Shown piece by piece: positions 1 through 43,310 of a stretch of 43,310 nucleotides of DNA; position 1 is the first letter of the stretch, and each line of letters starts with the position of its first letter. The stretch spans positions 167,805 through 211,114 of the forward strand of contig MHRF01000013.1 of assembly GCA_001820875.1 (NCBI GenBank), written 5' to 3'. The stretch is from Candidatus Taylorbacteria bacterium RIFCSPHIGHO2_01_FULL_46_22b (GTDB taxonomy: Bacteria > Patescibacteriota > Minisyncoccia > Phycocordibacterales > DSPV01). The translations under genes were made by a program, and so were the position numbers. The notes under the pieces were generated by a model. That model worked only from the letters and a program-made list of their open reading frames with translations. It did no database searches and was not told the origin of the DNA.

Positions 1-1562
1 CGCAAGAGCGCATACTCCATTGAGTCTACCAAACCCTCAAGACTTGCAGTGACGATGTTGTCGTCCACTCCGACCGTACCCCACTCACGTTTACCGTCAG
101 TGGAAGTAATCAACACACGTGTCTTTGCTGCCGTACCAATTACTCCGTCGAGCATGCGTACCTTATAGTCGGTGAGCGTCACTTCTTTGAGTTGTGGGAA
201 CGATTTGACAAGGGCTGAACGCAAAGCGCCGTCGAGCGCGTGCACTGGTCCGTCGCCTTCCGCAACAGTATGGTGTCTTTCATTCCCCACTCGTACATAC
301 ATGGTTGCTTCACAGATAGGGTCTGTTCCATTTCCACCACGCATCGAGACATGGTACGTCTCAACAACAAACGGTGGATCCGGATTGCCAAACACTACAT
401 GACGAAAGAGTAACGCGAGCGACGCTTCGGCTGCTTCGAATGCATAACCCTCACCTTCGCGTCTCTTCACCAGTTCCGTGATATCACGCGTCTCCGACGC
501 ATCCGATGTAAGTTGCAAACCAAACTCTAAGGCCTTCATCATAATATTGGAGCGACCAGACACGTCGCTGACCAACACACGACGGAAGTTCCCTACAGAT
601 CCCGGATTCACGTGCTCATAACTGCGCGCCACACGATCAATCGCGTGCACATGCATGCCACCCTTGTGCGCAAAAGCACTTTGCCCAACCCACGGCTGAC
701 GCGGATCGTGGCGGACATTAGCGATCTCATCCACGTATTCAGAAATTTCCTTCAACTTCGGTAAGGATTTTTCCGGCACACCACAGAACCCCATCTTCAG
801 TTGTAGTGTTGGGATTACGCTGATGAGATTGCAGTTGCCGGTGCGCTCACCATATCCGTTGATCGTGCCTTGCACCTGTGTCGCACCGACTTCGACGGCG
901 GCAATGGCATTGGCGACGCCGAAACCGCAATCGTTGTGTGTGTGAATGCCTACACGACAGTTCAACTTCCCGACTGCAAAGGTCGTGACCTGCGCGATCT
1001 CTCGAGGTAGTCGACCGCCGTTGGTGTCGCACAGCACGATGCATTCTGCACCCGCCTTTTCGGCAGTCTGCCAAGTGGCAAAGGCATAATCTGGCTGATC
1101 TGCGAACCCGTCGAAACTGTGTTCAGCATCATAGATCACCCGTTTGCCGTGATCTATGAGATACCGGATCGTATCGCTGATCATCGCGAGATTTTCATCC
1201 GGACTCGCGCGAAGAACGTCGGTGACATGCAAAAGCCATGTTTTCCCCACGATAGTGACCACCGGTGTTTCAGCGGCAAGAATCTCCCGTATCAATGGGT
1301 CATCCTCAACCGCGATGCCTTTGCGCCGCGTCATGCTAAACGCCACGATCTGCGCACTCTGCCATTTTTGCTTTGCAGCCTGCCTGAAAAACTCCATGTC
1401 TTTTTGATTGGACCCAGGCCAACCACCTTCAATGTAATGAACTCCGAACACATCAAGCTTCTCGGCAATGCGCAACTTGTCTGCCAGTGAGAAATTGATC
1501 CCTTCTCCCTGTGCACCATCGCGCAAAGTAGTATCGTAGATTTCGACTTGTGTAATCTTCAT
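1..1562 (-). CDS. cimA: Citramalate synthase / 2-isopropylmalate synthase-like (truncated by window start)
   Basis: Own reverse translation: MKITQVEIYDTTLRDGAQGEGINFSLADKLRIAEKLDVFGVHYIEGGWPGSNQKDMEFF...; HMGL-like DTTLRDG..., GIHTHNDCGFGVANAIAAVEVGA. Open to window edge, so missing from the ORF track. Confidence 0.92.
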   Translation of the reverse strand, partial: MKITQVEIYDTTLRDGAQGEGINFSLADKLRIAEKLDVFGVHYIEGGWPGSNQKDMEFFRQAAKQKWQSAQIVAFSMTRRKGIAVEDDPLIREILAAETPVVTIVGKTWLLHVTDVLRASPDENLAMISDTIRYLIDHGKRVIYDAEHSFDGFADQPDYAFATWQTAEKAGAECIVLCDTNGGRLPREIAQVTTFAVGKLNCRVGIHTHNDCGFGVANAIAAVEVGATQVQGTINGYGERTGNCNLISVIPTLQLKMGFCGVPEKSLPKLKEISEYVDEIANVRHDPRQPWVGQSAFAHKGGMHVHAIDRVARSYEHVNPGSVGNFRRVLVSDVSGRSNIMMKALEFGLQLTSDASETRDITELVKRREGEGYAFEAAEASLALLFRHVVFGNPDPPFVVETYHVSMRGGNGTDPICEATMYVRVGNERHHTVAEGDGPVHALDGALRSALVKSFPQLKEVTLTDYKVRMLDGVIGTAAKTRVLITSTDGKREWGTVGVDDNIVTASLEGLVDSMEYALL

Positions 1563-1633
1563 AGGATTTGATTTTCCAAAGAACCGTAGCTTTTCCGTCC
1601 CAAGTGCTATTTTGTCATTCCTCACACGAGGTA

Positions 1634-1663
1634 ACAAAACAGCTCTTCTTGGGTGAAGAGCTG
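1634..1663 (-). terminator. Attenuator terminator hairpin in cimA leader
   Basis: Minus strand CAGCTCTTC-ACCCAA-GAAGAGCTG-TTTTGTT, 9-bp perfect stem and T-rich tail, before cimA. Confidence 0.75.
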
Positions 1664-1688
1664 GCTTGTATCTGAACGAAAGTTTTAT

Positions 1689-1766
1689 TTAGACACGAGC
1701 AAGACCTCCACCGTTTGGGGACGTAATAATAATTGCAGTAATAATGATCTTCTTGCTCATCTGCAT
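1689..1766 (-). CDS. Isoleucine-rich leader peptide MQMSKKIIITAIIITSPNGGGLARV (attenuator of cimA)
   Basis: 26-codon ORF upstream of cimA with two runs of three Ile codons, followed by a terminator hairpin. Confidence 0.8.
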   Translation of the reverse strand: MQMSKKIIITAIIITSPNGGGLARV

Positions 1767-1773
1767 AAATGTA

Positions 1774-1801
1774 ATCCTACCCCTCTGCTAAAAAGATGCA
1801 A
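1774..1801 (-). promoter_or_regulatory. Putative sigma70-like promoter for cimA leader
   Basis: Minus strand TTGCAT-N16-TAGGAT, a few nt before the leader ATG. Confidence 0.4.
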
Positions 1802-1840
1802 GTCCTTCTGCACAGTCTGGCTTATATGGCCGACTTATTG

Positions 1841-1846
1841 TATAAT
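1841..1846 (+). promoter_or_regulatory. -10 element TATAAT; near-leaderless transcript of DUF4446 gene
   Basis: TTGTATAATCTGATTTCCCCTATG; TATAAT ends 12 nt before the ATG at 1859. Confidence 0.5.
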
Positions 1847-1858
1847 CTGATTTCCCCT

Positions 1859-2335
1859 ATGTTGATAGTTCAAACTGATCTCGTTATTGGAGTGGTCTTA
1901 GCTATTGTCGTTATTCTCACGATATGGATTATCCTACTTGAACGCCGGATAAACCGTCTCTTGCGTGGCGGCAAAGCAAAAACTATCGAGGAAGCTCTTT
2001 CGCAGATGGAAAAAGAAGTTCGCGGACTAACAGTGTTTCGATCAGAAGTTGAAACCTATCTACAAACCGTAGAACAACGCCTCAAAAAATCGGTGCAAGG
2101 AATCGGCACGGTGCGCTTCCAAGCGTTCAAAGGAGGCGGGGGTGGTGGAGAACAAAGTTTCTCCAGTGCATTCGTCAACGAACAAGGCGACGGGTTAGTT
2201 ATTTCAAGCATCTATTCAAGAGGGCTCGTTGGTATTTACGGCAAACCTATACAAAAAGGTGTTTCAGTATATGAATTGACCGAGGAGGAAAGAGAAGCGA
2301 TCACGACTGCAATCCGCGAGTCGAAAAAGCAATGA
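1859..2335 (+). CDS. DUF4446-like membrane-anchored protein
   Basis: N-terminal TM, KTIEEAL...VRFQAFKGGGGGGEQSFSSAFVNEQGDGLVISSIYSR, matching the DUF4446 pattern; ORF track start 1796 is probably too long. Confidence 0.75.
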   Translation: MLIVQTDLVIGVVLAIVVILTIWIILLERRINRLLRGGKAKTIEEALSQMEKEVRGLTVFRSEVETYLQTVEQRLKKSVQGIGTVRFQAFKGGGGGGEQSFSSAFVNEQGDGLVISSIYSRGLVGIYGKPIQKGVSVYELTEEEREAITTAIRESKKQ

Positions 2336-2347
2336 GACGTGCAACAC

Positions 2348-3874
2348 ATGAAAAAAGAACAAACTCAAAAAGCAATAGTAAAGCGTGCGCCTGTGGTTAT
2401 TGTCATGGGGCATATTGATCATGGAAAATCCACACTCCTAGATTACATTCGAAAAAGCAACACGGTAGACAAAGAAAAAGGTGGAATCACCCAGCACATT
2501 GGCGCCTACGAGGCGATCTTTACTGATAAAACTTCAACAGAACACCGACTTACCTTTATTGATACCCCTGGACACGCGGCATTCTGTTCGATACGCGAAC
2601 ACGGCAGCAAAGCTGCTGATCTTGCCGTACTAGTGGTTTCTGGCGAAGATGGAGTCAAGCCGCAGACACTCGAGGCGCTCGGCTGCATTAAAGCCGCAAA
2701 GCTCCCCTATCTCGTTGCTATCAATAAAATAGACAGACCGAATGTTGATATTGAACGTATCAAAGCAAATCTCGCCGAACATGAAGTATATCTTGAAGGG
2801 TATGGCGGGGACATTTCATGGGTTGCAATCTCTGCACTGACCGGCAAAGGAATTCCTGAACTTTTGGAGACCCTTGTACTTATGGCAGACATCCAAAATT
2901 TGACTGGAGATCTCTCACAGCCAGCAACTGGCTTCGTCATTGAAGCACATGTTGACCAGAAAAAAGGAGTCATTGCGACGTTGATTATCAAAGAAGGGAC
3001 TCTGCATACAGGGGACATGCTCCTCTCTGGCAAATCATACTCTCCAGTGCGTTCAATCGAAATCTATCCAGCAATACAGACAAAAGAGGCTGTCTGCGGA
3101 CAGCCGGTGCGAATCGCGGGATGGAATGAGCTTCCGGTTGTTGGAGATATATTCACCATTACTGCTTCCCGTTCTGAAGCAGAAAAACAGGTAGCCGCCT
3201 ATGCGCAGAAAATCAAAAGCCTGAAGCAGCAGTCTGCAGTGGCTACGGAGATAGAAGGAGAAGTAGATACAGCAACAATCCCCTTAGTGCTCAAAGCAGA
3301 TACCCTCGGGTCACTGGCCGCAGTCAAACATGAGATTGAAAAAGTAAAAATTGAAAATGTGATCTTCAAAATCCTCTCCAGTACTGTCGGAGCAATTTCT
3401 GAAAACGATATAAAAACCGCGAGTACCAGTAAAAACTCTCTCCTGATTGGATTCAATATAAAAACAGATCAATCTGCAAAAGCATCAGCCGAACGCCTCG
3501 GAATTTCTGTCATGACGTTTGATATCATCTATCGCCTGACCGAATGGCTTACCGAGGAAGCAACAAAACGGCGTCCTAAGAAGGAAATTGAAGAAGAAAC
3601 TGGTCGCATAAAAGTTTTGAAATTATTCAGTGGCGAAAAAGGAAGGTTCGTCATCGGAGGAAAAGTTGAATCCGGAATGATCAAAAGCGGGGCAACTATA
3701 AAAATCCTGCGACGCGATACAGAAATTGGACGGGGAAAAATCAAAGGCCTTCAACACTTGAAAGACAAAGTTGACGAAGTCGGCACCGGAAAAGAATTCG
3801 GCGCAATGATTGAATCCAAAATTGAACCCGCACCCGGAGATCGCTTTGAAGCCTTTGTGGTAACAGTAAAATAA
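2348..3874 (+). CDS. infB: Translation initiation factor IF-2 (short form)
   Basis: VVIVMGHIDHGKSTLLDYIRKSN...GITQHIGAYE...DTPGHAAF...NKIDRP. Confidence 0.95.
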   Translation: MKKEQTQKAIVKRAPVVIVMGHIDHGKSTLLDYIRKSNTVDKEKGGITQHIGAYEAIFTDKTSTEHRLTFIDTPGHAAFCSIREHGSKAADLAVLVVSGEDGVKPQTLEALGCIKAAKLPYLVAINKIDRPNVDIERIKANLAEHEVYLEGYGGDISWVAISALTGKGIPELLETLVLMADIQNLTGDLSQPATGFVIEAHVDQKKGVIATLIIKEGTLHTGDMLLSGKSYSPVRSIEIYPAIQTKEAVCGQPVRIAGWNELPVVGDIFTITASRSEAEKQVAAYAQKIKSLKQQSAVATEIEGEVDTATIPLVLKADTLGSLAAVKHEIEKVKIENVIFKILSSTVGAISENDIKTASTSKNSLLIGFNIKTDQSAKASAERLGISVMTFDIIYRLTEWLTEEATKRRPKKEIEEETGRIKVLKLFSGEKGRFVIGGKVESGMIKSGATIKILRRDTEIGRGKIKGLQHLKDKVDEVGTGKEFGAMIESKIEPAPGDRFEAFVVTVK

Positions 3875-3878
3875 CAGC

Positions 3879-4220
3879 ATGAAAACAGATCATCGAAGCG
3901 AGCGTATACTTTCTCTTATCGCGCGATTTTCTGCAGAGTATATTGCACGCGAAACTGGAGGGCATTCGCTCATCACCGTCACACGAGTCGAGCTGTCAGA
4001 CACCCTGAAGTATGCTACTATCTTTTTTACGGTCTACCCAGAAAGCGAAGAGGAAGCCGCGCTTAAGTTTTTACAGCGCCGCACTAATGATATGCGAGGA
4101 TATATAGATGAGCACGTGCGCATGGCACAAGTTCCTCGACTCAAGTGCGAAATTGATTGGGGAGAAAAAAACCGACAGAAAATAGAAGATATCTCTGCCA
4201 AAGACCAAAAAAGGAAGTAG
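3879..4220 (+). CDS. rbfA: Ribosome-binding factor A
   Basis: Small KH-like protein directly after infB; ISLITVTRVELSDTLKYATIFFTVYP-type motif. Confidence 0.85.
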   Translation: MKTDHRSERILSLIARFSAEYIARETGGHSLITVTRVELSDTLKYATIFFTVYPESEEEAALKFLQRRTNDMRGYIDEHVRMAQVPRLKCEIDWGEKNRQKIEDISAKDQKRK

Positions 4221-4269
4221 GGTTAGATTCCCAAAGCGAGAATCGAATCGTATACTAAAGTACACAGAC

Positions 4270-4341
4270 GGCGTGGTGGCGAAGTGGTAACGCTGCGGTC
4301 TGCAAAACCGCCATGCGCGGGTTCGATTCCCGCCCACGCCT
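4270..4341 (+). tRNA. tRNA-Cys (GCA)
   Basis: Acceptor GGCGTGG/CCACGCC, GGTTCGATTCC T-arm, anticodon GCA. Confidence 0.95.
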
Positions 4342-4462
4342 CAAGGAAGCGTAGCTTCCGTTCGGGAATCGAAGCCCGATTGAGTATTTTTTCGAGTTTG
4401 GAAAACGAAGAAAAAATCCAATTGGGATACTGAATCGGTACGATTCGATTCCCGCCGTGGCC
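4342..4462 (+). ncRNA. tRNA-trailing structured element (Cys copy)
   Basis: Spacer hairpin GGAAGC-GTA-GCTTCC; P1 CGGGAATCGAA (4363-4373)/TTCGATTCCCG (4444-4454); P2 CCCGATTG/CAATTGGG; P4 GAATC-GGTAC-GATTC; ends with second copy of T-arm/acceptor 3' end. Confidence 0.75.
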
Positions 4463-4486
4463 TTCAGGTTAAACCCTGTATAACTT

Positions 4487-4567
4487 GCCCGGGTGGCGTA
4501 ATGGCAGCCGCATCCGACTTAAGATCGGATTCCGTAAGGAGTGTGGGTTCAAGTCCCACCCCGGGCA
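4487..4567 (+). tRNA. tRNA-Leu (UAA)
   Basis: GCCCGGG/CCCGGGC acceptor, long variable arm, anticodon TAA. Confidence 0.95.
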
Positions 4568-4773
4568 TACGAACGACTTTGTTTTCTTATGAGTGACCTG
4601 TAGTCGTAGACTAAGCGATTTAGAAAACAAGAAGTGCCCTTGTGGCGCAAAGCGAATGGGAGCCGTGTTTCCGTGTGGGACTTGAAAACCTTTTGAGCGT
4701 ATTTTCGAGCCTGCGAAGAAAATACCCAAAAGGTGTACTGAATCTGTAAGATTCAAATCCCCTCCTTACAGCG
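4568..4773 (+). ncRNA. tRNA-trailing structured element (Leu-UAA copy)
   Basis: Hairpin TTGTTTTCT/AGAAAACAA, then GGGACTTGAA (antisense of T-arm), 77-nt core shared with the Leu-UAG copy, then TTCAAATCCC. Confidence 0.8.
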
Positions 4774-6265
4774 CCTTCCGCCGATAGTATTCAACCGGTG
4801 CAAAGTCATCAGTCAAAACAGGCAAATCTTTTTCTATAGGCAGACGCCATAACAATTGCAACCGTCTCTGTGTTTCAAAATCTGAACTAATAAAGGTAGG
4901 TACAAAATCGCCTGTAAGCGCGACCAATATAAGATTCTGTGTTTCGTCACTCTTTTTTTCCGAATCCACCTGAAATACATACACGTGCGGGAAAAACTCC
5001 GAGTACGTTGTATATTGAGCGCGTAAAAACATTCCTTGCTCACCGGTAATTGCGGAAATGATATTTACCATCACTATTCCCTTAGGATTGAGCATGTTGT
5101 GTACATGTTGAATCGCTTCACGAGTGGTCAATTGAAATGGAACACTCGAACCGGAATTGAACGCGTCTATAAAGATAGCGTCGTATTTGCCTTCCTCCCT
5201 ATTGAGAAACATTCTCCCATCTTCATGAAATATCGTGAGGCGCGAATTATCCGTAAGTCCAAAATATTCCCGCGCAAGATCGGTCACCCCTGAATCAATC
5301 TCAACTACATCCATAGTGGCTGCGGGAAATTGTTTTAAAAAATCATGCGGATAGGTATATACCGATCCGCCAATTAAAAGCGCGTGATTTGGTTGAGGGA
5401 AAAAGTAATCAACAAGGCGGTAAAACTTAGCGTACTCAAACACCAGATCGTCAGTCCCATCAGTAAATATCGCTGCTTGTGTGCCATACGGATCCATCAT
5501 CAATCCCCGAATCGGTTTACTGGTATATGGATCTTGAGTCTCAAAAATTAACACTCTGCTGTATTCCGTATCGGTATCCACCATGAAAGCATACGCAGTA
5601 GGTGCAAAAAAAAGGTTAAGGGAGAGCAAGATCAAAACAAGAATCGTCGGAAGTAAAAAATGTGCCCGAAAAATTGCCTTTCCCAAAAGCAAAGCGGTAG
5701 CACATACCAGTACGAGAGCAAGTGCTAAAAGTCCAAAAGTTGTACCCCAATACGGTATCAGATAAAAACCCGCAAAAAAAGTTCCGGTAATACTTCCTAT
5801 GGTTGAAAGCGCATACAAATTGCCCGCAGTCTGACCGGCGTGCGCAACGCTCTCCATACGAAGCCGGACCGCATACGGCGTCACCATGCCAAACAACACG
5901 CTCGAAGGCGCAAACAAAATAACCGCAAGCACCAGTGTTTTTATTTCAAGCATCACCGGAAGAGTTGCGGCAATCGCGGAAACGCTGTCTTTCAAGAGAA
6001 GCATGATCGAAACTGTAACTGCCGAACCAAGAATGATGCCTGCAAGAAATTCAATATGGGGCTTGCGATCCGCCAGCCGACCACCTAAAAAATATCCGAG
6101 GCTCAAGCTGGCCAACACCACTCCGATCAGACTTGTCCATGCGTATGTTGATGTACCCACGTATGGAGACATAACGCGCGAACCCAGCAATTCAAACACC
6201 ATCACCGCCGCTCCGCAGATACCTGCTGCCACTTCCAATCTGTATTTTTGTATCAAAGTAATCAT
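4766..6265 (-). CDS. Fused MFS-type membrane protein / spermidine synthase-like
   Basis: Multiple TM helices followed by GGSVYTYPHDFLKQFPAATMDVVEIDSGVTDLAREYFGL spermidine-synthase-like domain. Confidence 0.85.
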   Translation of the reverse strand: MITLIQKYRLEVAAGICGAAVMVFELLGSRVMSPYVGTSTYAWTSLIGVVLASLSLGYFLGGRLADRKPHIEFLAGIILGSAVTVSIMLLLKDSVSAIAATLPVMLEIKTLVLAVILFAPSSVLFGMVTPYAVRLRMESVAHAGQTAGNLYALSTIGSITGTFFAGFYLIPYWGTTFGLLALALVLVCATALLLGKAIFRAHFLLPTILVLILLSLNLFFAPTAYAFMVDTDTEYSRVLIFETQDPYTSKPIRGLMMDPYGTQAAIFTDGTDDLVFEYAKFYRLVDYFFPQPNHALLIGGSVYTYPHDFLKQFPAATMDVVEIDSGVTDLAREYFGLTDNSRLTIFHEDGRMFLNREEGKYDAIFIDAFNSGSSVPFQLTTREAIQHVHNMLNPKGIVMVNIISAITGEQGMFLRAQYTTYSEFFPHVYVFQVDSEKKSDETQNLILVALTGDFVPTFISSDFETQRRLQLLWRLPIEKDLPVLTDDFAPVEYYRRKAL

Positions 6266-6350
6266 TGAGAAAAAATTAAGAATGTTTCGTAGGTAAAAGT
6301 ATAGCATTATTGCGAAGCTATCAAAAAATTGCTACAGTTTCCCAATTAGA

Positions 6351-6423
6351 CCGCCCATAGCTCAGTTGGTAGAGCTGCTCCCTCTTAAGGAGAAGGTCGC
6401 AGGTTCGACTCCTGCTGGGCGGA
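6351..6423 (+). tRNA. tRNA-Lys (CUU)
   Basis: CCGCCCA/TGGGCGG acceptor, AGCTCAGTTGGTAGAGC, anticodon CTT. Confidence 0.9.
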
Positions 6424-6585
6424 TTATGGAGCGGAGCGAGGTAATCCGCCCAGAGCGAGCGAACTGCTTCGCTCGCGTCAGGAGTCGAAAACCTTCTCCA
6501 GATATTTTGGAGTCCGCAGGACGAACAAAATATCGGAAAGGCGTACTGACCCTGTAAGGGTCGAATCTTCTGCTTTGCGGACACA
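6424..6585 (+). ncRNA. tRNA-trailing structured element (Lys copy)
   Basis: Spacer hairpin GCGAGCGAA/TTCGCTCGC; AGGAGTCGAA antisense of T-arm; AACCTTCTCC...GGAAAGG; P4 GACCC-TGTAA-GGGTC; degenerate T-arm copy TCGAATCTTCTGCTTTGCGGA. Confidence 0.75.
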
Positions 6586-6602
6586 GGGACTTTTATAATA
6601 AA

Positions 6603-6684
6603 GCTGGGGTGGCGAAATTGGCAGACGCACTTGCCTTAGGAGCAAGCGGAGCAATCCATGGAGGTTCAAGTCCTCTCCCCAGCA
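6603..6684 (+). tRNA. tRNA-Leu (UAG)
   Basis: GCTGGGG/CCCCAGC acceptor, variable arm, anticodon TAG. Confidence 0.95.
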
Positions 6685-6835
6685 CACGAAGGAAATGAGA
6701 AAGCATAGGAGCGAGCAAATTATTTTGCTCGTGTATGAGGACTTGAAAACCTTTTGAGCGTATTTTCGAGCTTGCGAAGAAAATACCCAAAAGGTGTACT
6801 GAATCTGTAAGATTCAAGTCCTCTCCCCAGCACCA
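6685..6835 (+). ncRNA. tRNA-trailing structured element (Leu-UAG copy)
   Basis: Perfect 11-bp P1 GAGGACTTGAA (6737-6747)/TTCAAGTCCTC (6813-6823); 21-bp direct repeat of tRNA 3' end (6665-6685 and 6813-6833); P3 GTATTTTC/GAAAATAC; P4 GAATC-TGTAA-GATTC. Confidence 0.85.
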
Positions 6836-6853
6836 GAACACAAAACACCCTAT

Positions 6854-6882
6854 TTGACTAGGGTTAAAAAGTATGCTATACT
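6854..6882 (+). promoter_or_regulatory. sigma70-like promoter
   Basis: TTGACT-N17-TATACT upstream of response regulator. Confidence 0.7.
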
Positions 6883-6932
6883 TTATATTGGACCTCGTAG
6901 TTTAACCAACGAGGCAAGGAGGAGTTTGTAAA

Positions 6933-7307
6933 ATGAACATCTTGGTTGTAGACGATATACCCTTGGTCGGACAATTGATCAGGGAGATGCTGGAGGAGTT
7001 GGGAGGTCACAGAGTTACTGTGGCAGAAGGAAAGGAGCATGCGCTCCAAATCCTCGAAGAATCTCACCGAGAGATAGACACCCTCATCACCGACCTGAAC
7101 ATGCCCAAAGGCATTGAAGGCTGGGAGCTCATCCAATTAGTCCGAGTTCGTTGGCCGCATGTCGGATGTGTTCTGATGAGTGGCCGAGTAGAACAAGCAC
7201 TGGAACTTATCGGGGGAAGCGACACTGTTCAAGTGCTCGCAAAACCCGTCAGATTCCAAGACTTTTCAAAAGTGCTCAAACCTCAAATCTCCGAACCGGT
7301 CGCCTGA
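6933..7307 (+). CDS. Stand-alone response-regulator receiver domain protein
   Basis: MNILVVDDIPLVGQLIREMLEELGG...LITDLNMPKG...LAKPVRFQDF. Confidence 0.9.
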   Translation: MNILVVDDIPLVGQLIREMLEELGGHRVTVAEGKEHALQILEESHREIDTLITDLNMPKGIEGWELIQLVRVRWPHVGCVLMSGRVEQALELIGGSDTVQVLAKPVRFQDFSKVLKPQISEPVA

Positions 7308-7319
7308 ACGCGACCAAAG

Positions 7320-7366
7320 CCGCCGCCCGCCGAGTGCTCACGCGCTCCGCGGGCGGCTTTTTTATG
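7320..7366 (+). terminator. Rho-independent terminator
   Basis: GCCGCCCGC...GCGGGCGGCTTTTTT. Confidence 0.8.
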
Positions 7367-7400
7367 CTCAAACTTAGCCCTAAAATCATATATCAAATAC

Positions 7401-7429
7401 TTGACTTTAGGTCAAATAAATGATATTAT
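7401..7429 (+). promoter_or_regulatory. sigma70-like promoter
   Basis: TTGACT-N17-TATTAT. Confidence 0.65.
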
Positions 7430-7525
7430 CCTTCACAGTTTTGAACATTGACGTGTGACTTTGTAATACACCGCCAATACCGAATCACTGAAAGAAAAAC
7501 AAACCATCAAACCAAAAGGAAGTGT

Positions 7526-8929
7526 ATGCAGCAACTGCTACTGTTGGTCCTACTCAATCTGTTCCTCTTGGGACTCATCGTGGGTCTCCTCATCGCGTTG
7601 CGACTGGCTCTTCGCTGGCTTTTAAGCGAAATGGCCAACCATAACAAATTCGTCACCTTTCGAACAGAAGGTGAGCTCAAAGCCATCATGCGCGGCGAAA
7701 AATGCGTACGGTGGATTATGTCTGTCGAGAACCACATCATTGATCCGAGGGACTTCGATATTGCCAAAGCCTCTCTCGACAATCTCACTCCCTACGCGCT
7801 ACAACTCACAAAACAAGGAGCAGCGCGCCGCAAAGAAAGAGACTTAACCTTCAGTGAAAGAAAACTCGTCACAAATCCTGACGGAAGCTATCCGGATAGA
7901 CCAAGGTTCACTGACGAATTCAAGGAAGAATTGCGCATAGCAAACTCCGAAACATGGTTCGAGAAACAATTCGGAGTAGTTTGGGTCGGCTTCCCCCCAT
8001 ACCATGTGTTCACCTACAGATTCAGGTGGATCAAGTACGGACAAGAGGAAACAGCGAGTGGTCAGCCTTCTGCAAACATCATCATGTCCCCTCGTGATGA
8101 ACTAGTAGATTCGCTCTACTTTCATTACACGCAGTACGGCATCGTAATCGACGACGCCAAGACTGGAAAAGGGTCCTTGAATGAACTGCTTCAAAGCAAG
8201 GAAGCTGGTGCGCCCGGAGGAAATCCGACACCCCAGCAGACAGGACGCGAGCAAGTGGAGGTGGTTTTCAAACTCGTGATGGAGACTGAGACCATCAATC
8301 CGCAAAAGACCTTGTTCCGGACAGCCGGACTTTCGTCGGCGGGAGAGTGGCTTAGTGCCCTTTGCAATACCATCCGAGACGTAACTCGAGAGTGGACCAC
8401 CACCCAAAGCTGGGATACCATTATCGACAAGCAGGAGGCGGTGCGCGATTTCTTGCAAGACCTGCGCGCTAAGGTGAACGAGGGTATCCCTGTGAAGAAA
8501 AAGGATGAGAAAGAGCCACGAGTGGTGAGTGCTGAAAGGGACTATGGGCAAAGAGTACTCAAGATTAATCTCATCAGTTGCTCTCTCAAAGACCAATCTC
8601 TACAGGCACAACTCGACGCCATCTTTGCAGAGAAACGGAAGGTACTCCAAGCCGAACAAAAGAAACTCGCTGCACTGCAAGAAGCAGAGGGAAAACAAGC
8701 CTTGGCTGCGGCTGACGGTCTTGGCAGAGCAAAGGGGTACAAGGCAATGGCTCAGTCTGGCGGAATGCAGGTTGCAATCGCAGAGGCCTTTGGAAGAGGA
8801 GGAATCAGAGTTCTCCAAGTTGGCGGAGGAGGTGGTATGGGAAATCTGTTGAACCTCCCGAGCAGTCTCACCGAGGAAACTGGAAGCACGCCGGCAAGTG
8901 AAAATCCGGACACCACAGGAAGTTCCTGA
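7526..8929 (+). CDS. SPFH/flotillin-like membrane-associated protein
   Basis: N-terminal TM, long charged region, C-terminal AQSGGMQVAIAEAFGRGGIRVLQVGGGGG; trimmed from ORF 7448. Confidence 0.55.
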   Translation: MQQLLLLVLLNLFLLGLIVGLLIALRLALRWLLSEMANHNKFVTFRTEGELKAIMRGEKCVRWIMSVENHIIDPRDFDIAKASLDNLTPYALQLTKQGAARRKERDLTFSERKLVTNPDGSYPDRPRFTDEFKEELRIANSETWFEKQFGVVWVGFPPYHVFTYRFRWIKYGQEETASGQPSANIIMSPRDELVDSLYFHYTQYGIVIDDAKTGKGSLNELLQSKEAGAPGGNPTPQQTGREQVEVVFKLVMETETINPQKTLFRTAGLSSAGEWLSALCNTIRDVTREWTTTQSWDTIIDKQEAVRDFLQDLRAKVNEGIPVKKKDEKEPRVVSAERDYGQRVLKINLISCSLKDQSLQAQLDAIFAEKRKVLQAEQKKLAALQEAEGKQALAAADGLGRAKGYKAMAQSGGMQVAIAEAFGRGGIRVLQVGGGGGMGNLLNLPSSLTEETGSTPASENPDTTGSS

Positions 8930-8952
8930 AATCATACGCACATTGGTAACAG

Positions 8953-8982
8953 CCGGCGCAAGTCAGACTTGCGCCGGTTTTC
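8953..8982 (+). terminator. Rho-independent terminator
   Basis: CCGGCGCAAGT-CAG-ACTTGCGCCGG-TTTTCT. Confidence 0.85.
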
Positions 8983-9000
8983 TATTTCCTTATATAAGGG

Positions 9001-9029
9001 TTGACAAAATCTATTTAATACCGTAAAAT
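9001..9029 (+). promoter_or_regulatory. sigma70-like promoter
   Basis: TTGACA-N17-TAAAAT. Confidence 0.65.
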
Positions 9030-9069
9030 ACACTCTAGAACACCTAACCTCTTACTTACCGAAAAACGC

Positions 9070-10470
9070 ATGAAAAAACTGTTCCTTGTCATGATCTCTT
9101 TGGTCACCGTGTTGTTTCTTACGGTGACCTTCTTTCCACCACAATCCCCAACCTTCACAAAGGTCTGGCCCTACCTCAAGTGGTCTTTACTTCTCTCCCT
9201 GGCAGTCGCCTTGAGATTTAGCTACCCTAACTTGATCCCCCATAACTGGTGGTTCAACACAGGCCGCTGGATCGGAAAATCATGGGAATGGCTGAAGGGA
9301 AAGTACAGATCCCTGATCCCCCTTGTTAAAACAGCCCTCTCAAGTAGCTGGAAGTGGTTCTGGATTACGCTTGTGGCTGTTGTTATCAGCATCATACTTG
9401 GCGTCGTCTCCTTCTTTGTTTTGAAACAACCAACACAAGGGGCGATGGGACCAATGTACGCTACTACGGTAATCCTTACAGGGCTGGCTTTCCTTCTGAC
9501 GATTGCTGTTGCCTGTGTTATCGGGGCGATCCGACACTTCTCAGCAATGCCACGACCGGGAGCGGCTAGACAACAAGCTCCAGGTGCAAGTGCCGGAACA
9601 CCTACTCCCACAACCACACCCGCAAAAAAGTGGCGATGGTTGATTGGCATACCAGTGATACTCACAGTGATTGCGGTCTTGTGGTGGCAATTTGGAGACA
9701 AGTTGAAAGGTATCAGTACTCCTTGGGTAGTAGGTACCTTGGCTGGACTCACCTTATTCGGAATTGTTGTCTGGCTTCTGAAGGGAAAACCCTGGCGTGA
9801 GTTCTTGGAGGCATTGAATATCAAGGAAACTCTGATCTCTGCGGGGTTAGCCCTCGGGTTTGCGTGGATGATGATGCTTGCGATTGGACTTGGTCTTGGG
9901 ACCAGTCCGTGGCAGTTCATCACTGGAAACTACTTCTTATGTTTCTGGGTCGTCATACCCCTACTCGGGATTGGCATCAGTCAGACCCACGGGAAGTTCA
10001 AGAAATTCCTCATCGGCATGGGGGTCTGCTACGCTATCGGATTGGTTGGACTTGCGGCCCTCAAGGATGGGAGCAAGGTCTTACTGGCCGAGCACGCGAA
10101 AATCCCGATGCTCCAGCGGCAGTGGGAGGTGTTCATACACCAGACCACCCGCAACGACTTGCCAGTCAACGATCGGATGTTTGGGTACCGAACCACAGTG
10201 TTTGAGTGGTCGGACACCAATGTCGTCTTCAGGGCGACCTACGTCCTCGAGACCAGCGGAATGCCCGCGGTCTTCACGTTCGTTGGCAGTAAGGCGGCAG
10301 ACGGGACATTCCGAGGGGTCTGGGCTCAACCCGACATGGGTCGGGAAGGAGACTGGCAACTCGTCAAGAAGAATGAGCTGCTGTTTGCAGGCTCGATGAC
10401 GAGCAAGCAGAGGGGGATTCCCATCCCCCTCCAACTCAAGGAAATCCTCGGACGAGGTGTTCTCCCGTAA
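9070..10470 (+). CDS. Multi-pass membrane protein of unknown function
   Basis: 466 aa, several hydrophobic helices, soluble C-terminal domain; own promoter and terminator. Confidence 0.8.
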   Translation: MKKLFLVMISLVTVLFLTVTFFPPQSPTFTKVWPYLKWSLLLSLAVALRFSYPNLIPHNWWFNTGRWIGKSWEWLKGKYRSLIPLVKTALSSSWKWFWITLVAVVISIILGVVSFFVLKQPTQGAMGPMYATTVILTGLAFLLTIAVACVIGAIRHFSAMPRPGAARQQAPGASAGTPTPTTTPAKKWRWLIGIPVILTVIAVLWWQFGDKLKGISTPWVVGTLAGLTLFGIVVWLLKGKPWREFLEALNIKETLISAGLALGFAWMMMLAIGLGLGTSPWQFITGNYFLCFWVVIPLLGIGISQTHGKFKKFLIGMGVCYAIGLVGLAALKDGSKVLLAEHAKIPMLQRQWEVFIHQTTRNDLPVNDRMFGYRTTVFEWSDTNVVFRATYVLETSGMPAVFTFVGSKAADGTFRGVWAQPDMGREGDWQLVKKNELLFAGSMTSKQRGIPIPLQLKEILGRGVLP

Positions 10471-10493
10471 TCATTCGGGAAACGGTTACGCAG

Positions 10494-10530
10494 GCGGCTC
10501 GCACCTTTCAGGTCGAGCCGCTTTCTTTTT
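10494..10530 (+). terminator. Rho-independent terminator
   Basis: GCGGCTCG...CGAGCCGC followed by TTTCTTTTTCT. Confidence 0.75.
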
Positions 10531-10550
10531 CTCAAAAAACAAAACCCTCT

Positions 10551-10593
10551 CCTGTCTCATCTCTTACGATATATCGCAAGAGATGAGACAAGG
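10551..10593. repeat. Long palindrome
   Basis: CCTGTCTCATCTCTTACGATATATCGCAAGAGATGAGACAAGG, 13+ bp stem. Confidence 0.85.
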
Positions 10594-10631
10594 AACCAAA
10601 AACCTCGCCTAGAGGGCGAGGTTTTTGGTTT
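10594..10631. terminator. Bidirectional terminator
   Basis: AACCAAAAACCTCGCC-TAGAGG-GCGAGGTTTTTGGTT between convergent genes. Confidence 0.85.
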
Positions 10632-10646
10632 AAGATTTTAACTTAA

Positions 10647-10883
10647 CTAGGGAAAGAGTCCGAGAACTGTCGACTGCACTATTTTGAGAATACCAACGGC
10701 ACCCAAAATAATAGCGAGTCCGACAATTCCCCACAAGAGATGCTTTTGTCCTGTCTCACGTCCTTCTGGGTTGTCTGCCTTTGCGACAAACTCCACCAGT
10801 CCCCAAAGAAACACAATCACTGCAACACCTATAAGGAGGTTTACAAATGGATTCAGTATATTCTCGATGACTTTGTTAAGCAC
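10647..10883 (-). CDS. Small VirB2/TrbC-like (T4SS pilin-like) membrane protein
   Basis: Two TM helices; KADNPEGRETGQKHLLWGIVGLAIILG motif shared with neighbours. Confidence 0.7.
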   Translation of the reverse strand: MLNKVIENILNPFVNLLIGVAVIVFLWGLVEFVAKADNPEGRETGQKHLLWGIVGLAIILGAVGILKIVQSTVLGLFP

Positions 10884-10955
10884 AATGAGTAGGAACTACG
10901 ACATAAAGCACTCTAGACGCAAAAGGGTCACTTCCACTTCCCCGAAGAAAAACAC

Positions 10956-11315
10956 TTAGATCTGAACTGATGGGACAGTCACACCAGTTGAGGTGTTGTT
11001 GAGCGCAAAGGTGTTGAGAAGGATACTGATGAGTCCCCAAACAGAGAACATCAAGAAGATACCTACCACGCCCCAGAGGATCTTCGAGCGTCCTTCCTTT
11101 CGCTTCTCTTCGTCTCCCGCATTGAGCACAAACTGGAAAATACCCCAGATGACGATAAAGACCGCGATGGTGACAAGTACCGGTACGATAATATCGAGAA
11201 TCGAACCGATGGCCGCGGCCACCGTTGTGATACCTCCTTGTACAGTGACGTCAGCTGCTAATGCAAACGACGGCACGAGACTCGACAACCCTGAAGCAAT
11301 ATATGCTTTTTTCAT
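10956..11315 (-). CDS. VirB2/TrbC-like (T4SS pilin-like) membrane protein
   Basis: Signal-peptide-like N-terminus; WGIFQFVLNAGDEEKRKEGRSKILWGVVGIFLMFSVWGLISILLNTF. Confidence 0.75.
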   Translation of the reverse strand: MKKAYIASGLSSLVPSFALAADVTVQGGITTVAAAIGSILDIIVPVLVTIAVFIVIWGIFQFVLNAGDEEKRKEGRSKILWGVVGIFLMFSVWGLISILLNTFALNNTSTGVTVPSVQI

Positions 11316-11539
11316 TCTAAATTGATAATTAATAATAACTTTTTATAAAAGGGTATTGACCTTAGACTTTAAAAGCCTAGAGACCCTTTGAAAAGCTTAT
11401 GCGCTTTTGCCCTATTAGAGTAACACGCTAGTGAAGAAAAACAAGAGTTCTGTGGATAACAGAATCCTGAAAACAACAGGAAATAACCTTTCATTTATGA
11501 GTACTGTCTCCCCAAAAGAAAGAGGCTTGCTAGTCGCTT

Positions 11540-11926
11540 TTATAGTGGCTGAAATCCTCCAGGAGACACTGAAGGGATTGTCCTACTATTTTCATTAGTC
11601 AAAGCAAACGTACTTAAAAGTATATTGATCAGTCCCCAGACAGAGAACAAAAGAAAGACTCCTATCACACCCCAGAGAATTCTTGATCTTCCTTCTGCAC
11701 GCTTCTCCGCATCTCCGGCATTGACTACAAACTGGAAGATTCCCCAGATAATAACAAAGACTGCAATAGTCACCAATACCATCACGACAACATCCAAGAC
11801 ACTTCCAACATTATTGGCAAAATTCTTGAGGCCGCCGCCATCGGTGGTCAAATCAAAATCCACTGCTGCAAAAGCAAGTGAGGGCGCTAAAAGAGTAAGG
11901 AGTGGGAGTAAAGATACTTTTTTCAT
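11540..11926 (-). CDS. VirB2/TrbC-like (T4SS pilin-like) membrane protein
   Basis: WGIFQFVVNAGDAEKRAEGRSRILWGVIGVFLLFSVWGLINILLSTF, close paralog of 10956-11315. Confidence 0.75.
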   Translation of the reverse strand: MKKVSLLPLLTLLAPSLAFAAVDFDLTTDGGGLKNFANNVGSVLDVVVMVLVTIAVFVIIWGIFQFVVNAGDAEKRAEGRSRILWGVIGVFLLFSVWGLINILLSTFALTNENSRTIPSVSPGGFQPL

Positions 11927-12013
11927 TATGATCCCTTTAAAAATAATGGGTTACTGCTTATAGTAGACTTTTCTTGCGTAAATACAAGCCAGTTGTGGAA
12001 AAACCAACAGCGA

Positions 12014-12367
12014 CTAATTTGTATTAAATAACCTATTCTCGAGCTGAAATCCTGTCAAATCCCCTGCAGAAAAGAACGTGTTCAAAATAATACGAGTGAG
12101 TCCCCAAAAACTAAACATCACAAAAACGGCAATTAAACCCCAGAAAAGCAACTTCCCTCCCTCGGCAATCCGCTCGGGATTATCCCCTGCGGTGATATAG
12201 CGAAAAATCCCAAAAATGAGAAGGAACACGGCAATTGCAATAAGTGCGCTAATGACACTGCTGAAGGAGGTTAGTGTCGTATTCACAAAAGATTTGAAGT
12301 CCGCTGCAAAAGCGATTGTCGGAATCACCGATGACAGCGCTACTATATTTAGTATGTTCTTTTTCAT
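12014..12367 (-). CDS. VirB2/TrbC-like (T4SS pilin-like) membrane protein
   Basis: FGIFRYITAGDNPERIAEGGKLLFWGLIAVFVMFSFWGLTRIILNTFF. Confidence 0.75.
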   Translation of the reverse strand: MKKNILNIVALSSVIPTIAFAADFKSFVNTTLTSFSSVISALIAIAVFLLIFGIFRYITAGDNPERIAEGGKLLFWGLIAVFVMFSFWGLTRIILNTFFSAGDLTGFQLENRLFNTN

Positions 12368-12382
12368 AGGCACATTTTTAAA

Positions 12383-12808
12383 TTAGGGCTGACCCAAAAC
12401 AGAAATATAAGAACTTGGATTAGCCAGTCCTTTGAGAATCAGATCGACAATAAGCCATGCGGTAAGCACAAAAACGAGTCCAATCGCAACGTTGAGGAAT
12501 ATTTCATGCGCTTTGCTAATCTGCGAATGATCCCCGCGCGCAGAAAGATAGAGCCAGCCGGCATATGCAAATGCAATAGCGGCAATCGGGACAGAAATAT
12601 AGAGGAAAAATTTGAGTATGTTGTCGGCAAGTACAATCAACTGTTCCCAGCCGCATGGATTTTCAAGCGTACCATTGCGAATCCCTGTGTTGCACGCAGG
12701 AACTAAGGGATTCGAGGGAACCCATGATCCCGCAAAGCCAAGCAGAGGGAAAAAACCGACTACAAGTAACATCAAAATCCCAAAGCTTGAAATAACGTAT
12801 CTTCTCAT
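12383..12808 (-). CDS. Membrane protein of the same pilin-like cluster
   Basis: Three TM helices; LSARGDHSQISKAHEIFLNVAIGLVFVLTAWLIVDLIL. Confidence 0.65.
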   Translation of the reverse strand: MRRYVISSFGILMLLVVGFFPLLGFAGSWVPSNPLVPACNTGIRNGTLENPCGWEQLIVLADNILKFFLYISVPIAAIAFAYAGWLYLSARGDHSQISKAHEIFLNVAIGLVFVLTAWLIVDLILKGLANPSSYISVLGQP

Positions 12809-14103
12809 TGTCGCGGTGAATAATAGCGTAATTGTTGTGCCGCAGTCGAGACTGCTGATGATGCCGAAGTAAATCCTGAAACTACTGACTCTATCATATC
12901 TTTGAATATAACGTCAGACTGCGCAGGATTAGGGTCAAGCCATCCGCGCGACACGAGCGCCGATTGGGAAAATACAGCTTGAAATGCATCTCCTGAAGAC
13001 ACTTTCACATCTTTGCGTACCGGCGGAAACCCACTAGCAGAAATCCATTCTTGATTGCTTATTGCACTCGTAAGTAATTTGATCGCTTCAACCATGCTTG
13101 CTCCCGAAACACTCGAACTCTTCAAGATAGCAAACCCATAAAGCCGACCGAGTGTACCCGTTACGTTGCCAGTCCGCGACTGGGGCAGTGATACCACATC
13201 AAAATTTAAATTTGGACTCTTGGCTCTGATGTCTCTTGCTTCGGATGCAAACCCAATGTAGAGAGCGAGGCGATTTGAGAGAAACATGCTCTGGGAATCC
13301 ACCAGCGCGCGGTTCCATGTATACACAGGCTTTTGGGCATTTGAAAATTGGGTGTAGAAAGAGAGGACACTCGGCGCAAGACTGTCACTCTCTTGCAAAT
13401 CAACGTTTGTGGAAGTGAGATCGCGATTCCACGAAACAATTTTATTCCCGCTCTGCAATATCATTGCCGCAAGAATATCTTTTGCATGTTTTACATTTCC
13501 ATACTCCCCCAGTCCTATTGCACTTTGGGTTATCGTACCATTACTGTCTTTTTTGGTAAGTTTCGGGACTACCGAAAATACCTCATCCCAAAACCGAGGC
13601 GGAGTCCCAAATCCTTCACGCGAAAGCAAATCACGATTCCAATACATCACCAATGGGTCAACCGTAAAAGGAATTGCGAGCGCGCCTGTAGAACTCAAAA
13701 ATAGCCTGCCCTCTTCAATAAATGTGTCATTGAAATCGCGCGCGGGATACAAATCATAGGGAATGGGTACGATAAGCGGCAAATCAGAGAGCAGAGAATC
13801 AAGGCGGAATAATACAATATCAGGGCCCGAGCCAGTCGCCACCGCCTGCACCAAATCATCGTCAAATGTCTTCTCGCTCTTTTCCACATAATTGACTTTC
13901 AGAAGCTGTCGCCCGCTCAACCCTTTGCTAATCACTCGTTGCATTTGTTGCCTATCGAGTGTTCCCCACACCGTCATTGAAATAGACTGCGTCTGGGAAG
14001 CGCCTCCTTTTGCTCCGTAAACTGAAACTACAATAATACCGACAATGACAAAAACCCCGAAAACAGAGAGTAGAATGAGTTGAAATATGCTGATGTCCCG
14101 CAC
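12805..14103 (-). CDS. Extracellular solute (sugar)-binding protein-like
   Basis: N-terminal TM, FDDDLVQAVATGSGPDIVLF...MYWNRDLLSREGF...family 1 SBP-like. Confidence 0.8.
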   Translation of the reverse strand: MRDISIFQLILLSVFGVFVIVGIIVVSVYGAKGGASQTQSISMTVWGTLDRQQMQRVISKGLSGRQLLKVNYVEKSEKTFDDDLVQAVATGSGPDIVLFRLDSLLSDLPLIVPIPYDLYPARDFNDTFIEEGRLFLSSTGALAIPFTVDPLVMYWNRDLLSREGFGTPPRFWDEVFSVVPKLTKKDSNGTITQSAIGLGEYGNVKHAKDILAAMILQSGNKIVSWNRDLTSTNVDLQESDSLAPSVLSFYTQFSNAQKPVYTWNRALVDSQSMFLSNRLALYIGFASEARDIRAKSPNLNFDVVSLPQSRTGNVTGTLGRLYGFAILKSSSVSGASMVEAIKLLTSAISNQEWISASGFPPVRKDVKVSSGDAFQAVFSQSALVSRGWLDPNPAQSDVIFKDMIESVVSGFTSASSAVSTAAQQLRYYSPRQ

Positions 14104-14105
14104 GG

Positions 14106-14633
14106 TTAGTTTTTATGCATAATAAATGAGTAGTGATGGCCTCCGGCCGGAAGTTTCTTTTCAAACGCAAACCCAACTGCTTCAAAAAGGACCTGCGCGT
14201 TCTCGGCAGAAATCAAATGACTCCGATCAGGACCCGACAAATCAGAAGAGTCACTCCAATCAACCACTAATAGTTTACCATTAGATTTTACAATACGTGC
14301 GGCTTCGGCAGCAACTTTTCCTTGATCTTCCGCTTGAGACAACACGTCAGAAATAATGACTCGATCAATTGATGTATCGCGTAGATGCGTACCCCCCAGT
14401 TGTTCAACATCTCCCCACACAACCGAAACAGTATCGAGTCCGCGCCGCACCGCCTCATTTTTGAGGCGGTCAAGTAAATCTTTTTGTATATCAATTGCAA
14501 ATACCTTACCTTGTCCATGCAGCATTTCAGCTGCGGCAAATGCATAAAAACCCGACCCTGTACCAAAATCAGCAATCTGCTGTCCGGATTGTATGCCAAG
14601 ATGCGACAAATGTGATCGAGGGTGGATGAACAT
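14106..14633 (-). CDS. Class I SAM-dependent methyltransferase
   Basis: IADFGTGSGFYAFAAAEMLHGQGKVFAIDIQKDLLDRLKNEA. Confidence 0.88.
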   Translation of the reverse strand: MFIHPRSHLSHLGIQSGQQIADFGTGSGFYAFAAAEMLHGQGKVFAIDIQKDLLDRLKNEAVRRGLDTVSVVWGDVEQLGGTHLRDTSIDRVIISDVLSQAEDQGKVAAEAARIVKSNGKLLVVDWSDSSDLSGPDRSHLISAENAQVLFEAVGFAFEKKLPAGGHHYSFIMHKN

Positions 14634-14705
14634 AGGAGAAAGCTACCCTTCTATTATACAGGATATATTAATTGCTGAAAGCGAAGAGCGAGTAGCGAAA
14701 AGCGA

Positions 14706-17159
14706 TTAGAGGCAAGTGACTGAAGCGAGTCTGTCTCCCTCGCGCAACTTCATAATGCGAACTCCCTGTGTTTGGCGACCAAGCACCGGAATCTCTTTTG
14801 CAGACACGCGAATAACTTGGCTCTTTTTAGAAATTGCAACAATCTCGATTTCTTCTCCCACGAGAACTCGCGAGGCAATCAACGTGCCTGTCTTTGCGGT
14901 AACCTTTGCGGTCTTAATTCCTGACCCACCTCGTTTCTGGATTTTGTATTCTTTCAAATGAGTCGTCTTGCCAAATCCGTTTGCAGATACAACAAGGAAT
15001 AGCGGCTCTTTATCATCTTTCTTTACAATATCGGCTCCGATTACTTTGTCATCTTTCTTGAGCCGGATCGCACGCACCCCGCCCGCAGCACGTCCCATGA
15101 CACGAATATCAGATTCTTTGAAACGAATTGATTGACCGCTTGAAGTTGCGACAATAGCACTGTCCCCTTTATCAACAAACGCGACAGTGCGGAGAGAATC
15201 TTTCGGCGCAAGTTTCATTGCAATAATCCCGCTACGGCGCACATCGTGGAAACTTTCAGCGGCAACTTTCTTCGCCACACCTTCTGCGGTGATAAGCATC
15301 AAAGCCAACGAAGATTGTTTCAGTGCTTTGGGCATCGCAAGGACCGAGGTTACCTGCTCACCTTCAGAAAGCGAAAGGTAATTCATGATTGATTTTCCTC
15401 GTGTAGCTCGGCGACCTTCTGGAATTTCATACATCTTAATTTGGTACGCCTTTCCTTTATCGGAGAAAAAGAGCAAATCGGAGTGAGTGGACGCAGTCAA
15501 AAACATCGAGACGACATCTTCTTCTTTGGTATCAAGGTCCACCACACCGACTCCTCCGCGGCGCTGTTTGCGGTATTCTTCAGGATCGGTGCGCTTTACG
15601 TACCCACCTGCAGTGAGCACCAAGACCGATTCTTCGTCGACAATCGTATCTTCAAGCGAGAATGATTTCGCTTCGTGCTTCACCACTTTTGTCCGGCGAT
15701 CATCTCCGTATTTCTTGGCAATATCTGAAAGTTCAGTTTTGATGATGGTCAGCACGCGAACAGATTTCGCCAAAATATCTTTGAGTTCTTTGATCAGGGC
15801 TTGGATTGTTTTAAGCTCGTCTTCGATTTTCTTTCGCTCAAGTCCTGCCAATTTCTGCAATTTCATATCCAAAATCGCATTCGCCTGCAATTCAGAGAAT
15901 TTAAACTCTTTCATCAAGCTTGCACGCGCAGCATCAACATCTTTCGCAGCTTTTATCAGCTTGATAATGCGATCGATATGATCAAGCGCTTTGGTGAGTC
16001 CGAGAAGTATATGTTCCCTTTCCTCGGCGCGTCTCAAATCAAACTCGGTCCGGCGGCGCACCACCTCTTTACGATGCCGAATAAAGTTTTCCAGCATGCT
16101 CTTGAGAGAAAGCGTCTGGGGAACACCGTCAACCAGAGCCACACAGTTGTAATGGAATGTGTCTTCAAGCTGTGTGTGTTTGTAGAGATAGTTGAGCACA
16201 GTCTGCGGATGGCCACCATTTTTAAGATCAATCGCAATGCGAATATCTTTAGTTGATTCATCACGCAGTCCCCTGATACCTTCGATTTTTTTCTCGCGCA
16301 CCAAATCTGCAATCGACATAATGAGATCAGCTTTGTTGACGCGGTATGGAAGCGAAGAAATAATTATTTGAAATGACCCCGCTTTTGTTTCTACAATCTC
16401 GGCTTCGCCGCGCACCACCACACCACCCTTGCCGTTAGCGTATGCATGTTGGATGTCTTTCTGCCCGTATGCAATACCTCCTGTCGGGAAATCAGGACCT
16501 TTGACGAATTCGAGCAAATCTTCTGTGGTCGCATCCTTGTGATCAATCAAATGAGTCAGTGCGTCAGTTACTTCGCGGAGGTTGTGTGGCGGAATTGAAG
16601 TCGCCATGCCAACCGCAATGCCGAGTGTTCCATTTAATAGAAGGTTTGGAACAGCGGCAGGAAGAACCACTGGCTCTTTGCGAGTACCTTCGTAGTTCGG
16701 ACGCCATTCAACTGTTTCTTTGTCGATATCACGAAGCATTTCGCTTGCGATTCGGGAAAGTTTCGCTTCGGTGTATCGGTCGGCTGCCGCACTGTCGCCA
16801 TCAATCGATCCGAAGTTTCCCTGACCGATGATCAGCGGATAGCGCATAGAAAAATCCTGCGCAAGTTTTACGAGGGCTTCATATGCGGCAACGGTGCCAT
16901 GTGGATGATAGTTTCCGGTTACATCTCCGATAATTTTTGCGGACTTACGAGTTTTTGCACCGGCATGGAGTCCGAGTTCGTGACAGGTGTAGAGAATGCG
17001 ACGGTTGACTGGCTTAAGACCATCGCGGACATCAGGAAGCGCGCGAGCCGTAATGACGGACATCGCGTAATCGAGATACGATTCGCGCATCTCAACAGTG
17101 ATATTTCTTTCCAAAACGCCTTTATAGGGCGCTTTTTCGACTTCTTTTTTCTCCGACAT
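14706..17159 (-). CDS. gyrA: DNA gyrase subunit A
   Basis: [31 protein letters not shown]..., QRRGGVGV, C-terminal beta-pinwheel repeats. Confidence 0.96.
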
Positions 17160-17219
17160 GATAGGTCTATTCTATCAGAAATGGGGCTTGAAACAAGAGT
17201 TTTGAACATAATGAAATTA

Positions 17220-17248
17220 TTGACAAAAGAGATATAAAATGCTATGAT
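17220..17248 (+). promoter_or_regulatory. sigma70-like promoter
   Basis: TTGACA-N17-TATGAT. Confidence 0.7.
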
Positions 17249-17316
17249 TAGGTTTGATAGATTTTCGTAGTTCTCAACAGTTCAACAATCAACCTTCATA
17301 CCAACAGGACTCCGCT

Positions 17317-17961
17317 ATGGACGCAAAAAAGTTTATCGCCTGTGCAAAGAAAACCCATCTCTTGCAACCCGTGTTCCTGAAATTCAACAGGGACGGAATC
17401 ACTGGGGTCAGTCGTCTGATCGGTCTCACCCGCTCCTGCCCAGGGGTCAGAATTGACCAAGGAGATCTGACCGCCAGCATGGCTGTCGAGATGAGCCAAG
17501 ACTGGGGAAATGAGCGCAATCGGACTATCAAAGTTCACGGGTTGTGTCATGTACACCCTGCTCTCTTGGAACCCATGGCTCGGGATATCGAGCAAGTCTC
17601 GGTCCCCGATCACGGTGCCAAAGCACTCTTTACGTCACGGGTGAGAACTTTCGAGGAAGCGGCGGCAAAAATCACCCGCGAGGTAATCACCCTTCCTTTG
17701 AGAGCTGAGATTGAGGGATGGGGTCTAAACATTTTCTCCGACCCGAGAACGCAGCGACTTGAAGATGGTTTACCGGGGATTGATTTCACTCTCCGCGACG
17801 CTGACGGTGGAGTCCTCGTCACCGTCACTTTGGACGGCTGGAGTGGCAGGATGGCTGTGAACGGGGTCTTCGGGGACGAATTGTATGTCCAACCGAAGCA
17901 ACTCGAGAAACTCATTCGCACATCGCTCGAGGCCTGCCTCGAGCGAATGACGACGGCATAA
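17317..17961 (+). CDS. Hypothetical protein
   Basis: Intact ORF with promoter upstream; MDAKKFIACAKKTHLLQPVFLKFNRDG... start trimmed from 17254. Confidence 0.7.
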   Translation: MDAKKFIACAKKTHLLQPVFLKFNRDGITGVSRLIGLTRSCPGVRIDQGDLTASMAVEMSQDWGNERNRTIKVHGLCHVHPALLEPMARDIEQVSVPDHGAKALFTSRVRTFEEAAAKITREVITLPLRAEIEGWGLNIFSDPRTQRLEDGLPGIDFTLRDADGGVLVTVTLDGWSGRMAVNGVFGDELYVQPKQLEKLIRTSLEACLERMTTA

Positions 17962-18024
17962 GTTACAACTGCCGCACACAAACGAAGGGCGACGCAATCT
18001 GCGCCGCCTTTTCCTTTTCTAAAA

Positions 18025-18330
18025 TCAATCTTCTGTCTCCTGTGATGCAGTACTCGTTGCTGAAAACATAATTTTGGATTCGCCAAATATGGAGAAGAGG
18101 TCTTTGAGCAATCCGACACTCTGTGTCAGCGCTTCGCGGGTTGCAGTAATCGGAGAAGTCGAAGAAACTGTGGCTGCCGGTTTTCTGTATGAGTAGACAA
18201 ACCCGCCGGAAACAAACATAGACCATCCAAGTATCACTATGCCTGTAATACACAGAGCGGCTACTATCGCTACTTTCTTGCGATATGAATCGGACTCATT
18301 GCGAAGCCGCTCAAGTAATTTAAATAACAT
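18025..18330 (-). CDS. Hypothetical single-TM protein
   Basis: TM VAIVAALCITGIVILGWSMFV. Confidence 0.55.
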   Translation of the reverse strand: MLFKLLERLRNESDSYRKKVAIVAALCITGIVILGWSMFVSGGFVYSYRKPAATVSSTSPITATREALTQSVGLLKDLFSIFGESKIMFSATSTASQETED

Positions 18331-18356
18331 ATGTGGTGAGAACCGCTCAATTAAAG

Positions 18357-18992
18357 TTAGGCGGACGCAAGCACGACTATCTCTCCCTCCTTCCCTTCCA
18401 AATCCTTCTTCTTAATAGTGAGTTTATCAATAGATTGCTTTCCTTTTTCACCCCCCTCTTTGAGAAAAACTTCAAGTGCGTTCTTCGCGCCGATCATACC
18501 GAAATGCATCGGGATAATTATCTTTGGCTCAAGTGAAACGGCGAGCTCGTACCCTTCAGTTGCAGACAATACACCGTCCCCTCCAATCGGTACAAACAAA
18601 ATATCGATTTCATCAATCGCTTCGGTCGCTTCAGCGGGCAGATCTTTTTTCCCGAGTGCCCCCAAAAAACAGAGGTTCATTCCTTCCATCGAAACCATGT
18701 AGACAGTATTCACCCGCGCCTCACCTCCATACTTAGTCTCTGTGGCAAGTCCATGAACCGTCACACCTTTCAACTCATATTCACCAGCGCCCATAATCGC
18801 AAACGGTTTCTTGTCTCCAAGCGTCACGGCTTCAACGCCGTTAAAATCCGGAACATTGGTACTCACTAAAACTACGTCCGCGCCAAAACGCCCGCCTTTG
18901 AGTTTTGATTGTTTGGAAATGGGATTAAACGCGAGCGTTACATCGCCATACTGCACCTTGAAAAATTCCGCCCCTTGGTAAGTGATGATCAT
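18357..18992 (-). CDS. Metallo-beta-lactamase-fold hydrolase-like
   Basis: MIITYQGAEFFKVQYGDVTLAFNP...DVVLVSTNVPDFN...IDILFVPIGGDGVL...IIPMHFGMIGA. Confidence 0.8.
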   Translation of the reverse strand: MIITYQGAEFFKVQYGDVTLAFNPISKQSKLKGGRFGADVVLVSTNVPDFNGVEAVTLGDKKPFAIMGAGEYELKGVTVHGLATETKYGGEARVNTVYMVSMEGMNLCFLGALGKKDLPAEATEAIDEIDILFVPIGGDGVLSATEGYELAVSLEPKIIIPMHFGMIGAKNALEVFLKEGGEKGKQSIDKLTIKKKDLEGKEGEIVVLASA

Positions 18993-19182
18993 AGATAACT
19001 ACTAGCTTATAGCTTTTAGCTTTCAGGAGCAAGTTGTGAATCTGTATCTCGAAAACATGGTCTTGCTAAAGTGGAAAAAATCCGTATACTGCTCCTACAC
19101 CTCGTCCGCATATAGGCGGATGCATTACCAAAGGTGATTATTAAGAGAATTGAAAAGGAAATAACCTTGTCTGCATACGGGT

Positions 19183-20358
19183 ATGAAAGTTGCGGACAAA
19201 CATCCTGTTCAACTATCACACATGAAGAAAGACACAGCAGTGGTTGTCGAAGGGGCAACTGCAAACGGAACGGACGAACCTCTTGTATATCGTCCTGAAA
19301 CACTCATGGAAAAAATGGGTGCAACTATCACGACTCCCCCATCAGTAGGAGATGTCATTGAAGGAAAGGTCCTTGGAAGCGCGCGTGCAGCCGTGTATGT
19401 CGACTTGCCTCCATTTGGAACTGGTATTATTTACGGCCGCGAATACATCAATGCGCGCGATCTGATCAAAAAGATCAATGTCGGCGATATTATCGCTGCA
19501 AAAATCATCAGCAATGAGAATGTTGATGGCTATATTGAGTTGTCGCTCAAAGAAGCGCGCACCGCACTTGTCTGGAGTGAAGCTGAACAAGCTATTAAAG
19601 AGAAGAGCGTGCTTGAACTTTTGGTCAAAGAGGCAAACCGCGGTGGACTCATACTTGAATGGCAGGGTTTGCAAGGATTTCTTCCAGCATCGCAGTTGAA
19701 GCCGGAACATTATCCGAGAGTTTCTGATGGCAATAAAGATCGCATACTTGAAGAATTGAAAAAACTTGTGGGTACGCGCATTAGCGTTTCCATAATCACT
19801 GCACTTCCGCAGGAAGGAAAACTGATTTTCTCTGAGAAAAGTCAGAGCGAAAAAGAGAAAGAGAAAATTATTGAGAAATACGCTGTTGGTGATGAAGTGG
19901 AAGGCACAGTTACTGGCGCTGTTGATTTCGGCATCTTCGTCAAACTTGAAGAAGGTCTTGAAGGCCTTGTTCATATTTCAGAAATCGATTGGGCACTCGT
20001 TGAAGATCCTCGCACCCGCTTCAAAGTGGCAGATAAAGTGCGCGTCCGCATCATTGAAATAAAAGAAGGAAAAGTGTCTCTCTCAATTAAAGCACTGAAA
20101 GAAAATCCTTGGGGACCAGCTGAAAAGAAATACAAGAAAGATGACTCCGTGAAGGGTGTGGTAATCAAATTCAACAAACATGGAGCGCTCGCCTCAATTG
20201 AAGAAGGTGTTGCGGGGCTTGTCCATGTCAGCGAATTTGGCAGCGAAGAAAAACTGCGCGAAACACTCGAGCTCGGCAAGACCTATGATTTCAAAATCAC
20301 GTTGTTTGAACCAAAAGAACAGCGCATGACGCTCTCCTACGCAGGAACGAAAAAATAA
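19183..20358 (+). CDS. rpsA: 30S ribosomal protein S1
   Basis: Repeated S1 domains: GDEVEGTVTGAVDFGIFVKLEEGLEGLVHISEIDW etc. Confidence 0.93.
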   Translation: MKVADKHPVQLSHMKKDTAVVVEGATANGTDEPLVYRPETLMEKMGATITTPPSVGDVIEGKVLGSARAAVYVDLPPFGTGIIYGREYINARDLIKKINVGDIIAAKIISNENVDGYIELSLKEARTALVWSEAEQAIKEKSVLELLVKEANRGGLILEWQGLQGFLPASQLKPEHYPRVSDGNKDRILEELKKLVGTRISVSIITALPQEGKLIFSEKSQSEKEKEKIIEKYAVGDEVEGTVTGAVDFGIFVKLEEGLEGLVHISEIDWALVEDPRTRFKVADKVRVRIIEIKEGKVSLSIKALKENPWGPAEKKYKKDDSVKGVVIKFNKHGALASIEEGVAGLVHVSEFGSEEKLRETLELGKTYDFKITLFEPKEQRMTLSYAGTKK

Positions 20359-20364
20359 AAGATG

Positions 20365-20399
20365 ACGGCCTCGGAGCGTTTGCCCCGAGGCCGTTTTCG
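20365..20399 (+). terminator. Rho-independent terminator
   Basis: ACGGCCTCGG...CCGAGGCCGTTTTCG. Confidence 0.8.
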
Positions 20400-20405
20400 T
20401 ATCAA

Positions 20406-21080
20406 TTACTCCATGTCACCTTTTGACAAAATACCTCCTCGCACCGATTTAACCGTTTCTAAGGACCTTTCCATTTCCGTGATGTATCCTCGCCGCTTCT
20501 CAAGCGTTGAGTGCAAGAGGATTCTTATCTGCTCGAGAATACGCACCCCCAAACAACGTTCTCGGAAGGTGGCACTTCCGTCAGTGGGAACATCACAGAG
20601 ATCCAAAACATCGAGTTTCACTGGCTTGACCTTGATTCTCTTGATGATATGGACCGGCGAGTAGTGCGCAAGTATGCCTGTTTGGCACTCTGCCCTCCAC
20701 TCCATAAATTTCCCTTCAGTGGTCAGCAGTAAGTGGTGATCACAAAAAGTTGCGCCAGATTCCCACGGGGATTCTTTGTGCGTACTTGGACAAAGTGAAG
20801 ACACTCGGATCCACTTGATCCCGTTAGGAGGAGTGTAACTTACTCCGTCGCCAAGTTCCATGTGATCCTCCCCGTGCTGATGAGACTCACAAGGACATCG
20901 CCGTTTGGCATACGTGGTTGAATTAAAAAAACCGGAGAGATGAGGAAATCGTGGCGCGGCATCTTCGAGAATAGCGCTCACGATTTCAACCCACTCTGAT
21001 TGAATCAGATCGGTTGCCCTGATTTTCCTTCTGCGTCCCAAGAGGTAGTTGACTCGGGACAGGGTGAGGGATGGTTCCAT
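20406..21080 (-). CDS. Hypothetical protein
   Basis: 224 aa intact ORF with Cys/His pairs (RRCPCESHQHGEDH). Confidence 0.6.
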   Translation of the reverse strand: MEPSLTLSRVNYLLGRRRKIRATDLIQSEWVEIVSAILEDAAPRFPHLSGFFNSTTYAKRRCPCESHQHGEDHMELGDGVSYTPPNGIKWIRVSSLCPSTHKESPWESGATFCDHHLLLTTEGKFMEWRAECQTGILAHYSPVHIIKRIKVKPVKLDVLDLCDVPTDGSATFRERCLGVRILEQIRILLHSTLEKRRGYITEMERSLETVKSVRGGILSKGDME

Positions 21081-21193
21081 TTTCGGACCTTTGTGTTTGC
21101 GGTTTATGGGAAGAACTCGCTCAGGATAGCTCCTGAATCACGAAATACTCCCGCCACAGATACTAGCGGGAAAAAGTAAGAAGTCAATTAAAA

Positions 21194-21787
21194 TCAACTA
21201 TTAAACTTCTGCATCGCTTCTTCGTGGCCGTCGGTCACGAGTACATGCAAGGCTTCGCAGGCCAGTTTTGAAACCTTTTTGAATTCTTTTTGTTCAAGAG
21301 GAGAAAACTTTGTCAGAATAAAGTCACCTACGGCTTTTTCTCCCACAGGCTTTTTCACTTTCCCCTTTCCTGCATCTTTGGAAATTCCGATACGTACGCG
21401 GACAAATGCTTCTGTTTTGAGTGCGCGCGTAATTGATTCCACCCCTCGATGTCCACCGGATCCCCGATTAAAAGAAATTTTGATTCGGCCAAGTGGCAAA
21501 TCCAAATCGTCATGAATCACCGCAAGTAATTGCGCCGCTTTTACTGATTTCACAAAACGCGAAACCGCACCACCAGATTTATTCATAAAGGTGTCCGGCA
21601 ACACCACAATCACATTTTCTTTCTTGATTTTCTTCTCCGCTACCTGCGCATTTGCTTTTTTATCATACGAAAACAACTCAAACTCCTCTTGTCCGGAAAA
21701 CGCGGTGGCAATCATCCTACCAGTGTTGTGGCGCGTGCCGTCATATTCAGCTCCAGGATTGCCCAAACCTACAATAATGAATGACAT
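21194..21787 (-). CDS. pth: Peptidyl-tRNA hydrolase
   Basis: FIIVGLGNPGAEYDGTRHNTGRM...DTFMNKSGGAV...HDDLDLPLGRIKISFNRGSGGHRGVESI. Confidence 0.96.
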   Translation of the reverse strand: MSFIIVGLGNPGAEYDGTRHNTGRMIATAFSGQEEFELFSYDKKANAQVAEKKIKKENVIVVLPDTFMNKSGGAVSRFVKSVKAAQLLAVIHDDLDLPLGRIKISFNRGSGGHRGVESITRALKTEAFVRVRIGISKDAGKGKVKKPVGEKAVGDFILTKFSPLEQKEFKKVSKLACEALHVLVTDGHEEAMQKFNS

Positions 21788-21922
21788 GCAAATATAGTAT
21801 CACAATCAACGCGGTCAACATCGTTGAAAAATATTTCAGAATGTTTCCGATCAATAAAAAGCTAATCAACACAGAAATTATTCTTGTGTCAAACACCTAC
21901 CTGTATTACAATACGAACCATT

Positions 21923-22504
21923 ATGGAACTACACGGCACCACCGGTGCGCACACGCCGCCGAAACAGGCAAGCAACTTCTGGGAAACCGTGCGGTTCGTA
22001 GCGATCTCCATTATTATCGTCTTTGCGTTCCGCACATTCGTGGCACAACCGTTTATCGTGAGCGGCGAATCAATGGTGCCCACATTTTTGGATGGCGAAT
22101 ATCTGATTGTGGACGAAGTAAGCTATCGTTTCAAAGAACCTAAACGAGACGATGTGATTATCATGCGCTACCCTCTTGATACAAAGACTTTTTTCATCAA
22201 ACGCATTATCGGTCTCCCCGGAGAAACACTTGAATTCAACGGCAGTGCAATCACCATTACTCCCCAAAACGGTGACAATCCTATCAATCTTGCAGAACCT
22301 TATGTAGTACATGCCGGCAATGACTTTTTTTCCGTGACACTTGGATCAGATGAATATTTCGTACTCGGCGATAATCGATCTGCAAGCTCTGACTCACGCC
22401 GCTGGGGAGCACTGCCTGCAAAAAATATTGTGGGACGACCTTTTGTCCGTCTGTTTCCCTTTTCAACATTCTCGTGGTTCCCTGGAACGGCAATTGCACA
22501 CTAG
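21923..22504 (+). CDS. lepB: Signal peptidase I
   Basis: FVAQPFIVSGESMVPTFLDGEYLIVDE...IIMRYPLDTKTFFIKRIIGLPGE...YFVLGDNRSASSDSRRWG. Confidence 0.95.
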   Translation: MELHGTTGAHTPPKQASNFWETVRFVAISIIIVFAFRTFVAQPFIVSGESMVPTFLDGEYLIVDEVSYRFKEPKRDDVIIMRYPLDTKTFFIKRIIGLPGETLEFNGSAITITPQNGDNPINLAEPYVVHAGNDFFSVTLGSDEYFVLGDNRSASSDSRRWGALPAKNIVGRPFVRLFPFSTFSWFPGTAIAH

Positions 22505-22506
22505 AT

Positions 22507-23763
22507 ATGCATAAAGAGAAACGCCGTCGAGAAAAACACACCCCCAAAGAGTTGTCAGCTGTGGCACTAAGTCACCTTGACCATGCCGCAGAAATCGCCT
22601 GCTACTATGGTTTCTCACCGATCAAAACACCCACTATTGAAAAAGGTGATAGCACCAAGGCACGACAAATTATCGAATCAGATGCACACAATCGCAATTA
22701 TGCGCTGACAGACGAAAAAGATTTCCGTATAAAAGCAGAGGAGAAAATTGCTCTCCTGCGAATATGCGAGGAACAAAAATTGCTTACCGGCACGCAACCG
22801 GCAATGCTCTATTATGAAGGCACTCCGAGACGGAGCGATCAAAAAAAGAGTGCTAGTGGCGCGTACAAGCGAATCAATCTCGAAATTATCGGGACATCTA
22901 AAAGTATTGCCGAAGCCGAATTAATCAAAGTGGCGTTTGAAATACTCCGCGAATCCGGATTTGATGATCTGTATGTAGATATCAATTCTGTAGGTGATAA
23001 AGATTCGCTCGCTCATTTCACCCGCGAAGTTCATCAATTCTATCGAAAACAATTGAGCGAACTTCCCGCGCACTGCCGGCAAGAAATCAAAAAAGACTTG
23101 TTCTCGGCCATTGAGTGCGAAAACAAACAATGTCGCGAAGCCACCGAGCATGCACCGAAGTCCATCGCTTCTCTTACTGAACCAAGTCGCGCACATTTCA
23201 AAGAAGTGCTTGAATATCTCGAATCAATGGGCATCCCCTATAAAATAGACAATCACGTGCTCGGGAATCGAAATGTCTGCTGCCACACGGTGTTTCTCAT
23301 AAAAACTCTGCACGCAGGCTCTGAAGAAACTCCTGAAGAAACATTGGGACTTGGATTCCGATACAGCGGACTTGCAAAAAAACTTGATCTCAAGCGCGAC
23401 GTTCCTGCAGTTGGTCTCTCCATCATCTTCAAACAAGGAAAAACCGTCCACAAAAAATTCCATGCACCTAAAAAAGCACATGCTTATTTGATCCAATTCG
23501 GATTTGATGCAAAACGAAAGAGTCTTGAGATAATCGAATTGTTGCGGCGCGCAAAAGTTTCTGTCCAACAATCACTCACCAAAGACAAACTCACGAGCCA
23601 AATCGCCACTGCAGAGAATCTCGGAATTCCATTTGTCCTTATCATGGGGCAAAAAGAAGCAATGGAAGGAAGTGCTATTGTCCGCAACATGTCGACTCGC
23701 ATGCAAGAGACTGTGCGCATTGAACTTTTGGCGGATTACCTTAAAAAAATATCAAAACGCTGA
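22507..23763 (+). CDS. hisS: Histidyl-tRNA synthetase-like, divergent
   Basis: Class II-like core (YYEGTPRRSDQKKSASGAYKRINLEIIG; GLGFRYSGLAKKL) and anticodon-binding-like C-terminus. Confidence 0.75.
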   Translation: MHKEKRRREKHTPKELSAVALSHLDHAAEIACYYGFSPIKTPTIEKGDSTKARQIIESDAHNRNYALTDEKDFRIKAEEKIALLRICEEQKLLTGTQPAMLYYEGTPRRSDQKKSASGAYKRINLEIIGTSKSIAEAELIKVAFEILRESGFDDLYVDINSVGDKDSLAHFTREVHQFYRKQLSELPAHCRQEIKKDLFSAIECENKQCREATEHAPKSIASLTEPSRAHFKEVLEYLESMGIPYKIDNHVLGNRNVCCHTVFLIKTLHAGSEETPEETLGLGFRYSGLAKKLDLKRDVPAVGLSIIFKQGKTVHKKFHAPKKAHAYLIQFGFDAKRKSLEIIELLRRAKVSVQQSLTKDKLTSQIATAENLGIPFVLIMGQKEAMEGSAIVRNMSTRMQETVRIELLADYLKKISKR

Positions 23764-23807
23764 TAATCTTGCGAAATACTGCTCTGATATGGTAGAGTGT
23801 TAATCTT

Positions 23808-24053
23808 ATGGCAAGCATTCAAATAGAACGGACTAACAACGAAAACGGCCTTTCTCTGTTAAGGCGTTTTAACAAGCGCATACAGGGAGCGGGCATTGTA
23901 AAAGCCGTTCGCGGCAATCGCTATAAAGAACGTAACAAATCCCCTTTGACCCGCAAGAAACGCGCCTTAAACCAGCTTCGCCGCCGCACCGAAATCATCG
24001 CGCTCGTCAAACTCGGCAAATTGCCAGACAAGATGAGCAAGCCAAATTCATAA
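23808..24053 (+). CDS. rpsU: Ribosomal protein bS21-like
   Basis: Small basic protein LLRRFNKRIQGAGIVKAVRGNRYKERNKSPLTRKKRALNQLRRR. Confidence 0.75.
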   Translation: MASIQIERTNNENGLSLLRRFNKRIQGAGIVKAVRGNRYKERNKSPLTRKKRALNQLRRRTEIIALVKLGKLPDKMSKPNS

Positions 24054-24490
24054 TGCAGGGCGGTCCGCATTTCACTATTAAGAACGAAACAAAAGGCAAG
24101 CTTCCCCGCTTGCCTTTTGTCCGCATCAAAGAAAAAATTCTCGGAAAAAAATACGAGCTTGATTTCGTGTTCGTCACACCAGAGAGATCAAAAATGCTCA
24201 ATCTCATTTATCGCGAAAAGAATAAGCCCACCAATGTGCTCGCGTTTCCTCTTTCAGCGTCAGCAGGACACATTATCATCTGTCCAGAGAAAGCACGTGT
24301 AGAAGCACCTGAATTCGACAAAACTCCTCTCGAATTCATCGGTTTCCTGTTTATCCACGCATTACTGCATTTGAAGGGACTGACACACGGTAGTAGAATG
24401 GAGAGTGAGGAAAGAAAATTTTACGCGCTCCTGATGCGCGGAAGTTCCCCCTCACGTATCCATGGCAAGAAAAATATGCGCCGGAATTGA
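24053..24490 (+). CDS. ybeY: Endoribonuclease YbeY
   Basis: NVLAFPLS...FLFIHALLHLKGLTHGSRMESEERKFY. Confidence 0.88.
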   Translation: MQGGPHFTIKNETKGKLPRLPFVRIKEKILGKKYELDFVFVTPERSKMLNLIYREKNKPTNVLAFPLSASAGHIIICPEKARVEAPEFDKTPLEFIGFLFIHALLHLKGLTHGSRMESEERKFYALLMRGSSPSRIHGKKNMRRN

Positions 24491-25646
24491 TATCGGCACC
24501 TATCAAGTTAAAGTCCTGATTGCAGAGGAAACCGAGCAAAACGGACGGACAGTTCCAAAAGTCATTGGGACTGGTTTTGCCGAATCGCGTGGACTCCGAC
24601 ACGGCTACATCATCAACCAACCTGATGTCACGAGCGCAATCAAGCACGCTCTCGGTCAGGCGGAAAAATCCGCGGGTATACGGATAAAAAATGCATATCT
24701 CTCAATCGGCGGGATCGGCCTTTCATCTATAACCTCAACCGGTACCGTCGCGGTCTCGCGAGCAGATTCTGAAATTAGTGAACTTGATATGGACAAAGCA
24801 ATCGAAACCAGTCGATCCGCAATCCCGCAATCCGCTTCCATCAATCGTCGAATCATTCACACCATTCCCGCACAATATCGCGTCGATGGAAAATCCGTAC
24901 TCGGCGCAAGACCCGTAGGCATGAAAGGAAACAAACTTGAAGCAAAAGTGTTGTTCATTACTTCGCTTGAAAATCATCTCAACGATTTGATACAAGCAGT
25001 TGAAGAAGCGGGTATCGAAGTAACGCAGGTCATCGCGGCTCCCCTCGCAGCATCTCTCGTCACGCTGACCAAAAGTCAAAAAATTGCGGGAAGTGTCTTG
25101 GCGAATGTCGGCGCGGAAACAGTCTCGATTGTAGTGTTTGAAAATAATATTCCAATATCGCTTGAAACATTCCCAATCGGATCAAATGACATCACCAACG
25201 ACATTGCACTCGGCCTCAAGATTCCTCTTGAAGAAGCGGAACGAGTGAAAATCGGCGCAATCACTGGCGCAACATATCCGAAAAAGAAACTTGACGACAT
25301 TATCGAAGCACGCCTTTCCGACATCCTTGATCTCATAGAAGCGCACCTCAAGAAAATCGGGCGCAACGGCCTCTTGCCTGCCGGCATCATATTGACCGGC
25401 GGCGGGTCAGGTGTCTCATTCTTTGAAGAGCTCGCAAAATCATCCCTTAATCTCCCTTCGCGCATTGCTTCAATGAACTGGAGTGGGAGCATGCGCGAAC
25501 CCATCAAAGATGCCTCGTGGTCAGTCGTATACGGCCTCTGTCGCATCGGTCTATCGCAAGATGATGAAGTAAACACACTCGGCGTAGATATCGCTAAGAA
25601 AGCCGGAGGCACGCTCAAACGGTTCTTAAGACAGCTTTTGCCCTAA
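24462..25646 (+). CDS. ftsA: Cell division protein FtsA
   Basis: CAGIDIGTYQVKVLIAE...ILTGGGSGVSFFEELAK. Confidence 0.93.
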   Translation: MARKICAGIDIGTYQVKVLIAEETEQNGRTVPKVIGTGFAESRGLRHGYIINQPDVTSAIKHALGQAEKSAGIRIKNAYLSIGGIGLSSITSTGTVAVSRADSEISELDMDKAIETSRSAIPQSASINRRIIHTIPAQYRVDGKSVLGARPVGMKGNKLEAKVLFITSLENHLNDLIQAVEEAGIEVTQVIAAPLAASLVTLTKSQKIAGSVLANVGAETVSIVVFENNIPISLETFPIGSNDITNDIALGLKIPLEEAERVKIGAITGATYPKKKLDDIIEARLSDILDLIEAHLKKIGRNGLLPAGIILTGGGSGVSFFEELAKSSLNLPSRIASMNWSGSMREPIKDASWSVVYGLCRIGLSQDDEVNTLGVDIAKKAGGTLKRFLRQLLP

Positions 25647-25820
25647 CATACAGATAAAACACTAAAGTCCTCCTGAAAATTAGGACATGCTGTAGTAATT
25701 AATCAACCCTTTTCTTTTTGGGGGGTTTCTGTATGATACGGTTAAATTTTAAGACAGGAGCGTTAATCATAATTAATGCTCGTGTTTGGTCGTCTTGACC
25801 AAATGCGCGCGTTTCGTACC

Positions 25821-26993
25821 ATGCCACAAATAAAACCAGAAATCGAGGCATTCGCGAGGATAAAAGTTCTCGGTGTCGGCGGTTCAGGAAAAAATGCAGT
25901 GAACCACATGATCAACTCTAAAGTACGGGGGGTTGAATTTATCGCTATCAATACTGACGCGCAAGATCTACAGAATTCGCTTGCCAAGAAAAAGATCCAC
26001 ATTGGAAAAAATCTCACGCATGGCCTCGGCACCGGCATGAATCCCGATCTCGGAAAACGTTCAGTTGAGGAAAACAAAGAGGAAATTCAGGAAGCGCTCA
26101 AGGGTGCAGACATGGTCTTCATCGCGGGAGGTCTCGGCGGCGGAACCTGCACTGGCGCAGCTCCGATAGTGGCAAAAATTTCAAAAGAACTTGGCGCACT
26201 GACTGTCGCAATTGTTACCAAGCCATTTTCGTTCGAAGGACAACAGCGCATGCGCTATGCCGAAGAAGGGTTGGATGAATTACGCAAGGCAGTTGATGCG
26301 ACTGTGGTTATTCCAAACGACCGCTTGCTCGCAAATATCGCTAAAGACACTACTGCCCGAACCGCGTTTGCTATGTGTGATGACATACTCAAGCAGGCAG
26401 TTGAAGGTATTTCTGACCTCATCACAATCCCCGGCATCATCAATACAGACTTTGCAGACATCAAATCAATCCTTGAGAATGCTGGATCAGCGCTGATGGG
26501 TATCGGCACCGCGTCAGGCGAGAAGCGTGCGGAAGAAGCCGCAAAGACAGCGATCAACTCTCCCCTGTTGGATATTTCTATTCAGGGAGCAAAAGGAGTT
26601 CTCTTTTCTATCGCTGGCGGAGACGATCTCACTATGTTTGAAATTCAGGATGCTGCCAAAATCATTACCGAATCAATTGATCCGGATGCCAAAGTTATCT
26701 TCGGTACCGTGCGCGATGACCGGCTGAAGAAAAATGAGATCAAGATTACCGTTATCGCCTCTGGATTTCCAGAGAGTACGCATCGCCGTCTCTTTAGTGA
26801 AACCGTTGCGCCAGAACGAGCAAAAGGAAATAACATATTTAACACACTGATGTCAGGTGGAACAGGAACAAAAGAAAAGGAACAGGCAAAGGTGGAGGAA
26901 AAGAAACCCACCGTTGAAGCAAAGCCAACCACGCCAGTCGCAGACGACGATGATTGGGGTGCCGTGCCCGCATTTCTCCGACGCAAGAAATAA
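25821..26993 (+). CDS. ftsZ: Cell division protein FtsZ
   Basis: IKVLGVGGSGKNAVNHMI...VFIAGGLGGGTCTGAAPIVA. Confidence 0.96.
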   Translation: MPQIKPEIEAFARIKVLGVGGSGKNAVNHMINSKVRGVEFIAINTDAQDLQNSLAKKKIHIGKNLTHGLGTGMNPDLGKRSVEENKEEIQEALKGADMVFIAGGLGGGTCTGAAPIVAKISKELGALTVAIVTKPFSFEGQQRMRYAEEGLDELRKAVDATVVIPNDRLLANIAKDTTARTAFAMCDDILKQAVEGISDLITIPGIINTDFADIKSILENAGSALMGIGTASGEKRAEEAAKTAINSPLLDISIQGAKGVLFSIAGGDDLTMFEIQDAAKIITESIDPDAKVIFGTVRDDRLKKNEIKITVIASGFPESTHRRLFSETVAPERAKGNNIFNTLMSGGTGTKEKEQAKVEEKKPTVEAKPTTPVADDDDWGAVPAFLRRKK

Positions 26994-27015
26994 CTTGTAG
27001 ATATTAAAAAGAATT

Positions 27016-27049
27016 GGCCCGCCCTCGATAAAATCGGGGCGGGCCTTTT
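27016..27049 (+). terminator. Rho-independent terminator
   Basis: GGCCCGCCC...GGGCGGGCCTTTTC. Confidence 0.8.
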
Positions 27050-27062
27050 CGAATGCTGACTG

Positions 27063-27677
27063 TCAGCAAGTGAAACGCTTGTTGCAGTTGGGGCACTCAA
27101 GCATGTCTCTATCTCGCTCCAATCCCTGATGACACTCGGGACAAGAGCCGTCGCCCGGCGCCCGCGGAAACTCTGGCGGCTCATCCAGCGCACCTTTCGG
27201 GAGACCCCCGAGACTACTGGCAAGCTGCACAAACGGTGGCGGTGTGTGCGATGTTGCTGGCAACTCATCCCCTAGCAAAAGTGCCGGCTCCTTCAAAACA
27301 TCTTTGGGTTGCGGCATATTGCGTATGGCGTGCCGAACACCTTCTTCAGGATGGGTGAAAAATTCCTTTAGAAACTCTTCGTGGGTACTGATTTCCTGCC
27401 ACTCGCCGAGGGAGTCATCAAACTTCAGAGCCCCGTACGGTTCAAACATGACATGAACAACCGTGTGACAGTCGAATTGGCACACTTCTCTGGGAACACA
27501 ACAGAAAGTCTTGGTGCCGACCTGAAAACAAACAAAGGCCTTCGGTGCTGTTTCCCTTGGAATCGGACTGGGAACGAAAGGCAGCACAATGATGCTACTT
27601 GGACGGACCTTACGGTAATAGCGGCCGGGTGTTTTCTCCAATCCACGGACGCAAATGAACGGTCTGACGTCAATCAT
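27063..27677 (-). CDS. Hypothetical protein with C-terminal zinc ribbon
   Basis: C-terminus CPECHQGLERDRDMLECPNCNKRFTC. Confidence 0.7.
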   Translation of the reverse strand: MIDVRPFICVRGLEKTPGRYYRKVRPSSIIVLPFVPSPIPRETAPKAFVCFQVGTKTFCCVPREVCQFDCHTVVHVMFEPYGALKFDDSLGEWQEISTHEEFLKEFFTHPEEGVRHAIRNMPQPKDVLKEPALLLGDELPATSHTPPPFVQLASSLGGLPKGALDEPPEFPRAPGDGSCPECHQGLERDRDMLECPNCNKRFTC

Positions 27678-27799
27678 AGCTTTTTCGCTTTCTCCTAGAG
27701 GGTTTGGGAACTCTAGAGACACCCTACCGTATCTCTCAAAAAATACAATATCCTGTTTTTAACTTGCCCCTCATCCCTAAACCCTGTACCCTATACCCT

Positions 27800-28744
27800 A
27801 TGGAATACGATCTCGCTATTATTGGAGGAGGTCCTGCCGGAGTTGCGGCCGGCGTCTATGCGGCGCGCAAAAAACTCAAAACTGTTTTTCTCACCAAAGA
27901 CTTCGGGGGGCAATCAATTGTCTCTGAAGACATCCAAAATTGGATCGGGACAGTCTCAATCAGCGGTTTTACGCTTGCGGAAAACCTTAAAAAACATTTA
28001 GAAGCCTACGCAGGAGATACTGTCTCAATAAAAGAAGGTTCCTTTGTTGAAACCGTAGAGAAAAAGGGCTCCAGCTTTGTGGTAAAAACCTCCGCCGGCG
28101 AATTTGAAGCCAAAACAGTGCTCGTGACCACTGGTTCAAGCCGCCGCCGACTTGAGGCAAAAGGAGCTGATACATTTGAACACAAAGGACTCACCTACTG
28201 CGCTTCCTGCGACGGACCGCTTTTTTCCGATCGCGATGTTGTGGTGATTGGCGGAGGCAATGCCGCACTCGAAACTGCCGCGCAACTCATGGCGTACTGC
28301 AAATCAGTGAAGTTATTTGTACGAGGAGATGATTTTCGCGCCGATCCGATAACAGTTGAAAAAGTCTCAAAAAACCCGAAACTTACTATATTCAAAAATA
28401 CCCGTGTCATTGAAGTGAAAGGTGACAAATTTGTTTCCGGCATCATCTATGAAAATACGGCAACAAAAGAAATAAAAGAGATCTCTATCGACGGTATATT
28501 CGTTGAAATCGGCTTGCTTCCCGCAACAGGCTTCGTAAAAGATTTGGTTAAAACTGATCAATGGGGACATATTGTCGTTGATCCGAAAACACAACGCGCT
28601 CATCTTCTAGCAGACGAAATTGTTTCGGGGGGCATCTGGGCTGCGGGTGATTGCACTGATGGCCTCTATCACCAAAACAACATTGCCGCTGGCGACGCTG
28701 TGAAAGCACTCGAGGATATCTATATTCATCTCCACACAAAATGA
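27800..28744 (+). CDS. trxB: Thioredoxin reductase
   Basis: LAIIGGGPAGVAAGVYAARKKL...TYCASCDGPLFSDRDVVVIGGGNAALE; start trimmed. Confidence 0.94.
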   Translation: MEYDLAIIGGGPAGVAAGVYAARKKLKTVFLTKDFGGQSIVSEDIQNWIGTVSISGFTLAENLKKHLEAYAGDTVSIKEGSFVETVEKKGSSFVVKTSAGEFEAKTVLVTTGSSRRRLEAKGADTFEHKGLTYCASCDGPLFSDRDVVVIGGGNAALETAAQLMAYCKSVKLFVRGDDFRADPITVEKVSKNPKLTIFKNTRVIEVKGDKFVSGIIYENTATKEIKEISIDGIFVEIGLLPATGFVKDLVKTDQWGHIVVDPKTQRAHLLADEIVSGGIWAAGDCTDGLYHQNNIAAGDAVKALEDIYIHLHTK

Positions 28745-30330
28745 TTCCATCATCGATCGGCATACTTGAACTTTTGGTCACGAATGTCGGCATCACGATA
28801 TCAGCAGTGCTCACAATCGGCATGGGGTTATTTGCGTTCATCAAAGGGCACCGGTCAGCAACCAACGCCCTTTTTTTCCTCATGTGTATTCCCCTTGCAA
28901 TTTTTCTCGCTTCGCATGTCATCGGCATCAACTTGATCGATCCTGAACTATCACGATTCGCATTTCTCTTCCACATGCTGACCCCCATCACCTTTGTCGC
29001 AAGTGCGCATCTGATTGCTGTCGTTACCAATCGGGCAAAACAAGCCCGCACCATTATCATTTTCTTTTACACAACAAGTGCCGCTTTGATTGCTCTCTTT
29101 CTCTTTAATACCAACTGGTTCCTCCTACCCTCCGCCCCATTCCTCTATTTCCCTAATTACTACGTCCCCGGAGCCCTCTATCCCCTTCAGACCCTCTTTG
29201 AAGGCATTGTGCTCGTATACCTCTCGTTCATACTGTGTCGCTCATATACGGAAGGTGATACGGTGCAAAAAAACCGGCTCTGGTATTTTATGGCCGCATA
29301 TATATTTGCGTACTGTGTCGGCCTCATACCCATTTTGCCTCTCTATCGCATCGGCATAGATCCAATCATGTCGGCGCTTTTCGGACTTTGGGTTATTCCG
29401 ATCGCCTACGGAATTTTGAGACAAGATCTACTTGATGTAAAAATTGTCGCGCGTAGCGCATTCATCTATGTTGTCCTCGTGATTGCAAGCACCGCCGGAC
29501 TTGTCGCGGTCAATATCGCAAACATTATTCTTCTGCAATATTATCCGAACTTCCCCATCTGGATTGTCCCCGCGGTCTCAAGTCTCTTTGGCATCGGATT
29601 TGGGATATGGATTTGGTTTAAAGCGCGCGAAAGCGACGTTCTGAAATATGAATTTATCAATATCATCAGTCACAAATTCCGAACGCCCATGACACATATC
29701 AAGCTCTCGCTTGACGAATTACGCACACAGAATGCAGATGAAAAAATGCGCGCCGAAGCGATTGAGCGAATCGAGCTTGCTAACAACAGTCTCGTTGAAC
29801 TCACCGAGATTTTGATGGACACATCGCGTGCCGCGGACACGAGCCATTTCTACCATCTCCACGAAACTGATCTGAATGCGTTTCTCATTCCCCTTCTGGC
29901 GTCATATTCGAAAGAATTGCAAAAAAGAAATCTCACCTTTTTGACCAACTTCGCGCCTGAATTACCACCAGTGGCGATCGACACCGATCGCATCGGATCA
30001 GTCCTGCAGATTTTGATAGATAACGCGATCCGCTATTCAAACGACGGAGGGACAATTGCAATCAGCACCGAAGTGAAAGACAAACAAATAGTCACAAGCA
30101 TAAAAGACGGTGGCATTGGAATCAAAAAAGAGGATGTGCCTCGCATTTTCAATCAATTCTTCCGCACCGCAAAAGCATCCTCGATTGATACCGAGGGGCT
30201 TGGCATCAGTCTGTTTATGGCGCGCAGGATTGTGGAACGCCATGCCGGCGCCCTATCTGCACGCTCGGAAGGAGAAAATAAAGGCGCAACACTCTCTATG
30301 GTTTTGCCGGCGTTGAAGTTGAAGAAGTAG
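28741..30330 (+). CDS. Multi-TM sensor histidine kinase
   Basis: N-terminal 7TM-like region; FINIISHKFRTPMTHIKLSLDEL; IDNAIRYSNDGG; GGIGIKKEDVPRIFNQFFR; TEGLGISLFMARRIVERHAG. Confidence 0.92.
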   Translation: MIPSSIGILELLVTNVGITISAVLTIGMGLFAFIKGHRSATNALFFLMCIPLAIFLASHVIGINLIDPELSRFAFLFHMLTPITFVASAHLIAVVTNRAKQARTIIIFFYTTSAALIALFLFNTNWFLLPSAPFLYFPNYYVPGALYPLQTLFEGIVLVYLSFILCRSYTEGDTVQKNRLWYFMAAYIFAYCVGLIPILPLYRIGIDPIMSALFGLWVIPIAYGILRQDLLDVKIVARSAFIYVVLVIASTAGLVAVNIANIILLQYYPNFPIWIVPAVSSLFGIGFGIWIWFKARESDVLKYEFINIISHKFRTPMTHIKLSLDELRTQNADEKMRAEAIERIELANNSLVELTEILMDTSRAADTSHFYHLHETDLNAFLIPLLASYSKELQKRNLTFLTNFAPELPPVAIDTDRIGSVLQILIDNAIRYSNDGGTIAISTEVKDKQIVTSIKDGGIGIKKEDVPRIFNQFFRTAKASSIDTEGLGISLFMARRIVERHAGALSARSEGENKGATLSMVLPALKLKK

Positions 30331-30332
30331 AG

Positions 30333-30671
30333 CTAGACTTGAGCGTCCCTTTCCATTTTGGCTCTTCGAGATTTTCCGATTCTTTTGATTCGGTCTTCAG
30401 CAAGCAGCGTCCAACCTAACACGCCAATAGCAGTTAGAATCGCTCCCCGCTCGTCAGTGGTTAAAGATTTTTTATCCAGCATCTTTTTCAAGATTTGGAT
30501 GGCTTTCTTGTCGGTCATAATATCAGAATCATAATTATTCGTTACCAAGTTCAAAGTTGCCAATCTGGCGGGGATGATGCCCGGAACTTTGAACCAAAAG
30601 CGTGGCTCAAATTCAAGGATATTGATGAAAGCATGCGCGAATTGAGGGTTATGTTCAAGCAACACCCTCAA
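30333..30671 (-). CDS. Hypothetical protein
   Basis: ORF immediately convergent with the kinase; TDKKAIQILKKMLDKKSLTTDERGAILTAIGVLGW; extent uncertain. Confidence 0.4.
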   Translation of the reverse strand: MRVLLEHNPQFAHAFINILEFEPRFWFKVPGIIPARLATLNLVTNNYDSDIMTDKKAIQILKKMLDKKSLTTDERGAILTAIGVLGWTLLAEDRIKRIGKSRRAKMERDAQV

Positions 30672-30740
30672 TGGTTTGAGGTGCCAAAGCCGAATTCAAC
30701 CAAAGGTAAAAATGAGGTTGATTATTCGATCTAGCTTACG

Positions 30741-31331
30741 CTATTTTTGCGAAAGTTCGAATCGTAAAATATCAACTCTCTTTTCTAGCTCATCGTACAG
30801 AGGTTTAAGTTTTTCTTCCGAATGTCCTATTTCTTGCATTGTTTCCGCAGTCACCCCTTTCGCTTTCCAGCGATTCCATCCTTCCACATACTCAACAAGT
30901 TCATTATAAAACTGTCTCGTTTCTGGTTCGGCTAACCAGTAATTATCTCTGAAGATAGTTAGCATTTCACGATATAAAGGTAAAAATTCTTCTTCGAGTT
31001 GCTTATTATTATACTCAATCTCCCCACTTACAGATTCTGCTGATTGCTGAATCCCTTTTTGAGCGTTTTCTTTCCACTGTCTCCCAGATATCGTTTCCAC
31101 CTTTAATCTAAATTCGCTTTTTGCGCGTATATATTTCCGTCTACCGAGGATTGGTGAGTAAAACTCTTTCAGTTGTTTCTCAATAAACTCCAGACGTTTT
31201 TCTATTTTAATCTGTTTGAAGCCATAGCGAACACCAATATATCCAGCTAATAGAGTTGCGAGTGGAGGGATAATAAACTTAATTGTATCGAAAAGTTCTC
31301 CCATAAAAATGACTTGAGTAGTCGTACTCAT
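30741..31331 (-). CDS. Membrane-anchored coiled/helical protein of unknown function
   Basis: N-terminal TM (FIIPPLATLLAGYIGVRYG) then helical domain; start overlaps upstream stop by ATGA. Confidence 0.7.
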   Translation of the reverse strand: MSTTTQVIFMGELFDTIKFIIPPLATLLAGYIGVRYGFKQIKIEKRLEFIEKQLKEFYSPILGRRKYIRAKSEFRLKVETISGRQWKENAQKGIQQSAESVSGEIEYNNKQLEEEFLPLYREMLTIFRDNYWLAEPETRQFYNELVEYVEGWNRWKAKGVTAETMQEIGHSEEKLKPLYDELEKRVDILRFELSQK

Positions 31332-31696
31332 TTTAATTGTAAAAAGCCGATAATAATCTGTATTGCGCCAACAATAACTCCTACAGAAATAGCTGTCCAC
31401 GCAATATACTCTGCTCTTTTCCCGCTTCTCTCTGCCTCCTTCAAGTTTAGGTATTGAACGGCAGCAGAAGTCCCTTTGGCTGTTATTACAAAAGTGTGTT
31501 CGTCATTTTGATAAAACAAGTGGTCGATTAGATTTTCACTTGACGGCATATTCGAACGAAATATTTTCTGCACCCATTGAAGTTGCTTATTATTCAACTT
31601 AAATTCATTGGTTAAATCTTCCCATGTAAAACCTGCTTCTTGTTGTTCGTACGCCCAAACAAGGATTCTTATATATAAAGATTCTTTTAATTTCAT
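31328..31696 (-). CDS. Winged-helix-like N-terminus plus C-terminal TM protein
   Basis: KESLYIRILVWAYEQQEAGFTWEDLTNEFKLNNKQLQWVQKIF...; C-terminal TM. Confidence 0.65.
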   Translation of the reverse strand: MKLKESLYIRILVWAYEQQEAGFTWEDLTNEFKLNNKQLQWVQKIFRSNMPSSENLIDHLFYQNDEHTFVITAKGTSAAVQYLNLKEAERSGKRAEYIAWTAISVGVIVGAIQIIIGFLQLK

Positions 31697-31701
31697 ATAA
31701 T

Positions 31702-32250
31702 TTATATTATTTCATACTCCCACCCCGGCCTCCAGGTTTTAGTCTTTCGCCAATCTTCAGCAAGCGCTTGTTTCCAAATCTTACCTTTCAGAAGCACATC
31801 GAGCGAAAGTTGAGGAGCTTTGTGCCCGACGATAGCTATGTGTTTGCCGTTGTAGTTCTTTTTTAGGAATTCAAGAAAATCAGCAACGCGAGCTTTTACA
31901 TCTTCATAGCTTTCACCTTCCGGAAATGGCTTCTCAATACATTTCTCTTCCTGCATTGGTTCGACAATATCCGAAGATGCACCGTTTAGGGTGCCATAAT
32001 TACATTCGCGCAGTCTCGCATCAGGAATGATTTGATATGTGCCTTCCCAAGCAAGCTTTGCAGAATCGTGGGCACGCTTTAGGTCAGAGCAGAAAACAAC
32101 ATCAAATTTCTGGTCTTTGGTCTGATCTTTGAGAGCAATTGATTGCTGTACACCAAGCTCAGAAAGCTCGACATCCTTCCAGCCGGAAGAAATATGCTGC
32201 TCGTTGTCAGTTGTGGTGCCGTGTACGAAATAAGTGATTTTGATTGTCAT
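31702..32250 (-). CDS. Histidine phosphatase (phosphoglycerate mutase-like)
   Basis: ITYFVHGTTTDNEQHISSGWKDVELSELGVQQSIALKD...FCSDLKRAHDSA...EGESYEDVKARV. Confidence 0.8.
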   Translation of the reverse strand: MTIKITYFVHGTTTDNEQHISSGWKDVELSELGVQQSIALKDQTKDQKFDVVFCSDLKRAHDSAKLAWEGTYQIIPDARLRECNYGTLNGASSDIVEPMQEEKCIEKPFPEGESYEDVKARVADFLEFLKKNYNGKHIAIVGHKAPQLSLDVLLKGKIWKQALAEDWRKTKTWRPGWEYEII

Positions 32251-32253
32251 GAA

Positions 32254-33378
32254 TCAAGAAAGGGTAATGGTCTCTGCCTTTTGAAGAAGCCAATCAATAT
32301 CAAATCTCGTCGGATCTTCTTTCACAGTTTCATCTAAATTTCTTATAGAGTCGTAAGAAAGGTACTTCACTATCTTGTCAAGATTAAGATAGGGATTTGA
32401 AAATGTTGGCCGGTGTAATTCATTAAATACTTTTTGCTTTCGCTCTTTCGGTGCCACAATAAACAAGGGGTAGCTAGAATTCGGAGTCAGCGCCCGTAAG
32501 TCCGAAAGTCTTAGAATGCCTGAATAGACTGCGGTTGAGTTCTCAACTTCAAATGCAGCTTTTACTGATTGTCCCAGTTTCCAAACAGTATCGATATTCT
32601 TTATATACACTGGAACATCTAGGGTTTCGTGGAAATCTTTCAAAACCATTGGTCTAAATTGTTCACCATTCCATTCTCTGTGTTTGTCATTCTCTGGTAC
32701 CCACACATCAAAATGTGACCTCAGTCCGAGCCGAATTAATCGCCACTGCATCTCACTATGTTCAGTAGGTTGTTTTTTTACCTCTTCATCAACAACCTCA
32801 AACACTCGGCTTTTATCGACTTCTATTTTTTCTACCACTTCGCCGTTTTGTAATTTTTTAAGTAAAGAAATAAGATCCCCGTATTTACTTAAAATTTGGT
32901 CTGCTTTTGTCTGCTCAATCGCCATAAATCCTTGCGGATGATAACTCTCTTTGTATCCAAAATACTCATTTAACTTTTTGAAATCTATATTAAAATCAAC
33001 TTCATTTATCATGAAGTAAACTAATTCCCAGGTTTTCCCCTCAGAATCTTTTTGCCACAAATATTCTGCGAGAGAAGGATTTTTCATCTTCATTGCTATT
33101 TCCGCCGCAAGTATAATCTTTCCTTGTCGATAAACCATAACGTAATCTCCAGGTTCCATTGCTTCCCAGTTTCGTATATTGCCACTTCCTGGAACAGCAC
33201 CCCAAACCGCATAAGGCCGCCCGTGGGCATAAGTTTCTAGCAGGCCAACCTCCTCTGGTTTCAAAAATTTAGCTAACTCATTAGTTGAGCGTTTATTTTT
33301 AATCGTGTCGTAATAATGACGGTCAGTATCATGACCACCGCCAGCCATTACAAAGAAAATTTTTCGTGTTTTTTTCAT
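32254..33378 (-). CDS. EVE-like N-terminal domain with putative nuclease-like C-terminal domain
   Basis: GDYVMVYRQGKIILAAEIAMKM...; C-term FDVWVPENDKHREWNG...KAAFEVENSTAVYSGILRLSDL (nuclease-like D...ExE spacing). Confidence 0.5.
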   Translation of the reverse strand: MKKTRKIFFVMAGGGHDTDRHYYDTIKNKRSTNELAKFLKPEEVGLLETYAHGRPYAVWGAVPGSGNIRNWEAMEPGDYVMVYRQGKIILAAEIAMKMKNPSLAEYLWQKDSEGKTWELVYFMINEVDFNIDFKKLNEYFGYKESYHPQGFMAIEQTKADQILSKYGDLISLLKKLQNGEVVEKIEVDKSRVFEVVDEEVKKQPTEHSEMQWRLIRLGLRSHFDVWVPENDKHREWNGEQFRPMVLKDFHETLDVPVYIKNIDTVWKLGQSVKAAFEVENSTAVYSGILRLSDLRALTPNSSYPLFIVAPKERKQKVFNELHRPTFSNPYLNLDKIVKYLSYDSIRNLDETVKEDPTRFDIDWLLQKAETITLS

Positions 33379-33409
33379 AGTTTCACTTAGGTTAAAAGTT
33401 TCCAATCTG

Positions 33410-33552
33410 ATGGAAGAGGTGGTTAGAAACTTACAGTTTCAGTATACCTTTTGGCTAAAATTCTTGCAGATTGATTTTAGGCTCAAAAGGTTTTCAAATC
33501 CCACACGCAAACATTCCCATGTTTGCTCACCTACCTCGTCACTTCGTTCCTT
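33410..33552 (-). ncRNA. tRNA-trailing structured element (Ser copy)
   Basis: Minus strand GTGGGATTTGAAAACCTTTTGAGC-CTAAAAT...ATTTTAG-CCAAAAGGTATACTGAAAC-TGTAA-GTTTC; spacer hairpin GCAAACAT/ATGTTTGC. Confidence 0.78.
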
Positions 33553-33639
33553 CGGAGGAGGTGGGATTTGAACCCACGAGGAGCTTTCACCCCTGCCGGT
33601 TTTCGAAACCGGTGCCTTCAACCACTCAGCCACTCCTCC
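33553..33639 (-). tRNA. tRNA-Ser (CGA)
   Basis: GGAGGAG/CTCCTCC, long variable arm, anticodon CGA. Confidence 0.93.
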
Positions 33640-33640
33640 A

Positions 33641-33816
33641 TATATTCGCTCTGCTCACATGGAGGCCGCTTGCGGACCGTGACTTCGTGGTCTCTCGCTT
33701 CGCACCACAAGGGCACTCCCAATTTCTACACTCGCTTCTTCGCTCGTAAGAAATTTTGGTCGCTCGCGGATAGACATAAAGCAGTTTATGTCTATCCCAT
33801 CTCAGCCACTCCTCCA
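33641..33816 (-). repeat. Hairpin-rich element preceded by partial 5' copy of tRNA-Ser
   Basis: 16-bp copy TGGAGGAGTGGCTGAG (33801-33816) of tRNA 5' end (33625-33640); hairpin GATAGACATAAA/TTTATGTCTATC; 23-nt block shared with the Leu-UAA element. Confidence 0.75.
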
Positions 33817-33823
33817 GTCCGCA

Positions 33824-33865
33824 AAATATAGCATTTTTGCGGTTTTTTCAAAAGATGCTATATTT
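33824..33865. promoter_or_regulatory. Palindromic divergent tRNA promoter region
   Basis: AAATATAGCAT/ATGCTATATTT 11-bp inverted repeat; each arm holds a TGCTATATT extended -10 facing tRNA-Glu (+) or tRNA-Ser (-). Confidence 0.55.
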
Positions 33866-33880
33866 TCTCATGTAGTTAGT

Positions 33881-33952
33881 GGCCCTATCGTCTATCGGCT
33901 AGGACACGGCCTTTTCAAGGCTGGAAGCGGGGTTCGACTCCCCGTAGGGTCA
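33881..33952 (+). tRNA. tRNA-Glu (UUC)
   Basis: GGCCCTA/TAGGGTC acceptor, anticodon TTC. Confidence 0.93.
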
Positions 33953-34005
33953 AAATAAATCAGATAGATTTTTATATTTGTTTTTGGTAGAGTGTGTGAA
34001 TTAAC

Positions 34006-34078
34006 GCGCGCTTAGCTCAGTTGGTAGAGCATCTCATTGACGTTGAGAGGGCCGGGGGTTCGAGTCCCTCAGCGCGCA
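34006..34078 (+). tRNA. tRNA-Val (GAC)
   Basis: GCGCGCT/AGCGCGC acceptor, anticodon GAC. Confidence 0.94.
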
Positions 34079-34230
34079 CAATGATTCGCAAGGACAGCTG
34101 GGTAGCTGTCCGAGCGAGACATCATTTTGACGTGCTGAGGGACTCGAAAGCCGGAGTCCACGAAGGTGGACGAGGCGGGGTCGCACAAATTTTCAGCAGA
34201 AAATTATGTGTGACCGAGTCCCATTACTAT
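34079..34230 (+). ncRNA. tRNA-trailing structured element (Val copy, divergent)
   Basis: Spacer hairpin GGACAGCT/AGCTGTCC; GGGACTCG (34139-34146)/CGAGTCCC (34215-34222) enclosing two hairpins (GTCCAC/GTGGAC and GGTCGCACA/TGTGTGACC). Confidence 0.65.
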
Positions 34231-34282
34231 CTCCTCAGTATAGAGATTCCCTCTTATTTTTTGATTATGCTATAATTTCCCC

Positions 34283-34744
34283 ATGGAAAATTTTGATATA
34301 AAACAGCATACGACACCAAACAAGTTGGAACATTATAGTTTTATTTGGTCAGAAGTACGCTTAGTCATTGCCGCAATCGCCCTCTTTCTCGGAGGATATC
34401 CAGTGATCTTCTTCGTACTTCCTATCAGTCCCCTCTATGGACTACTGACTATTCTACTCAAACTCGCATGGATCATTTCAGGAGCCGCATCAGGATATCT
34501 CTTGTATCGCTGGGCTATCGGAACTAAAACAGTGTTCGGCGGGAAAGATTCGCGCGATACTACCGCATTTTTCATCAGCGTCGTTTCGGGCATCAATCTC
34601 GGAATCACCGGACTCCTCGGTACCAATATCGGCATGTCCATCTCATCAAGCAAACTTATTTTTATTCTCGTCGGCATCCTCTATCTTCTCGCCGCCGTCC
34701 ATCTCTTCCGCCGCTGGAATTCTTCAGGAAGGAAAATTATTTAA
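34283..34744 (+). CDS. Hypothetical multi-TM protein
   Basis: Intact ORF, four hydrophobic segments, terminator downstream. Confidence 0.7.
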   Translation: MENFDIKQHTTPNKLEHYSFIWSEVRLVIAAIALFLGGYPVIFFVLPISPLYGLLTILLKLAWIISGAASGYLLYRWAIGTKTVFGGKDSRDTTAFFISVVSGINLGITGLLGTNIGMSISSSKLIFILVGILYLLAAVHLFRRWNSSGRKII

Positions 34745-34764
34745 ATTCATTTGAGGTAAAAGGA

Positions 34765-34795
34765 AAGCGCCCTGCCGAAGGACAGGGCGCTTTTT
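34765..34795 (+). terminator. Rho-independent terminator
   Basis: AAGCGCCCTG...CAGGGCGCTTTTT. Confidence 0.8.
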
Positions 34796-34804
34796 CGTAA
34801 AAGA

Positions 34805-35431
34805 TCACCACTCAAAAGGGATGTCGTCGGCTTCCGCTGCTTCCTCTTCCGGAGAAAGCCACGTGCGAACGAACCCTCTACGCGACTTTGCGGCTACCGT
34901 AGCAGTGCTCGACAGTCGAAATCCGCGCTGTTTGTTTTCGATAAAAGAACATTCCGGCGGCATCCATGGTGGGCGGGTCGGCTCGATCCGGCGCGGAAGC
35001 GATGCTTCACCAGCAAATTTCTGAAACCATGCAAGCTCGCGTTGTTGCGGCATGAACGGTGCGTAACTTCGCGGAACAATCGGAAACACCGGATGAAACG
35101 GATTTGTGTCTGCTACACCAAGCGTCAAATTCCCTCTGATCCCCGAACTGATAAATCTAAACAGAAGATGGAGAATCAAACTCATATCTTTCTGTATCAG
35201 AATGACAGGGATATTCGGATGTTCCCGCACACGCTCAAAATCCAAGAGAATCGCAGGCGGTGTGGGCTGTGATACAACAGTGCACTTCCCACACAAAAAC
35301 GGATAATCATGCAAAAATTCTGCATGAAGCGGGGCAATTTGCTTGCAAACACTCTGCAAAAAGTTGACACACGGGGTCCAATCGGCAACCCCTCGGCCCG
35401 AGCGTGCAAGACGCCACTCTTTTTTTGTCAT
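34805..35431 (-). CDS. Hypothetical protein
   Basis: 208 aa intact ORF. Confidence 0.6.
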   Translation of the reverse strand: MTKKEWRLARSGRGVADWTPCVNFLQSVCKQIAPLHAEFLHDYPFLCGKCTVVSQPTPPAILLDFERVREHPNIPVILIQKDMSLILHLLFRFISSGIRGNLTLGVADTNPFHPVFPIVPRSYAPFMPQQRELAWFQKFAGEASLPRRIEPTRPPWMPPECSFIENKQRGFRLSSTATVAAKSRRGFVRTWLSPEEEAAEADDIPFEW

Positions 35432-35569
35432 AGTTCATTCCTCCTCTTAACGGGGTTAACTTCCGCAAAAACAATACTGCGAAATCTGACGTATGTCAAA
35501 AGGGGTTGAATATTGTGACGTAGTACGCTAGTATAGCGCCAACACCGCTTGAGGTGTTTTTTAGTGAGT

Positions 35570-36325
35570 ATGAACAAGATACAACTCGTCATTCTCGCCG
35601 CCGGAAAAGGAAAACGCATGCAATCGGAACTCCCGAAAGCGCTTTTGCCGCTTGCCGGAAAACCCCTCCTCCAGCATCTCTTGGATGCCGTAGATTCCTC
35701 AAAATTAGACGTGCCACCAACCCTTGTCGTGGGAGTCGGGAGCGATCAAGTCAAATCTGTCGCTGGACCCCGCTATCAATATGTATTTCAAAATGAACAG
35801 CTCGGCACCGGACATGCGGTGAAAATCACCGAGGAACTCCTGAAGGATAAAGCGACGCACATCATGGTGCTCTACGGCGATCATCCTCTTGTCGATGCTG
35901 AAACAATCAATAAACTCGGCGAAGCACACCTGAAAGGGAAAACGCCGATCACCATGGCGACAGTGCACATCCCCGATTTCGAAAGCTGGCGCGAGGGCTT
36001 CCGCGATTACGGACGCGTTATCCGAAACACCCTTGGCGAGATAGAAAAAATCGTCGAACGAAAAGACGCGAGCCTGCAAGAACTTTTAGTACGCGAAGTG
36101 AATCCCTCTTATTTTTGTTTCGATGCCAACTGGCTCTGGGAAAACCTCAAAGAAATCAAAAACGACAACACGCAACAGGAATATTACCTGACCGATCTCC
36201 CCTCGCGAGCGCACAAAAACGGCGAACGCATTACCACAGTCTCAATCGACCCTGTGGCGGCTCTCGGAGCAAACACCCGCGAACAACTCACGGTACTTGA
36301 ACGAATACTGTCCGAGGGTAGATAA
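35570..36325 (+). CDS. NTP-transferase (GlmU N-terminal-like uridylyltransferase)
   Basis: QLVILAAGKGKRMQSELPKALLPLAGKPLLQHLLD...LGTGHAVK...VLYGDHPLV. Confidence 0.88.
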   Translation: MNKIQLVILAAGKGKRMQSELPKALLPLAGKPLLQHLLDAVDSSKLDVPPTLVVGVGSDQVKSVAGPRYQYVFQNEQLGTGHAVKITEELLKDKATHIMVLYGDHPLVDAETINKLGEAHLKGKTPITMATVHIPDFESWREGFRDYGRVIRNTLGEIEKIVERKDASLQELLVREVNPSYFCFDANWLWENLKEIKNDNTQQEYYLTDLPSRAHKNGERITTVSIDPVAALGANTREQLTVLERILSEGR

Positions 36326-36335
36326 TAGAACAACG

Positions 36336-36899
36336 ATGATACTTCTTGGCATCACCGGACACCCTTCCGCCGGCAAAGACACTGTCGCGGATTACCTCGT
36401 GCACCAGCACGGGTTTATATTTGTTTCCACCAGCGACATGATACGAGATGAAATCAAGCACCGAAGCTTGGGCGAACCAACGCGCGACCTCATGCATACC
36501 GTTGTAAATGAACTCCGCGCCGAGAAAGGACCAGATGTGCTCGTCAAGAGAAGTGTAGAAAAATTCAAAGATGCTCCACGGCTGTGCCTCGGAGGTATCC
36601 GCGCAATCGGCGAAGCGCAAACCATACAAACCCTTGGAGGAAGCATTGTTGTCGTTACTGCACCGCTTGAAATCCGTTTTGCCCGCATGCAAGCGCGAGG
36701 ACGAACCGGCGACGGCGCGACTCTAGAAGAATTCAAAGAGAAAGAAGAAAAAGAGACTGCAAACGCGAAACCGGAAGCGCAAAACGTCAGCGGAATTATC
36801 GCAATGGCTGATTACACAATTTCAAATGAAGGAGACAGAACGAAACTTGAAACACAGCTGGACGCAATGATGACGGAGCTTGTGGGTAAAGCTCTCTAA
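36336..36899 (+). CDS. Dephospho-CoA kinase-like / AAA P-loop kinase
   Basis: MILLGITGHPSAGKDTVADYLVHQHGF... Confidence 0.7.
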   Translation: MILLGITGHPSAGKDTVADYLVHQHGFIFVSTSDMIRDEIKHRSLGEPTRDLMHTVVNELRAEKGPDVLVKRSVEKFKDAPRLCLGGIRAIGEAQTIQTLGGSIVVVTAPLEIRFARMQARGRTGDGATLEEFKEKEEKETANAKPEAQNVSGIIAMADYTISNEGDRTKLETQLDAMMTELVGKAL

Positions 36900-36909
36900 G
36901 CCTTCCCGA

Positions 36910-37150
36910 TTATGATTATATTAGGAAATAAAATCCGCTCGTTCATACCCGCCGCAAGCGGACGGAATATGAAGCGAGCAGTTTTTTATTTTGAGAACCT
37001 CTCGGTTCTCAACGCTCACTCGAAGACTCGCTCACTGCTTTCCTCCGCGGGGAAACTCCCGTTTCCCCGACCCCCTTCCCACTGCCGCATTCATTCCCGC
37101 GGCAGAACCGTCGGGGAATTCTGCGTGCAGGTTGAAACTTCGTGTGACGA
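36910..37150. repeat. Split partial copy of tsaD start interrupted by about 205 bp of hairpins
   Basis: TTATGATTATATTAGG (36910-36925) and TTGAAACTTCGTGTGACGA (37132-37150) match tsaD 37217-37232 and 37235-37253; insert holds several hairpins. Confidence 0.8.
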
Positions 37151-37218
37151 CCCCGTAGCTCGGGATGCAACGGGGCGAGGAATGATAATGTGATATACGC
37201 TTTGTATACAATAGTTTT

Positions 37219-38400
37219 ATGATTATATTAGGCATTGAAACTTCATGTGACGAAACCGCGCTCGCACTCCTCGATTGCACAGGCACGGCGACTCTTCCGC
37301 ATTTTAAAGTTCTCTCTGAAGTGATCTATTCGCAGATCGCCGTGCATGAAAAATTCGGCGGAGTATTTCCCATGCTTGCAAAACGCGAGCATGCGCAAAA
37401 TATTGTTCCCCTCTTTCTCTCTCTTCTTGAAAAGGCACATCTTAAAGAAGGGACTTCGGTTTCAAACATTTCCGATTCTGAAACATTTCTCAAAAATATC
37501 GGTATCGAATCAAAGCGTGAGAGCGAAATGTGGAAACAATTTTTCGAAAAAATCCCTCATATAGGAAAACTGAACATTGATGCAATCGCAGTCACTGCAG
37601 GTCCTGGGCTTGAGCCGGCACTCTGGGTCGGCATTAATTTTGCAAAAGCGCTCGGCGCATTCTGGAATGTTCCGGTGTTTGCAACTAACCATATGGAGGG
37701 TCACATTACGTCAGTACTGCTCTCTCCGGAAATCACTTCCGCAGATATCCGCTTCCCGCTTATCGCACTCCTCGTCTCCGGCGGGCACACAGAACTCGTC
37801 CTTGTCGAAGATTGGCTTTCATACAAACTCTTGGGACAAACACGAGACGACGCGGTCGGCGAAGCATTTGATAAAGTAGCACGCATCTTGGGACTTACCT
37901 ATCCTGGGGGGCCTAAAATTTCGAAACTTGCCGAAAGTGCGCGTGCAGAAAAACCGGTTTCTCCGATCTCATTCCCCCGCCCTATGATGCAAACAAAAGA
38001 TTACGACTTTTCATTTTCGGGTTTAAAAACAGCCGTGCTCTATCATGTGCAGAAAGCTGGAGACCTTTCCGAAGAAATGAAAGCGGATATCGCACGTGAA
38101 TTTGAAGATGCCGCAATCGAAGTGCTGTATAAAAAAACCGAGCGCGCGATAGAAGAATACGGAGCGAAAACCTTAATTATTGGTGGTGGTGTGGTGGCAA
38201 ATAAGCACTTGCGCGAACAATTCACACAGCTTGCAAACGAATGCGCGGATTGTAAACTCCTGATTCCCACGCTCCCGCTCTCAACTGATAATGCCGTTAT
38301 GATCGCTGCCGCCGCATATCTCCATGCCGTGCGAGGAGAAAAAGGAAACTCTGACATCCGCGCAAAAGGGACACTAAAACTTGCAGCTCGCTTTGCTTGA
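37219..38400 (+). CDS. tsaD: tRNA N6-adenosine threonylcarbamoyltransferase TsaD
   Basis: MIILGIETSCDETALALLD...HEKFGGVFPMLAKREHAQNI...ALLVSGGHTELVLV...DDAVGEAFDKVARILGL. Confidence 0.95.
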   Translation: MIILGIETSCDETALALLDCTGTATLPHFKVLSEVIYSQIAVHEKFGGVFPMLAKREHAQNIVPLFLSLLEKAHLKEGTSVSNISDSETFLKNIGIESKRESEMWKQFFEKIPHIGKLNIDAIAVTAGPGLEPALWVGINFAKALGAFWNVPVFATNHMEGHITSVLLSPEITSADIRFPLIALLVSGGHTELVLVEDWLSYKLLGQTRDDAVGEAFDKVARILGLTYPGGPKISKLAESARAEKPVSPISFPRPMMQTKDYDFSFSGLKTAVLYHVQKAGDLSEEMKADIAREFEDAAIEVLYKKTERAIEEYGAKTLIIGGGVVANKHLREQFTQLANECADCKLLIPTLPLSTDNAVMIAAAAYLHAVRGEKGNSDIRAKGTLKLAARFA

Positions 38401-38527
38401 CACCTGCTTAAGGAAAAAGTAAATTATTCTTGGAACGACAGTCGGACTTGTCTGCCACTCGCCTCCAAGTGGGCATCCCCACGTCCACACCGCAGACGCC
38501 CCCGCAGGGTGTCCACTGTCCTCCATT

Positions 38528-38579
38528 GACGCGTTTCTCTTAGGCCAGCCAGCCGTGGGAGAACGCGTCTCTTTTTTTT
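38528..38579 (+). terminator. Rho-independent terminator
   Basis: GACGCGTTTCTC...GAGAACGCGTC-TCTTTTTTTT. Confidence 0.85.
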
Positions 38580-38839
38580 AATACAACACAAGACATTATT
38601 TGACCTAGTGGGTGTAATAGATATTATAGGTAAGGCATCCAAGCATCTGCTAACCCTCGGAGGTAAAGATAGGGAGCCCAGTTCCCTCTGCCGTGCGTTT
38701 GGTGTATATACGCAAAACTGTGCAGACATCTCCGGTGTCTAGCAAATGCAAACGATCCACGCTCCAGTACCGCAAGGCGCTGGAGCGGTCTGATTTTTGA
38801 AAAAGCACCACCAGTCTGTTACTATGAGAGACACTAACC

Positions 38840-41071
38840 ATGTCTGATATACCTAAAAAAGAGCCTTCATATCCAGTCCCCGATGCGCTCCTCAAGCCCT
38901 ACAACCCCGCTGAAGTCGAAGATCGGCTCTATGCCGAGTGGGAAAAAAGCGGCTACTTTAATCCCGATATCTGCGAACAAAAAGGGGTTATTGATCCCAC
39001 ACTCCCTTATTTCTCTATCGTCTTGCCTCCCCCCAATGTCACCGGCGTCCTGCATATGGGATCGGCCTTTATGCTTGCAATTGAAGACGCCATGGTGCGA
39101 TTTGCCCGCATGCAAGGAAGGAAGACCTTATGGATCCCTGGGACCGATCACGCCGCCATCGCTACACAAGCAAAAGTTGAGAAATTAATCTCAAAAGAAG
39201 AAAAGAAAAACCGACACGACCTCGGACGGGAAGAATTCCTTAAACGAGTCGAACAATTTGCAAAAGAAAGCCACGACGTAATTGTCAAACAAATACGCAA
39301 AACCGGCTGTTCGATCGACTGGAGCCGTGAAGCATTCACGCTCGACGAAAAACGAAGTCTTGCAGTCAAAACCGCGTTCAAACGAATGTATGACGACGGG
39401 ATTATTTACCGTGGGTATCGTATCGTCAACTGGGATCCGAAAGGTCAGACTACTATTTCAGACGATGAAATCGTGTATCAGACAGAGAAAACAAAGCTCT
39501 ATACGTTCCGTTACGCAAAAGACTTCCCCATCGCAATTGCAACCACGCGTCCAGAGACTAAAATCGGCGACACGGCAGTTGCCGTGCACCCTGATGACGC
39601 CCGTTACAAAAAATATGTCGGAAAAGAATATGATATTGATTTTGCGGGCGTACATCTCCACATCAAAATTGTAGCGGATTCCGCGGTAAATCCTGAATTT
39701 GGCACTGGCGCAGTCGGCGTTACACCTGCACATAGCATGACTGACTGGGACATAGCTCAAAGGCATCATCTGCCGCTTGTTCCGATTATCGACGAGCGAG
39801 CGCGCATGATGGAAAGTGCGGGATCGCTGCACGGCAAAAAAGTCGCGGAGGTGCGCATTAGTGTAGTCGAGTGGCTTGCCAAAGAAACCCTGATTGAAAA
39901 GGAAGAGGAAATTGAACACAATATCGCGACCGCCGAACGCACCGGAGGAATTATCGAGCCGATGCCCCGCTTGCAGTGGTTCGTCAACGTCAATGCAAAA
40001 TTCAAGAATCAAAGTGAAAAATTAGCGGGTATCAAGAAAGGAGAGGAGGTTACACTCAAAGAATTAATGCTTGCGGTCGTGAAAAACGGCCAGACAAAAA
40101 TCCTTCCCGATCGATTTGAGAAGGTATATTTCCACTGGATTGAAAATCTGCGGGATTGGTGCATCTCGCGGCAAATTTGGTACGGCCATCAAATACCCGT
40201 CTGGTATAAGGAAAACAAGATGCATTGCGATATCAGCGCGCCAAAAGAAGACGGATGGGTGCAAGATGAGGACACGCTTGATACATGGTTTTCATCCGGA
40301 CTCTGGACATTCTCGACCTTAGGCTGGCCTGAAGAAACTGCCGATCTCAAACAATTCCACCCCACCACCATACTTGAAACCGGCTATGATATTTTGTTTT
40401 TCTGGATCGCGCGCATGATACTCATGAGCACGTATCTTCTTGGCGATATTCCATTTAAAACCGTTTACCTGCACGGACTCGTGCGCGACAAAGACGGAAA
40501 TAAAATCTCAAAATCACTCGGCAATAACCTCGACCCGCTTGAAATAATCAGCCAGTACGGCGCAGATGCCATGCGCATGTCACTTCTGGTTGGCACCGGC
40601 CCTGGGAACGACTCTCGTATTTCAAATGAAAAACTGAAAGCCTATAAACACTTCGCAAACAAAATCTGGAATGTGGCACGATTCCTCGTGGGAACCACAC
40701 TATCAACCGACACTGATCTTGCTTTGCTTGAACCAGCAGACAGAGAAACCTACAACACATTTTCTGAATTCAAAAAGGATATTACGAGCGATTTCGAGAA
40801 TTACCGCCTCTATCTTGCTGCCGAGAAGATATATCAGTATCTCTGGCATACGCTTGCTGATATTCTCATCGAAGAGAAAAAACCAATTCTCTCTGGAGAA
40901 GACTCGCCAGCAAAGAAATCGGCGCAAGTGCTCCTCCAACGAATTTTCACTGACTCACTTAAACTTCTCCACCCCTTCATGCCATTTATTACTGAAGAAA
41001 TCTGGTCTCTCATACAGTCTAAAGACACTGTGGAGAAACGGCTCCTCATGACAGAGCGCTGGCCGGAATAA
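38840..41071 (+). CDS. valS: Valyl-tRNA synthetase
   Basis: PPPNVTGVLHMGSAFMLAIEDAMVRFARMQGRKTLWIPGTDHAAIATQ...NKISKSLGNNLDPLEII. Confidence 0.96.
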   Translation: MSDIPKKEPSYPVPDALLKPYNPAEVEDRLYAEWEKSGYFNPDICEQKGVIDPTLPYFSIVLPPPNVTGVLHMGSAFMLAIEDAMVRFARMQGRKTLWIPGTDHAAIATQAKVEKLISKEEKKNRHDLGREEFLKRVEQFAKESHDVIVKQIRKTGCSIDWSREAFTLDEKRSLAVKTAFKRMYDDGIIYRGYRIVNWDPKGQTTISDDEIVYQTEKTKLYTFRYAKDFPIAIATTRPETKIGDTAVAVHPDDARYKKYVGKEYDIDFAGVHLHIKIVADSAVNPEFGTGAVGVTPAHSMTDWDIAQRHHLPLVPIIDERARMMESAGSLHGKKVAEVRISVVEWLAKETLIEKEEEIEHNIATAERTGGIIEPMPRLQWFVNVNAKFKNQSEKLAGIKKGEEVTLKELMLAVVKNGQTKILPDRFEKVYFHWIENLRDWCISRQIWYGHQIPVWYKENKMHCDISAPKEDGWVQDEDTLDTWFSSGLWTFSTLGWPEETADLKQFHPTTILETGYDILFFWIARMILMSTYLLGDIPFKTVYLHGLVRDKDGNKISKSLGNNLDPLEIISQYGADAMRMSLLVGTGPGNDSRISNEKLKAYKHFANKIWNVARFLVGTTLSTDTDLALLEPADRETYNTFSEFKKDITSDFENYRLYLAAEKIYQYLWHTLADILIEEKKPILSGEDSPAKKSAQVLLQRIFTDSLKLLHPFMPFITEEIWSLIQSKDTVEKRLLMTERWPE

Positions 41072-41088
41072 TCCAGTATAATAATAGG

Positions 41089-41796
41089 GTGACTGTTCCA
41101 TTCTATTACATGATTATTGCGGCAGCAGGAGGCATTTTGCCGGCACTAGTTTGGCTCCTTTTCTGGCTCCGCGAAGATCGAAAGCATCCCGAACCTATTT
41201 GGCTTTTGATTACCACCTTCCTCGGAGGCATGCTTGTGGTTATACCTGTTTTACAGCTCGAAAGCCTTGTGCATGACACTGTCGGCGGAAGTGCGCAGCG
41301 CCTAATTCTCTGGGCCGCGATAGAAGAATGCGCAAAATTCCTTATTTGTTATGCAATTGTACTTCGGCGCAAAGAAGTGGATGAACCGCTTGATTACGTG
41401 GTGTATATGATTACCACTGCCCTCGGGTTTGCGGCAGTCGAAAATACGCTCTTTATCTTCAATCCGCTTGCACAAGGATTAACAGCTCTAAGTATCTTGA
41501 CGTGGGACATCCGTTTCCTTGGCGCTATGCTTCTGCATATTGCGGCTTCAGCTGCCATAGGTATTTCTATGGCATTGGCATTTTATCGCAATTACCGCCT
41601 GAAACACCTGTACCTCTCTATCGGACTTATCCTCGCTGTTGCATTGCACACTGCATTTAACTTAATTATAATGATAGGCGACGGTAACTATAGCTTGCTT
41701 GCATCATCAGTTGTGTGGATTGTCGTCATCATCGTTCTACTTCTCCTAGAAGAGGTAAAGCGCATCCACCCCGCCGATTCGGTGCATTATTCATAA
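41089..41796 (+). CDS. PrsW-family intramembrane metalloprotease
   Basis: AAIEECAKFLICYAIVLRRKEVDEPLDYVVYMITTALGFAAVENTLF...; GTG start. Confidence 0.87.
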   Translation: MTVPFYYMIIAAAGGILPALVWLLFWLREDRKHPEPIWLLITTFLGGMLVVIPVLQLESLVHDTVGGSAQRLILWAAIEECAKFLICYAIVLRRKEVDEPLDYVVYMITTALGFAAVENTLFIFNPLAQGLTALSILTWDIRFLGAMLLHIAASAAIGISMALAFYRNYRLKHLYLSIGLILAVALHTAFNLIIMIGDGNYSLLASSVVWIVVIIVLLLLEEVKRIHPADSVHYS

Positions 41797-41808
41797 AAAC
41801 TATTCTCT

Positions 41809-42273
41809 ATGGCCAAAGACAAACGATCATTTTTTGAACGATTGACAGGAACCGTCAGTGTTACCGAGTCGGAAGGAGAAAGTGAAGAGAAAATCCAGCT
41901 CGATACGCAAAAAGAATGGATCGCTGACGAAGACAATGGCGAAGCAGGCCAGCTTGCTGTTGATGTCTATCAAACCCCAGAAGATATTGTCATCAAAACC
42001 ATGGTTGCCGGTGTACGACCGGAAGATTTGGATATTTCGATTACCCGAGACATGGTAACCATCAAAGGAACCCGCGAAGCTGCCAATGAAGTCACCGAAG
42101 ATAATTTCTTTTTCAAAGAATTGTATTGGGGATCATTCACCCGCACCATCGTACTTCCGCAAGAAATTGAAGTTGAAGAAGCGGAGGCAGTCGAAAAACA
42201 TGGACTTTTGATCATCCGACTGCCAAAAGTGGACAAGGGGCGACAAACAAAACTCCGCGTAAAAACTACATAA
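41809..42273 (+). CDS. Hsp20/alpha-crystallin family small heat-shock protein
   Basis: LAVDVYQTPEDIVIKTMVAGVRPEDLDISITRDMVTIKGTREA... Confidence 0.9.
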   Translation: MAKDKRSFFERLTGTVSVTESEGESEEKIQLDTQKEWIADEDNGEAGQLAVDVYQTPEDIVIKTMVAGVRPEDLDISITRDMVTIKGTREAANEVTEDNFFFKELYWGSFTRTIVLPQEIEVEEAEAVEKHGLLIIRLPKVDKGRQTKLRVKTT

Positions 42274-42286
42274 TTCATATATACAC

Positions 42287-42311
42287 AAAAACCGCCGTTA
42301 GGGCGGTTTTT
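42287..42311 (+). terminator. Rho-independent terminator
   Basis: AAAACCGCC-GTTA-GGGCGGTTTTTG. Confidence 0.82.
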
Positions 42312-42347
42312 GTTTGGGAATAATCTCCTATGTTATAGTGTCTGTGC

Positions 42348-42419
42348 GCCCCCGTAGTTCAACGGATAGAACGGACCCGTCCTAAGGGTTTGATGTCAGT
42401 TCAATTCTGGCCGGGGGCA
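42348..42419 (+). tRNA. tRNA-Arg (CCU)
   Basis: GCCCCCG/CGGGGGC acceptor, loop GTCCTAA. Confidence 0.9.
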
Positions 42420-42486
42420 TAGAATTGTCTCTATATAGTAGGAAAACGCATTGAGCAGAGAGTGTTCCTTTGCTACTATGGTATAC

Positions 42487-42744
42487 ATGGAAGACGAAGA
42501 TAGAAAACTACTTGAGGAAGTGCTCGAATTGAGCAGAGAAAATCAACGGATGATCAAAAGCATGTATCGTAGCCAATGGTGGTCGCGGATATGGAAATCT
42601 CTCTACTGGATCATCATTCTGGGTATCGCATTCGGTTCATTTTATTTCCTGAAACCCTACCTTGATAAGGTCATGGAATTATTTGGAAAGACTCAAACCA
42701 CACTAAATACGGTGCAAAAAGTGACCGATACCTTTTCACCGTAA
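42487..42744 (+). CDS. Hypothetical single-TM protein
   Basis: MEDEDRKLLEEVLELSRENQRMIKSMYRSQWWSRIWKSLYWIIILGIAFG. Confidence 0.7.
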   Translation: MEDEDRKLLEEVLELSRENQRMIKSMYRSQWWSRIWKSLYWIIILGIAFGSFYFLKPYLDKVMELFGKTQTTLNTVQKVTDTFSP

Positions 42745-42808
42745 TCACGCCGAGCTTAGAAAATTAAGCTTGTGTATTCGCATATATTCTGTAAAATGCC
42801 TATATTCT

Positions 42809-42884
42809 GCCGAGGTAGCTCAGTTGGTAGAGCATTCCCCTGAAGAGGGAAGGGTCACCAGTTCGATCCTGGTCCTCGGCACCA
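42809..42884 (+). tRNA. tRNA-Phe (GAA), CCA encoded
   Basis: GCCGAGG/CCTCGGC acceptor, anticodon GAA, followed by ACCA. Confidence 0.94.
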
Positions 42885-42921
42885 AAACAAAAACACCCCC
42901 TGTGGGGGGTATTTTTGTTTA
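42885..42921. terminator. Bidirectional terminator
   Basis: AAACAAAAACACCCCC-TGT-GGGGGGTATTTTTGTTT. Confidence 0.82.
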
Positions 42922-42927
42922 ATAGTT

Positions 42928-43164
42928 CTACTTTACTCCAACAAGTTCCTTTAATCTCGGTTCATCAAAACCCACTATGACATCATCTCCAACAGTAATC
43001 ACCGGGACCCCCATCTGACCACTCTTTTCAACCATTTCCTGACGCCGTTTCAAATCTGTCGCCACATTATGTTCGGTAAATGATATTTTATTTTGTTTGA
43101 AAAATGATTTTGCCGCATTGCAAAAAACGCACGTTGGTGTTGAGTAGATGGTTACTTCTTTCAT
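42928..43164 (-). CDS. Glutaredoxin-like protein
   Basis: MKEVTIYSTPTCVFCNAAKSFFKQNKISFTEHNV...GVPVITVGDDVIVGFDEPRLKELVG. Confidence 0.9.
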   Translation of the reverse strand: MKEVTIYSTPTCVFCNAAKSFFKQNKISFTEHNVATDLKRRQEMVEKSGQMGVPVITVGDDVIVGFDEPRLKELVGVK

Positions 43165-43310
43165 GGGTGAATAGTATTAGTGAGTAATTAACAGGAAAAT
43201 TATTATACCATTGACCTACCACTTGCACACAACTAAAAAAAGTGGTGTCACCTGTTTCCACCAGTTTTCTGTCATTCTGATGTGCCTCTTAAAGGAGGTT
43301 CGCACTTATT

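What the first reader, a model, noticed from the sequence alone, without database searches (positions are those of the whole stretch)
33553..33816. tRNA-Ser also has a partial 5' copy and a related hairpin element upstream, giving a nested outer pseudo-tRNA
Minus-strand order is promoter, TGGAGGAGTGGCTGAG (16-nt copy of the tRNA 5' end), about 160 bp of hairpins, full tRNA-Ser, 3' element, degenerate acceptor copy CCACCTCTTCC. The outer fragments can still pair (GGAGGAGTGG with CCACCTCTTCC), so the primary transcript could be an outer acceptor-like stem enclosing the real tRNA. The likely -10 lies directly before the partial copy, so the transcript probably begins there.
Basis: partly seen in the sequence, partly recalled or inferred. 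Interest (0 to 1): 0.75.

Follow-up and report, generated by a model that had tools for sequence, protein, structure and literature searches.

The report
Structured inserts that rebuild tRNA genes
A serine tRNA gene in an uncultured candidate-phylum (Paceibacterota) bacterium has been split near both ends by small structured DNA inserts that rebuilt the missing tRNA ends and left the old ends as outer fragments; such inserts occupy more than half of this genome's tRNA genes and match no RNA family we could search.

Summary
On the minus strand: promoter, 16-nt copy of the tRNA-Ser 5' end (33816-33801), 160-nt hairpin-rich insert, intact tRNA-Ser(CGA), 3' element, decayed 3' copy (33422-33412). 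Two relatives in the same family lack the upstream insert: there the same promoter abuts the tRNA directly. So the outer 5' fragment is the ancestral gene start, and the transcript should begin there.

The larger result is that the flanks are two independent inserts. The 3' one belongs to a structured element class with no Rfam match: 14 copies in this genome show overwhelming covariation (0/500 shuffles), and 83 of 147 genomes of the order carry it, mostly just 3' of a tRNA. Across three core types, 26 of 47 tRNA genes here carry such an element. Each has an antisense of its own tRNA's T-arm/acceptor, then the core, then a displaced copy of that 3' end. The 5' insert is the mirror image in the D-loop, with a full orthologue in another family.

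A single outer stem around the tRNA folds on paper, but each flank occurs without the other, so a joint function is not indicated. Best explanation: mobile inserts into tRNA loops that restore the interrupted arm. The transposition mechanism is unproven.

The parts
33823..33851 (-). promoter (TTGAAA, 17 nt, TATTTT), start expected near 33816
   Evidence: only sigma-70-like site in the region; orthologous in G002 and G004 where it abuts the tRNA itself
33801..33816 (-). outer 5' fragment: 16-nt copy of tRNA positions 1-16, ending in the D-loop; inferred ancestral 5' end
   Evidence: exact direct repeat; continuous with the orthologous promoter
33641..33800 (-). upstream D-loop insert (160 nt)
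   Evidence: absent in G002 and G004; orthologue at the same place in G096 tRNA-Ser(CGA)
33768..33797 (-). 13-bp hairpin of the D-type core, loop CTGC in AACTGCTT
   Evidence: perfect inverted repeat; same hairpin and loop in G096 and in G003 tRNA-Ser(GCT)
33703..33762 (-). about 60-nt dispersed repeat nested in the insert (CGACC-hairpin-GGGAGTGCCCTTGTGGTG)
   Evidence: 81-84% matches at several places in the genome; absent from the G096 orthologue
33679..33692 (-). decayed antisense of the D-arm (GACCACGAAGTCAC)
   Evidence: G096 orthologue has a perfect 14-nt antisense GACCACTCTGCCAC here
33666..33675 (-). small hairpin CCGCAAGCGG between anti-D and anti-acceptor
   Evidence: sequence; corresponding hairpin in G096
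33659..33665 (-). antisense of the acceptor 5' strand (CCTCCAT)
   Evidence: pairs with ATGGAGG at the tRNA start; TTTCCAT/ATGGAAA in G096
33552..33640 (-). intact tRNA-Ser(CGA)
   Evidence: ARAGORN and Rfam RF00005, 58.7 bits
33528..33537 (-). anti-acceptor part of the 3' element (GAGGTAGGTG)
   Evidence: sequence complementary to CACCTCCTC of the acceptor with one bulge
33507..33526 (-). hairpin hp2 of the 3' element
   Evidence: 8-bp inverted repeat
33493..33504 (-). X': 12-nt perfect antisense of T-loop plus T-stem (GTGGGATTTGAA)
   Evidence: inverted repeat I4, 100%; the same plan in 26 tRNAs of this genome
33416..33504 (-). 3' element, core type A (model R1)
   Evidence: 75.8 bits, E 1.1e-18; covariation of the family
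33411..33426 (-). outer 3' fragment: decayed displaced copy of tRNA 3' end (CTAACCACCTCTTCCA)
   Evidence: 11-nt stretch 91% identical to the acceptor strand
4362..4456 (+). type A 3' element of tRNA-Cys
   Evidence: 97.0 bits
4675..4764 (+). type A 3' element of tRNA-Leu(TAA)
   Evidence: 99.7 bits
6478..6572 (+). type A 3' element of tRNA-Lys(CTT)
   Evidence: 83.9 bits
6736..6825 (+). type A 3' element of tRNA-Leu(TAG); distal 3' copy perfect and followed by CCA
   Evidence: 99.3 bits
34134..34222 (+). type B 3' element of tRNA-Val(GAC), approximate limits
   Evidence: 15-nt antisense of the tRNA 3' end and type B core

Best explanation
The tRNA-Ser(CGA) gene has received two independent insertions of small structured mobile elements, one in its D-loop (upstream insert) and one in its T-loop (downstream element). 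Each insertion left an intact tRNA by supplying a new copy of the arm it interrupted: new positions 1-16 on the 5' side, new positions 56-73 on the 3' side. The old ends remain as outer fragments, the 5' one still attached to the ancestral promoter. Each insert also contains an antisense copy of the arm (X'), so that new arm, loop and X' form a long hairpin beside a folded core. The pre-tRNA starts at the outer 5' fragment and needs RNase P to cut at the inner tRNA start. Shown: anatomy, empty sites for the 5' insert, covariation of core A, retargeting with matched antisense, and near-restriction to one order. Inferred: DNA-level mobility into hairpin loops next to GGTT, origin of X' by fold-back copying of the target arm, RNase P processing, and the direction old-versus-new at the 3' end. 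No transposition enzyme was identified.
For: 5' side: the promoter is orthologous and abuts the tRNA in G002 and G004 without an insert. The same insert occurs in tRNA-Ser(CGA) of G096 in another family, with a perfect 14-nt anti-D-arm and a 7-nt anti-acceptor. 3' side: 14 type A copies in this genome give 93% paired cells and 97 double changes, 0/500 shuffles; 73 distinct copies from the order give 511 double changes. 21 hits in this genome, 16 of them just 3' of a tRNA; 83/147 genomes of the order, and one weak hit outside it. Retargeting: the Leu(TAA) and Leu(TAG) cores differ at 1 of 70 nt, yet each X' matches its own tRNA; the G003 element closest to the Ser element (88%) sits on a different tRNA. 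Old-versus-new: encoded CCA in 0/26 tRNAs with an element against 10/21 without, p = 7e-5, while 5 of 42 distal copies but 1 of 42 proximal ends are followed by CCA. Mobility into hairpin loops at GGTT: the core-only form interrupts AAAGGGTT/TAATACCCTTT in L083, where G000 has empty copies. RNase P RNA is present.
Against: No transposase, integrase or reverse transcriptase is tied to the elements; the two Y1 transposases in this genome carry their own unrelated flanking repeats. No clean filled/empty pair of close relatives was obtained for the tRNA-linked 3' element. CCA statistics for distal versus proximal copies rest on few cases. X' being kept complementary to the intact tRNA rather than to the displaced copy (23:1) is not predicted by simple decay of a dead insert and hints at a function or at continuing homogenisation.
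Confidence: 0.58

Rival explanations
1. One reading: the outer 5' and 3' fragments form one functional outer acceptor-like stem that encloses the real tRNA in the primary transcript.
For: In the full transcript the 5' copy is predicted to pair mainly with the distal 3' copy (10.2 expected bp; duplex -15.9 kcal/mol). Fully nested tRNAs, with an intact tRNA inside the anticodon loop of an outer copy, do exist in the order: Pro(GGG) in this genome and Leu(CAA) in G001, whose outer halves still fold as cloverleafs.
Against: Each flank occurs without the other. The outer fragments are 16 nt and about 16 nt and do not make a tRNA even when joined. Pairing is a by-product of copying two strands of one stem; it drops to 4.2 bp in G096. 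The 5' copy pairs slightly better with the real 3' acceptor (-17.7) than with the distal copy.
Confidence: 0.1
2. The elements are cis-acting RNA switches: X' competes for the T-arm and acceptor of the same transcript and so controls whether the tRNA folds, matures or is terminated.
For: X' matches the intact tRNA better than the displaced copy in 23 of 24 unequal cases. Predicted equilibrium folding loses the real acceptor stem when either flank is included (0.0 against 7.55 bp alone).
Against: Many copies lie beyond an intrinsic-terminator-like hairpin, so X' would rarely be transcribed. Occurrence is patchy (83/147 genomes), with tandem copies, orphan copies without a tRNA and three core types, as expected of mobile elements rather than regulators. 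Co-transcriptional folding would favour the tRNA.
Confidence: 0.15
3. Self-splicing or protein-spliced introns in tRNA loops: the outer fragments are exons, the inner copies are intron sequence.
For: The core-only form interrupts T-loops at GGTT/CGAATCC (L072, L084); group I introns do occur in tRNAs of this group (L036).
Against: An intact, unspliced tRNA lies beside the interrupted copy in the linked cases. Distal 'exons' are often too decayed to make a tRNA. No conserved nucleotides at the putative 3' junction and no Rfam intron match for the core.
Confidence: 0.07
4. Tandem duplication of the tRNA gene followed by decay of the outer copies, with no mobile element.
For: Anti-acceptor, hairpin and anti-T parts together look like a shrunken tRNA with one arm left; tandem arrays exist (L031).
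Against: Does not explain a shared covarying core on many different tRNAs, nearly identical cores on tRNA-Leu(TAA) and (TAG), antisense of the T-loop itself, or core-only insertions in palindromes outside tRNA genes.
Confidence: 0.1

Closest known systems
Genomic islands and prophages of tyrosine integrases that enter tRNA genes (general knowledge)
   Same: Insert into a tRNA gene, leave a functional tRNA by supplying a copy of its 3' end, leave the displaced end as a direct repeat on the far side.
   Different: These inserts are about 100-200 nt with no integrase, carry an antisense copy of the arm and a covarying core, sit on 26 different tRNAs each with its own copied arm, and also use the D-loop with a copied 5' end.
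REP/MITE-like and IS200/IS605-type non-autonomous hairpin elements mobilised by Y1 transposases (general knowledge)
   Same: Short, dispersed, imperfect hairpins, precise insertion next to a short motif (here GGTT) without long target duplication; Y1 transposases exist in this genome.
   Different: The two Y1 genes are flanked by their own different repeats; REP elements are not known to copy the interrupted tRNA arm.
Group I introns in bacterial tRNA genes (Rfam RF00028)
   Same: Structured RNA inserted in tRNA genes; one is present next to a type A element in G003 (L036).
   Different: No match of the cores to any Rfam family; core of about 75 nt; tRNA intact without splicing.
Fungal mitochondrial elements that insert into a gene and bring a substitute gene end (general knowledge)
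   Same: Host gene end displaced and replaced by an element-borne copy.
   Different: Protein genes and homing endonucleases there; no coding capacity here.

Membership tests
   3' element plan on 25 other tRNAs without this 5' insert; the 5' insert in G096 is paired with another 3' element type
   10.2 expected bp in the full transcript, 4.2 in G096
   promoter prediction and orthology agree; no RNA data
Type A tRNA-linked element (model R1) | matches the covariance model | tested here: met
   33416-33504(-), 75.8 bits; this copy was among the 14 used to build the model
Type A tRNA-linked element (model R1) | perfect antisense of its own tRNA T-arm and a downstream 3'-end copy | tested here: met
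   12-nt perfect antisense; 3' copy present but decayed
Group I intron | match to RF00028 | tested here: not met
   none in 33380-33880 at E up to 10, nor in core-only copies at E up to 5
Tyrosine-integrase island | integrase gene next to the tRNA end repeat | tested here: inconclusive
   the two copies of the tRNA end are about 130-180 nt apart with no room for a gene; no genome-wide search for an integrase acting in trans
IS200/IS605 or REP element | mobilised by a Y1 transposase recognising its hairpins | not testable with these tools
   Y1 genes present but with different flanking repeats

The most novel reading that the evidence does not exclude
An undescribed superfamily of structured mobile elements, nearly confined to one order of Patescibacteria, that inserts into D-, anticodon- and T-loops of tRNA genes and in doing so rewrites its own arms from the target, so that every tRNA is rebuilt and every new copy is complementary to its new host tRNA.
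Probability: 0.5. Interest if true: 0.88.

Novelty: categorically new. Interest (0 to 1): 0.78.

Why it matters
In this genome 26 of 47 tRNA genes carry such an element, and the class is common across a large order of small-genome bacteria, yet it has no Rfam family and my literature searches found nothing on it. If mobile, it is a parasite that lives in the most constrained genes of the cell by rebuilding them, with its specificity arms regenerated from each new target. It also changes what pre-tRNA transcripts look like in these bacteria: long structured leaders and trailers, old gene ends that mimic tRNA ends, and loss of encoded CCA.

Tried and rejected
Rfam at gathering and permissive thresholds: only tRNA and, in G003, a sub-threshold group I intron. 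Considered the conserved loop of helix P4 as an anticodon arm (CTGTAAG): rejected because CGGTACG variants lack U33. Considered hammerhead-like and group I-like cores by eye: required motifs absent. A covarying inverted repeat around the promoter was considered as an operator: more simply it is the pair of -10 boxes of the divergent tRNA-Ser and tRNA-Glu promoters. Y1 transposases as the mobiliser: their flanking repeats do not match. A strict pattern for the 5' insert found only this genome and G096 among 147, so the D-type is rare or too variable for a pattern. Scans of viral contigs failed three times for technical reasons, so presence in phages is untested. Automatic matching of X' and X2 is approximate; the first version was corrected for the part of the copy replaced by helix P4.

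Full report
OBSERVATION. The single sigma-70-like site (TTGAAA, 17, TATTTT) ends at 33823, so a start at about 33816 is expected.

EMPTY SITES AND DIRECTION ON THE 5' SIDE. Two genomes of the same family (G002, G004) have tRNA-Ser(CGA) divergent from tRNA-Glu as here, with an alignable promoter, and no upstream insert: the promoter runs straight into the tRNA. Hence the outer 5' fragment sits where the gene used to start, and the inner 5' end is the added copy.

THE 5' INSERT IS A UNIT FOUND ELSEWHERE. G096 (another family of the order) has at the same place in tRNA-Ser(CGA) a 15-nt copy of the tRNA start, then an insert with the same first hairpin and AACTGCTT loop, a perfect 14-nt antisense of the D-arm (GACCACTCTGCCAC), a small hairpin, an antisense of the acceptor strand (TTTCCAT), a CGAATATAT tail and the tRNA. 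The copy in this window is the same thing with a decayed anti-D-arm (33692-33679), an intact anti-acceptor CCTCCAT (33665-33659), and about 60 nt of a dispersed repeat (33762-33703) nested in it; several other matches to that repeat were found in the genome.

THE 3' SIDE: A LARGE ELEMENT CLASS. The 3' element of tRNA-Ser recurs after tRNA-Cys, two tRNA-Leu and tRNA-Lys in this window, and I then read the flanks of all 47 tRNA genes of the genome. 26 of them (my count from the listed flanks) carry the same plan: tRNA, loop (often terminator-like), antisense of its own acceptor, a hairpin, antisense of its own T-stem and T-loop, a core, and a copy of its own 3' end. Three core types are recognisable (A, B, C). 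For type A, 14 copies give 93.3% paired cells and 97 double changes against 31 in shuffles, 0/500; over 73 distinct copies in the order 93.9% and 511 against 148 (an alignment fitted to the model). The model finds 21 copies in this genome, 16 of them after a tRNA, members in 5 of 5 genomes of the family (one of them weak), in 83 of 147 genomes of the order, and outside the order only one weak hit in a draw of 290 genomes of the phylum. A pattern scan of about 85,000 named species genomes hit records titled as Patescibacteria or its subgroups (Taylorbacteria, Kaiserbacteria, Zambryskibacteria, Nomurabacteria and others), plus a few titled only 'bacterium' or 'uncultured bacterium'; G003 has a contig of the same length as one from Candidatus Taylorbacteria RIFCSPHIGHO2_02_FULL_46_13.

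MOBILITY AND RETARGETING. The Leu(TAA) and Leu(TAG) elements differ at 1 of 70 core positions but each antisense matches its own tRNA over 11-12 nt. The element of G003 most similar to the Ser element (88%) is on a different, group-I-intron-bearing tRNA. A core-only form with its own first hairpin (GAG-N-GCGAAYAC-N-TGGAGC) interrupts palindromes at GGTT, for example AAAGGGTT/TAATACCCTTT in G003 (L083), of which uninterrupted copies exist in this genome. These facts favour DNA-level mobility into hairpin loops; the enzyme is unknown.

WHICH 3' END IS OLD. No element-bearing tRNA in this genome encodes CCA (0/26), while 10 of 21 others do (p = 7e-5; one of the ten, tRNA-Ala(CGC), may be a false CCA call). 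Distal copies are followed by CCA in 5 of 42 cases and proximal ends in 1 of 42. The simplest reading is that the distal copy is the original 3' end and the functional one was supplied at insertion, mirroring the 5' side.

ANTISENSE TRACKS THE LIVING tRNA. Over 42 element-tRNA pairs the antisense matches the intact tRNA better than the distal copy in 23 and worse in 1 (the antisense was located by its match to the tRNA, which biases somewhat). Either it is maintained by function, by template-switch homogenisation, or it is the freshest part of the insert. This is the main unexplained point.

IS IT A NESTED PSEUDO-tRNA? Thermodynamically the outer 5' fragment pairs with the outer 3' fragment in the complete transcript, and including either flank abolishes the tRNA acceptor stem at equilibrium, so co-transcriptional folding or early processing must protect the tRNA. 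But the flanks occur independently, and joined they do not make a tRNA. Truly nested tRNAs do exist nearby: tRNA-Pro(GGG) of this genome lies inside the anticodon loop of an outer tRNA-Pro, tRNA-Leu(CAA) of G001 likewise, and tRNA-Gly(CCC) of G051 similarly (the outer Gly halves were not recognised as a tRNA by ARAGORN).

VERDICT. The locus is a doubly hit example of a widespread and, as far as these tools show, undescribed class of tRNA-rebuilding structured inserts.

Noticed in passing
L024 (G000:C13:17943-19413), tRNA-Pro(GGG) 701-772: An intact tRNA-Pro lies inside the anticodon loop of an outer tRNA-Pro: 33-nt 5' half copy upstream, 25-nt 3' end copy downstream; outer halves fold as a cloverleaf when joined.
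   Followed up: partly
L082 (G001) tRNA-Leu(CAA) and L041 (G051) tRNA-Gly(CCC): Two more nested tRNAs; the inner tRNA is bracketed by an inverted repeat inside the outer anticodon loop.
   Followed up: partly
L083 787-857, L069 806-877, L072 311-408, L084 827-916, L033 1501-1577, L079 875-967: Core-only form of the type A element, with its own first hairpin, inserted next to GGTT-like motifs in palindromes or in tRNA T-loop fragments.
   Followed up: partly
window 33762-33703 and L004, L005, L006, L008: About 60-nt dispersed repeat CGACC-hairpin-GGGAGTGCYCTTGTGGTG, often in tandem, in intergenic regions and in tRNA flanks.
   Followed up: partly
L078, L077 (G003) and L059 (G074), tRNA-Arg: Another D-loop insert type upstream of tRNA-Arg: copy of the tRNA start followed by CCCC-hairpin-CTACGGGG.
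   Followed up: no
L009 (G000:C1:13316-15021): A tRNA-Ser and other tRNA-like genes lie in an insertion within what looks like the 23S rRNA gene.
   Followed up: no
L036 65-305 (G003:C26): Sub-threshold group I intron inside a tRNA that also carries a type A 3' element closest to that of tRNA-Ser.
   Followed up: no
L171 1471-2148, L172 1279-1968: Two Y1 (REP-associated-like) transposases with their own flanking repeats.
   Followed up: partly
G000 tRNA set: No tRNA-Asn was found among the 47 tRNA genes; it may be interrupted or in an assembly gap.
   Followed up: no
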